Positions 1-64,000 of a stretch of 64,000 nt of DNA are shown one piece after another. Both the position numbers and the translations under genes were made by a program. This DNA is from Dactylellina haptotyla (lineage: Eukaryota > Ascomycota > Orbiliomycetes > Orbiliales > Orbiliaceae): NCBI GenBank assembly GCA_031310005.1, contig CM062379.1:4154001-4218000 (forward strand), in the 5' to 3' direction. A model generated the notes under the pieces. That model ran no database searches, had not been told where the DNA came from, and was given only the letters and a program-made list of their open reading frames with translations. Numbering within the stretch: position 1 is the first letter of the stretch; every line of letters starts with the position of its first letter.

Positions 1-1
1 C

Positions 2-279
2 AACTTTCGACGAGGTGTTCTGGCAGCCAGCGTTGTCGTCATAACAGCCTGTGGAGCTTTTGCAGGTGCTGCCTACCGAACTGAGTCTCAGTCTTATCAA
101 GTATGTTAGGCCAATGCCTCCCTTCCTTTCGCTGTTGCTTTCCGCTGTATTCATTTATTATCGCTATCCCCATTGTCATCGGCAATAGCTCATCGATAAC
201 ATCTTTTGCTCACCCATCATTCTTGCAGAATACACAGCACATTCGTCATGAAACGATCATCGACAAGATTACGAGGTAA
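2..279 (+). CDS. 3' end of a small unidentified protein gene (5' truncated)
   Basis: The window opens inside a gene. One frame runs from base 2 to 100 (FRRGVLAASVVVITACGAFA, then GAAYRTESQSYQ). It meets a GTATGT donor at 101, and resumes after TTCTTGCAG at 229 with NTQHIRHETIIDKITR and a TAA at 277-279. The join keeps phase 0. The visible tail has one hydrophobic Ala/Val/Gly-rich stretch that could be a single membrane span, followed by a short charged C-terminus; this suggests a small membrane protein, perhaps mitochondrial. I do not recognise the family, and the start lies outside the window. Confidence is moderate for coding and low for any function. Confidence 0.55.
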
Positions 280-759
280 TCCGTACCATCTTCATTACGC
301 TCCTTGATCTATTTTCTTATCCGATTCCCCGGTTCCCTTGGTTCCCTCTTCCTTCTCTCCTCTTCTCTTCTCGATTCAGGGCTGATAGGAGAGAGATAGG
401 TTAAAAACTACTCGAGAACATCTCGTCGTTAGAAGAAACGAAATATCATCCAAACTAGATAGTATAAACCTCAAATAACACAGAATATCAACCCTGAATT
501 GGTCTGATGACAAGGCAAGCTAGTGGGATGATAGAAGCTGAAAGGAAGAACAAAGAGATAATAAAGAAACAGAAATAACTACAGGGGAAACTAGAATGCG
601 CCCTCGAATTGAAAGGTGGATATGAGTGCAGAGCGAAAAACTAAACTAATAGCGAAAATCGATGGTGAGAGTAACACAGTAACCACTCGAGCTCTTTCAA
701 CCGTATAAAAGAACCAAAACATACGGCTACTGGAAGATGCAATCCATGGGATATACGGG
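280..759. other. Convergent 3' intergenic region
   Basis: This is 480 bp between the end of the truncated + gene and the stop of UBC13 on the - strand. It is A-rich near 390-580, consistent with opposing 3' UTRs. Short open frames here are shadows of the UBC13 3' end. I see no RNA gene or repeat. Confidence 0.5.
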
Positions 760-1446
760 TCAGGGCGTAGCATGGGTTTTGGTCCATTCGCGAGCTAGAG
801 AAGGGAATATTGTTGTTAGCCATGCATTGTCGCGGTGTCTGATTTCAAACGTCATGATCTTTGAATGCCAAACACAAACCTGTTGCTATAGCCCCTGGTT
901 CGTCTTCTTTCCATCGCTGGGCTACATCGTTCGCGAGGGGGTCATCAGGATTCGGAGCACCAAGCAAAGCCTGGATGCTAAGTAGAATGGTTCGTATCTG
1001 GAGTGCAGGGGACCAGTTTGCTATGCGTCGTATGGGTTGCATGTTAAAATTTCGTACAACAATCAAGGAGTCGCAGTAGGCCTGTCAATATATGGTATGA
1101 GGCTTGACTTGCCTTTGAGCACGTCCAAGCATATTCTACCTAGACGGTCGATGTTTGGGTGATAAATCTTGGTTAAAAATCGAATTTTTGGCGGCGTCAT
1201 AGGGTAGTCCTCTGGAAGGAAGAGCTCAAGCTTGAAGACCCCGCCTTCATATGGGGATTGCGTCGGCCCGTGTATCGCAACATCGAAATAACGCAAGTTA
1301 TCTTCATGAGGAACAGCCTGGATACCGGGTACGCTGCCTCGGTGCATTAGTAATTCAGCCAGATCCTAGCCAAGTCGCTGTGTTTAAACTCACGGTTCGG
1401 CAACAAGACGCTCTGTTTCTTTGATGATACGCTTCGGTAGAGCCAT
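760..1446 (-). CDS. UBC13: Ubiquitin-conjugating enzyme E2 N (Ubc13)
   Basis: This is the E2 that, with the Mms2/UEV partner, builds Lys63-linked ubiquitin chains in DNA-damage tolerance and signalling. Exons on the - strand are 1446-1394, 1333-1113, 1020-880 and 794-760, giving 149 residues, the usual family length. The N-terminus [18 protein letters not shown], the block [17 protein letters not shown] with the catalytic Cys, [19 protein letters not shown] and [15 protein letters not shown] are diagnostic. The protein ends in [11 protein letters not shown]. The phase works only if intron 2 uses a GC donor (AAAG|GCAAGT) paired with an ATAG acceptor at 1021; this puts Ala just before NWSPALQ, where relatives have Asn or Asp. 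The gene diverges from WDR59 across about 700 bp. Identity is very secure. The GC-AG intron is inferred from frame and conservation. Confidence 0.95.
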
Positions 1447-2142
1447 TCTGTTGTCCGTAGGTGTAAAAGTTGAATCGTCGAAAACGGAGAATAGAAGAAA
1501 GGAATCTTGATAATGATGATAATAACGGTAATAAGTAATATAAAGTAGTTTGTTAGAGTTTTCACACACCTCTTATGCTCGTAGGTTCTAGTATAACAAA
1601 GAGGGTCTAACGGCGTCGAAGTTGGTTGCGAGGTCAAAGGTGCAGATGGGATCGATGGTTCGTCGGTGGTTCCTCCATGGATGGCTAGCTGCGGTTGGTG
1701 TTGTTTTGTGATAGCCCATCCAAAGACACCTACCTTGCACAATCCGCGTCTCGTGTCCCTGTCTCCCCCATTAAGACTGTATTCTCGGATGATGGTCACA
1801 AGCACCGACTCATCGTCAGAAGGCATGCCAGGTACACCTCCCGTCGTTTGAGCAGACTCCCGTCAAGCAAGATTCCTTATCAACCTTGGCACCCGTCGGA
1901 GTAGCGTAAGGTGCGACCAAGAGAGCCACATATTTTCGCGATGCCTTGCAGCAAAGGTCACCGTCACGCAGACTACCTTCCACACATCTTTCGACGGCCT
2001 CGACACATGATACACCCGATTTTTAACCCCCCTTCTTTCTAATGCGTTCACCAACCAAGACATCTGCCCCTCGAAGAATCTTGTGGAACATATTTCGGAC
2101 ATTTCTATGGTGCTGCGATAGCTCTGGCATAATATCTTACAG
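1447..2142. promoter_or_regulatory. Shared divergent promoter region, UBC13 / WDR59
   Basis: There are 696 bp between the ATG of UBC13 (-) and the ATG of WDR59 (+), so this stretch must hold both promoters and 5' UTRs. An acceptor-like TTACAG sits directly before the WDR59 ATG, so a 5' UTR intron is possible there. Open frames in the segment show no conserved protein features and overlap one another on both strands. No specific binding site is claimed. Confidence 0.5.
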
Positions 2143-5100
2143 ATGGCCGACTCGAACTCAGGGCGGCCCAAAGAGCCCGTCACGAACCGCGACACAGGCT
2201 CCGCCTACGATTCCGCGACGTTTAAGAGTAGTATGACGATAAGAGTGGAACAGAATGTCGGCGCCATGTGAGTGAACCTTTCATGATCGCTCACAAGCTG
2301 TATCCGCTAGCGTATGCTAACCCCAACCTGGAATAAAGGTCTATCAGCCCGAGCGGAAGGGATGTTGTACTTGCATCGTAGGTGCTATTTACATTGCCAC
2401 CGCAAGTTGCCATACTAACATCAATTAACAGCCGCGACGGCTTGCATATAATTGACCTCGATAACCCATATAACCCACCACGGTTTCTTAGACACCTATC
2501 TTCTTGGGAAGTTGCAGATGTGCAGTGGTCTCCTTTCGCTATACGCGATTATTGGGTAGTTAGCACATCAAACCAGAAAGCACTGGTTTGGAATCTCAAT
2601 CGGCCATCGGCCAATGCTGTCGAAACTGTATTACACGGTCACTCCAGAGCAATCACGGATATCAATTTTTCAGCCCACAACCCAGACCACCTCGCAACAT
2701 GTGCTGTAGACTCTTTTGTCCACATATGGGACATGAAAGCTTCCAGGCGGCCGGTGCTAACTTTCAGCGACTGGTTTGCCGGTGCCACTCAAGTCAAGTA
2801 CAATAGGCAGGATGAGAACATCATTGCGTCTTCTCATGATAAGCTTCTGCATATTTGGGACAAGCGAAAGGGTGCCTTCCCTCTGCAAACCATCCAAGCG
2901 CACGACACTAAAATATACGGCATCGATTGGAATCGAACACGTAAAACGGGAATTGTAACATGCTCACTCGACAGGGCTGTTAAGTTTTGGGATTATGCAA
3001 ACGATTCAGAACAACCAGAGCGTATTCTTCGCACCAATTACCCGGTTTGGCGCGCTCGCCATACCCCGTTCGGGTGGGGTATCATGGCTATGCCTCAACG
3101 GGGCGAGAATGACCTTTTCCTATATGATCGGCGTGCCACTGGCGATGCATACACCGAACCTGTCACAAAATTTTCGTATCATAGTGCTCCAGTCAAGGAG
3201 TTTTTATGGAGATCTAGGGGTGGTTCCAACCCGGAAAGGGATGACCGAGAGTTCCAGCTTGTAACCTGGAGCAAAGATCGCGACATCCGACTTTGGGAAA
3301 TCCCTCCACGCCTCATGAAGGGCATCGGCCACGACCCCGATACGAAATTACGCTTTCGATTAACCCGATTAGGCGCACGATATAAGACTTTCCGCCGCGA
3401 GCCTCCGGCAAAATCAAATGACCAACATCACCTACATTCACGGATTGGTGCATTGGCGGATGGAGGACAACGGATCGTACCTACCATTCCGTTAAGGTTA
3501 AATGCACCAAGTCATCGACCAACAACATCGAGCTCGAAACTTGCACCTTCATCTCGACAGCATGGCTGGAATAGTAAGGGTTTCATGTCAGGGCAGAAAA
3601 GTAATCTCAAGTCAACAACAATTCACCGAGACATGAATCCTATCCAATGGATGAAAGGCGTGAAAATGCAGCATCGGGGTGATGGCGTATTTGGCTTGGG
3701 AGGGTTCTCTGATGATGAAGTCAAAGAAACCGAGGGAATTGACGCTTTCACTCTAAGCATGAAGCCCAACTTTAAATTTGGCTGGACGGGTCCGGAGAGC
3801 TTGTCTGATGAGATTACACTGGTTGGCTTGCGTTTCTCGAAGATCAAATTTGAAAGAGTCAATATAAATAATAGAACCTGCCTTTTGTCATTCTCGGGAC
3901 CATGGGGCCCTTTATCTCAGAATGTTTTTCTCAGATGTTCAATTCAATTCCCACCGAATTATCCCAATGTGGGCGCTACTCCGGTTTTCCAGATTGACAA
4001 GACTACCAAGATGTTAGACGAAAAGCTCGATGAGATATATAGTCAACTCAAGAAGATTGCCGACAGCTATTTGAGCCACCAAAAATTCTGCTTAGAAGCT
4101 TGTTTGAGTTTTCTTTTGGGTGAACGAGCAGAAGATGCTATGTACTGGGAAACCAAACGTGGGCCCGGTGTCCCAGAAGACGAAAGTAGTAGCGATGAGG
4201 ATATGGGGAGTGCTCTGACCCGAGGTCCTGAAAACGGTCCTGCTGGGCTCAAACAGCTGGTTCGGAAAAATAATAAAGGCAATGTACCTTTAGCTAAAGC
4301 TTGCGGGGCAATGTGGAGCGAAACGGGTAACAGGCATAATCCCTTCAGAATATATCTTCAGTATATTCTAATCTTTTCCTCTAGGCAAACTTGTCTGCTT
4401 CTTCCCCCCAAAAGAGGAACATACACAAAAGTCCCTTATCTCAATTCTAAACTTTTCAGAAAGGCTACGAGATCCTTACTCTGAGAGATCATCGAAACAT
4501 AGGTTTGAGTCTTTTGGGCGACTACAGGCATCTACTCTCCGTACTGCTAACTCCGTACCGCCCACTGGTATCGATGAGTCCACCGAGGACGCAGAACAAT
4601 CAGCATCTAGTGACCTGGAGAGCTCTTCTATCTCCGATGATATGCTCCACTCCGTCGCTCGATGGGCAAAGAGCCATGATGCAAGTACTGGAGGCCCGCG
4701 GGCCCGTAATGAATCAACTGACAAATCTACACAAGCTGGGAATGAACCACGGTCCGCTCAAAGATCCGGCGGAACGAGCCAACTTAAAAATTCAAATAAC
4801 AAATTCGATTTTACGTTCGCGCCCTCTATCGGGTCTCGAAAACGCCAGCGGAATTATCTCACAGTTCATGATTACTCCCATCTCCTCCCAAGCAGCAGAG
4901 ATCTAGCAGAGGACTATGCTATATACGGCATGGGTACAGAGGTTTGCAAACACAATGCTTCCGTTGCCGCCGCTTGGAGCCACTGGGATATCCGCGATTC
5001 GTGGAGACTCGCCGAATTGATATTATGCAAAGAAATACCACTTGAACTGTCTGCCGATCCGCCTGGAAAAGATCACATGCTCGTTGTTTCACCACAATGG

Positions 5101-6753
5101 CGCAAGTCAGGGCCCGATCTAGGGGTTCCAAATATCCCCCCTTCAAGCAAAGATGAATTTTTTGGTCGGGTCAAATGGGGCAATCACCCCTGCGGTGGTC
5201 GTTGGCTTGTTGGGAAACTGTGAGTTCATCCACACGTGATTTCCTAGTATCCCATGCTAATATCTCTGAAGCATTTCACACTTCGAGGAGAAACTTGACC
5301 CGCAGATGCTAGCTATGCTTTCTTGCGTATTTCTTGAACCAGAGGCAAAATCTAGCTTCACTTCAGCGAGTCTCAATCTGTCCCAACAAGTAGGGCTTCC
5401 AGTCTTAGATGTTGGAATTCAATCAGTTGAGCTAACATTCCGCTTACAGGAAATGCCGATTTCACTGAAATCCCCAGGGTTCTCTTTAGATTATTATCCT
5501 AGTTTCATAAATGCATTGAGGCGATCGGACTCGTTTACCCTCTCTCCTCAACATATGTCCGGAACAAACACGCCCCTAGTTACATACCCCAATTCTTACA
5601 GCTCCTCTTTAGGTGATAATGCGAATAACCCTTGGTTCAACTCTGCAAGCGACCCAACGACCCCATATTCAATGGGCAACACACCACCCATGCAGCCAAA
5701 TCCCCTTATTCGAGGGCATACTGATTTGGTTGGCGTTCATTCAATGTCCTCTTCACCGGAGCATCACCATCACCATCACCATCACCACAGTGTGATAAGT
5801 AGTCAAATCAAACGCTCTACCGGTATAAGTAATATAACCGGCGGCATAGCGAGAGCTTTAACTGCACAGGGAGGGCTTGGGGCAGTTATTAGTGGAGGAT
5901 TAAATGGAATGGGTGTCTCCCCACCGACGAGAAGGCCTAAATCGACACAGCTAGAACAAAACACCGGCATAACATTAGCTAGTAGCCAACACCCTCCAAC
6001 GGTAAGTTGGGCGCCAGAGCACCAATACCGTGGTAAAACGAGGATTTTAGGCTGGGGCATAGTCACCGAAGAAGGTGAAGATAGCGAAGACGAATTTCTA
6101 ATTGACCTGCAACTTCACCACCTCGAACATTTTGACGATGAAGGGGCAATGAGCATACCACTATTGGATCACTTGAAACACAAATCGTTTCACCACTATC
6201 GAGAAACATACGCAGACATGCTTTACACTTGGGATTTACCCCTCCAGAGACTAGAGATATTAAAGTTTAATGGATTGAAAGCATTCAATGACATAAATCT
6301 TGACAGACTAGAGAATTTCTCCAGAAAGCACGATAAGATTTGGGATGGTCTTGGTTCGTATTCGCCGTCTTGAGAACTCGACTGTCTAAACTGACTAACG
6401 ATATTAGCCGTTGGCGGTTGTTGCACTCAATGTGGTCTTGCCTCAACGACCAATAAACAAACAGGGAGTACATGCCAAGCATGTAAAAACCGACCTCCCT
6501 TAAGTATGCAATGTGTTATATGCAATACCATTATCAAAGGTCAGTAGTTTCTTCCTGGTTGACTACAGTACTGGGTTAATGTGATGCTTTAGGATTGTAC
6601 ACACCTTGCCTCTTTTGCGGTCATGTATTTCACACAGAGTGCCACCTGCAATGGACTGGAAACGGCAATCACGGTTGTCCTTCTGGTTGTGGATGCACTG
6701 CGTGTGCATCAAATTTATGCTTAGGCTATTCTGAAATCATACTAGACAGATAA
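2143..6753 (+). CDS. MTC5: WDR59/Mtc5 (Sea3) subunit of the SEACAT/GATOR2 complex
   Basis: This is a component of the vacuole-associated SEA complex (SEACAT/GATOR2) that relays amino-acid status to TORC1. Seven exons: 2143-2267, 2339-2377, 2432-4326, 4385-5219, 5272-6353, 6408-6539 and 6593-6753. They total 1422 residues with every junction in phase. Order of domains: N-terminal WD40 repeats (about 50-360, with GHSRAITDINFS, FVHIWDMKASR, LLHIWDKRKG and AVKFWDYAN); an RWD domain (about 513-620); a long low-complexity linker; and a C-terminal RING-type zinc domain (about 1326-1420) with CTQCGLA, CQAC, CVICNTII, CLFCGHVFHTECHLQW and CPSGCGC. WD40 + RWD + RING separates WDR59 from its partners WDR24 and MIOS. 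A run of nine or more His residues lies near residue 1130. The 3' end converges on TYW3, 131 bp away. Confidence 0.93.
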
Positions 6754-6884
6754 AGCAAGCAGCCGATAGTTCCATCAGGCTTCCGGGTTAGAAATCATCC
6801 TTCGTCCTTTATTATCTATTATCTCGGTCTCAGGGAGTAATCATTGCTATTCCAAGGGCGTAGACATTCTCTATAGTCGCATAA

Positions 6885-7864
6885 TTAAAAGGATATACCA
6901 CCCTCCAATGGGTCATTCAGCTGCATTTGGGATTCTTTAACTTTCTCTCTCTTTTGTTCGTTCGATCCTTCGGCTCTCTTCCTCCTGGCTCGTTCTTGCT
7001 TGGTTTCTGTGTTTATCTCGGGGATGCCCCAGCCAGATTCCAGCTGTGTAGTTAGAGAAGCAATTCGCCTAAAATTCTCATTAAAACGACTATTCGCAAG
7101 TCGAACGAGAGTTTTCAGGCCTAAAGGCTCCATCAACCGTCCAATACTCCCACTTGAAGTATGATATATCCCAACTGGGGCGTCAAAAGCCAACCCAGTC
7201 GTTCTGATGGCTACAACTGGGTTTTTGAGTGGGCTAACAATGCCCGATTCTCTAAATGAGCTGGCTATCGCACACACAAGAAGTCTATTTGCGAGTTCCA
7301 AATTCTCTACGAGAACATGAAGGATCTATTTTATCACGTCGATCGTTAAAAACTTGCTGCCTCGCCTCGAGGTGATTTGTTAACAATGCTACTCACCATT
7401 GGTTCAAATTTGAAATGTATAAATCTTGTCTGGCTTGAAATTGTCTCCGTAAGCTGGCAAGCAGGTTCGGACGGGTTACCGCCAAAAAGAGTAGATAAAA
7501 AGTCATGTATATCGATGTTCTCCATTCCTTCCTCAGGCCAAATATCATGACTAACAAATAGCCATTTGCCGCCACCCCCCTTCCCTCCTATTGCAGCTAC
7601 ATTTTCAGTGTTGTTTGGTTCATTTTCTTGGGGCTGCTGATATCCCGATGTTTGATCCCCCTTCATCCCTTCGAGGTATATTGACATTCTGCCAGAGCAG
7701 CTGCTTGTGGTCACTACACCATCACAGCTATTCAGGAATTTCATAATTGGGAGAATATGGGAATCCACATTACCCTTAGGAGATGCATCGCTCCCGGATG
7801 CAAGTGCTCTCAGTATACTCTTCTTTTTTGTATCGAATTCCTGTTTCAGTTTTTTAGCGTTCAT
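6885..7864 (-). CDS. TYW3: tRNA wybutosine-synthesising protein 3 (TYW3)
   Basis: TYW3 is a SAM-dependent methyltransferase that N4-methylates the yW-86 intermediate during formation of wybutosine at position 37 of tRNA-Phe. Two exons, 7864-7397 and 7325-6885, joined in phase 0, give 302 residues. Diagnostic features are the N-terminal Lys-rich helix, the core VVTTSSCSGRMSIYLEG, the short block KWLFVSHDIWPEE, and FKFEPM|ILHV split exactly by the intron. After the intron come SSFRESGIVSP, a TTGLAFDAPVG stretch and LVRLANSRFNENFRRI. A charged Lys/Arg/Glu tail closes the protein. A shadow frame overlaps exon 1 and is not a gene. The start is the first Met and matches the family start. It shares a 397-bp divergent promoter with the DUF2461 gene. 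Confidence 0.93.
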
Positions 7865-8261
7865 TTGTGAAATATGTATAACAAATTTAATATACTAGGT
7901 CTCCCGGACTCCGAGTACAGATAAATATATAAAGGTAGTTTTGTTAAAGGTCGTGGATAGTACACAAAGTTTGGGAAAGCTCTTTGAGCTGAGTCGTTGT
8001 TGATAATAGAAATTTGCGATCCTTTTTCCACCACCTTTTTTTTTTCCTTTTTTTTGGGTGTGTTGTGTAAGTCCTTGCTGGATTTCAAAGGCTAAGCTAA
8101 TATTGGAATAGCATTGCAATTGTTAGGTAATACAAGTCGCGAGCAGGGAATACACCATCCAATATCTAGAGACACCCTATATGCGCGTTTGTGTATATAC
8201 ATGATTACGTCAAGGTTCTTACTTATACATCAGCTCGGGTAGATACTTTTGAACAAACAAT
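7865..8261. promoter_or_regulatory. Divergent promoter region, TYW3 / DUF2461 gene
   Basis: There are 397 bp between two ATGs pointing away from each other. It contains a T-rich tract (about 8035-8056) and A/T-rich TATA-like stretches (for example 7920-7932 and 8190-8200). No defined site can be assigned by eye. Confidence 0.45.
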
Positions 8262-9703
8262 ATGGTGGTAAATATATCGAAAGGCGTAAAACGTAAGGCA
8301 TCGAGATCATTACCGTCAAGCTCAGGCCCCGATGTACACGCGCCCACTGCAAAAGGAGCACGCAGAACTCGGCGAAAAACACGAACTGAGGACAAACATG
8401 GGCCCAGTATTGATACTTTGCAGCATGATGAGGAACATGAACCCGAGGCCATTTCGGACGACGACATAACGCGATGCAAAATCGACCCCGGCGACATCCC
8501 CGAATATGCTGAAAATACCCTCCATCCTAATACAGTAGGGTTTCTCAGGGGTTAGTTCTTGCCAATATTCTCGTCGTAGTCGCTGGCTCTGTGGTTGGCG
8601 GTGGGTTTGCATGCTCGCGACTTGATTCCTACTTCGGACTAACAAGAACGTTGTTGTAGACCTGGCCCGAAATAATGACCGAGAATGGTTCCACAGTATG
8701 GTTACAGTCGTTCTGTTGTACGTTGGTCAGTTTCTGATGTCTCTAATCTACTGAAGAACACAAAGAAGCATACCAGTCGGCCCTAGCGGATTTCAAGTCT
8801 TTTAGTACCGTGCTGCAAGAAGAAATCACAAAAGTTGACTGGACCGTGCCTATACTTCCCCTTGAGAAACACAATCTCTTCCGAATTTACCGCGATATTC
8901 GGTTTTCGTCATCAAAGGTTCCATATAAAGAATATTTTTCCGTGGCATTTTCACGTACAGGCAAACAAGGGCTTTACGCAAAATACTACCTGTCTGTCCA
9001 ATCTGGAAATCAATCATTCATCGGTTCGTATTCGGGGCTTGGTTCAACCGTTTGGTTAAGCCTTGATGTTGATTTTTTTCATTTCTTATCGATATTAGGT
9101 GGTGGCTTGTGGCATCCTGAAACCAATCATGTTTCCTTGATGCGACGAGCTATCAATACAAATCCTGAGAGATTAAAAAGTATACTAGCATCAAAGACCT
9201 TCTACGCTCATTTCTTGGACCCGGGCCGAGAGACCACAAGTCGGATGCAATCCAAAACTAAAGGAAATGAAGATCAGGCACTGAAAAGCTTTGTGGAGCG
9301 TAATTCAGAGGATGCTCTTAAGACTGCACCTAAGGTTAGGATTAGAGTACTTGGGAAGAAAGTGGTGTTCAATAAGGCCACCATAATTGGGTTCGATTTG
9401 AGCTGATTTGTGAGGACTTAGGGTTACGACAAAGCACACCCGGATATTGGTTTGCTCAGACTAAAGAGCTACACCGTCGGTAAGCGAATTACTGACATAG
9501 AAATACTATCGCCTAATTGCATGGATAACATTGTAGATATAATTCGTGAGCTGGAGCCATTTGTAAGGCCGTTTTGGATTTTATGGTATACTCCGGTAGC
9601 TAACCGCCGGGCTTTTTAGGTAACATACCTTAACTCTGTAGTCATGCCAGACATTGGGCTTGGTGAAGGGGTCACCAGCGGTGGAGAAGAGGATGATGAT
9701 TGA
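8262..9703 (+). CDS. DUF2461 family protein of unknown function
   Basis: Six exons: 8262-8550, 8660-8695, 8757-9023, 9099-9334, 9422-9562 and 9620-9703. They encode 350 residues, all in phase. The first ~80 residues are basic and low-complexity (GVKRKASRSLPSSSG, ARRTRRKTRTEDK), possibly a nuclear localisation region. The DUF2461 domain follows: VGFLRDLARNNDREWFHKHK, then DFKSF, FRIYRDIRFSSSKVPYKEYF, the glycine turn GGGLWHPE, and a C-terminal SYTVGKRITDIEIL...VTYLNSVVMPD. The family is widespread in bacteria and fungi and has no established biochemical role, so none is proposed. A read-through at 9480 (GTAAGC) was kept coding because the encoded residues match the family. The product ends in an acidic EEDDD tail. 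Confidence 0.85.
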
Positions 9704-12456
9704 ATTTTCACGTTCTTGACATCGCGAGTCAATGCGGCTGCGGACCAGTGTTGCTACGGAGTGTTAAGTGTCGATAAATTTGCCATTTGAGGATTGATGC
9801 ATCTCCTTAATTTAAGATGTCTGTATTCGGTGGCTCTGATCTGGAATCTCAAAACTGTTTTACCCTTGCATTTTAGTTGGTGGTCTACATGTAGCCTAAT
9901 GGGATTTCGATCCATTCGCCACATCTCGACGTTCCCGCTCTAAACCCCCGGGCCCCGAGTAGCAGCATTCGGACCGTAGGTACCGTAGGATACAATATAG
10001 AGTTCCGTGTCTCGAATGGATCGTCTCTTCAAGCCTCAATTTCCTATGATTGATCTCGTGATTTGTCTAACCCTCGGAAAGTCCGGGAGCCCCCCATAAG
10101 CGGACAAGAAACTACGGTATATATTTTCGCCTCCTAGTATAGCGAAGCCAAAGCTTGTTGTATGAGACAAGCACGATATCACTGTGGTCACATTCACCTG
10201 TGGAGTATAAGTTAGAAAGTCAAAGCATACTAATTTTCTCTTTTTATGCCCGCTTTTGTTTATATACAAGAGTGACCGACCGGCGTCGGCTTGCTGACTT
10301 CCGAATCCTAGTATTTTGAGATTTGCGGGCGCATAGTGTGTTGCTTCAACCCTAGGATGGTGCACAACTGACGAACCCAAGACTTATTGCTAGTGTGGAG
10401 TGCTATTACTAACAAACATTCCGGCAATCGGTTCAGGTGTTTCTTGAAAACAGCAAAGGTGGCAGAAAAAGACGAAACCAAATCCCGGCCAGGTGGGTTG
10501 GACGCCAAGTTGGTTCAGCATCATTGGAAGGAAGACCAGCTTCAGTTGGGAACTGTTTGGGATGGCTTCAGGCGGAGCACTGAACCTATTCCATGCTCCC
10601 GGGTACGGTACCTTTTCCAATATTAGCAGCCCAAGCGACGGGCTGATACAGCGGCAATCCCGCAACGGCTTCATGTCGAGCCCCTCGGATATCCGAACTC
10701 TCTCACTCTCTCGAATCAGGTATGGGCCAATCAAGGAAGACAACAGGGGCGGGAGCATGCGTTCAGGCGGGGTGCTTGAAGGAAAAACTTGGTGTTTGGG
10801 AGGTCATATGACTTGAAAAGAACCATATCATGCAGCCGCTAATGCATGCAGCTTCCCAAATCGGGATGAGGGAAAGCAATCCTTGACGCTAGTTTTGATT
10901 CGTGGCCAATCCTAGTTGCTCTCAGCTGTGCGCTGGGAAAACGAGAAACATCATGACCTGGTCTTCGACCAGCGCGAGACCAATCCGGCGAACAAGCTCG
11001 TATTATGATCCGTCATGTATCCATCCACTAGCCGCTGACTTGTCACCTATAATAGCGGCCTTCCGTCCTCCTCGGAATCTTCTTGGTTTTTTTCTCACTT
11101 TGAGTCGCTGTTGTCTTTCCCCGGACAGCGACTTTGCCTAATCGGACGCTAGATGCTTGACAAGCACGATTTGTGCATTGCTAAACGAATATCAGTGTCG
11201 CCGTAAGGGATAAGGTAGTCATGAGATTTGGGAAACAGTTTTTTTCTTCTAAAGGAGTGGAGAGCTCCATTTAGCAGTGTATGGTGGTGGGGTGGGGTTT
11301 ACTAAATCGACGGACTCCACCTTTCGAAGCCAGCCTGCCTTGCCAACCCTGTCTTGTGACCCTCACTAGAATAATAAGACAGAGAACAGAAAGCCGCCGC
11401 TTCCTTACTGTTGTTCTACAATAACCAGCTGTTCTTCGGACTCCACCCTTTTAATTTAGACCAGTATTTACGATGTTTTGTACCTCGTTTGCATGTTGGT
11501 TGAGTTCTTTTTCTAGAGAGTACGGAAGAAGAAAAACAAAGATTCGTATTATCTGCGGGCGCGCAATGGGATAACTTTTCAAACAGGCAAAAAGGTAAAA
11601 AAAAAAAAAAAAAAAAGGAAAAAAGGAAAAAAGGAGGAGGAGGAGAGCAAGAAGGGGACCCTTGCTACTCTCGTTTCTGGCGAGCACCATGTGAACCACC
11701 CCAGCTAGCATGATGTTATTAGCATTGCATTGGCAGGACGCTGCCCGCCGTCCCAGTCCCAATACACGGGTGAACGGGACGGGACGGAAAATCGGTGCAT
11801 CCTCGATGAACCAAATGCTGCGTTTGCTTTAATCTATTTTCTTCTTTCTCCCTCTTTCTCCCTTCAGTTAATTCATTTCCACCGGAACCAGGTCTTTTCT
11901 ACTTCCTGTTATATAACAATATACATCTAAGAAGGTATTAATGCACCGGATTCGTATATCAGCTATCTGTCTATTTTGTTTTATTTATTACTACTACGTA
12001 TGTTTGCACCGGTGTGACGTGGTCGCTTTTTAGGGACGTGCTTTGCATCGTGGACAGTAAAAAATGGGAGAATAGAAGGGAAAAATAAAATAAATGATAA
12101 TAATGATAATAAGAAAAGGATATGGGTGAGACTTCAAATTAATTTAGGAGGGACGTGTGTCTTACAGGGAGAGAGGATGGTGAGGAAGAGATATTTCGTC
12201 CCATCATCCCCGCTTGCCTGGTCGCACCGGACACCCGAGTTTATGATGTAACCCAATATTCGATAGCGATTTGTAGTGGCAGTACCGGAATAAGGCAATC
12301 GAACAGTGCACGGAGCCCTGCTCCGTGGGCGGTAGGAAGATCCATGGATGAAGGTAGCTAATCAAGCCGCGGTGAACTCGGAACCTCGAATACGGTGCAA
12401 GCAAGTAACATATGCTATTCCGATGAAAATATCAGGGACCAAGGACAGCGCAGGTA

Positions 12457-12535
12457 ACAATGATGATAATGATGGTGATGACGGTAATGATGGTGATGAT
12501 GACGATGACGATGGTGATTCTGATTACAACAACGG
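12457..12535. repeat. Imperfect GAT/GGT trinucleotide microsatellite
   Basis: A run of mostly GAT, GGT and GAC triplets spans about 80 bp, reading as Asp/Gly/Asn repeats on + and His-rich on -. Frames through it are repeat artefacts rather than genes. Confidence 0.75.
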
Positions 12536-13057
12536 CTAGGCTGTTGGTGATGCTTGACAGAGGCTGCGGGAGTGGATAAGAGCAGACATATGCATGTTTC
12601 GATGCTGCAATGTACCCGCGTACCCACAAATTCGTCCTCCCCTCGGCTGCCCCCCTCCCTTTCCCTTTCCCTTTCCCTGGTCCCGCACCCGTCCTCGCTC
12701 CCTTCGTTTTATATCATATTTCCTTTGTCCGTAAAAAGCTTGGGATGTCTTCAACTTTCATTCTTTTTTATTCCATGGCATGGTATTCACTAGCATCTTT
12801 TCTTTTTCGGAACTCTCTCCATTTCCCTTAGTTCGTCCCGAGGACCCATTTATTTGCTTGCATCTTACTTTCAGTAGCGGTCTACCTACCGACTCTTCTT
12901 TCCTGCAACTTCTTCTGCCCTTTCTTCCTTCCTTCCTTCTTCCTTTCTTTCCTTTTTTCTTTTTCCTTTTTTCTCTTCTTTCTTTCTGCCTCTCCCCCTC
13001 TCGTTCCATGTATTCGTTCGTCGCTGTCTCTGCGCTCCCATTTCCATTTCCATTTCC

Positions 13058-13091
13058 CTCTTCTTCTTCTTCTTCTTCTTCTTCTTCTTCC
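13058..13091. repeat. (TTC)n microsatellite inside a long pyrimidine tract
   Basis: About eleven TTC units lie within a CT-rich stretch (roughly 12890-13200). The complementary frame reads as a Glu run flanked by Lys/Arg-rich low complexity and is not treated as a gene. Confidence 0.85.
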
Positions 13092-13520
13092 GCTTCAGCC
13101 TTTCCTCTTCCCATCCCTCTCAATCTTACCTCCCATCTCATTCCCGCTCGCCTCCTTCGTCGTCGCTGCAGTCGCCATACCCTCTAAACGCAAGAAACGA
13201 CCAACGCCACTCTCTTCGCCAGCATTTTCCGACATATTCTTCTTTCCACCGCCATCCAGCTACAGCCTTTACTTTGTCATTAGCGTTGGACTCGGACTCA
13301 GAAAGCTCTCTCCACCTGTTCACGGGGTGTTTCCTCCAACAAAAAATAAAATAAAATATTAATAGCGAAGAAAGAAAAAACCTATTTTCCATACAACACC
13401 CTCAAAAAGGTAAATTCCCTGCATAGTTAACTGCCCCGTTCGACTGCTCGTACGTTCAAGCGAGCAACCGACACAATCCACAGATTTTATCTGGCCACTC
13501 GTCGCTTCTCGTCCTTCCCC

Positions 13521-13545
13521 AAAAAAAAAAAAAAAAAAAAAAAAA
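13521..13545. repeat. Poly-A tract (25 A)
   Basis: An uninterrupted run of 25 A. Its length is prone to sequencing error. It lies in the presumed leader/promoter of the Zn2Cys6 gene. Confidence 0.85.
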
Positions 13546-15090
13546 CTTGACTTGTTGCACCGTTCTCTCAAATTATCACGGGTTCGATCTCTTTTGTTTT
13601 ATATTAAATAAGTACTCGAGAAATACGGTAAATCTTTCAATAGCATTTCCCAGAGAGAAAAAAGAAGAAAAAAAACCACACACCCAAAAGAAAACCTACC
13701 ATCTCTGAAGCATCCCTTTCCCAACGCCTCCTCCTTCCCGAACCTTTGGTGAAATCGGAGAGCTCTCACTCACACCGTCACTCTCTTCTGGCGCGTTCCT
13801 TTTTTTTGTCCTTCTCCTCCCTTTACACCATCAACTTTCCATCCCCGCCACACTCGCCTGAGTAGTTGCATACTCCGCGTTTATCTCGATAGAGGGATAG
13901 AGGTCCTTTTCCCAAAGTCTGTAATTCCTTCAGCTTCATTCCCTTCTTTCATCTTTCCTTTGCCTTCCCTTCCCTTATTTCCTCCGGTGCTCTTGGGCTT
14001 TTGTACTCTTTCGTATCGACCTCGACGCAGTTTGATGGTGCTCTGTGAGTGTAGTTCTTCGAAAAGGCTTCAAATCTTCCTGATTTGCGTCCACTTTCTC
14101 TTCTTTGGCACCCCTCCCCAACTTCCTCCCGTCCTTCGTGTATCTATTTATATCGCTTGCACCAGCGCAGACGATTAACGACTGGCTAACAAGATTTGGC
14201 GATATCTTCGCCTACAGCTTCCCTCAGAAAATCAGTTTAACGTCACATCTTCAACCCTCTTTGGTTATTAACCAACTCCTTTTTCTCATCATCTTCCCCC
14301 CCAATTTATACATATCCGAGTCCACCCTTACTCTTATTACCGATACCCTCCAAGATAAGGGAGAAATTACGAAGAGAGTAGCCGAAGCCACCGAATATCT
14401 TTATCTTTCCTTTCGAAAATCTTTCGCGAAGCCCCGCTTCACAACTACCATTGATTTTACATTAAAGATCCCTGAAATTCACATTTCTTTTATAGAAGCT
14501 CAAGGAAAGCCTTCACAAAATACTAAAATCGGTAGACGCATAACCTTTCCGCCACTAGCACTGTTCAGCCGGCAACTCCTCGGGAATCATTAACCCTGGC
14601 CAAGAATCTCTTTAGTTTCCTGTTGAAACCCAGTTTTCGCGCGAGCCCTCCGTAACCGATCTGCTATTTATATTGTGGTGCTACATAGTATTCATACCTT
14701 AACGGGTGCAAGGATTTGATCCTGAATTTGCGCATCCCCCCCTACAACTAGCGACTACGTCACGAACTCGACATAGAGTTTCAATCATAGGCGGCGCCGA
14801 GCGCCTACGGCCTTGTTAGCAAGGGGTACAGGAACATAGGGAATCCTCGAGAGGACTAGGTATCGATATCTGCGGTATACAGCATGTATCCATCCAATTC
14901 TGGCAACCGGAATTCCTGGAACCACCAAGACGATCCCAGAATGCGAACCCAATGGCCGCCAAATGACGACCGTTTATCGCACCGGGGACGAGACGACCAA
15001 GTATGCCACAGTAACCCATTCCGGTCTTGAACGACCTGGTGCTAATAAACTGTATAGAATCTGCCCTCCCACCCGCTTGAAGAACGAAAC

Positions 15091-16397
15091 ATGCACCCAC
15101 CTGCAATGATGCCACCACATTCTGTGCAGCCGCCCGACCCAATGTATTCGCAACAACTACCGCCCCCCAGCGAAATGTGGCCACAGGTTACCAGAGAACC
15201 GATGATTCCAGTGCCTCCTCCGGCTCCAAGACAAAGGACTGCGATCGCATGTCGATACTGCAGACGCCGAAAAGTAAGTTATCATTCCTCAAGACCCCTT
15301 TGTTGGTTTTGGTTGAAGCACCTATTCGATTACACCTGAATCCACCTAATGATTGCGGGTCCTTTATTTCATCTTTTTCTTATGCACAGTAAAGACACAC
15401 GAGGGTAGCTTCTAATTTTTTTTAAAAACTTTTTTAAAACTTTTTTTATGGACAGATACGCTGCTCTGGCTTCGATTCTTCTCCCGATGGACGCTGTGGG
15501 AATTGTTTACGCTTCAATCAGGAATGTGTCTTTACCCCAGTATCGTCGCAAGCACAAGCATTTGTGCCTGCGCATACCCAATATCCCCATCTCAAGCAAG
15601 GTTTTATTCCACCAAGGGGCGGGCCAGCACGCCCTACAGGACAGCTTTACGGGTCCTATGGGCAGCCGCTTCCCCTTCATGCCGCCCTTCCACAGCCCGG
15701 TCACCAGGGCGATTATCCCCACCATAGCTACGGACGGCCACCAAGTCCCAACCATGCGAGCCAATATAACCGACCCTACGAAGACCAAGCATATGATCGC
15801 CGCCGTGGGGAAGATCGTCCTCCTTCACTACCGCCGCTAGCACCTAATAACTACCCTCCACACAATGCGCTACAGAGGAGAGGCTCAGCAGGCGACTACC
15901 CATCTTATTGGCAAGGTACTAATAATGCGAATCAACCTTCTTCGCCACCAGCAACCCTTCCTCCACCCCGCCAGTACTCCCCTACTCGAAACAGTAATTA
16001 CGGAAACGGCAGCTATCCTCTAAGCACACTGTCCGGCCAGTCGCATCGACCTTATTCTACGGCGGACTATGATCGATCGTATCAATCAAACGGGCAGAGC
16101 CCGTCAGAGGCTTCAACAACGACAGGGCAACCGCCACAGCGACGTTTATCTGACCCACGAGGAAGTGAGTCCCGAAAAGAACAGAACTATCCTTCAGAAG
16201 GAGGTTCTTTCCATTACAGCACTCCTATTGCGAGATCGGCACCTGGGCCGCTTCAATCGCCTCCCCGTTCTTCTTCTGCGGGACCGCAGGCTAATTCACA
16301 CCCTGCAATGCAACTCTCTAACCTTATCGATCCCAATCCCCCCCATCGATCAGATGTGGATGCCCGGATGCTCAAATCTTTGAACTTTAAAACATGA
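15091..16397 (+). CDS. Zn(II)2Cys6 transcription factor
   Basis: Two exons (15091-15273 and 15456-16397, phase 0) encode 374 residues. The binuclear zinc cluster is complete and close to the N-terminus: Cys54, Cys57, Cys64, Cys75, Cys78 and Cys85 in ACRYCRRRK|IRCSGFD, GRCGNC and FNQEC. The intron interrupts the cluster between Lys61 and Ile62. The rest is a Pro/Ser/Tyr/Gln-rich disordered region (GQPLPLHAALPQPGHQGDY, PSLPPLAPNNYPP, SPPATLPPPRQYSP) that ends in ARMLKSLNFKT. There is no fungal-specific middle homology domain, so this is a short regulator of the type that binds DNA without a large effector module. It is preceded by a long pyrimidine-rich, gene-free region, suggesting complex control and a long leader. 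The target genes cannot be inferred. Confidence 0.9.
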
Positions 16398-19059
16398 GAA
16401 CTCCTTCCGAGTGTCCAAATCTCGCATATACCGAACCTTCCTCTTTTTACCTTCTTTATCTATACTTATACATCCTCTGCCACAGTGCAGCATCATAGTT
16501 AAGGCTGCTTCTAGAGGCTCCATCGCAATTGATGTTATACAAATCTCTTTTTCTTTCTTTTCCTCTACATAGCGATATCACAAGGGCGGAACATTTGCTT
16601 TTCCTTTCTCTTGTTTTTCCGGGTCGCCTTTCGCTCAATGCACCTTTTTTTTTTCTTTCTTCTTGCTTCATTGCGCCCCGCGACGATACTCATAATTCCA
16701 TCATTCCTCTCGTCAGTACAAGACAACCGAAACCTAATTCTCAGCTCTTTTTGCATCTGCTGTTCCCGTGAGGTATTTGATTTTCAACTACCATACATAG
16801 AACAATCATCTCAGGCAGATTACACAACCCAACAGCAGCGCAGGACCATATGGCGCTGGCTGTGCTACTTGTCTCACCAACATTCTCATTATCTATTGTT
16901 TTTATTTATTTTTTATATATATCACGATCGTCATGTTCATGGTGCGGAAAATATTGGATTTCAGTAATATTTTCTTTTCTTTTCATATTTTCCCCTATTT
17001 ATTTCCCTTTCCCCCTTTCCCTTTTCGTCCATTTTTAATACATACCACTTTTGCCCTTTTAGCTTGAATACACCCTATAATGAAATATATATATCTATAT
17101 ATATTTCTAGTTACTCATGTACAGCCTGTCCTCATCCTTCTGGTCTCCTGGCAGTGTCAGAACCGACTCAGGTCTAACGCCTTTGGCATTTTGACAGGCA
17201 CCAATGCCGCTCGATCCAGAGCTCTCTCTAAGGAGTGAACCTCGATGGAGACTCGCCTTGATTCATCAGACTCCGTTGGCACACGATAACTGACAAAGAG
17301 CCCAGTGATGAACCTCAGTCTTTGTCTAGTATATCATATAGGTGGGTAGTAGGAATTGTGGCAAGAACCTGTTGGGCGCGTCTCTGTCCATGCGCAAGTT
17401 TGCGTGCTTGATTGGTGCTCTGCAGTGCTATGTGTCAGATATCATGTAGGTGCGTATCCTCCTGTAGTTCAGGTCGCTCAATCTAACTCGTTTTATCATT
17501 CCGAACAAATCATTCAGTCATTTGACGTGGTTTTATGCCTAGTATGCGGGGTTTTTCGTTCCCCCTGAGTATTAACGTAGCTGTCAGTTCTCCTAATACA
17601 TTCACATGTGGCATCATTCCCATTATTCGACCCGCAGAATTCGGGCCTTCAGCGCAATACCTTAATACCGCACAAACATCACGCTCACATGGCGTATCTC
17701 ACCTAATTTTACATAACAAAAATTACCTTAGAAGAAACAGAGGGTCTGCCCTTCAGATGAATATTAAATTCTTCGACAAAAGTGTCTGCAAGCAGTGCAA
17801 CAAAAGCAAAACGTGGAGAGCGATTCGGGCTTGGGGACAAGTATAGTGAAAAAGTCACAATATTCAACATCATGTCTGTGCGCTACATCTTGTAATGAGC
17901 TACTTATAATGGCCCCCCAAGCCTACGTCTCTTTCATGTCTCGCAATATTCTAATCCACGATCTATTATGGTTTGTTTGCAGCATGTATGGGATTTACAC
18001 GAAGGGCTACACGTTCATTCCTTGCTTTCTATGGCGATTGAGCCAGCCCAATTCAATACATATAAAGCTAACACTTTGTTTTAAAAAGCAAATGGTAAAT
18101 CGTAACAGTGGATTCGAAAGAGGCTGCTCATCGAATCTTATATCGGTTTCCTATTTCCGTTTTCAATACGAAATTCAGTTGCCATGTCTTTCACCTCTCC
18201 CAACCCTCAAGGACTCAACGGGCTGACAGATGTTCAAGAAGCTCAGCAGTTACTTGGCTCAATCTTTGTGGTGAACCACATTCTCGATGGACTTCTGCAA
18301 CAGTATAACCATTGAGATCTGCTAAACGCACTTTGCATACCAATGGCTGTCTGGACTTTGCTGAACGGCCTATTAGCAACCACTAATCAATATTGAGAAG
18401 GAGAAACTTACGCGAACTTTTCGTAGTTTCACTCCAAACAATCTTCCTTCTTGTCATTCTAACGCGGCCCGCCCCATAGGACTGCCATGAATGAAACATG
18501 AGGATAATATCTCGTCTCACATTCGTTACGAGCCTATGGATTACCAACGATTTCCCTCTAAATGACATTTTGATCGCAAGCAAAGGGACTGTACAACTCT
18601 CGTTGATCATCGCGGATGTATGTAAATTTACTGGATTCCAACGCCCTTGCTTCTTCTGTTGGACACATAACCCGCCTGTGAGTTGAGATACTTTTATCTA
18701 TCAGTAGGTAGGGCCATAAATAATAATCTAAAGACGGAAGATTGGAACCAAAAGAAAAAATTAAACTAAACTAAACTTACTCGGCTTCTCCCGGATATGA
18801 GTTGGGATCTTAGTTGGTTTGTGAAGTCCATAGCGAGTCTTTAATATTCTTGCCAATAGAATAACATTGCAGCCCAGATTTTTAATAGGATACCAGTTGG
18901 GAAACCTCCCTTTATACACTGACGTATACTTTAGTTGTTTTTGTTGACCAACCAGTGGCGTGTAAGTCCTTTGCGTCGAAAATGTTAATTTCTGCGTCGG
19001 GAAGATCTGATGTTTGTCCTAGAACTATTAGATGACTACCCGAACGGAATATCAATTGT
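16398..19059. other. 2.7-kb intergenic region, no gene recognised
   Basis: This lies between the 3' end of the Zn2Cys6 gene (+) and the 3' end of the kinase gene (-), so it contains two 3' UTRs. The first 700 bp are T/C-rich. Frames such as 17795-18226 (+) and 18383-18610 (-) have no recognisable motifs and are interspersed with stops. I see no tRNA-like structure. A short AT dinucleotide run occurs near 17085-17105. Confidence 0.55.
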
Positions 19060-21004
19060 TCATGAGTATATACATTCCAGGGATATACATACAGTAGAAC
19101 ACAATTTGCTTCTCCTAGTGTATGTCCACGCTCGAGTCTCCAGCTTCGAAGTTTCATATGCCTCTACCTCGCGCTTTTGACTTGTGAAAACAACCAAATG
19201 CCACTTTCGTGGTCTGCAAACCTTTCGCAAATGTGATCTGTGATTCTTTGTAGGCGTCCCAGACTTATTTTTAATCCCCCTTGGGGTGGTTTTCATAGTG
19301 GCCTGTTTTATTTGAGTATATTGATCACCTACCTCATTTGGTGTAGACCGATGAGGAGTAGGTGCGTCTTGAGTATCAGTATCCCGCTGTGTTTTCTTCG
19401 TTTTGATTTCTAGCTGCGGGCTATCTGAATGTGAATGAAGGCTAAAAAAGCACCCCTTAGGTATTTCAATGGATTGGGTAAATTTCGGGGACACAGGCCG
19501 ATCAGGCTTGATTTCGACGGTCTGGTTTTGTAATTTGTTCTTCGTGTTCAGTAGACCCCCGCAATTTACATACTGTTTTGAAAACCTGCGTTTTCTAACA
19601 ATGGGATATAATAAACGATTTTTCGCCTCACCAAGCGTCTTGGTTGTACCCGTACTCTTTCCGACATTCTTAATGTTTAAGTCTAGTATAGGTTCGTTCG
19701 ATTTAATGTTCTGATCTCGTCTATTTCCCGTCACGAGCGACAAGTAAAGTTTCCGTTCCTGAGAGAATCTTCGAATATTAGCATAGCCAAACCTCGCCCA
19801 TCGAAATTCTGAAACTTACTTGTCTGTAGTAACTGCTCTTGCTAGTGATTCTTCGTCTCGATTCATCCAGAGCATTTTAAGTTTCGATATCACGCCCATG
19901 TCAGCGTTTTGTATTACATCTTGGTCAATTGTCAAGCAATCTGTCCCAAGCCAGGTTTTTTCCTTCGCTGAGGATACCTGGGGTAATTTGATGTTACTTT
20001 TTGTCAAAAAAGGATGTGCTTTAATGTGGTCTAGCGTTATCCTTTCCCCGGGATTCACTTTCAACATACAAGCGATCAAATTCGATGCCTCTAATGATAG
20101 AGACGCTGGTATTTGGTATTCGGCATGGATTACCCGATTTAAAACTACCACCGTATCTGGATCATCAAATGGGAGGAGATTTGTAAGCATGCCATAAAGA
20201 ATAATACCAGAAGACCAAATATCCGCGTGTGACCCATTATACGACAAACCTTGGATCACTTCCGGAGCAGCATAATTTGGGGAACCACATGCACTAGTAA
20301 ACTGAGTACCGCGCGGCTGAAGAGCAGCCATGCCAAAATCTGCTATTTTGAGATTTCCACGATGGTCGATGATAAGATTCTCGTGCTTCAAATCACGATG
20401 GTAGATCGAAAGGTCATGTAAGTATGAGATACCAGCAATCAACTGCCCAAAAAGGTGGCTGGCCTCTGATTCAGATAAGAAAATTTTCTTCGCCATATAT
20501 TGGAGTAGGTCTCCCCCAGAAACATACTCGAGGATGAGATATCTATATCAACCCCAGTCTTTTAGTTCCGCAATCTGAGTTCTCAATGCATCGGTGGCCA
20601 ATTTCTTACATTTCATCTCGGCTGCCCCAAACCTCGTACAGCTGTGTTGTATTCGGATGCGATACGATGCTCATGATGACAATCTCTCTTTCTATTGCGT
20701 GTTTTATACTGTAACCAGCATCCTGGATACTACTCGTGGTGTCTTTGCTTTGGTCCTTTCTTATCATTTTTATTGCGGCGAAGTTGCCTGTTTTGCGATG
20801 CCTTGCCAAGTAAACATAGCCAGATGCTCCCCTCCCAAGCATTCTCCCCATTCTCCATGGGCCAACTCAGCAAGGTGTTAGACAAGAGTATGGAAATTTT
20901 GAGGCTTGATTTTACGTACTGGCTGTCTCTCCATCCCTGATATACCGGGTCTCGTTGCTATCCATCCGAAATTCCGTAGTACGTCGAAAGGACACGTTTT
21001 CCAT
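19060..21004 (-). CDS. CAMK-family serine/threonine kinase (NIM1/Gin4/AMPK-like)
   Basis: Four exons: 21004-20920, 20865-20610, 20542-19820 and 19768-19060, giving 590 residues in continuous phase. The kinase domain starts with the family-typical IGPWRMGRMLGRGASG (glycine loop) and the ATP Lys61 (AAIKMIRK). It continues with LILEYVSGGDLLQYM, the catalytic loop HRDLKHEN (Asp164), DFG (Asp182), the activation segment CGSPNYAAPE, ADIWSSGIILYGML and GERITLDHIKAHPF, ending near residue 290. All catalytic residues are present, so activity is expected. The remaining ~300 residues are basic and Ser/Thr-rich with no visible KA1 or other domain; this makes it shorter than Gin4/Hsl1 kinases. A possible alternative splice at a GTATGT near 19100 could alter the last residues. 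Budding or cell-cycle roles known for NIM1 relatives are only an inference here. Confidence 0.88.
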
Positions 21005-21915
21005 GCTGACGTTTGGCTGAGCGAATTTATGAGAAGGTTTGTAGATACCACTTTTTGAACAGGATAGCTAGTGGTTTGGCAGGTGGATCATCGCGACTGG
21101 TTGCTTATAGTCGAATAAATATATTGATTAGCATAAGTGATGTAATGTGTTGAGCTATATGAGTGCATTTATATAATATTTAAGCGCAGTGCCGATAGAA
21201 AGAATAGCCAGAACGATTAAATGACTGATTCTGTTGAAGGAAAAGCAAATTGGGTCGAATACGCTATATCTAGTAACCGATAGTGAATACGTAGTATATA
21301 ATTGTGGATTGAAGGCTTGGCGAGACTATCTTCAATAACGGACAAGGATGGCCCTTGTCGTAGCTTGTTTGTAGTTCTAATGATGAAATCCAACACATTA
21401 ACACAGGTACTCATTTGAGAGTTCACTTAAGTAGAGGTCAGTCATGTTAACCTTTATTGCCTGAGAAAATTTTCGTAGAGGCTCTAATTTGAATTGCAAG
21501 TGTTCGATATCAAGACGAATTATACATATACATATTTTGTAACCTACAAATACATACATTTGTTTACATTATTGAAAATCATTCATAAACATTAATTTTC
21601 GCTAACCCAATTAGCAAAGTCCAGCTACTCCAAAAAAAACTCCATCCCTGCGCCGATACAACCGAAAAATACAAATAAAACGGGCTATGTACGTTGAGAA
21701 TCGAAATCCTGAGACGGAGATAGGGTGAAATATAAGAGGGAAAATATAAAAATAAAATGTACTGCTTCCCGTACTCCATCTTAGCTTGTTGGATATGTAA
21801 TGGGCAAGATGTCAAGAATCGTTGCCTGAGGCGAACAGATTGGGATAACAAAAAGCATGTGCTGTGTATATATATATATTCTAAATACCCCCCCAAAAGT
21901 CGATGGTAATATGTT
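21005..21915. other. Intergenic region between the kinase promoter and a C2H2 gene 3' end
   Basis: About 0.9 kb. Both neighbours are on the - strand, so this holds the kinase promoter and the 3' UTR of the C2H2 gene. It is A/T-rich, with a short TA dinucleotide run near 21865-21880. No conserved frame was seen. Confidence 0.5.
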
Positions 21916-23232
21916 CTAACTTGAGGCATTGGTTGACTTAGAACTAGAAGCAGCGTTGCCACAACCTTTGACTAATACATGTCGCTATAAAAAGCAAAAT
22001 ATTAGTATCAAGTGAAAAGTCAAATTTGGGAAAGGTGCTCTTACCTTTAACGCGTCTTTTCGACTGAAGCTTTTATCACAATTAGGGCACGGGAAGGGTT
22101 TTACAGCCAGGTGTATCCTTTTATGTCTTTTTAAGTCGTGGTTGCGATTAAAGCTTTGGGGACACTGATCACATCGAAAAGGCCGTTCTTGATGGGGAAC
22201 TGCAGGATGCTGCGAGGGGTGCATATGAGGATGCTGGAGGCCTGACCCTGTCAGATGAGGCGCCAGTCCATTCATTATAGATGCGCCATGTTGCGCATAC
22301 ACACCAGCAGGTATTCCCGCAGAAAGATATCTTGGATGAGTAGGTTGATAACCACTATGTGCTAGCGGGCTTGACGCATGGAGTGGGTGTAAGTGCGATA
22401 ATGAACTAGAGACCGGAGGCCGAGTGACAGAAGGTGACGCTGGACCAACCGGGATTTGATTCCCATGGTAAGAGTATGGTGGGCTATGCTGCGTATAATA
22501 ACCTGATGAGGGCGTAGGGGGTGGGAGTGACGATGGAGGCGATGAGTAAGCATCGTGTGGAGAACCCAGGGTATTCGTCGGAACAGGGGTCATTGGGGAT
22601 TGAGTATGATAATGATACCCGGGTGAGTATGAGTGGCCATGGGGTGTTGGAACTGTAAGGGACGAACTGTAGGATGTACCATCGAAATTTGGTTGAGGGC
22701 CGGTCGATGATTGAATTGCTTCTTGATGGTGAGGGCTCAGCGGTTGGTTTCTTCCGGGGGCGCTAACAGGAGAAACGATACCACGGGTGGCATATCCTGG
22801 TGACTGAGCAGTTGAATAGGCTGTTTGAGATGGTGCAGTCGAAGCATAGGGAAAATTCGCTGGAGTCGCTGTAGTATGCGGGGGATTGGCATTCGCCCAA
22901 AAGCTCTGTCCAACCGCATTGCTACTATCAACAGATCCCATGTGATCGCTTCCAGAAGGGGGGGTCAACAAGCTCGGTGCGGGACTATGGAGTCCATATC
23001 CAAATGAGCGTTGGTTCGGAGAGGGGAATGTGAAGGCAGGTAGCGATACATTTTGTCTTCTGGATGCTAATATTGAACTTGCTGCATTATGATTTGCAGT
23101 GTCGCTGCCTGGTTTAGGTAGCTCCGCATCATTCGCGGGTGGCGAAGGGAGCGTATGAAGTGTCGATATCGAGTTTATAAGGGGTGGCGACGTATACGAC
23201 GATGCTGCCGCCAACGGTAACGTCGATGCCAT
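21916..23232 (-). CDS. C2H2/C2HC zinc-finger transcription factor
   Basis: Two exons (23232-22045 and 21984-21916, phase 0) encode 418 residues. Residues 1-345 are a long Ser/Pro/Tyr/His-rich disordered region (for example SPPLINSISTLHTLPSPP, STAPSQTAYSTAQSPGY, LSHLHPLHASSPLAH), probably the activation segment. Two tandem fingers follow. Finger 1 is classic C2H2 (RPFRCDQCPQSFNRNHDLKR, then HKRIH). Finger 2 is PFPCPNCDKSFSRKDALK|R-HVLVKGC; here the last ligand is Cys, so it is a C2HC finger. The intron falls inside finger 2, directly before RHVLVKGCG. The two-finger module near the C-terminus followed by a short Ser-rich tail is a known fungal arrangement, but I cannot name the orthologue. In-frame sequence upstream of the ATG has no other Met, which supports this start. 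Confidence 0.88.
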
Positions 23233-24984
23233 TTCTGTAGTAGTAGTGGTGGTGGTGGCCGGAGAGTGCGCAGTTTGACAAGCCCAGTAGGACGATGCTG
23301 AGGAATTTGAAGAGAAATCCGGCGAGTGCGAGATTTTGTCGGAGCTACTAGGGGCTGGACTTGGATAGTAAGAGACCGGTGACGCCGGGACGAGTTGCGG
23401 AAGGATAGGAGTCTGGCGAGTGAAAGTGGGATATGTTATAGTCGCCGTTTTGAAAGATTTTATTGGGATTTAAAGTCCCAATGGCTTATTCTTTTGGGTG
23501 AGGGTACGTCAATAGGAGGGTTTCTTATCGTTGGTTTGATTTACGTATCAAATCCTCAGATTTATTATGTCAAGTCGAGGAGGCGAGACGGGATGTATTT
23601 TTATATATATTTTTTTTCTTTCTCCCTATTGATTAATACGGAAAAAAGGGTTTTAGCTATATGACGCTTGTGTCTTTGATATGCAAGACTGTGGTGCTAA
23701 TGCTATTGTTCTTGGCTTAGAGAGGAGGACTGAGAGGGGGAATAAAGATGGAAAAGAAACCACAATGGTGATAGGAGGAGCAAAGGCGGGAATTATGGTG
23801 ATGGTAAAAAGATGATGAACAGAACTATGATTTGGAGAGGTCGTTAGGACGGAACGATGATCATCACTTCTTTGGGGCGGCGTGGGAGCAAGGCGATGAT
23901 ATATATACTCCCGCCAGAGTGGGTACAAAGATTGGAGATGGTAGAGGTACTATTGAGGAATCGTCCTTAGTGCGGTAATCTAAACTGTTGACTAAAAAAG
24001 ACCAAGGGCAATAGCGAGGGAAGGAAAGGGCGGAAGAAGGGTGGGCATGCTACAAGGTACAGGTACATGCCGGCATATGCCTCTTGGACGCTCGCTATCT
24101 GTTCTTGTCTCGTTTCTGGACCCGGACAGACCTGAGGAAAGCCTACCAGCCCAAGTACAGGTACAGGACGTCCTCTGCTCTGGACATGGACTCCGAACGT
24201 GGAACATGGGCATGTTTCCCGAGATTTGGGTCCTGTCGGGAAGCCATCACAACCCTTGTCGGCTAACTTCTGCAGTGCCTGATCAGGAGGGGTAGACAAT
24301 TTGAGAGGCAGAGGAGGCAGAAGAAAGAAGAAAAAATGAAGAAGAAAAGAGAGAGCGAGAGACGAGGCTCGACCTGACAAACAGCCGGAGAAAAAGAACG
24401 AAGAAACCAGCCTGCAGTGGGGCAAAAAAGAAAAGAAGAAAGCAAAGCGACAAAAAGATTGGAACGAGGCCCGTTTTGTCAAAGTGTGTGCAGACCCAAA
24501 AGACTGGTGCACCACCAGGAATCAAATGATACCCATCCATGCACGCATGTACACAATGCATTAGCGCGACAACAGGAGCTGATAGAAAAAAATGAAATAA
24601 AAATGAAATAAAAATTTTTAAATGGAGTAAAATAACAATCCTCCTTTCCTTCTTCCACCCATATTTTTTCTTCTTTTTCTCCCTCTCTTTCCATGCGCCC
24701 TTTGTTTTCTTTTTCAGTTCGGCGTTTTGAACCTGATGCGGGTTTCTACATTGCTAAGCGAGAATAGGTTTAGAGAAACGATCACTTCAACGTATTTTCC
24801 TGAGGCCTAGCTAGTCCGCACGCTTATTTATCCACGTTCTGGTACATATTGACACAGAATTGTCAAAAGCTATCTAGTTCTCGTATCTCCTGATACTTAA
24901 AACTGAATTTTGAGCACGAAAACATAAAGCACCCCGGAATTTTTTGTATATATATTTTTAAAAAAAAAATTTAAAAAATAAAAA

Positions 24985-25015
24985 AGAAGAAGAAGAAGAA
25001 GAAGAAGAAGAAGAA
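24985..25015. repeat. (GAA)n microsatellite next to an A-rich tract
   Basis: About ten GAA units follow an A/T-rich run (24950-24984). Overlapping frames read as Lys/Glu or Leu/Phe repeats and are not genes. Confidence 0.85.
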
Positions 25016-26347
25016 AAGGAGAACAACAGCACCCGCATAATAAGATTTGTTTGGTGGGGTTTTGTTTATTTACCATGTTCGTTATCAGAAATTTGGAGAG
25101 AAAAGGTATTATCGTCGAGGGTCTGCGGCCTCGATGCATGGAAACGTGAGCCAGTGAATATCAATATTTCATTTGGAAACTCTGAGGTTACCCTATCAAA
25201 GCTGAGACTATCTGCAAGGAAGGGGGGAAAGAGCCAAAAAAAGAAAAGGGAAGAAAAAGTCGAGAGTTTGATCCGGGTTCTGGCCCCTCACCTCAAAAAA
25301 AACCCAGCGCCGGAGTTCGCAAGGGGCCACAACTTATTTGTCCACATGGTATTCCGACATAGTCTACTTTTAAGCAGGGAGGGCGAATACAAGATATTAT
25401 CAGTATTGCATAATATTGAGAGTCTTTTATTATCACAATTACCGCCGTTTAGGGTCGAGTCGCACTACGCACATGGGGAGGAGGGGCCAGACGGACCTGG
25501 ATTACTCCGATCCACAACCTCAACCTGAAGAGCCGAAGCTAATATTTCCACCTGTCCACAGGAAGACGGAAATTTTTAAACTTTTTACAACGCACTGAAA
25601 TCGGCTATTCTTTCTGTTGAATCTGTCTGGGTGCATTGTTTAAATTACCTTAGCTTCGGGGTGTTCATATGCAATCTTATGTATGTTGAGCATCAACAGG
25701 TTAAAGTTAACCAAAGAGTGCTGAAGGGTTCACTTAGCGGAAACCCCCCCAGCCGCGAGATTTCAGACTGGGTTCGTTTCGTCTGAGAAAGTGGTCTCTT
25801 TGCACTATGTACTGGTACTTACGCCAGATGGAGTCGTCCAAACAGGGACTAGAGGGGCGAGGTGACTTTCGTCGGAGCAGAACGCGCAGTTGGGAATCGA
25901 ATCAGCCGCCCAACCTTATCGAGGGCGATTTGGGCACCAGCGGTATGGGGAATCCCGAGGACGGGCAACCGAAGCTCGAGATGAAAGAAGCAAAACAAAA
26001 TATATTCTCGCTTCGCTTGATGTATGATTGGCTGGAATGTGAGAACAGACCACTGAGGAGACCTGCGCCCCTGACAATACTCGCAGGGGAGATCTGGAAG
26101 GGAACCCCTTTTCAGCAGCGATCAGCAGTCCCGACAGCTTGTTTCTGGCTTTTCGTGTGAAAAGCCTCTCCGCTGCCAGTAACCGATTCTCGCGCAACCA
26201 CCACCACAACCACCGCCAAAAAAGAAAGTAAGAAAGCCCACCCGCAGCAGCCGTCGGGAGATAGACATCGTGGAACTGAAAATGGGGGAGTCCACGAGGG
26301 TTAGAAAGGCTGTAATTGTCAAATGTCGATAGGAGACAACATCGCCC

Positions 26348-26366
26348 AAAAAAAAAAAAAAAAAAA
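26348..26366. repeat. Poly-A tract (19 A)
   Basis: A homopolymer of about 19 A is followed by GGAAGAGGAAGAAGAAG-type purine repeats. It lies in the gene-free region upstream of the C2H2 regulator. Confidence 0.8.
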
Positions 26367-28134
26367 GGAAGAGGAAGAAGAAGTAAAAGGCTAAGATGCT
26401 TTAGTAATGCCTCACCTTCTCCCGATATCTACAGCGCGCACAAACACATCATCTGGTGCATCCCGTCCCCTCGCCTGTCTGCCCCTCTGTTTCTCGCCCT
26501 TTCGTGCAGCCGAGCTTCATCGTTCTCTCTCTCTACAGAGGACAGTAAACTGGGTATATTGCGGCAAGGAATAAAATTGGCTTGTTACCACGGCTGTCTC
26601 CGTCTGCATTGTCTGATTGTTCGTAATAACAATAATAGAAGGCTGCACTGGTAGATATGCCTCAAAGGCCGGATTGCGCGCAACAGCGCGGTGTCAAGGG
26701 CCTTTTTTTTTTTTTCCCTCCCCATCTTCCCCTTTCTCTTCCTCGCGGCGACACCAGACAACAGCCGAAAGAAACGGAAAGGGAAAAGGGGGTGGTCTGT
26801 TTTAGTGGGAATCAGCGATGTTAGTAAAACGACAAGAAACGGTTCCGCGAGAGGGACATTTGGCAGAAGGTCTGGACGTCGTCCCTTCGGCCAAACCTTC
26901 CCTCCCTGACCTTGTCCATGACCAAACTATCCATGACCATGGCAGCCCCACCACAATAAATCCTCACCACGTGCGCGCTAATTCCGGAGGAACGCAATTT
27001 CTCCAAAATCCAGTTGGCGATACGTCCTGCTTCCTCAAACGTCCCCAAAAAACAAAAAAACGTGGAAGCCAGCCCGCTCAGCTCAGTCCCCCGACCCACC
27101 ACACCCTGCTGGCTTTCGTTGCTTGCCTCCCAAAAGACGGCAGCCCACGGAATGATCTCGTCGCTAGTCCCGAAGCGATATGCTCAGCATGTACTTGCCA
27201 TCCTGTTGACCCGTACATGTACCCACCTCTGAGCCAAGAGATGGTGGTTAAAGATTAGAACACTAATAAGATAAATTTGATAAGAATGAGATAGATAAAT
27301 AAATAAAATAAAATAAGCTTCATTTGTCCTGAGGGTTTCAGCTCACAGACGACGGACATGTCATGACATTGTGTTATCTATAGATAGATTGCTCTGAATG
27401 TTGTACAAACCCAGCCCTCAGATTGGAGTATCTATAATATGGGCTGTTATGAGATATGGAGTAAGGAAAAGCGTGGGAGAAGAGCCATGCAGGGAAGAGA
27501 TGGTGGCCCGAGCCAAGGTGAGACCCACTAAGCCTTTTTGCGGCCAAATGTCTCAGAGCATGTCTCACCAGAAACAGCCTCCAAAAAGCAAACTGAGACA
27601 CTGCGCTCTTCTTTTACCTCTGTCGCGCTTTTTCTTTTGTTTTTTCTTTCCTCCTTGCTGGTTGGATGCACAGGCTGAAGACTTGCACCACCAGCAAACA
27701 CGACTACAACACACTGGAGGATCGACTTTTTAGTACAAGCAAGATGAAGATACCAACGGCGGGAAACACCAGCCAACCCGCTCCCGCCTATCCAACAAAA
27801 GCCATCAAGACTTAAAACCTCTTAGATATTTTAAACCGCGTGCACGAAGATCGAACTAGTGATTCTAGAGAAGTAGTTTCATATGATCATAGTTAGGAGA
27901 TCGGCATACGTCTTCCAATTAATTAAGCTTATTTCAGTTAAAGTCTTAAAAGCCGTCATTAAAATCGTCTTCACCTCAATCGTAATTATCTAGAATACCT
28001 AAGAAAGCCTCTTTCGTGCTTCCAAGTCACTTCTCTTGTTCCTCAGAAACCAGCTCTCTGATGGTAGTTGCACGTAATATCAGAAGTGCTTGATAGGACG
28101 AGATCGTGCTCTAACATCAACCCTCTCTAAACAA

Positions 28135-30507
28135 TTACTCCTGCTTATCACGATCGCTTGCAGAAAGCAAGATATTGATTGCTTCATAAACCCTTCGGAG
28201 CTCTATTTTAGCAGCATCCCGCATCGTAATCCCGATACCCATACTTTCTGTACCTACCCCCCCAAGACAATTGCTGCCTTGTCTCATGATCCCATCTGCT
28301 AACAACCCAGCAATTGCCTGTTATGAAATTAGCATTAGCATGCTTTTCCTACTTGTCCTCTTATAGAACGTATTTAGACACAGCTCTTACCTCTACAACA
28401 ATATAATCCGCTCCTGGTCTGACTGTTAGCGCCTGAAACTGTGTTGCTAGAGGATGAGAAACTCCGAGGTCCCCCAAAATTGCAAAGCATTCGGTCGTAG
28501 TAATACCCATGGCACCTAGAAATGTTAGCTTCTGGCGGTACGTAAACCCTGGACAAAATGATACTGTGCGACAAAGACGTCGCAATAACTTCAGGTCGAT
28601 GTTTGGCCCTGCTTTTCCTCGGAGTATTTGACGTTTTAGGAGCCCACCAGCTTCAAATGCTGCGTGGAATATCATATCTCTTTGTCGTAATGTATAAAAA
28701 TCAGTATCTCCCCAAGGAAATTTAGTAACAACACTCATTAAGGATTCGTAAGGCCTTTGGAGGCACTTTCTGCTGAAGGGTGACTATATTGGGGACATGT
28801 AAGAACAATTCGCCATTTATGCACCCTATAAGCCGGATGATAATCATGTAGGATAGACGAACCCTGTGCGGTGTTCGCGCGTGGCCGAGTATCATGACCA
28901 ACTCTTCCCTGCTGATTATTTCAATTGGTCCCTCCGAAGACAATTGGTGCTCGCCAACTTCGAGCTCGCCATTCTCACTCCATGAAGCACCTCTGACTTT
29001 TGGAAATAGCCATTCCATGAGTTCGATCCGCCTCGCTAGTTCAAGGGAGATATGACGACCACCAAGTATGCATCTACGGTTATTATTGCAACGTCTTTGA
29101 ATAAACATTTCCGCGGCTCCCATATTTGAGAACTCCAAGAAGCAGTCCATTGTTTTACCCTGCAAGCGAATGTAATATTCGACAATACAAGCTAGTCAGC
29201 GTGATTCCCAGTGCATACGGCAGGGACAAATTTGAAAGGGTCGGGTCGCGGAATTACCGTGGTTCGGTCCATGATGACATGGATATTGCCTCCATCCGTG
29301 GACAAACCCGAGTTTTTCCCAAGGAACTCAAACAACATAGCGTCGTCAAGGTTATACGGAATCTAAGCGGGAGGTGGTTAGTCTTGTTAATTTCGATGGA
29401 TATATGGATTCGGTTATGTGGATTTTGGATTAGCAGGAAAGAAGAAGGTGCCGAGGGGGGCCCTACATTGTCAATTTTCACCAGATTTTGACAACTATCT
29501 TTTGACTGCGACGAGAGAAGAGATTCACCAGCTAAAATAGTCTGTTTACCCAACTCTTCCAGGGGCATGTACTTGATAATGTCACCAATTCCGAACACAT
29601 GTGAACTTAACCACGAATGCGACATATTTTTCAACCCGAAAATTTCATCTGCCCCTATAGAGTTTGAAAACAAGTCGAGGTGAGAATTAGAGTCTTGGAA
29701 TTCCCTTTCTGAAAATTCTATAGGAGCGGGTGAGTCAAATTTGGAGGAATCAAATGCAACCGCTTTCGTTCTCTGGTCAGATTTAATGCAGGTAGCCTGG
29801 TTTTGAGGAACCCGTGGGACTGACAAATTCGAATGATCAAGGCCATTGCTTGTGCCCAGGACGAGAATAGAGGGCGTATCATCGTGATAAATATCAGACC
29901 CGGAGGGGAGCGGATATGGTGAGCGTGGGACAGAGTGGTTCTCGAGGTATGGAGATACCGCTGGGGTGGGTTGCGATGTATCATCTATGCTGTAGTTCCC
30001 TTCGCGGAGGACTGCTCTGTGAAAGTCCAAATTCAGGGCAGGCGTACATGGATGACCTAGCCCAAATATTTCTGGTCCTTTCATGAATTCCTGGGCGGGG
30101 TAAAGTGGGGGCTCGGTTAGATAGCTTGTAATGCATTGGTGCTTAGGCTTCATATTGGATGATGGAACTGGATAGTAATTGGAAGCAAGGCCGTTGGAAT
30201 AAGAAGTCTGCTGGTTCGAAATTCCGCTTTGCGCTGATGATAGGCTATACTTTGATGAAGTAGCGTCTAGTAAAAATCTCGGTTGGGCCAATTTTGGCGT
30301 TCTGTGGACCGCAGCAACAGACAAATCCCCGCTGTTCGCATCCCAAGTGTCATAAAGTTGGTTTACCGGGAAGCCATATCTCACTACCATCGGAGAACTT
30401 TTATTTCCAACCACTGCATTGAAATTTCTTGGAGAAGTAAATAGGCCGTCATCGTTATCTGATAGAGGTGTCGTCTTCCCGTAGCTATCTCCATGAATCC
30501 AGTCCAT
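28135..30507 (-). CDS. RRM-containing RNA-binding protein
   Basis: Five exons: 30507-29467, 29362-29258, 29159-28863, 28783-28391 and 28317-28135. All joins are phase 0, giving 672 residues. Residues 1-345 are a Ser/Pro/Asn-rich disordered region (ISNQQTSYSNGLASNYYPVP). From the end of exon 1 the protein enters an RRM-like fold: IPYNLDDAMLFEFLGKNSG, NIHVIMDRTT|GKTMDCFLEFS, then RHISLEL. This resembles the quasi-RRMs of hnRNP-H/ESRP-like proteins. A conserved C-terminal helical region follows (RPYESLMSVVTKFPWGDTDF, TLRQRDMIFHAA, CPGFTYRQKLTFLGAMG, AAKIELRRVYEAINILLSAS). The last exon is outside any long open frame and was found from its splice site and frame. The role is probably mRNA binding, but the target is unknown. 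The gene diverges from RRP43. Confidence 0.82.
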
Positions 30508-31027
30508 AACTGGTGAAATCCACAAGCAACCCCTGTGTACGTATGTGATTTGATTTCAATCCGAGTCAAGATGACAAGGTTATTTGTGAGTATATAGTCG
30601 ATTATCAACTCGCAAGGCAGTATTTAAGTTAGATAATATGCTGAGAACTGCAGCTTGAGGACGTAGACTGTGATGCTAAAGTTTATAACGTTACAGTTGT
30701 AACTGGGATGGCGTTGAGGGTGCGGAGAATGTAGTGGAGAGGATGGGAGGATGGGGAGGGTTTGGCTAATAGTTTAAGTAAAGGAGGGCACTGTCTCCTC
30801 CCAACTTACCATCGTAGAGTCACGCACCTCATACATTCTCTAGTTCGCTATTGATCTTTACCTTCCGCCCCAACACATTTATGTCAGCGACTAGTTGTTG
30901 CATTTTCCATTATGAACCACGGAAGATATATAACCCCGTCTCAATCCTCAAAAAAAAAAAAAGAGCTTACATCACAGGTTGTCGGTTGTCTCTATAGAGG
31001 CACAAACAACACCCCGAAGCCATTCTG
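30508..31027. promoter_or_regulatory. Divergent promoter region, RRM gene / RRP43
   Basis: This is 520 bp between two divergent ATGs. It includes a G-rich segment on the + strand (about 30700-30770) and an A run at 30950-30962. No individual site is assigned. Confidence 0.45.
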
Positions 31028-32167
31028 ATGGCCTCACCGACTTCGCCGGTCTTGCAGCCGAGGGGCGACTCTGGAGCCCCTTTAACCTTTTCGACATCGT
31101 TATTCCGGCATATATCACCGTCCTTATACTTACAACGACACCTACTTCGAAAACCAACTACCCGACCCAATAATCGACAACCTTCCCAGCATCGCGACTT
31201 AACTTTAACCACAAATTCCTTAGGCCATGCGCATGGATCTGCCGTTGTTAGAGCTGGTGATACCGCAGTAGTTTGCGGGGTTAGGGGTGAGATCCTTACC
31301 CTGCTACCAGGCGATGATACTTCAATATTTGAGTTTTACAACCATTTATCTACCTCTGCAACCCATTCATATAGCTCCCGAAGCTCTGGAGGCGCTGGCT
31401 GGGGCGAACTTATCACTCCGAATGTGGAGATATCTACCGGGTGCTCGAAGAAATATCCTCTCGGACCACCAGGAGCATTGGCGCAAACACTTTCGGACCA
31501 GCTTCGAGAACTAATTAGCGCGAGTAAGCTCGTTGAATTGACATCACTTAGAATATACGACCAAGACGCTGATCGAGAGGCTGTCCCCAAAATAAAGGGC
31601 TATTGGTCTATTTATATCGACATCTTGTGTATTTCATTAGATGGTAATATTCTGGATGCTTCATGGTATGCCATCGTAGCTGCGTTGGCCTCTGCAAAGC
31701 TACCACTGGCCATTTGGAACCAGAATGAAGAACGAATAGTCTGCCACAAATCTCTATATCATCCGGTTATGCTGCGTTCCTGTCTTCCATTCATCACAAC
31801 ATTCGCTATTGTACCAGTGCTTGGGCTTCCTGGAAACAGTACCGTAGATGAGAGTATACAGACAGCAAATATCATAATCCTCAATGACCCAGACTCTTAT
31901 GAAGAAGATGAGGCAGTTGAAACGGTAACAATTTTATCCACTACGGTACATGCTGTCGAAACCACACAAACCCCAAATGTCTCATCAATAAAGACTCGGA
32001 TTGAGAGAATGGAGAAAGTTGGTGGATGGAAATTAGGGATGTCGCAACTCGCACAGTGTATACAACTAGCTGCAGCGAAGGCGGCTCATTATACGGAAAC
32101 GTTGCTACAAGAAGGCTCATGGTCTAAGCAGTCGAACAAGACCTCTGTATCTCCCCGAATTCTCTGA
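31028..32167 (+). CDS. RRP43: Exosome complex component RRP43 (RNase PH-like ring subunit)
   Basis: RRP43 is one of the six RNase-PH-fold subunits that form the ring of the nuclear and cytoplasmic RNA exosome, which processes and degrades RNA 3' to 5'. In eukaryotes the ring subunits are structural rather than catalytic. This is a single-exon gene of 379 residues. The RNase PH domain is seen from DLTLTTNSLGHAHGSAVVRA and GDTAVVCGVRGEI through NVEISTGCSK, QLRELISASKLVELTSLRIY, YWSIYIDILCISLDGNILDA and AALASAKLP. It ends in the exosome-type C-terminal domain (WKLGMSQLAQCIQLAAAKA). Assignment to RRP43 rather than RRP42/45/46 rests on overall resemblance and is slightly less certain than the family call. 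Its stop is 103 bp from that of MIC19, which converges on it. Confidence 0.9.
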   Translation: MASPTSPVLQPRGDSGAPLTFSTSLFRHISPSLYLQRHLLRKPTTRPNNRQPSQHRDLTLTTNSLGHAHGSAVVRAGDTAVVCGVRGEILTLLPGDDTSIFEFYNHLSTSATHSYSSRSSGGAGWGELITPNVEISTGCSKKYPLGPPGALAQTLSDQLRELISASKLVELTSLRIYDQDADREAVPKIKGYWSIYIDILCISLDGNILDASWYAIVAALASAKLPLAIWNQNEERIVCHKSLYHPVMLRSCLPFITTFAIVPVLGLPGNSTVDESIQTANIIILNDPDSYEEDEAVETVTILSTTVHAVETTQTPNVSSIKTRIERMEKVGGWKLGMSQLAQCIQLAAAKAAHYTETLLQEGSWSKQSNKTSVSPRIL

Positions 32168-32270
32168 TAACAATTTCTGGTCGTTGGACATTTGATTTGA
32201 GGATTCAGAACCTACGCCATTCAGTTTACTATTCCTATAGTAACGAACATGGCGAGAAAGCATTGTTTTT

Positions 32271-33055
32271 CTAAACATCCCCCACAACTTTTTGCACAAA
32301 TGAGTTTTCTAGCCGCGTGATCTCTTGCTTGAAATCTTCCACTTCCTTCCAACAGTCCAATGGACGCCGGTCGTTCAAGCGCAGACACCGTATGACTGCC
32401 ATCTCAGCCCTTCTGGTCTCTTCTTCTACGTTTATCGATGCAGGTCGGCTATGCAACTTTTGCGATAGCGTTGCGATAGAACGGCTGATTGTATTCCTGT
32501 CAGGCTTATCGTCTTGCGTTGTATCTTTTAAATGAGAGTATTTTCTTAGATGGAACGGGACAATGTGTCTGGGGAAACAATAGCATACGTATCTGCTCGT
32601 CAATGAGCCTAGAAAACCCATCCTCTTTGCTCTGTAGCCTCTCAAGTTCCTTGGTGACTTTCTTCTGTATCGTTAAACTAGTTTCTAACTAGAATGGCGG
32701 ATCAGACGGACATGGTATTTCAACGTTTGTGCTACGCAAGGGCGACCCGAGCGGATACTGGAAAGGGTTCATACTTCGCGGGTTGCATCCGACTTTTACA
32801 ACGAATACAGAGAACCCCGGGAAGTTGAGGTAGAGTCAGTCAGGTATTTGTATTGGTATCATCGTAAAGAAACTAAGTGTCGTGGTAATACTTCGGGATT
32901 TTGCTGTAACGAGTTCATCAAATTGAAACCAAGTTTGCCGTGCCCGCTATGTATTGAAAGTTGTTAGTGGTGTTTGCTTCTGCTACATGATTACATTGGC
33001 CCCTATACCTTTGGAAGACGTGCTGGCTAGATAAATTAGACTGGGTCGAACCCAT
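32271..33055 (-). CDS. MIC19: MICOS subunit MIC19
   Basis: MIC19 is a peripheral inner-membrane subunit of the MICOS complex, which maintains cristae junctions. The model has five exons: 33055-33009, 32946-32892, 32775-32792 (only 18 nt), 32688-32589 and 32524-32271, giving 157 residues in unbroken phase. The start MGSTQSNLSSQHVFQ has the MGS N-terminus expected for myristoylation. LGFNLMNSLQQNPE|SDATRE|LETSLTIQKKVTKELERL reproduces the conserved N-terminal helix of fungal MIC19 across two introns. The C-terminus has the family signature IRCLRLNDRRPLDCWKEVED with its Cys pair, then FKQEITRLENSFV. The central variable region is shorter than in many fungi. The last intron (32588-32525) was chosen because it alone restores the C-terminal frame without a stop. 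It diverges from the cyclophilin gene across 265 bp. Confidence 0.85.
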
Positions 33056-33320
33056 TGCATTGAGTTCAATGGAGTAGGAGAGGGGCTGATGTGTGCAGGA
33101 GGGATGCCCGCTGCGAATCTACACTTGATGTTGTCTGTTGGGGGTTTGTTCAAGATCCTTGGATATAAAACCTGCATAAGTTCAAGGCCCATAAAAAATT
33201 CTCCTGGTTTGAATGCCAAGACCGTAACCCAGCGAGGTTGGTTCCCATACCACAACCTCGCGCTCTCATAGCATAGTCCTTGACATCATCACACACCGCG
33301 CCAACGGCTTAACCTACATC
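33056..33320. promoter_or_regulatory. Short divergent promoter, MIC19 / PPIL1
   Basis: Only 265 bp separate the two start codons, so both genes must share a compact bidirectional promoter. No defined motif is assigned. Confidence 0.5.
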
Positions 33321-34316
33321 ATGGAGCAACTATTAAATACTGAATCACTGCCTGCGGCGGTCCTTCTTGACACTACTATGGTGAGTCAAGCCCAATAATG
33401 GCAGAGAGCCCATAGCTTTGACTCCGTTTGAAGTTCCGCCTTGATCCGACTAATACCTGTACTCGGAGGTGGCTAACACGCTTTGCAAATTCAAACATAG
33501 GGCCGAATTGTAATTGAGTTATACACGGATCATGCTCCCAGGGTATTATATACATACATACGTGAACGGCCCTTAAAATATCACCTATCTCATACAGGAC
33601 GTGATAGACTTGTAATAATTTTGCCACGCTCGCCTCGAAAGGCTACTATAATGATGTTACTGTATGTCTAAATTCCCTGTTTCTGGTCCGTGCGACTGTC
33701 ACAGCTAATTGAGATATCCTCCATCATCTTCTAGGATGTAGTTCCATAGAATAATTAAGGACTTTATGTAGGTGCTCCATTGAAAAAGACTCTAGTTCCC
33801 CGCCATGCCGCCTTTCCTACCCCTCACACCTCAGAAGGTATTTGCAGCGTGTAAGGTGACTAACAGATTGTAATAACCTTAGGATACAAGGAGGTGATCC
33901 CACGGTACGTTACAGCGATCACCGATTTTGCTATCACCAGCGAAGAGGTGAATATATTTGAGTTATACGAAACTGAGATCAATTTTATCAAGGGAACTGG
34001 TCGAGGTGGTTCTTCAATATATGGTGACAAACCACTCGATGACCCCCACCCACTCCTGAAGCATAGTGGTGCTGGTATTGTATCTATGGCAAACAGTGGG
34101 CCTAAAACGGAAGGCTCTCAATTTTTTATAACTCTTGCCCCTACCCCTTGGCTAGACGGGAAGCATATAATATTCGGCCGAGTCCAGAGTGGGATGCGCG
34201 CTGTCCAGCGGATCGGACTGGTGAATACTGATAGCGATAGGCCAATTGCGGAAATCAAGATACGCGCTACCAGGCTTCTTCGTGATGGTGATGAAGTGGA
34301 TGAAGTGGAAACCTAG
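33321..34316 (+). CDS. Peptidyl-prolyl cis-trans isomerase, PPIL1-type cyclophilin
   Basis: This is a small cyclophilin of the PPIL1 class, which in other eukaryotes associates with the spliceosome. Six exons: 33321-33380, 33501-33542, 33608-33661, 33742-33767, 33883-33904 and 33993-34316, for 175 residues. Reading across junctions gives [58 protein letters not shown]. The catalytic Arg (FHR), Phe/Met (DFM) and Gln (QGG) are present, as are [15 protein letters not shown] and [14 protein letters not shown] with the Trp and His of the cyclosporin pocket. An active enzyme is therefore expected. Introns are dense in the first half: two exons are under 30 nt. A long frame starting inside intron 5 at 33894 is a partial shadow of the last exon. 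Confidence 0.93.
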
Positions 34317-35169
34317 TGGGATTCGCTAACGTGTCTCGTTTTTGGATACGAGTAAAGTCTACAAAACCGCACCAGGAGCCCCAGATCACGATTTCTTCTT
34401 CTTCTCTTATCAATGCTGTCATTTATATGTTTAGTTTAAACATTTAACATTTATTTAAGGTACCCGCACCAGAATAATGTGGCGATACATATATCGTGCT
34501 CTTTGTAATCGATGCAGTCAATGCAATCTTGAGGCCGAGCTACGCCGACTCTATGACATACTTGTACTTTCTCGAACATTAAATCTTTCAATTTTCGATT
34601 CCACCTCTGTAAGCGTATCTTGTTGTGAGAGCGGCCATTAGACCTGGGGCAACCAGGACACCGACCAATGGAGACACCGCCCTGGTGTACTTTTTTCTCC
34701 TAGGTTCTAGATAAGGGGGTAGTATATGTGAATATATAATGTTAATACTGAGTGGACAGCGTTTTTAATTGTTTAAATAGAGACTGTTTTTCTGTTTTAA
34801 ATCCCAATCGCGTTAATCGCTGACGTCCCTATTCTGATCAAACGATTCACAAAACACATTTATTGAAGCCTAAATCATATATGCTTACTAGTAAGAGTTG
34901 CGCATAAATTTAAATCGATGATTGTCTAGGCACCAATAGTATACTGCACTGGCTAGTCAGAAGCAATCGAGGACTTTGTGGTTTGCCAGAAATATGTTGT
35001 TTTCTGTTCTAGTGTTTGTTCACAACCCAAAATTGTAAAAGATAGGATAGACGATTGAAAGCAGTTATTTTCTCGCTAAGATGCCGAAGATTTAATTAAA
35101 ACTTGCACCTCATCTGCACGTGTCAGAATTCCCGTCGGTTACGATAATACTGAATTGTCCCGCAGGAAA
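34317..35169. other. Intergenic region between PPIL1 and fumarase
   Basis: Both neighbours are on +, so these 853 bp contain the cyclophilin 3' UTR and the fumarase promoter. The region is A/T-rich (about 34720-35100). I see no gene or repeat. Confidence 0.5.
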
Positions 35170-36955
35170 ATGAGTTTAGCAAAACTCTCTAGGTGCCACC
35201 CCATTATACGACGGCTGGCATTTTCTAGCCCCGCACGATCGATTCAACTTTGCACATCTCGTTCGCTCTCAATGACACCGACGCTCATGGTAACCCTACT
35301 CTATCTTCAAGCGTACCGAACATATTCTTATAGAGGCTAACTCCATCTACACCCGTCTCAAGTCTGGAACAAGGATTGAAACTGATGCGTTCGGGGAAGT
35401 AAATGTACCCGACGAACGATACTATGGAGCACAGACCTTCAGGTTAGTAATATATCCATATATAATTGCTACCCTCAAGTGTTAAATTACCTTACATTGA
35501 TAGGTCCCTCACCAACTTCAAAATCAACCAGCCCGCAGATAGAATGCCCGAACCTATAATTCGCGCATTCGGGATTCTTAAAAAAGCTGCTGCAACTGTT
35601 AACATGACATTCGGGCTTGACCCTAAAATTGGGGAGGCGATTCAACAAGCCTCCCAGGAGATTGTCGACGGAAAGATCTCAATGGATGACTTCCCTCTTG
35701 TAGTCTGGCAGACTGGATCTGGGACACAGTCTAATATGAATGCTAACGAAGTGATTTCGAACCGTGCCATAGAAATCTTGGGGGGGAAACTTGGGAGCAA
35801 AAAGCCAGTACATCCTAACGACCATGTTAACATGTCCGCTAGTTCCAATGATACGTTCCCAACAGTTATGCACATATCTGCTGTTGTTGAAATTAACCAG
35901 AAACTGTTGCCATCACTCAGAAGCCTTCATCAAGCGTTTCAATCGAAGGCAGAAGAATTTTCAGATATCATAAAAATTGGCCGGACGCATTTGCAGGACG
36001 CAACCCCGCTCACCCTTGGGCAAGAATTCTCTGGCTATGCGACGCAACTCGAGTTCGGCATCGCTCGTGTTGAAGCTATTCTCCCTCGACTGCTTCTTTT
36101 GGCACAGGGTGGAACTGCTGTCGGAACTGGTCTCAATACAAGAATCGGCTTCGACACAAAAGTAGCTGAAGAGGTTAGCAGATTGACTGGATATTCCTTC
36201 AAAACAGCGCCGAATAAATTTGAAGCCCTAGCCGCTCATGACGCAATTATTGAGGCCAGTGGCGCATTGAATACATTAGCTGCCAGCTTGATGAAGATTG
36301 CGAATGACGTTCGGTTCCTTGGCAGTGGTCCGAGATGCGGACTTGGCGAATTAAGTCTTCCAGAAAACGAACCAGGTATTACATATATCCTTAGCGACCT
36401 GAGATGTGTAAAAGTGGCTTTGGCTCTAATGACAAGTTTTTAAGGGTCCTCAATCATGCCAGGGAAAGTCAACCCCACCCAGTGCGAATCGATGACAATG
36501 TTATGTGCTCAAGTTATGGGTAATCATGTTGCCATTACTATCGCCGGTGCTAGTGGGCATTTTGAATTGAATGTTTTTAAACCTGTCATGGCTAGAAACC
36601 TGTTGCACTCTATCAGGTTGTTGTCAGATGGTATGGATTCTTTCGAGCACCACTGTGTCTCGGGAATACAACCAAATAAGGAACGGATATCGAAACTCTT
36701 GAATGAAAGTTTGATGTTGGTGACTTGTCTCAACGGCAGAATAGGGTATGATATGGCAAGCAAAGTGGCCAAGAATGCCCATAAGAAAGGAATCACATTG
36801 AAAGAAAGTTGTTTAGAGCTTAACGCTCTGGGTGAAGATGAAGTAAGTCCCATCGGTTTCCTCAGTTTTTATAGACTTGTGACGTACAAAGCTAACCATG
36901 CGTTCTTTAGTTCAACGAGCTTGTTAGGCCAGAATTGATGATTAAACCTCACTAG
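35170..36955 (+). CDS. FUM1: Fumarate hydratase, class II (fumarase)
   Basis: Fumarase reversibly hydrates fumarate to malate in the citric-acid cycle, and a cytosolic pool is common in fungi. Five exons: 35170-35289, 35336-35442, 35504-36375, 36445-36842 and 36911-36955, giving 513 residues. Residues 1-40 are Arg/Ser-rich without acidic residues ([18 protein letters not shown]), a typical mitochondrial presequence, and exon 1 encodes only this part. The class II signature [11 protein letters not shown] spans intron 3. Other active-site blocks are [56 protein letters not shown] and [11 protein letters not shown]. The end [14 protein letters not shown] comes from a 45-nt last exon. Met35 and Met40 lie just after the presequence and could start a cytosolic form. 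This is an inference. Confidence 0.96.
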
Positions 36956-37214
36956 ACCGATGTCGTGGCTCTTAAGGAAGAGAATCATATTTCACAGCAA
37001 ATAAAAATAAAGTAAAAAGGAACCATAGTTGTTCTACCCTTGCGTAGCCTGTAATTCTTTACAAGTTAAATAGAGCGGATTTAAATTAAGTAAATTCGTG
37101 CGGACGAGCAAAGCGTTTGCAATGAATGATTTTGATCACATAAAACATTCCAATGAGCTTGACTAGACTAACAATTTTTTACATGATAAAACTGAGATAA
37201 AATATAAAATAAAA

Positions 37215-40200
37215 TCAAGCCTGTTTGCGGAATCCTGCCCAACCTAAGCCCGAATCGCTAATAGTAAGTGGCGAGGTAATATCTGTATCATTTGTTTTTA
37301 CTGTCCCGAAAGAGCTGTCAACACAGCTACTACTAGCGTCCGTTACACTCCCGGATGGGGCGGTATCTAGCTGTTTGGGGATTTCGTCGGTTTTCCATTT
37401 GGACAACTCTCCTTTGTAAGGTATATAGACTTCTACAGCCTTTGTCTTTGATTTTATGTGCTCAAATAGATAGTCCATGCGAGTGAAATAGGCGGTATCT
37501 GTTCGGTAGTTATACGCAATTATCTGCCCCACGACTTTGCCAAAATCGTCAAAAATCCAAGTTCCCGAGTCACCTTTGACACCCAATCCACCGTTATAAC
37601 GTGGTGTAAAGAACCATTCTTCAGAGTCCATGCCATCGAGTCTGAAAAAAGCTGTCTCGCTCGATACAATACCATCCATGATGCCACTGTAAGATCCAAC
37701 GCCGTGGATTCGTCGCAAGGGGTCGATTTCAGAAAGATCGACGGAGTGCTCTTGCTCAAATGTTTCGGATAGGAAGCTGAAAAAACTCTTTTCGACAGGA
37801 TACGGGGCTTTAGGACTCCCATCGTAGTGAAGATCGTAGAAGTTTTCTACACCTGAGACAATGTTATCCTCAAGTCTCCAGGGAGGGATTTCACCGATAA
37901 GGGCCCAATCCATCTGTAATTTCGGAATTAGTAAAAGATCAACGACAGAAGATGCTATTTAGAAAATACCAACCTGATGACGATTCGCATCAAACCCATA
38001 TCCCGATGAGTAAGCTACATGGCCAAAATCGATTGCCTGTTGATCTAAACCGTCCAACATTGCTAGCTTGGCTCGCACGGCTCTACCATCGTCAACATCG
38101 CAATACCGTTTCTCGCGATCACAGTAGTACCGCTGCATGTCCAAACTATCTTTGGCCTCCTCTAAATCCATTCTAGCCGGTTGCTGGATTGGAAAATTGC
38201 GAACACCTGCCGAGTTTACAAGCCAGCCTTCATCAACGCCAATGCCTAGCTCTGTATCTTCAGTCTTTTCTTCAATTACATGATGTGATATCAGTCCATA
38301 AGGGGTCTCAGTCCCGTCCTGTTTTACGAGAACAACGACGCCTCCAAAAGTGCCAGCTGATATGGAATTATCATCATCTCTTACAGTTCCAATCGTTGCA
38401 CCGCACGAAGGTCGGTTGAGATATTTCCCAAATATTGGTGGAGGGCGAAACGCCTTATCAGGCTTGGGGCCGAGTTCGACTCGCGTTTCAGCGAATTGCA
38501 ATGAGCCTTCGGGCGACAAGCGCGGGCCAGAAACATCTGGATGTGTGTAAGGTGGCTCTTTTGTATTGGCATCCGTGTTTTCCAAACAGATATCACCCTC
38601 GCTCGGGCCATCCCTAATGGCCCCGATATTTTGATCCTCAGATGAAGATTCTGCTCCGCTTTGCGAGGACCTTGCTAACAAGCCAACTTTCACATGCATG
38701 GGGAACAAGTCGCTCACAACCTCCGCAAATGTGTCAAGAACAAGTTCCTTGGGGTCCGAGCATGTGATACAGATAGTAGGTTTGTTTCGAACTCGAAGCA
38801 GCTCTATTGCACCATGTTTGTTCTTCCCCATGACTGTGCTAAAGTTACGACGCAGCCAGGGAAGGATGTCTTTTCGCCAAGCGGCGATATTATCAGTTGC
38901 AGGGGAAATAGTAGTATACTTCCTTGTGGCTGTAGGTCTGTCGTCCAGGTACTGTCTTCTCCTTGGCCGTGTTCCTTCTGCTAGCTTGGCGCTTTTTAAT
39001 GGTAGTGAGGTCAAAACTGATTGCGACGAAATGTGACCATAGGCAGAGCTATCCGCTCTCAAACTGGAACCCCCTCTTTTAAAAATTGTTGATCTTTCTA
39101 ATGCTCTGATAGAGTCGGGTTGAGAACTAAGAACGACTCTAGCTTCTCGATAATTGAGCCACCGGCGATGCCACGACTGGTGTTTTGGCCATCGATCTTT
39201 CTCCCTTTCGACTTCAACTTCAAAATATGAATGCCAATCCGCTAGCCCGTTCTCGTCAGGTTCTTCGGCAGGGGCGGGTTCAATCGCCCTCAGGATCCTG
39301 CCGACTATCCCCGCCTTCTGCCAGCACTCCCGTAAGGCCGATGCTTCCATGTTCTGATCGTTGTATTCCAAAAAGCCAGATGGAAGATGATACAAAATCC
39401 CACTCGACTCATCCTTACTTCGAAGCACTAACACCTGATGCTTATCGGGTGAGAGCACAACCGCACCTGTAACATATCGTGAACCATCACTATTATAACG
39501 ATATAATGGGTTCTTATTATCTCGCGGCTCATATTTGGGCTTTAATTTCGGATCCAATTGGGTAGATTGAGAGGGGGGCTGGTTGGGAGAATTTGCTACT
39601 AATGGTGTCTCCGGTTTCTGTGCTGGCGTATTCGAGGGGACCTCGGAAGATGTAGCTGCTTTCGCCAACCCGCTAAGTGATGCGTTTTCGGACCATCCCG
39701 TTCCACCAGAGGGTGATCTTTGTAGAATTATAGCCGAGTAGCGAGGTAAAGTTTCTTGGAATGGAGCATCCTCGCTTCTCCGTTGTTCTAGGGCAGTGGG
39801 TAAACTCGATGCTTCTACCAAGGTAATAACCGAAGCATCGGTGTTGGCAGGCGAATCTACTTCTCGGATAATTTCTTTTCCCTTTCTGGAGCTTTGGTGT
39901 CGGAGCGGATGGGGCTTTAGCGTTGACATCTTGTCTTGCGAGATATTCAGAAGAGCGCAACGGTAGGGGTCGTAGGGAAAGCCTGTTTCACCAATATCTT
40001 CATTCCATGAAGGAACAGAGGCAATAAAGGCTAGCCGAGGTCTTCTCCCAGCAGTGTAGAGGTTGGAGTGGAGGTCTCTCATATGTGAGTCGGCATCTTC
40101 AAGTTGGTGGAAAGCACGGTTGCAGGTCAAAGAGCTACATATACGAATACCATGACTTCCGTATTCATGGGAAGAAAGCGCGGGCACACTATCAAAATTT

Positions 40201-41815
40201 GCCTGGCAATCAGTGAATGAGCATTGCTTAGCAGTAGACCGGAGATTGCAGCTCATGGCATGCTTCCTAATAAATTTTCATGTTAGTGGCTAGCTAGACT
40301 GTATATGAGCTAAGTACTCAAAGTCGTACCTCCAATCTTGCTCAAGAGCGAAGGATTCTGAGCAGTCTACATTATTGCACTGAAGAAACTCTGGGGAGGG
40401 CGATTTTGGTGGATTGTGTATTTCAAAACTGGATGTGTTTACTGAAGAATCAATAACTATTTGGTTGAGGGCTGGTAGCCAGCATGGATTTTTGGTGTTA
40501 GTGAGTAAGACCAGCTCAGAATATATATTGGGTTTTCAGGGCTAGCGAACCATCAGTGAGAACACCGCGTTGCCCATCGTGTTCTTGATCCTCGTGGTAT
40601 AATAGCTCTTGTTGAGTCTCAAATCCTTCCTTGACAAATTTGCACCCTGAAACTTGGCACTTGAATGGGCGATATTCTACATTAGTAGAACCCGTATAAC
40701 GTTGGATTACACCGGCCTTTTCCGTGTCAGTGGAAGAGTATGATCGGTCTCCAAGAGTTGCTTTCTCATCCGATCGAAAAGGTGATGGTCGTTTACGCCG
40801 TGGATTAGTACCGCCCCGCCTTTGGGATCCAAATGGCCGGAATGTCGTATCTTGCGAAGGTGTTGAAAATGTGGATGATGAGTTCCCAATGATGCCATGA
40901 ATATCTTCTTGGTGATGTTTAATGTCTTCATTTTGAGTTGATTCGAAAGTGCAGCCAGAAACTGGACAAGAGTGAACTTCGAATCCCAATGAATGTACTT
41001 TCTCGTGTAGTGATTGGGCATTAAGAGTCTCGAAGCCCTTTTTATAATAATGGCAGCTAGGAACCAGGCATTTGTAAGGACGATGATCTCCACTAGAATG
41101 GGTAGTGCCATGGTGTCTGTCTCGCTCGCTTTCAGTAGTGAATCCCCTTTTGGTGTAGACACATCCTGTATCCTTGTCGCATTTCCATGGTCTGTAGTCC
41201 CACGTATGATTCCACCAGTGTCGCCTACAATATTAGTACTGAGGGTGTTACTAGAAGTAGCAGAGGCGGGTGGACTCACATTAAACTTTGTGGAGTAGGG
41301 AATGATTCACCACAAATGTGACCTGTGATGGTATCTTGATAATCACACATCTGAGTTCTTTGGGTCTCGTTGCTTAAGATCCCAGCATCTGGATAATCAC
41401 CAGAAATGTTGTCTTCGCCGAGAGACGCAAGAGAAGCCAACCTTGTCTTTGATTCTTCATAATTTTCGGTCGCGCCGGCGAGTATTACTTTCAATGTGTT
41501 TCCCTCAAAAGATGTTTTGTTCATACCCTGGAACGCAGCCGATGCATCGTCATCGTAAATGTAAGTGCAGATACCAACCCTGCATTCGGAGGACACCAGG
41601 ACACCGACACTTTCCAGTTGGCCAAAAACCTCAAACCGTTTCCTTAGTTTCGCCTCATCAACTATTAGTGGGAGATTTTCGATGAATAACTTCGTCCGGC
41701 CTGTTGCTGGAGAGTCTGTGCGCGGTCTCGAGTAGGGATTTGTTGAAGCATGGTGGAGCCCGTGGTTCCGGCTACCATCTCCGTTACGTGGAGGATTTGG
41801 ATACCGTTGTGCCAT
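37215..41815 (-). CDS. Fusion protein: RRM, C2H2 fingers, degenerate Nudix domain, trypsin-like protease domain
   Basis: Five exons: 41815-41280, 41224 to about 40551, 40471-40330, 40266-37974 and 37913-37215, giving about 1447 residues. Domain order: RRM (about 43-112; RTKLFIENLPLIVDEAKLRK, VGICTYIYDDDASAAF); seven or eight C2H2-like fingers (about 155-525; YKCLVPSCHYYKKGF, HSCPVSGC, FKCQVSGC, LQCNNVDC, KQCSFTDC, RICSSLTC); a Nudix-like domain (about 715-830; TGAVVLSPDKHQVLVLRS, LPSGFLEYN, ALRECWQKAG); and a serine-protease-like domain (about 1090-1447). In the Nudix box the two catalytic Glu after RE are replaced by Gln-Lys. In the protease domain, candidate triad residues are all present: SHHV His near 1112, DWALI Asp1217, and KGDSGTW Ser1331. 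The donor of intron 2 is ambiguous (40551 or 40566, both in phase). The function is unknown; I do not recognise a characterised orthologue. Confidence 0.8.
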
Positions 41816-43017
41816 CGTTTAGTTGCAAGTAGGGAAACCACAACTAATATGATGTTGGCAAGAGTTGAGATAATATCGTAGCAAGGGGTGCTTTCGTCCT
41901 TGGTAAAATAGTAAAATACTAGGACAAGTTGGCGGAATGTGCAATAAATGACATGCTTGCTGATATCCAATTCATAAAGTTGTCGTAGTGGGAGGGGCGA
42001 CTTGCTGCTGAAAATGTGGGATTCCACGCAAGGGAGGAACCAACGAGATACGCTCTTCTTCCCCGCTCTTCTGGTGCCGTAGATCACCCAGTTTCTATTC
42101 TTTCTTCCTTTTCAAGATGCGATTCTGTATTTATGTCTGTATCCGTCTATACATGTATATCTCTCTCCTTCTCCCCGATCCTGGATTTAACTACCTATTC
42201 AAATATCTATTGTCGTTCTGAGTATGTTTCGAAGTACTGTGATAAGGAAATTTGAAGTTTGAGAGTTGCGGAGAGGCGACTTTTTCAGGTTGGGTTGTAA
42301 TACCTCCTCCCCAAGGCCTAGGCTCCCAGAACTTTTTGCGGGAGTGGCGAAGGCTGACGAGGTCCGGCCTACCTAACTTTTTTGGTGTGGGTGTGGGTGG
42401 TTCCACCCGCAAGTCGCAAAAGGACCATTCCCGAGCGTCACTGGTTGGACCAGAAGATCTCGAAGAGCGTTGGTATCATCCCTCACACGAAGTGCGTCAG
42501 TAAGCTGAGAATAAATACTCTGCTTGGTTTTGATTTCCTTGCGTAGTCGCCAGCTCCTCTGGCTTTGAATTAGAAAATGGGAAAACAAACGAGCTAGATG
42601 TAATACAAAAAAGAAAATATCGCTAGTGAAAACGGCCTGTCATGCCTAGCCGACAGCCTATTTAGGCAGCCACTCTCCCAAATCCGAACAGGAACTGTCT
42701 ACCCATCTAAACAAGCTAGATTTTCTGGAGCAAAGTCCAAACAAAAGTCCAAATAAATGTTATTCCTGTCCTGTGGCTCGATATACTGGAATTAACCTGA
42801 ATAGCTCCGGAGGGCGCCTTTTCTTCCCACCGAGGCCCTTCCCTATGATTCGGCATGCGAGCACAGCATCTATCACTGCCACAAAACAATATACATGTGC
42901 ATTCTCGCAGAGAACTTCAAACAATTCTCTAAGCGCAATTTTGATGATCTAGGAGCGAAACCTCGGAAATGGGCTCTGAGACCACGTTCATTGGGTCACT
43001 CCATAGGACTAGTTGCT
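41816..43017. other. 1.2-kb intergenic region between the fusion gene promoter and TRM44 3' end
   Basis: Both genes are on -, so this holds the promoter of the RRM/C2H2/protease gene and the TRM44 3' UTR. A more G+C-rich patch at 42240-42560 has short frames on both strands without recognisable motifs. No RNA gene was identified. Confidence 0.5.
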
Positions 43018-44775
43018 TCAATCAGTGTCCTGAGGTTTGCGATGCCCGTCACGGTAATGGCTGCTTTTCTCCTTGGCCTTTTCTATTGCTGCTTTCCACC
43101 CTTCTCCACCTTCGCGAAGGATAACTTGCTGGACCAGTTCCTCCAGTATATGCTTCTCACGTGTTATGGATTTAGTTTCCTGGCCAATTATTGCCAAATT
43201 CCGAGTGCTGGGGATTCGCAGCCACTCTTTTGAGACTGCAAACCCCATTTCAATACACAACTCTTCAATATAATCAATGAGGGATTGGTACGTGCTACGC
43301 TTGGATTCCTTGCGTTCCTTGGCGATGTGACTGAGATGCTGCCTCTGCAAATCGGCGCGAAAACGCCTACCAGCGAGGTTGAAAGAGCAACATGGCAATA
43401 TTATAAATGGGGACCGACTCAGGCTGGCTAGTAGCGGAGTCCAGGCGGTCAATTCGTCACCATGGTTGCAAATGAGAAAGGAGCCTTCCGGAAAGGAGCC
43501 TGAATGATAAACTTGTGTGCTGCCTAGGACCGTATAAAATGGACTCAGGAAACTCGAAGAAGCTTGCTCAACAGAATGTCTTTGGTTGGGCATAGTATTC
43601 TGAACGGGAAGGGGTTTTTTGGTTTGATGCTGATCTCCGCCAATAAGATAAGGCATCAGGATGGATTCAACCAGATATGATTGCGTGTTTTTATCAAAAG
43701 ATCTCCAAACTTTGCGCCTACGAGCATCAAATCCATAGCCCAGCCAGCCTTCTTGCAGCAGCACATCTGTAAGTACGCCTGACCCACAACCAAGATCGAC
43801 GAACCCGACAAAACTGTCACCAAGTTTATGGGAGCCCTCAGTTCCCGGTAGGGGAATCTGGTTAGGGTTTCTAGGTCCATACATATCCTCCCACAAGCAG
43901 ATGCAAAAACTTGCGATGCCCAGCTCTTCGAAAATTTTATCTACCTCACGACAGCCTTTCCCTTCATAACCATTGGATGCAAATATTTGGCACAGCCGAT
44001 CCGCGTGCTTTGCCTTGATATTTTGGTACATATTTTGGTATTTTTCTCTTGAGACGATAGTGTCATGATGTACACGCTTGATGTAATGAGGTGATTCGAA
44101 TCTTTTCTTCAGAAGCTCAAGAATTTTTTTCAACATGCGTTGAGTCCTCCCGCAATCAATCTCATTGACAGATTGATCAGTAGTTCCGCTAGGGGATTGG
44201 AAACTGGGTTTCGATTGATGGTCGGTCATAATTAAGCGGTGGATAGACAGGATCGAGGCAGAAGCCTCAATGGCTATGGCCCTCGTATTCGGAAAATAAA
44301 AGGGCCAGTTTGCTGATGTATCGAGTATATGAGGCACTATAACTATTATAATTTCGTCGCTGTCATTGCGCTGGAGCCTTTGGAAAACCCAGATGCTCTC
44401 GTCCACAGCATTGTCTTTCTTTGAGTTCCGAGGAATTATTCTCACTAAAAGCCGCCTTGACACTCTGAACCCAGAGAAATCTCCAATAAATCCGAGATCG
44501 TTGTTAGAATAGTCAACTTCCGCCTCTGATGAGTCGATGATGATATCGGCACGGGCTACAACTGGAGATAGGTATTCAGGCTGCAGAAGGACTTTTATGA
44601 CAACGGACTCCTGCTGGTTCTGTGAAAGCGCCGGTACATCTGTCGAATAAGCCTTTTCCCAACCAATGGAAGTTTCACCGTATCTCCTTTGTTGGTCTCT
44701 AGTATTATCGCCAGAGGGGAATAGAGTGTCCGAAGGTTGGAAAATTGTGGAAAGATCGAGGATAGTAGAATTCAT
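43018..44775 (-). CDS. TRM44: tRNA (uracil-2'-O-)-methyltransferase TRM44
   Basis: TRM44 2'-O-methylates U44 in the variable loop of tRNA-Ser in the cytoplasm. It is a single-exon gene of 585 residues. The SAM-binding motif is FVGFVDLGCGSGVLTDVLL (about 322-340), followed by the characteristic GYGFDARRRKVW (about 347-358), which identifies the TRM44 family. Further conserved segments are HVNDT-like KRVHHDTIVSREKYQ before the fold, GSFLICNHGDELTAWTPLLA, PFIILPCCSFNLAGRRF, and the C-terminal block with GFAVSKEWLRIPSTRN. Length is normal for fungal TRM44. The neighbouring ketopantoate-reductase-like gene is divergent. With TYW3 this is the second tRNA-modifying enzyme in the window; that is coincidental as far as can be seen. 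Confidence 0.93.
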   Translation of the reverse strand: MNSTILDLSTIFQPSDTLFPSGDNTRDQQRRYGETSIGWEKAYSTDVPALSQNQQESVVIKVLLQPEYLSPVVARADIIIDSSEAEVDYSNNDLGFIGDFSGFRVSRRLLVRIIPRNSKKDNAVDESIWVFQRLQRNDSDEIIIVIVPHILDTSANWPFYFPNTRAIAIEASASILSIHRLIMTDHQSKPSFQSPSGTTDQSVNEIDCGRTQRMLKKILELLKKRFESPHYIKRVHHDTIVSREKYQNMYQNIKAKHADRLCQIFASNGYEGKGCREVDKIFEELGIASFCICLWEDMYGPRNPNQIPLPGTEGSHKLGDSFVGFVDLGCGSGVLTDVLLQEGWLGYGFDARRRKVWRSFDKNTQSYLVESILMPYLIGGDQHQTKKPLPVQNTMPNQRHSVEQASSSFLSPFYTVLGSTQVYHSGSFPEGSFLICNHGDELTAWTPLLASLSRSPFIILPCCSFNLAGRRFRADLQRQHLSHIAKERKESKRSTYQSLIDYIEELCIEMGFAVSKEWLRIPSTRNLAIIGQETKSITREKHILEELVQQVILREGGEGWKAAIEKAKEKSSHYRDGHRKPQDTD

Positions 44776-45690
44776 AGTGATACTGGGGATTTAACGCTTA
44801 GCGATTTAGTTTGGGATGTTCAAATTAGATATACGTGGTAAGGCAAATATTGCAAATCAGGAGAGTGGCGACTTCGAATTCTGCTGCGCCCCCACATGAG
44901 AACAACGTAATAAGTGGGTGGCCACGGTGGTGCGTAGCTTCACGAACTTGAACGAACAGATGGATGGGAATTGTTTGGGTGGTCTCGACTCACAGCGACG
45001 GCGACAAAGGAGGGCGCGGAACTGAGAAAGACCAAATAATGGTGCCTACTCTAGTGGGTTCCGACAGGAAGGCGTTTCTTCTGAATATATATTTTTCAGG
45101 TGAACGGTGGACTGCTGCGATGAATTGCACCGCACGAGGCTGTCATTTGGTTGTGCTCTTCGTTTGTATCTATAAACAACACATTGCATCAATAGCTTAA
45201 ATTAATGAAATTAAACGCGCAATGTACCGCCAAGCCTGTTGCCAGTACTTAAGTATCTACTAGCTTCTTGCATCTAGAACAATGCTAGGTCTTCCCTCCC
45301 AGTCTTCTTCTCTTTGTCAACATCGCGCAAACCGTCGCGCAAACCAGAAACGAGCACGCTCAAACAAACCTTGAGGTATATGCCACAGTTACCATTATAT
45401 GCCGATGGCCCTTTTCCTTTAATATATCGGAAGAATCCATCCAAGGATGTAGACGGCACCTACCAATCTTCTTCTGCTTTACCGACGATTCAACCCTTCC
45501 AACGTTGAGCCGCATGACGATTGATTCATCCTTTTTGACGAAATTCACCAAGAACAAAAGATAAATATTTGTTGCAGACCTCTCCTCTTGGATTTGCAAT
45601 CCGCTCGGATCACAATAATCACAACAATCCCGAGTATTTATAGTAACAGCAGTAATAGTAGTAATAGTAGTTCTCTTCAGCAAGACCACC
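44776..45690. promoter_or_regulatory. Divergent promoter region, TRM44 / PanE-like gene
   Basis: About 0.9 kb between two divergent ATGs. Short frames here lack conservation features. TAG/TAA triplet repeats occur near 45645-45670, just upstream of the PanE-like start. Confidence 0.45.
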
Positions 45691-47995
45691 ATGTCTTCAA
45701 GCCGATTACGCATACTCTCAGGTAAGCCCTCTATTAAAACACCTGAGCCCGTCTGAAATTCTAACCATAATATCTCCGGTAGTTGGAGGGAACGCTGTAT
45801 CTGCGTTTTTGTCTTGGAGGCTTCAAGCTACCAACGCCTGTGATGTCACACTGGTTTGGAAGTCCGGGTTTGAAAATGTATCCCAATACGGTATTTCATT
45901 CAGGTAACAACCCCCCCTCTATCACTCTTCGTCCAATTCATACTAAGCGCAATTACCTAAATAGATCAAAGACTTACGGAAATGAACGGTTCAAACCTCG
46001 AGCAGGTGACTCATACCCTGGAACCCGCACCCTCAATCATAATTCTAATATCATCCTTCTAATGGATCGTTCGGTATAGTCGTTCGTTCTCCCGAGGAAG
46101 CGGCAGGCCCTCCCGGGTTTGATTATGTTCTCCTGTGTGTGAAGGCGCTCCCTGATGTCTATGATTTAGCCGCCGTCATAGAATCAGTAGTTACCCCACA
46201 GCTCACTTGCATCATAGTCAATACGACAAATGCACTCGGCATAGAATCATACCTCGAAACAAGATTCCCGACTAATGTTGTCCTTTCGCTTTGCTCTGGT
46301 GTACACATCAACCAAATTGCTGCCAGCGATTTTGAACATATTGAGTCCTCAGAAATATGGGTCGGTTCCACAAACCAAAACCCGAATATTCCGACGACCG
46401 TGCAAAGTGACATGGCAGAAGCTCTTGCGTTGACTCTCCAATCTGGCAATGTCGATTGCCAAGTCTCACCAAATATCCTCCAACAGCAATGGGAACGGAT
46501 GATGGGGTATGAATGACATCACCATCGAGTATATTTTTCACAGCTTTAGTAAACCTGCTGACAATCGAAAAGTCCCATAGCATTTCATCCATTGAGCGTC
46601 CTCACCGAAACCCCAGACCTTACGTCCCTAATTGAAATACCAGGCATGAAAATTTTGGTGGAGAACTTATTAGAAGAACTGCTCCTCGTGGCACATGCCC
46701 AGGGTTGCTCATTTCCTCAGGATTTTAAACTGAAAACTTTTGAAAACACGCTACGAATACCAACCCAGAGTACAATGTACCAAGACTTTATCTCGAAACG
46801 ACCTATGGAGGTGGAAGTGTTCCTTGGATCGCCAATCAAAATGGCAAAGGCTGCTTCTATTTCGGCTCCTCAACTACAAACCCTCTACCCGCTCCTTTGC
46901 CACCTAAACACCATCAATCAAATTAAAATAACAACTAACTCTTCCGGTGTCCGTGATCGCCAATCGGCAGGCTTCGAAAACACTGCCTCTACGATACCTG
47001 CAGTGATTAAACCTCCTCCGATGTCTATCCCCGATTTGCAGCCTTCATCTTCTGGTCCGAGGGTGAACTCCAATCAAAAAGTTAACCATGCTCCAAAGCG
47101 ACCTCAATCAAGCGTAAACGGCAGGAATATACCTAATGGAGACGCCGGGAGAAGTCAAGTTATCACCAAAGGCCCTTATGGTTCTAGGCGAAATTCCTTT
47201 GACAACGACCTTGAAGAGTTTGGCCATATCGTCATGTATGGGGATATGCTACACACTGATGATACCGATGATCTAGTTCTGGCTGGCAATGAAGATAAAA
47301 ATCCGGTATACTCCGACAATCATCATCGACAGCATTTATCTATACGAGAACGCGAATTTCAATTAAGACAGCGCGAGCTTGCTTTAAAAGAGCAAGAGCT
47401 AGCATTACAGAGAAATGGTCGCATTTCAAGCCGTCGGAAGGGTCCCCGACCTAATAACCACGAGTACGACGAGGACGATGAGGACGACGACGAATACTTT
47501 AGCCAGCATCAGGGCCCATCCGCTCCACATATACATCCAGATAATATTGATATGATGAGTGTCACTTCACGCCGCAACCGAAGACTACCCAGTGGCAATG
47601 GTCTGCGAGGAAACTTTGGGAATGGCCAACCACATAGAATATCTTTCTCAGCAAAAGGTCGAAACAAGGATAGAACTAGCGCAGCTCTTATCGGGGACTT
47701 CCCTACGCCGCACTCCTCGATTGCCGATGACCCTCTTCTCAATTATTCTAGTAATCGCTATCCGACACTACAATCATCTCGCGCCAATTCCTTGACAACC
47801 CCACGATTTGATGACTATGCAGGTGGAGGCACAAATTCGGCATACCCTTCCATGCCATCTAGACGAGCCAGCGCCACGCCACCATATGCAGGAGGACACC
47901 CCCCTATGGTGAGGTAAATCCATCTTATATGCAAGCTCTTGTCTAACCGAGCCTATGAACAGCCTTCGGTGATGCCTAAAACAATTCATAAATAA
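45691..47995 (+). CDS. Ketopantoate reductase (PanE/ApbA)-like protein with a long C-terminal extension
   Basis: Exons: 45691-45721, 45783-45903, 45965-46005, 46080-46506, 46573-47908, and probably 47963-47995, for 662 residues. The N-terminus has a Rossmann NAD(P)-binding start (RLRILS|VGGNAVSAFLSWRLQ), then FDYVLLCVKALPDVYDL, IIVNTTNALGIESYLETRF and VVLSLCSGVHINQI. The C-terminal reductase half follows, with QQQWERMMGPIAFHPLSVLT and EVFLGSPIKMAKA. This is the fold of 2-dehydropantoate 2-reductase. The usual GxGxxG is altered to SVGGNAVS. From about residue 325 the protein is a disordered, charged extension with a predicted helix (REREFQLRQRELALKEQELA) and an acidic run (DEDDEDDDEYF). Catalysis in pantothenate synthesis is therefore doubtful. 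Without the last intron the protein ends seven bases further on in VR-stop at 47917. Confidence 0.82.
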
Positions 47996-48814
47996 ACTGC
48001 GCCAACAACCACACTCGATTTGTCTAAAATATTCGACAGATTCTTGCATAAAAAATGGCTCTGCTTTTGGTCTCAAACTCCCAGATATTTCCAAACTCAA
48101 ACCTTTGCCTGGGCATCTTTTGCTCCTATTTGTAGTATCACGATGTGGGCCATCTTGGTATTCGTTCTGTATCATATTCTAATCATTAGCTTGGACAACA
48201 CGGGTTCCACAACGGCTCTTCTATTGTTTCGTTGTCTACAACTTTCGCCTCTATTGGTATTCCTTTGAGACTTTACTTCAATTAGGTAAACAAACTTCAA
48301 TAGCTTTGTTTATATATATTATGGGAACCGATTTTCTAAACTTCTGTTAACTCGAGAAGCTCGTATGTATGTATGTGGTTTTGTCTGGCAGTACAGCGAT
48401 TTTATGTCATGTTATTGAGATGTTCGTTTTTACTCGCGGTTTTCAGGTTTTATGTTTATCTGTTTGATTGGAGTTGCAGGTAAATGAATTAGGTACACTA
48501 GATTAGCAAAGCAAATGGTTCCCCCAGGTGCCAGCGGTATTTCCTATAGCAAGCTGGCCAGAGCTGGCGGTAATCATATTTACAGAAATTCCACAGAGAG
48601 TCGTCTCATGCCTTGTGCCCATCTACGCCTAGCTTAGCAGCTTGGCTAGTCAGATCATATCTCCTATGTTGAGGCATGCAAACAAAAGGTGGCGTTTCGC
48701 CCGAGTTCGAACATCCTCGCTAATTTGCGACTAAACGGCCCGTTAAAAAGCTCATTAAACTTGAGATTTTTAGAGAAGGTAATTTCTAGCGAACATTTCG
48801 AGTTTGTGTTCACT
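47996..48814. other. Convergent intergenic region, PanE-like gene / C2H2 gene
   Basis: About 0.8 kb between two stops that face each other, so mostly 3' UTRs. It contains a short ATGT repeat near 48363-48378. A tRNA-like stretch near 48620-48720 was examined and rejected. Confidence 0.5.
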
Positions 48815-49698
48815 TTAGAGCCGCGTTGTATGGCAACCCCGTTCGTGTCTTTTCATGTTGCTGCGCACACTGAAGGCTTTGCCACACCCATGATGCGGAC
48901 AAATAAATGGCTTTTCACCGGTATGGCTATGACTGTGTATGCGCAGACTGCTAGGCCGCGAAAAAGTCTTAGTGCATTGAGAGCACATATAGCGGTCAAG
49001 GTTTTGGGTTGCAGATAACGAAGTTGAGGGCGCGGAGTGGTGGTGGTGAGTCCAAGGTTGAGAGACCGATGGTACTTCTGGTATGTTTGCGGCATCAACA
49101 CCGCTTACCTGAGAATTTGAAGAGACATGATCATGAAATATGCCACCCGCACTGATGCACAAAGTTGTGTCAGTCTGCGGTCGAGATTTCTTCTGGTGTT
49201 CAGTACTTGATCCGTTATTCTGTCGTTGGTGATAAAATCTATAATTGGGTGTGCTTGATAGGTCTTCGCTAGACTTCGTTTTCCGGATGCTATGGCTACT
49301 AGAATGTGTCGTAAACCCAAGTTCATTGGGTTCTGTATGTTGTATGGGGAACATAGAGTCCCGTCCTTTGGATATGAGCTATTCAGATCAAGAAGGTCGG
49401 TCTGGAGGCACCACAACTTACTCGAGGAGCAGCTTCTAATACTATTTTCAGTTGCATTATTGGCAAAGAAAAGAAGAGCGGATATAGAAGGGAGCGAGTA
49501 GCTTGTTCTGTACTCGTCCTGTTGATGTTGGTCTCTTGTTTGCAACCCTTGTAGGGATCTCTGCGAGCCTTGTTCAGCGCCATCTTCTCCCTTTGCGACA
49601 ATACTCAACTCTCGCTCGAGGGATGTAGACGATCTCTGTAGCCTTGAGTTACCGGACGGAGTCCGTGGACTTCTTTGATTGTGCAATGGCGCATCCAT
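48815..49698 (-). CDS. C2H2 zinc-finger transcription factor
   Basis: Two exons (49698-49422 and 49365-48815) encode 275 residues. The join uses GTAAGT at 49421 and a CCAAAG acceptor. This is the only nearby acceptor that brings both halves into one frame, giving SCSS|RRDSMFPIQH. The first ~215 residues are Ser/Gln/Arg-rich and disordered (MDAPLHNQRSPRTPSGNSRL; RSLQGLQTRDQHQQDEYRTS; STEHQKKSRPQTDTT). Two fingers close the protein: YMCSQCTKTFSRPSSLRIH (then SHSH) and KPFICPHHGCGKAFSVRSNM (then KRHERGCH). The pair is joined by a standard HTGEKPF linker. The terminal position of a finger pair is common in fungal developmental regulators, but the orthologue is not recognised. The first Met in the open frame was chosen as the start. 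Confidence 0.83.
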
Positions 49699-50826
49699 CA
49701 CGATGTCGCTATTGTTATCCCGCAATCACCTTAACAGTGTCCACTGACGCCGAATATTTGAACAGACCTGACCTTTGGCTCTCATTATGCAGTAGAGAGG
49801 GGACTAAATGTTTGAAAAGTGGTATAGAGACTAATTCAACTACTCGCGGTCTTTAAAGAGCGATGAGCTGGAATTCTGCTCTTGATTTCAGCGATTGGCT
49901 TTTTCACGGTTTTTCGGAAAGATTTTGCGGTTTCCATCTTGAAAATTGCCTGAAACAAGATGCAATGCTGGAAGATCGTCCTTCTTTTCCGCCGCTGTTA
50001 GGAATAGATTAAATGTAGTAGCAGGGATGCCCTGTACCACCCCTGCACACATCTCTACTTAATTATAGCCATATCCACGGGAAATACCACTTCTGCAGAT
50101 ATGACAGATCCTAGATGGGCTTCTTTTCTAGACTTATGGCTATCCCAGCCATAACCTCTGGCTAGATCTGAGTTCAAATTCTCAAAGGGATTAGTGCAGG
50201 GTTAAGGGATCCAAAGACCCAGGATACCACTCTAGAGACATGAGATGACCCAGGGAATCAGCAGAAATCAGTAGCCTAAGTTATATAACATTCCGGTTAT
50301 TCGGTTCAGCCAAAATGCGAAATATTATGTGAATCTCGATTGCTTAAGCTCCTCGCTGGCAAGGTGTCTACTCCTAAATATTTGAAAGTTTGAGTTGCTA
50401 TAATGATGATATAGGTCATAATGATTCTAATGACAACATTAATTACATTACATGAACACTAGACATAGCGCGAATCCTCTAACAATAAAAGTGAGTCACG
50501 GAATAAGCAGGGTTCGAGGCTTTTGAGAAAAGCTCCATTCCTCTCAAACGATCAACAGAAGTTAAAAGTGCAAAAGAACCTAGGGCGTAAAGATATCAAA
50601 TGCAAACATGGATAAGAACAAGCAATCAGTTTAACCAAGAAAACCAAACCCTAGGAACTCTAATCGACAAATGTTTAGCTCCAATAGAAATAGGATTTAA
50701 ACAATTGAAACCCAGGAGTATTCGAAACAAACAACCTGACTCCTTTTCACCTCTAGAAAGACAATTGGTGTGTTCACTCTACCAAGAAACGCAAAACGAA
50801 AACAAGGCTAGACTTGAGACCAAGCG
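49699..50826. other. 1.1-kb intergenic region between a C2H2 promoter and the areA 3' end
   Basis: Both genes are on -. The region has no conserved frame; one frame at 50600-50830 (+) is Gln/Asn/Lys-rich and unconvincing. A/T content rises slightly, with several short palindromic stretches near 50100-50200, but no defined repeat or RNA gene was identified. Confidence 0.5.
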
Positions 50827-53705
50827 TTAGAGCGACATAGTCAACCATTCCCACTCGTGTGTCGAACCGGTCGAAGAGAGGGTCGAGATCACATTTGTTT
50901 GCGGGGGGGCAGAAGGTGATCCCTGTAGGCCGAGACTAGCCTGTTGGTTGGGAATATGGCCCATTTGATCAGATCTGATAATTTTCCCATCTCTTTCTGT
51001 AATAGACAGATGTAATCCTTCAGCCAGGGTGGAATTTTCCGCATCACCTCGGACAGCAGATGACCGTCTTTGCCGTTTTGAAGAAACTATGGCTGGAACC
51101 CGTCCCAACGATGCTTCAGAAGTCGAAGAACTAGAACCACTTGCCTTTGGCGCTATCAAGGGGGTGCTGCGGCTGCCGATACCGCCCTGGAGCGACGAAG
51201 AACCACATATTCCGGATGCGAGATTACTACTATTATCGTTTCCAGGAGGCGGACTATTCTCCTCCAAGAGAATACCGCTATTGCCTACAGCGGCGGTGTT
51301 TTTCCCTGGTTGCGAAGGAGGTTTCCGAACTGTTTTCTTAGTTCGAGACGCTGTCGTACCCGCAGGTAAAGAGGATCCACTACCGCGATTTCGTTTCTTA
51401 ATGACGTCAGTTTTCAAAGAGAGGGGTCTTACAACTCCGTGAAGCTTTAGAAATAAACCACAGGCATTGCAAAGAGGATGGCCCTCCGGATTTCGCCGCC
51501 AAAGTGGGGTTGTTTGGGTGAAGCAGTTCGTGCAGGTTGTTGGCAGGCCATTTTGGCCAATATTATGGCCACCTGGCCGAGCTGTATCAGGAGACTGGGG
51601 CCTTGAGGGGTTCGCGGAATTGAACCCTGATTCCGGGGGGCTACTAGGGTTTGATAGCGTCCGGGAATTACTGGGACCGTGATATACTGAGCCTCCTGAA
51701 ATTGGAGGCATCGCTCTGCCAACCTTCGAGCGCCTTTGACTATCATGTCCCGTGCTGATTTTCTGTTCTCCCGAAGCTGATAATCTAGCTAGACCCTTGC
51801 TAAATGATGACCACTCAGCGTTATCCGCAGTGGTTTCGGTGCTGACACCCAGATTTCTAGTCGTGGCATTGCTTGGGAACTTAGCTCTGGAGACCTCAAT
51901 AGTATTGGCGCTAAATTGTTTTTCGGTTTGGGCCATTGGGTCTTTCAGCCAATTCGAGAGGTTTGGCGTATCATCTGGCAAGGATGCATCCAGCCTTGGA
52001 GTCGCATCCATGTTGGTGTAATCCTTAAGTTCGGACATAGAGAAAGCTTCTTTTCCGTCTTCTTCAATATCGGATTCACTGCCCAGATTAAATAATCCAT
52101 CGGACTTCATGGAGGATATGTTTTTTTGGGATGAGTGGTCCTTCTGTTGGATAATATGAGAGGGGTTGACGTGCTGGTAAGCGAAATTTGGTGTTATATT
52201 TGTGAACCCTTCCTGGTGCTGAACAGATGGGGTTCCTTGATAGAAATTGTCGTTGTTTCCAAATATAAACCCAGTTTGTGGTAAACTGCTAGTAAGAGTA
52301 TGATGGCGAGCATGGTGGTTAAAGTGTGGGATGTTACGGGCTTGTGAGCGACCTTCCATCGACGATTGACCGAAGAATACCTCACTGTTTTCAGGAATAG
52401 GATGAGGAGTGGACGATGCAGAATGAGGCGTAGAAGCCGGCGGGGAATAAAAATCCTGCGATGCAATTGAGGAGGCTAACGAAGCACCGTTGTAGATAGT
52501 TGAGAAGCCACCACTCGTAGCTAATGGTGATTCAATAGGCGAAAAGTTAAAATTTGGTTGAAAAGGTCCAGCCGAATGCATAATCGGATCAGTATTCTCC
52601 ACTGCAACCAAGGTATTTAAACCGTAAGGTAGCGTGCTAAGTTGTGAGTTTCGAAGGCTATACGATTGTGAATGGTTTGTGTTTGAATTAATGAATACAT
52701 CAGAAGCATCCAAGCTATAGTCGACTAGCTCTTGGTCCTGGTCAGGGTCGTGAGGAATCGAAATACTTTGTAACGCAGGAACACGGGGCGAAAAGTTCGC
52801 AGGCCGCTTTTTTCCCTACTCATGCTATGTTAAGAAACGGTCTTTAGGCAATATCAATTCGTGTAGGTACATACTTGGCTTCCAACATCTAGGCTGGTTT
52901 TACGCCGGTGCCGCTGGATATACTCAAACTCGGAACTACCGACCTGTCGCGGCCGACCTGGGGCGGAAGCCAGGGATGTCGAAGACCTAAATGAGTTCAG
53001 AAGAAAATCCTGTCGCTGGGTTTTGATTGGTATAGCTGGTGTAGATGTTTTCGAAGGTTGAGCGGCGGACACTGATGTAACGATATCCATCGCGATGGGT
53101 GAATTTTCACTTGATAGGTTTTCGATCATAGGGTCATCTATAAACATCGACTCTCCATGGTCCTGATCAAGTGGGTTTTCTTCGGCTGGAACAAGAGTAT
53201 GCACAGTTGCAGACCTACTCGGCTTTGAACTATAAGAGTCAGAACCAAAAAAATATACAATTAGTGGAGGTTCGTGATAAGTCTTCGTCCCGGGCCTATA
53301 TTTGCTCAGCGCTATATCGGATCGTGCCGAAGAATATTCGAAATTGAGATTTTCATTTTTTATGAGGTTCTGGGAGGGAAATTTAGGAGGTGGGAATATT
53401 ACTTACCCGATCTGTCGCTGTTCCCTCTTCAGGGTCATCGACATCATCCTCCAAGTAAGATTTTCCATTCGTTCCTGATTGGGGAGACCAACTTTCGTTC
53501 TGCTATAAAGTTTCCATATCTGTGTTGCAAGAGGATCCTGCTTCTGCATATCGGCCAGTTCACCCAATGATGCTGGGGGGGCAGCCCGCCTAAAACTGGG
53601 TAAGAAGGCATCATTGAGCAACTTCGACCTGAAGGCCGAGTCTCCTTCCGTTTTGAGATCCAGGTTGAGCAACTGCCCTCTGGAGAGGGATCCCACCTCC
53701 TTTGT
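50827..53705 (-). CDS. areA: AreA/NIT2, GATA-type nitrogen regulator (first exon not resolved)
   Basis: AreA is the global activator of genes for use of secondary nitrogen sources. Three coding exons are certain: 53705-53407, 53229-52875 and 52815-50827, giving 880 residues in continuous phase. Diagnostic segments in order are [28 protein letters not shown] with [42 protein letters not shown]; and YSLDASDVF. The single GATA finger is [20 protein letters not shown] then [20 protein letters not shown]. The last residues EWEWLTMSL are the conserved C-terminus that binds the NmrA corepressor. The exon at 53705 begins after an ATTAG acceptor and its frame has no upstream Met, so at least one more 5' exon exists. 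An ATG-CTG before a GTATTC donor near 53915-53925 would fit the phase, but is only a guess. The 5' end lies next to the A+T-rich block. Confidence 0.95.
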
Positions 53706-54019
53706 CTAATTGAGTAGCTGATAGTCTAGAGGGTTCGCAAATAAAAGGGGGGTCGTTAATATAAACGCCGTCCAGGTTATTGGAAAATGTAAGAATCCTG
53801 TTAAACTGTCAGTATAAGGGTGCTGAAGGAAGCGGTGAGAGATTTTTAACATCTGGGTTCCTATACCTCGAAAAAATACGGTGTATACTCTCAGCTCAGT
53901 GCGATGATAAGGAATACCAGCATTGTTGATAAGTTGCAACCTCGGTGTAAAGTGGAGAATGCCCTGGCCTGTATTGTGTGGGTTCAACCTGAGAACTCCT
54001 ACCCTACAATCTTGAGTGG

Positions 54020-54846
54020 CAACACAAAACTCTAACTTCAGGATAAAATAAGCAATAATAATTACAATTTGTATTTATAGATTTGAGGTATCACCATATT
54101 AAAACTGGTCTAGACAAGTAGATTTAGTTCTAATGGATTTCGTTAAATATCTGAATAATAAAGATATCGCTAATACTATGATATATATTAAATAGTAATA
54201 GAAAATAGTACATCAGCATTATAATCTATTTTAATTTTTAATTTATAATTACTAATATATTATTATAAATTAAATCTTATTCTATCATTTTGTTTAAGTT
54301 ATTTTATATTATATTATCCTAATAATTATTATTGTCTATTTACCCTATATATGATTTAAAAAATATTTAATATGCCCGACTGAAGGAATGGTTATCTTGA
54401 ACCTCACTATTAATATTAATTTAATTTATTTAATATTTATATTTATATATTTTATTTTAATAAGATTTGATTAAATCATAATTTTCTAATAATAAGAATT
54501 AAAAAAATGTATTATATTTTAATAAAAAATTTTAAAATTAAGAAAAATTGATAGTTTTTTTGTTATAAAAGTTTTTATATAAATTGATTAATTATTTCTT
54601 ATAATCAACATTAGGTGTGAACTTGAACTTAAATTTAAAATATATATATTATAAAAAATTGCTAAGTATAAGAAATAAATTTAATATTTATATATAAATT
54701 ATATTCAATTTTATATAAAAATAGTGTAAAGCCTCACTAATCTCACGAAGCCTCGCAATCAGACGCCTAAAATATAATAGTTTTAATATATTTATTTTAC
54801 TAAATAGGTTGGTGTATAAATATATAAATATAGATATTAATTTTTA
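54020..54846. other. A+T-rich decayed DNA between areA and the LTR element
   Basis: Composition changes abruptly at about 54.02 kb to almost only A and T, with a few islands of ordinary sequence (about 54370-54405 and 54722-54770). No coding frame survives. This is likely older repeat DNA altered by RIP. The element type cannot be told. Confidence 0.7.
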
Positions 54847-54952
54847 TATTAAATATTTATATATTATTATATTAAATATTTATATATTATTATATTAAAT
54901 ATTTATATATTATTATATTAAATATTTATATATTATTATATTAAATATTTAT
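54847..54952. repeat. 23-bp tandem repeat array interrupted by the retrotransposon
   Basis: Four identical 23-bp units start at 54847, 54870, 54893 and 54916. The first 14 bases of a fifth start at 54939, right up to the LTR. The missing 9 bases of unit five occur at 63561-63569, just after the 3' LTR and its target duplication. Hence the array existed before the insertion, and the units are still identical. Confidence 0.92.
54948..54952. repeat. 5-bp target-site duplication, left copy (TTTAT)
   Basis: TTTAT lies directly before the 5' LTR and is matched by TTTAT at 63556-63560 directly after the 3' LTR. Five bases is the duplication size usual for Ty3/gypsy and many Ty1/copia insertions. 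Because the site is A/T-rich, the match alone is weak, but the split tandem array confirms it. Confidence 0.85.
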
Positions 54953-55497
54953 TGTTACAGACCACAAGTCTTGACAGTACAAATACCTATACTCTGCCTT
55001 GTGCTGCACTATTCTGAATTCTATTACTACACTTTATATTTATAAATATATATTACTTTTAATATATTTGCTTATAAAGTTTATATATTTATTTAAAATA
55101 TTATATTGTGGTATAATATAAATGTTTATTTGCTCATTTTTTAATTTAGATAAGTAATATAAGAATTCTTAAAAATTTATTTATTTATATATTTTATTTA
55201 TATAAGTATATGAAAAAAATAAGTTTTTAAAGATGTTTTATAACACTTATATATATAAAATTATTGTTAGGATTGATGAAGTGTTTTTATTTTTATTAGT
55301 TAATTTAAATATAATTTAGTATATTTAATTATTTTTACTTTATTATTGTTATATACTTTAAATAAGTTATCTTTGATATTTTATAATTCTATATATATTT
55401 TTTATTAAAAATTTAGGTATTTTAAATAGAAAGAATTTTATATATTTTAATATTATATATTTATACCATTATATTAAATAATATATAAAGTATAATA
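54953..55497 (+). repeat. 5' long terminal repeat
   Basis: This aligns base for base, with few if any gaps, to 63012-63555. The first ~70 bases keep their C and G residues (for example CTCTGCCTTGTGCTGCAC near 55000), while the same positions in the 3' LTR are T and A. Its last bases are mutated (TATAATA where the other copy has TGTAACA). Confidence 0.92.
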
Positions 55498-58400
55498 TTT
55501 TGATTAATTATTTTTAATTAAGAAGAAGTATATATATAATAACATTTTTAATTTAAAAATTTTATAATTTTAAAGAATAAAATTATAAATAAAGAAGGCG
55601 ATTATCTTTATTTATATAATGTTTAAACAAATAAATTGAAAATTAAATCTTATAAAATTAATTAAATATTTTTATACTTATAAAAATAAAAAAGAAGTAT
55701 TACTTTTATTTTATTAATTTTAGTATTACTTTTATTTTTATTAATTTTTAAAATTGATTTACTTAAAAATAAAAATAAAATTTTAATTATTAATGATAAA
55801 ATTTATTTTAACATTGTTACACAAATATAAGAAAAAATTGTATATATTTAATAAAACTATTAATAGTTTAATAAAAATTATTATTTTGGATAATAATAAA
55901 TATTTATAAAATTTAAAAATAATTATAAAAATTTTAAAAAATTTGAAAAATAATTATTATAATTTAAGTAACTATTAAAATTTATAAAAATATATAAAAT
56001 GTATTTAAAATAATTAAAAGAAAAACAATATCTATTATTTTAGAATCCAATTAAGGATCAAACAAAATTTGTTTTTATTTTATATTAAATAAGAATAAAC
56101 CATATTATAAATTAATTTCTAATCTTAGAAATTTAGAAGATTTTGATAAGGATTTTAGCAATAATGATAAAAAATATTCCAATGATTTTAATAATTTTTA
56201 ACAAATTTTACTAATCTATTTCAATTTTTATTTACTATAAAAAGTAAAAATACTAAATTTTAATAAATTTAACAATTTACCATATAAACTTAATCAATTT
56301 ATTTAATAAACTATTATTATCTTTTATTTTTAATATTAATAATTTAAAAATAATAAGAATAAAATCCATTTTTTTATATTTTTATTAGAATTATTTTCTA
56401 TATTTATAACTTTTATTTTATATAATATAAAAAAATAAAAAATAAAAATAAAAAGTTAATAATGACTATATTATTTAAATTTTTATTAATTATTTATATT
56501 TTATTAAAAATTTAAATAATTTTATAAATATTAAGATAAGATTAAAAAGCTTTTATATTATTTAAAATTTATAATAAATTAAATTTGTTAAAAATATTTT
56601 TAAATTATTGATATTTATATTTTTATAATTAAATATATAATAAAATAATTAATTTATTATATTAAAAAAATTAAAATTTAATTTATATAAAAATAAGAAA
56701 TTATTAAAATAATCATATATAATTTAAAAATTTAATACTATATAATTAAAAATTTAATTATAAAATTTGATAATAATTATTTTTGAGAATATAAAATAAA
56801 TATCTTTTAAATTTATAATAATTATAATTGATTTTTAATTTTTAAAGGAATTACCTAAATTAATAAAATAATTAATTTGGATTTTATAATAATGGCTAAG
56901 AAATTGATTATTTTATAATTTTAAAAATCATCCTATAATAAATCAAAACCAACTACTTTAGAATTAAAATAATTTTTATATATTTTTAAAATAATTATTA
57001 AAAATTAAATAATTAATAGTAATGAAATAAAAATAATTGGATTTTAAAAATATTTTAAATTATTTTTATAAAATTAAAAAATTTAAAATTAAAATTAGTA
57101 ATTAGGAAATTATCCCTAAAATCTAATAAATTAATATATTATTAATATAATAAGGAAGAATATATTAAATAAAATTATCTAGCTAATTAGTATTTAAAAA
57201 ATATTAAAATAGTTAATTAAAAATATTATAAAAATAATATAATTATAAAAAAATGAAAATTATGATGAGTATATAAAAAATATAAAAATAATTATTAACA
57301 ATTTAAAAAGAATTTTAAAAAAATGATAATTTAATATTATATTTTATTAAGTTAATAAAAAATATTTTTAATATTAATCTAATTATTTTTAAATTTTAAT
57401 TATATTAGAAAAATTTGAATTTTTATTTTATTTATTATTTTATTTAAAATATATATTTTTAAAAATTAGAAGCCAAAAATATTTAATAAAAAATAATATT
57501 AAATTTATTATAAAAATATTATTTTAAATAAGAAAATCCTTTTTAGAAGGAGTTATATATTTATAATTTATTTAAAATTCTTTAAATAATTTATAAAAAA
57601 TATAAAATCTAAGAAAAATTTATTTATAATAGATTTTAAAATTATATATTAATATAAATTTAAAATTTATTTATAAAAAATTATAAAATTATTTAATATT
57701 CTCTCATCAACCCATTATACAAAGAATTAATTTAGGAAGGATTTATTAATTTTCCAATTATTAATGATATTATTTAATCATTAAAAATCAAATTTTTTAT
57801 TAAATAAATTTTAAAAATTAAATATTAAAATTAACAAAAATTATAAAAATATTATACTTAGATGTTAAAAATTAATATTTTAAATAATTTATTTTATTAA
57901 GTATTAAATCTATAAAATATAATTATTTAATATTTTATATTAATAATAATAAAAATTAATTTTAATTTATTAATTAATACATAGAATTTTATAAAATATA
58001 TTAATACTAATTATATAGATATTTTAATATAAATTTTATCAAATTTATATGTTAAAATTGTATAAATTAAATAATTATTTTTAATTATAAATACATAGAA
58101 AAGTAATAAAAAAGTTTTTACCAATTTTATTAATAAATTATTTATTTTGTAATATTTTATTATTATAAAATTAAATTAATATAAGATTATAAAATATATT
58201 AATTTTATATAGAGAATTATAATATTACCAAAATAATATTAAAAATTAATATTATAAAATTGAAAAAAGGAAGAAAATGCTAATTTTATAAGTTAAAATT
58301 TTTAATTATTGTTTTTATAATAAAAATTATATATTTATATTAATTATATATAAAAATAAACTAATATAATTTTTATAATATATTAAAAAAATTTTTAAAA

Positions 58401-61400
58401 TTATATATTTAAAAAAGTTATCTAAATTGTAAATAATAATTTTATATAAAAAGATTTAAAATTTTATATTTAAAATTATTAATAAAATATTTTAATTACA
58501 ATAAATATATTACCTAACCTTTAAAAATAAAAAAGCCAAAAATATTACTAATAATATAAAATTCAACAATATTAAATAATATAATATTTTAAATTAAAAA
58601 ATTTTAGATAATAATATATACCAAATTATTTAACTCTAACTTCATTAAAAAAACCTAATAGAATTTTTAATTAAATTAAAAATAATATTTTTAAATATTT
58701 TATATTATTAATAAAAATTTTACACAAGTTTTTATAAATAACAAAACAAAATTATATACATTTTAGAAAAATATATTAAAAATATAATTTTTTTATATGA
58801 TTTAAAAACATCACATATAATATTATTATTTTTAGAGGAAGTTTTTAAAAATAATTAAATATGAAATTGATATTATTTTTATTATTAATAAATATTTTGA
58901 AAAATGAATTATCAATATTTTTAATTTTGTTAATGATGATCTTATTTTAGAATATAATTAATTGGAAAATTATAACTTAATTATAAATTTTTAAAATAAA
59001 ATAATTAAATTTATTTATTATAATTGTTAATAAAATTTATACCAAATTTAATAAATAATTTATAAATAATTAAAGGAAGTTTATTTACAACTTACAAAAC
59101 ATTTTTTAATAAAAAATTTATTATTGTTTTTAAAATAAATTTAATATTTTTAAATGGATATAATTTAAAATTAAAAACATTATTAAAACTATTAAAGTAA
59201 TTTTTAAAATATATTTTAAGAAAATCTTAAAATAAATACTTAAATAAATTTAAATTTTAAAAAATTAAAAATAAAGATGTATTATTTTATTATTATTTAA
59301 TAAATTTATTTATAAAAATATTATATAAAATATTATTTTAAATTTTACCCATTTATATTTATATAAAAAAAATAATTTAAAAATATATTAAAAAATTTAT
59401 AAAAGATATATTTACTCCTTAAAATTTTTATAAAATATTTAATTTTTTATTTTTAAAAAAAATGGAAAATTATAAATTTATATTGACTATTGAAGCCTCA
59501 ACACTATTATAATTAAAAATTATAATAATTTGTTTTAAATTAATAAATTTTTAAATTAGTTAATTAAAGCCATTCATTTTATTAAATTTAATATTATTAT
59601 TATTTATTATAATTTATAAATTACCCAAAAAATATTTAAAAATAGTATTTAAATATTATTATAATTTATTTAAATATTTAATTATATTTATAGGATTAAT
59701 CAATATTTTAGCATTTTTCCAAACCTTTATAAATCATATGTTAAAAAATTATATTAATAAAATATATATTATTTATTTAAATAACATATTAATTTATAAT
59801 AAAAACTTTAAAAAATATTAATAATATATTATAATTATTTTTAAAATATTAGATAAATACAATTTTAAAATTAAATTAAAAATGGAATTTAAAATTATAA
59901 AATATAAATTTTTAAAATTATAATTATAATTTAAAAATTAAAATAAATTTAAGAAAGTTAACACCATCTAAAATGATTTTAATTTTAAAATGTTAAAAAT
60001 ATTTAAACTTTTTAAAATTATACAACTATTATTAATAATTTATTAAATAATATAATTATATATTTATTACTTTTTCAAAATTAATAAAAATTGGTGTATA
60101 TTTTAATATAACTTTTAATTAAATATATATTTTTAATATTTTAAAAATCTTTTTCAACCCTATTTTTAAATTATATAATCTTGACTTATTTATTAAAATT
60201 AAAATAAATGTTTTAATATTACATTAAAAACTTACCTATATTAATTATAATTAATTTAGAAATAGTATTTTATTACTTACTGTTTAATATAATTAAATTA
60301 TAATACCTTATTTATAATAAAAAATAATAACTATCATTTAAATTTATAAAATATAAAAGTATATTTTTAAATAAAAAATTTTTATAATATATTTGGATTA
60401 TAAAACCTTACTTATTTTTATTTTTAAAAATTTTAGTAAATAATAAATTTATTAATAAAAATTTATTAATTAGTATAATATAAAGATTGTATATTGTAAA
60501 GAATTTTGGAGTTAATATTATTAGTTAATAATTTGATTTAATAATTGGAATCTAATTTAACAAAAAATTATCTTTAAAAAAACAATATATAATTATCCTA
60601 ATTAATAAGATTTTTAATTTTATTTTTATATTTTAAAAAATTAGTTTATAAAAGATTTTAAATAAAATTATAATAAATATCTTATTATAAAAAAATATTA
60701 TTAAGATTTTAATATTTTAAATTATTTTATAATAAAAAAGATTTATCCTTTTAAAAATCTCTTCTATATTTTTATTAAAAATTTTAATAATAATTTATTA
60801 AATAATATTATAATATATTAGCTTATGAATACCTAAAAATTGAATATATTTAAAAATTTTTAATTAAATTTTACTTTTAATTTTAAATATAATAATATAT
60901 TAAATAATATGTTAAAATTTATAATATATATTATTAAAATAAATCTAACCAATATTTATTTTATAGAAAGTTATAACCCCATAATATATTTTTAAAATTA
61001 TTTTAAATTATTTTATATAATTTTATATAAAGAATACTTTTTTAAAATCCTCTTATAAATATTATTTATAATGAAGTTTTAATCATCACCTATAAATTTA
61101 GTAAAATAATAATTTTAAAATTATAAAATTTTAAATAATTTATAATAAAATTTAAATAAGTTTATAATAAATGAATTTTTAATTAATATAAATTATAATT
61201 TAAACATATTTATGATAAAAATATATTATTTATTAATAAATTCTAAAATTTAATTAGAAATTAAATTGGTACTAAAATTAATATTATTAATAAAAGATGT
61301 ACCCAAATAAATGAAATTATAGAATAAATTATTTAAATTATTAAAATATGATTAAAAATTTCTTTAATATGGTATAGAATAATTAAATTAAATTATTATC

Positions 61401-62997
61401 ATATTTTAAATTTATTTATAATATATTTAAATACTTATTTATTAAATATATATTTTATAAAATATTTAAAAAATAGAATCTTACTATAATCTTATTTTTT
61501 ATAATATTTAAGGAAATTATTTTAAAAATAAAAAAATATATTAAAAATATAAAAAATTTTTATAATAATTTATAAAAAGATTTTTAATTTATAATAAAAT
61601 ATATATTATACTATTATAATTAGTAATATATGGAAGTATTTTTTTTAAAAAAAGAAAATAAAATATATTTGTTTATTAAATATATTAAATGGAAAAAATG
61701 ATAAAATAAAAAATTGGATTATTAAAAATATAAACTTTTTATTATTATTAAAAAATTCAATAATAATATTTTTAAATTTGAAATTTTAAAACTTATTTAA
61801 ATCTATCAATCTTTTTATATTTTATTTTTAGAACTAGTCTCTCCAGGTCTAAGAGAAAATTTAAAAGATAAGGAACTGGAATATAAAAATTATATAAAAT
61901 ATAAATTTAAAAAAATCTTTAATAGATTTAATAAAAATAATAAATATTTAATTAAATAAATATTACCATATGGATTATAAAATAATAAATAGATTTTTAA
62001 ACATAATTTATCCCCTACTATTATTTAGATTTACCTTTAATAGAAAAATATAATATAATTTATAAAAAAAGGATATAAATATTTAAAAAAAATTTAATTT
62101 TAAAATTAATAATTGATAAAATTATTTATAACTTCCTAATAAATCCACACCATCTTTTTTTTAGTAAAAACTATATTTACATTTTTATAAGATTTAATTT
62201 TTATTTGTTTAGTTATTTTTTTTTATTTAATTAATTATTTTAATAAATTATTTTTATAAATAATTACTTTTATATATTTTATTTTTAATAATTTTAGTTT
62301 TTTATATTTTTTTATAACCCTTATTTAAATTTTAAATGCTTTTTATTATATTAGAATTTATTCTTTTTCCAATTTTTTTAACTTTTTTTCCTTATTTTCT
62401 ACCTAATAATTCAATCAATCTACTATAAATTAATTAATAAAAGAAATTGGATATAAAAATTTAAAAAATATTTATGCAAATTTATTAAACAATTACGCCA
62501 CTTATTTTAGGTATAAATAGAATAGTTTACATTCCTAAATATAATAAAATAAAAATATTTATTTTAAATATAAAACTTATAAGAAAGAAAAATAAAAATA
62601 TTAGAATTCTTAATCTAATTAGTTTAAATAATGCAATGCTAATAAAAAATTTATTTTAATTTTTTTTAATACCTATCTATTAATATTATTATTTTTAAAA
62701 ATATATTAATTATTTATATTTATAAAAATGTTTTATAATTTAAATTTTATTTTATTACTTTAATTTAATTATTATACTTTTATATATATGATTATATAAA
62801 TATTTATTTTAAAATAAACTTTATATTGTAATATAAATTATTATTTATATAAATTTAATTTTAATATAAAAATTAATAATATATAAAATTAAATTTTTAT
62901 ATAAAAATAATAATGATATACTATTATCTTATACCTAATTACTATTATTTACATAGAATTTTAAATTTTATAAAATTATTTATATAAAAACTTATTT
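55498..62997 (+). pseudogene. RIP-destroyed gag-pol region of the retrotransposon
   Basis: About 7.5 kb of nearly pure A/T with stops in all frames. No intact protein can be read. The only clear coding trace is the reverse-transcriptase segment listed separately, which gives + orientation and fits the order LTR-gag-pol-LTR. A small patch near 61830-61875 has kept more G and C. The primer-binding site right after the 5' LTR is too altered to name a tRNA. Confidence 0.8.
59687..59800 (+). pseudogene. Remnant of reverse-transcriptase core
   Basis: In the frame starting at 59687, codons follow the pattern of the Ty3/gypsy reverse-transcriptase core: a GL-x-N segment, FFQTFINHML, and about 25 codons later IIYLNNILIYNKN. 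The catalytic Y-x-D-D box is read as Y-L-N-N at 59774-59785. Both Asp codons are AAT/AAC, one G-to-A step away from GAT/GAC. This shows orientation and class while confirming that the enzyme is dead. Confidence 0.75.
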
Positions 62998-63008
62998 TAA
63001 AAGAAGGA
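62998..63008 (+). other. Polypurine tract
   Basis: AAAAGAAGGA precedes the 3' LTR by three bases, where the plus-strand primer tract of LTR retrotransposons lies. Being all purine on +, it could lose only G (to A) under RIP, and three G remain. Confidence 0.75.
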
Positions 63009-63011
63009 TAA

Positions 63012-63555
63012 TATTATAGATTATAAGTTTTAATAATATAAATATTTATATTTTATTTTATATTATATTATTTTAAATTTTACTACCACACTTTATATTT
63101 ATAGATATATATTATTTTATATATTTATTTATAAAGTCTATATACTTATTTAGAATATTATATTATAATATAATATAAATATTTATTTACTTATTTTTAA
63201 TTTAAATAAATAATATAAAAATTTTTAAAAACTTATTTATTTATATATTTTATTTATATAAATATATAAAAAAATAAATTTTTAAAAATGTTTTATAATA
63301 TTTATATATATAAGATTATTATTAAAATTAATAAAATATTTTTATTTTTATTAATTAATTTAAATATAATTTAATATATTTAATTATTTTTACTTTATTA
63401 TTATTATATATTTTAGACAAATTATTTTTGATATTTTATAATTTTATATATATTTTTTATTAAAAGACTTAAGTATTCTAAGTAAAAAAAAATTTTTATA
63501 TATCTTAGTATTATATATTCATACCATTATATTAGGTAGTGTACGAAGTGTAACA
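63012..63555 (+). repeat. 3' long terminal repeat
   Basis: This is the partner of 54953-55497. Its beginning is mutated (TATTATAG for TGTTACAG), but its last ~50 bases keep G and C (GTAGTGTACGAAGTGTAACA), the reverse of the 5' copy. Together the two copies show both intact termini. Confidence 0.92.
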
Positions 63556-63560
63556 TTTAT
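63556..63560. repeat. 5-bp target-site duplication, right copy (TTTAT)
   Basis: This matches 54948-54952. Removing the element and one copy restores an unbroken fifth unit of the 23-bp array. Confidence 0.85.
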
Positions 63561-64000
63561 ATATTATTATATTTATTATTTTTTATATATATAAATAAAA
63601 AAATTATAACATTTATATTTATAAAAATTAATTGTTAATTTAATTATTAATTATTATTTATTATAGGAATTTTTACATATAATATTAATTTATATAATTT
63701 TTTATAAATAAAATTTAATATTTTAATGGTTTAAATTTTTTAGTATTATATTATATATCATATTAAATTTTACTTTTTAAAAAAAATATTATAAAATAAA
63801 AGAATTTGTTATGGACTGCTAATCGTGCATCTGATTATCCCGTACCAGACTTTTGTTTGCGCTATTTGAAATAGGCGTACAAAATATAGGTATATGATAT
63901 ATTTGTATAATTTATATATAAGAGAAATGATTGTTAGAAATAAAAATATTATATTTTTATTTTTAGAGATATTTATTTTTTAAAAAAAATTAATTATATA
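63561..64000. other. A+T-rich flank beyond the retrotransposon
   Basis: The first 9 bases complete the tandem array. The remainder is decayed A/T DNA, except for an island of ordinary composition at about 63808-63885 (including GCATCTGATTATCCCGTACC). No gene is visible. The island may be a remnant of older unique or repeat sequence. Confidence 0.65.

Follow-up and report, generated by a model that had tools for sequence, protein, structure and literature searches.

Stp1 and Stp2 are C2H2 factors. The protease that activates them, Ssy5, cleaves itself into a prodomain and a catalytic part and acts on both once released, and the portion of the report used here places its self-cleavage site at A381/A382 and names residue H465 (PMC12958826). 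SltB is described as having a pseudokinase prodomain (PMC4557415, PMC11011638), which is freed by self-cleavage, after which SltA is cut down from a size of 78 kDa to one of 32 kDa (PMC11011638); the cutting of this zinc-finger factor requires SltB (PMC4557415, PMC11011638). Ssy5-Stp1 and SltB-SltA are relays of two proteins, a signalling protease and the zinc-finger factor that it activates, and the combination of a pseudo-enzyme prodomain with a protease is, from the SltB and Ssy5 reports, a described design. A simple lineage story is countered, because the homology of SltB to Ssy5 is called unproven and no fungal genes resembling the C-terminal part of SltB alone were found, according to the sections of PMC4557415 used here. 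As far as these reports describe them, Ssy5 and SltB, with their C2H2 factors activated by cleavage, are the closest described parallels to the protein presented below.

In the window, by which we mean the whole stretch of 64,000 nucleotides that was analysed, we found one predicted gene that joins an RRM, C2H2 fingers, a Nudix fold and a protease. This order had been proposed in the original prediction and is borne out by Pfam, motif and profile tests; the start and stop also agree with the one-gene model given there, and five exons yield one stop-free frame. The gene model is as follows.

37215..41815, minus strand: the whole coding gene, with the ATG start at 41815 and the TGA stop at 37217-37215
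41815-41280, 41224-40551 (or -40566), 40471-40330 (or 40441-40330), 40266-37974 and 37913-37215, minus strand: the five exons
41225-41279, minus strand: intron 1, which interrupts finger 1
40267-40329, minus strand: intron 3, which interrupts finger 6
37914-37973, minus strand: intron 4, which interrupts the protease after the conserved motif SGY..D and before DWAL

When the five exons are spliced, the frame is kept and internal stops are absent in 4/4 of the intron 2 end combinations tried, and the predicted protein has 1,447, 1,442, 1,437 or 1,432 amino acids depending on the ends chosen. Introns 1, 3 and 4 have GT...AG borders and lengths of 55, 63 and 60 bases, and the spacing from SGY..D to DWAL across intron 4 is about the same in the paralogs described below. 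The candidate donors of intron 2 (GTTCGC or GTGTTC) fit the consensus poorly and its exact ends are uncertain. Codon preference ranks the used frame best of the strand's three frames in exons 1, 2, 4 and 5; it gives no support to the used frame in exon 3 (142 bases; 0.135 vs 0.162 in another frame), and within exon 4 the used frame is not the top scorer in 2 of 7 segments of 300 bases, which lie over and just after the Nudix part. Separate genes in place of one predicted fused gene are unlikely, because fingers 1 and 6 and the protease are each cut by an intron, and because a single open frame of 772 amino acids encodes the last part of finger 6, then fingers 7-8 and the Nudix fold, and also the His of the protease. 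A division into two genes, one for the RRM and fingers 1-5 that stops at 40516 and another that starts with finger 6, would fit the weak intron 2 donor, the change of frames across that intron and the codon preference of exon 3, but exon 3 holds no in-frame ATG upstream of finger 6, which must therefore depend on an upstream exon, and the first Met of exon 4 falls within finger 6. We consider this division very improbable and rejected it on these two grounds.

Elsewhere in the window, the upstream gene on the same strand (43018-44790, minus) matches Pfam AdoMet_MTase PF07757 (E=1.4e-23) and resembles a TRM44-type tRNA uridine methyltransferase. Two genes look like transcription factors, one with a GATA finger (50827-52815, minus; E=9.9e-17) and one with a C2H2 pair (21985-23469, minus; zf-H2C2_2 E=3e-12), and a single open frame at 2382-4484, plus, carries WD40 repeats and, after them, a match to RWD (23.3 bits against a cut-off of 22.8).

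The N-terminal half of the predicted protein holds the following nucleic-acid-binding modules.

41489..41689, minus strand: RRM, residues 43-109 (Pfam RRM_1 E=1.7e-9)
41206..41347, minus strand: finger 1, of extended C-x10-C type and split by intron 1, with spacing equal to that of the C2H2 protein at C6:3015977
40579..41181, minus strand: fingers 2-5 (C2H2), by pattern and shuffle tests
40068..40379, minus strand: fingers 6-8, of which finger 6 is C2HC and is split by intron 3

The predicted RRM is thus recovered by its profile, and its RNP2-like LFIENL is present and looks normal. Its RNP1-like segment, VGICTYIY, we take to lack the usual aromatics, judging from a by-eye alignment with the consensus, and given this apparently degenerate RNP1 the RRM may bind RNA weakly. 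Where seven to eight fingers had been predicted, eight C2H2/C2HC fingers could be placed, with motif counts that exceed those of shuffled sequences: a permissive pattern picks out 7 motifs between residues 151 and 520, where 5,000 shuffles average 0.43 and peak at 5 (0/5,000 reach 7), and a stricter one picks out 4 between residues 1 and 545, where 2,000 shuffles average 0.14 and peak at 3. In exons 1-4, no C2H2 model of Pfam passes its cut-off. The C2H2 protein at C6:3015977 in the same genome has a stretch of three fingers that is similar to fingers 1-4, with 28% identity over 134 columns that include 41 gaps (39% in the genome search), and a basic PRRKRP stretch lies near residue 320, between fingers 4 and 5.

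The middle of the protein contains a Nudix module (Pfam NUDIX, E=7e-9), whose nearest solved structure by sequence in the PDB is yeast Ddp1 and which has an ordinary counterpart in the same genome at C6:867020 (E=1.0e-18).

39078..39512, minus strand: candidate pseudo-Nudix domain, residues 703-847, derived from a diphosphoinositol polyphosphate phosphohydrolase (Pfam NUDIX, Ddp1)
39306..39380, minus strand: degenerate Nudix box SGFLEYNDQNMEASALRECWQKAGI, which aligns without gaps to Ddp1 and to the intact paralog on C6

We compared the 14 Ddp1 positions that are named for metal, phosphate or base contacts in the part of PMC8064635 used here. The C6 copy retains 12 of them, differing at S53 and K170, and the window module retains three (R32, S52 and E80). 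An intact Nudix box, RExxEE, is absent from the window module, which has RECWQK instead, with Q and K at the positions of Ddp1 E83 and E84; the phosphate-binding residues K63, R102, R152 and R171 (Ddp1 numbering) are replaced by S, E, W and Q, and G65 by F. In Ddp1, Mg is held by E80 and E84, mutants of E80 and E83 are inactive or nearly so, and phosphate binding requires R32, K63 and R171, as reported in the same source (PMC8064635). Substrate binding is described there as unharmed in E80Q and E83A (PMC8064635), so loss of catalysis alone would leave a sensor possible; it is the missing clamp residues that speak against a pocket of the Ddp1 type. From its residues we therefore interpret the module as a catalytically dead pseudo-enzyme of DIPP origin. 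Like the Ddp1/DIPP phosphohydrolases, as far as they are described, it aligns across the domain (PDB E=5.2e-18), and unlike them it is devoid of the catalytic glutamates and the phosphate clamp and is built into a large protein. Of the inositol-pyrophosphatase-like Nudix fold proposed for this region, the ancestry holds and the activity does not, and both an active inositol-pyrophosphatase and a ligand sensor of the Ddp1 type are weakened by the comparison. A pattern search for relatives of the module in viral contigs gave 14 matches, none of which was confirmed at that pattern's sensitivity.

The C-terminal part is laid out as follows, where 4/4 refers to an alignment of the window protein with three usable paralogs from the same genome.

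38670..38918, minus strand: segment preceding the protease (residues 901-983), which aligns weakly at best with the N-terminal parts of the paralogs
38415..38669, minus strand: polar-rich linker, residues 984-1068, directly ahead of the protease
37440..38408, minus strand: chymotrypsin-type (S64-like) protease, residues 1071-1373, split by intron 4
38280..38282, minus strand: putative catalytic His1113 (SHHV), invariant in 4/4
37908..37910, minus strand: putative catalytic Asp1217 (DWALI), invariant in 4/4
37566..37568, minus strand: putative catalytic Ser1331 (GDSG), invariant in 4/4

The His-Asp-Ser set that had been called plausible is found in order, at conserved family positions, and the motifs HHV, SGY..D, DW.L and GDSG are invariant in all four aligned members, as is His1112. 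Two Asp (window residues 1210 and 1217), which lie 7-8 apart in SGY..D and DW.L, are both invariant in 4/4. The SltB paper, in the part used here, leaves the catalytic Asp open among Asp1037, 1046 and 1049 (PMC4557415); by analogy, the Asp of DW.L type would be SltB's candidate. The piece that holds the window protease matches no Pfam family at E<=5, and Peptidase_S64 (PF08192) is found neither in that piece at E<=5 nor in the genome search at E<=1, so we call the protease S64-like and do not file it as S64. The protease profile has no significant match in the PDB (best E 0.043, marginal), and pattern searches for relatives gave 23 matches in viral contigs and 118 in contigs of bacteria and archaea, of which, within the sensitivity of the patterns, none could be confirmed.

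The window protease belongs, judging from profile and motifs, to a fungal family that has three usable paralogs in this genome. A tblastn search with the C-terminal part reached two distant places in the genome (E 7.6e-4 and 0.089), and a genome search with one of these (paralog A) turned up additional loci of the family on contigs C1, C5 and C7 and recovered the window only at E=0.18. An apparently broken copy (L029 4166-6177) and a partial piece with one stop within the match (C5:455131) were left out of the alignment, in which the window protease is 25, 23 and 23% identical to the three paralogs. All three match Peptidase_S64 (E 4.2e-5, 3.8e-8 and 1.4e-5), two of them above the cut-off as whole proteins, and when the genome was searched exon by exon, A and C were above the cut-off and B was not. 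A profile built from the three paralogs only gives the window protein 51.0 bits, whereas 500 shuffles and 337 of 339 window frames score at most 3.2 bits, the sole exceptions being two frames of this gene; the Asp-Ser half contributes 39.8 bits and the His half 8.5 bits, which is weak alone. Residues 901-983 were not recovered by the paralog profile search. By analogy with Ssy5, a self-cleavage site would be expected in the linker at residues 984-1068.

Other members of the family were seen in the genome. Neighbouring S64-like protease genes lie at C1:7.3566-7.3607 Mb (L029 2139-6177): the first requires an intron, and the second, present as pieces on the opposite strand, looks broken, with stops within a match. 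Standalone S64-like proteases of about 460 and 511 amino acids are found at L016 3590-5082 and L017 4685-6232, and in these two no finger or Nudix was detected by Pfam at E<=0.1.

We hypothesise a single latent regulator whose RRM-finger half would be freed by its own S64-like protease acting in cis, a reading that we hold tentatively and that falls somewhat short of probable. The N-terminal half, with the RRM, eight fingers and the basic, nuclear-targeting-like stretch, would be the nucleic-acid-binding payload, the pseudo-Nudix and the linkers would serve as a non-catalytic prodomain or docking platform, and the C-terminal protease would cut in cis, either in the linker ahead of itself or between the fingers and the Nudix. 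The finger half, released in the way that Stp1 is freed by Ssy5 and SltA by SltB, would then act on DNA or RNA. By analogy we infer an active protease, cleavage of its own chain, and a role of the freed half in the regulation of transcription or RNA. One chain unites a finger array of the kind on which such proteases act, a pseudo-enzyme, polar linkers and a protease, and from this domain fusion self-processing would be the most economical reading. In favour of it count the single spliced frame with its introns inside modules, the triad invariant in 4/4, the Peptidase_S64 matches of the paralogs, whose profile finds the window protease, the design described for SltB and Ssy5, and the likeness of fingers 1-4 to the C2H2 protein on C6. 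More doubtful is a one-piece switch in which such a finger/RRM regulator with its cis-acting protease would be gated by a dead inositol-pyrophosphate phosphatase prodomain. Against the latent regulator count the missing Pfam match of the window protease, its 23-25% identity to the paralogs, the E=0.18 of the paralog A search and the apparently degenerate RNP1, and moreover the SltB and Ssy5 pathways, as described, keep the factor and the protease apart as two proteins.

If the protease were inactive, the protein could be a scaffold made from two worn enzymes, in keeping with a Nudix that appears dead and with a window protease that is the lone member of four without a Pfam match; this is rather unlikely, since all four protease motifs are kept in the window copy, unlike the key residues of the Nudix. 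The protease could otherwise be an effector of defence or cell death that works in trans and is activated by nucleic acid on the RRM or the fingers. The fusion of nucleic-acid modules to a protease would suit this, as would the side-by-side related genes at C1:7.357-7.361 Mb, one of them apparently broken, as in quickly changing families, but the Pfam matches of the exons (E<=1) include neither a nucleotide-binding switch nor a cell-death domain, the proteases of this kind control transcription factors in the reports as far as they describe them, and RNP1 appears degenerate, so we regard it as unlikely. The original prediction had likewise raised a defence factor, which is possible, but little points to defence and the closest parallels, Ssy5 and SltB, are signalling proteases. 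Quite unlikely is a pseudo-Nudix that binds a ligand (nucleotide, polyphosphate or inositol phosphate) without cutting it and thereby gates the protease: the behaviour reported for Ddp1 E80Q/E83A, which lose activity and keep substrate binding (PMC8064635), and the retained R32 and S52 are consistent with it, but none of K63, R102, R152 and R171 is kept and F stands in place of G65. The related suggestion of a sensor triggered by nucleic acid or a nucleotide fares no better, as a nucleotide or inositol trigger is weakened by the replacement of the catalytic and phosphate-binding residues of the Nudix, whose clamp is lost, and an RNA trigger is uncertain because RNP1, aligned by eye with the consensus, appears to be without the usual aromatics.

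The latent regulator that we favour can be set beside several known systems. No protein with this module order was found described in one open-access library, judged by titles and abstract openings, in agreement with what had been claimed for it. The plant trypsin-like protease NAL1, of which the maize form (ZmNAL1a) is reported to degrade a transcriptional corepressor (PMC12915138, in part), shares with the window family a weak profile match at HHV and GDSG (E 0.063, 0.3 and 12.6 bits) that is not significant by itself, and unlike the window protein it is not a fusion as described. Ssy5 (Saccharomyces cerevisiae, Peptidase_S64) is likewise a chymotrypsin-like signalling protease with a long prodomain, and its Pfam family is matched by the paralogs; in contrast, no RRM, fingers or Nudix are mentioned for it in the parts of the reports used here, and the window protease itself does not match PF08192. 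SltB (Aspergillus nidulans) resembles the window protein, as far as described, in its length and fungal origin, in the dead enzyme at its N-terminal end, in its C-terminal protease, which has been compared to Ssy5 and given a proposed His, Asp and Ser, and in its functional tie to a C2H2 factor. It differs in that its dead enzyme is a pseudokinase, that fingers, RRM and Nudix are absent from its description and that its target SltA is a separate protein. We do not file the window protein as SltB, since no kinase family is among the Pfam matches of the window exons at E<=1 and SltB was compared by description only. A natural fusion of the two kinds of part that these relays keep separate would point to the targets of orphan fungal proteases of this type and would provide a single-chain system for studies of prodomain control, and the candidate pseudo-Nudix, recruited from inositol-pyrophosphate metabolism, would stand parallel to the pseudokinase of SltB.
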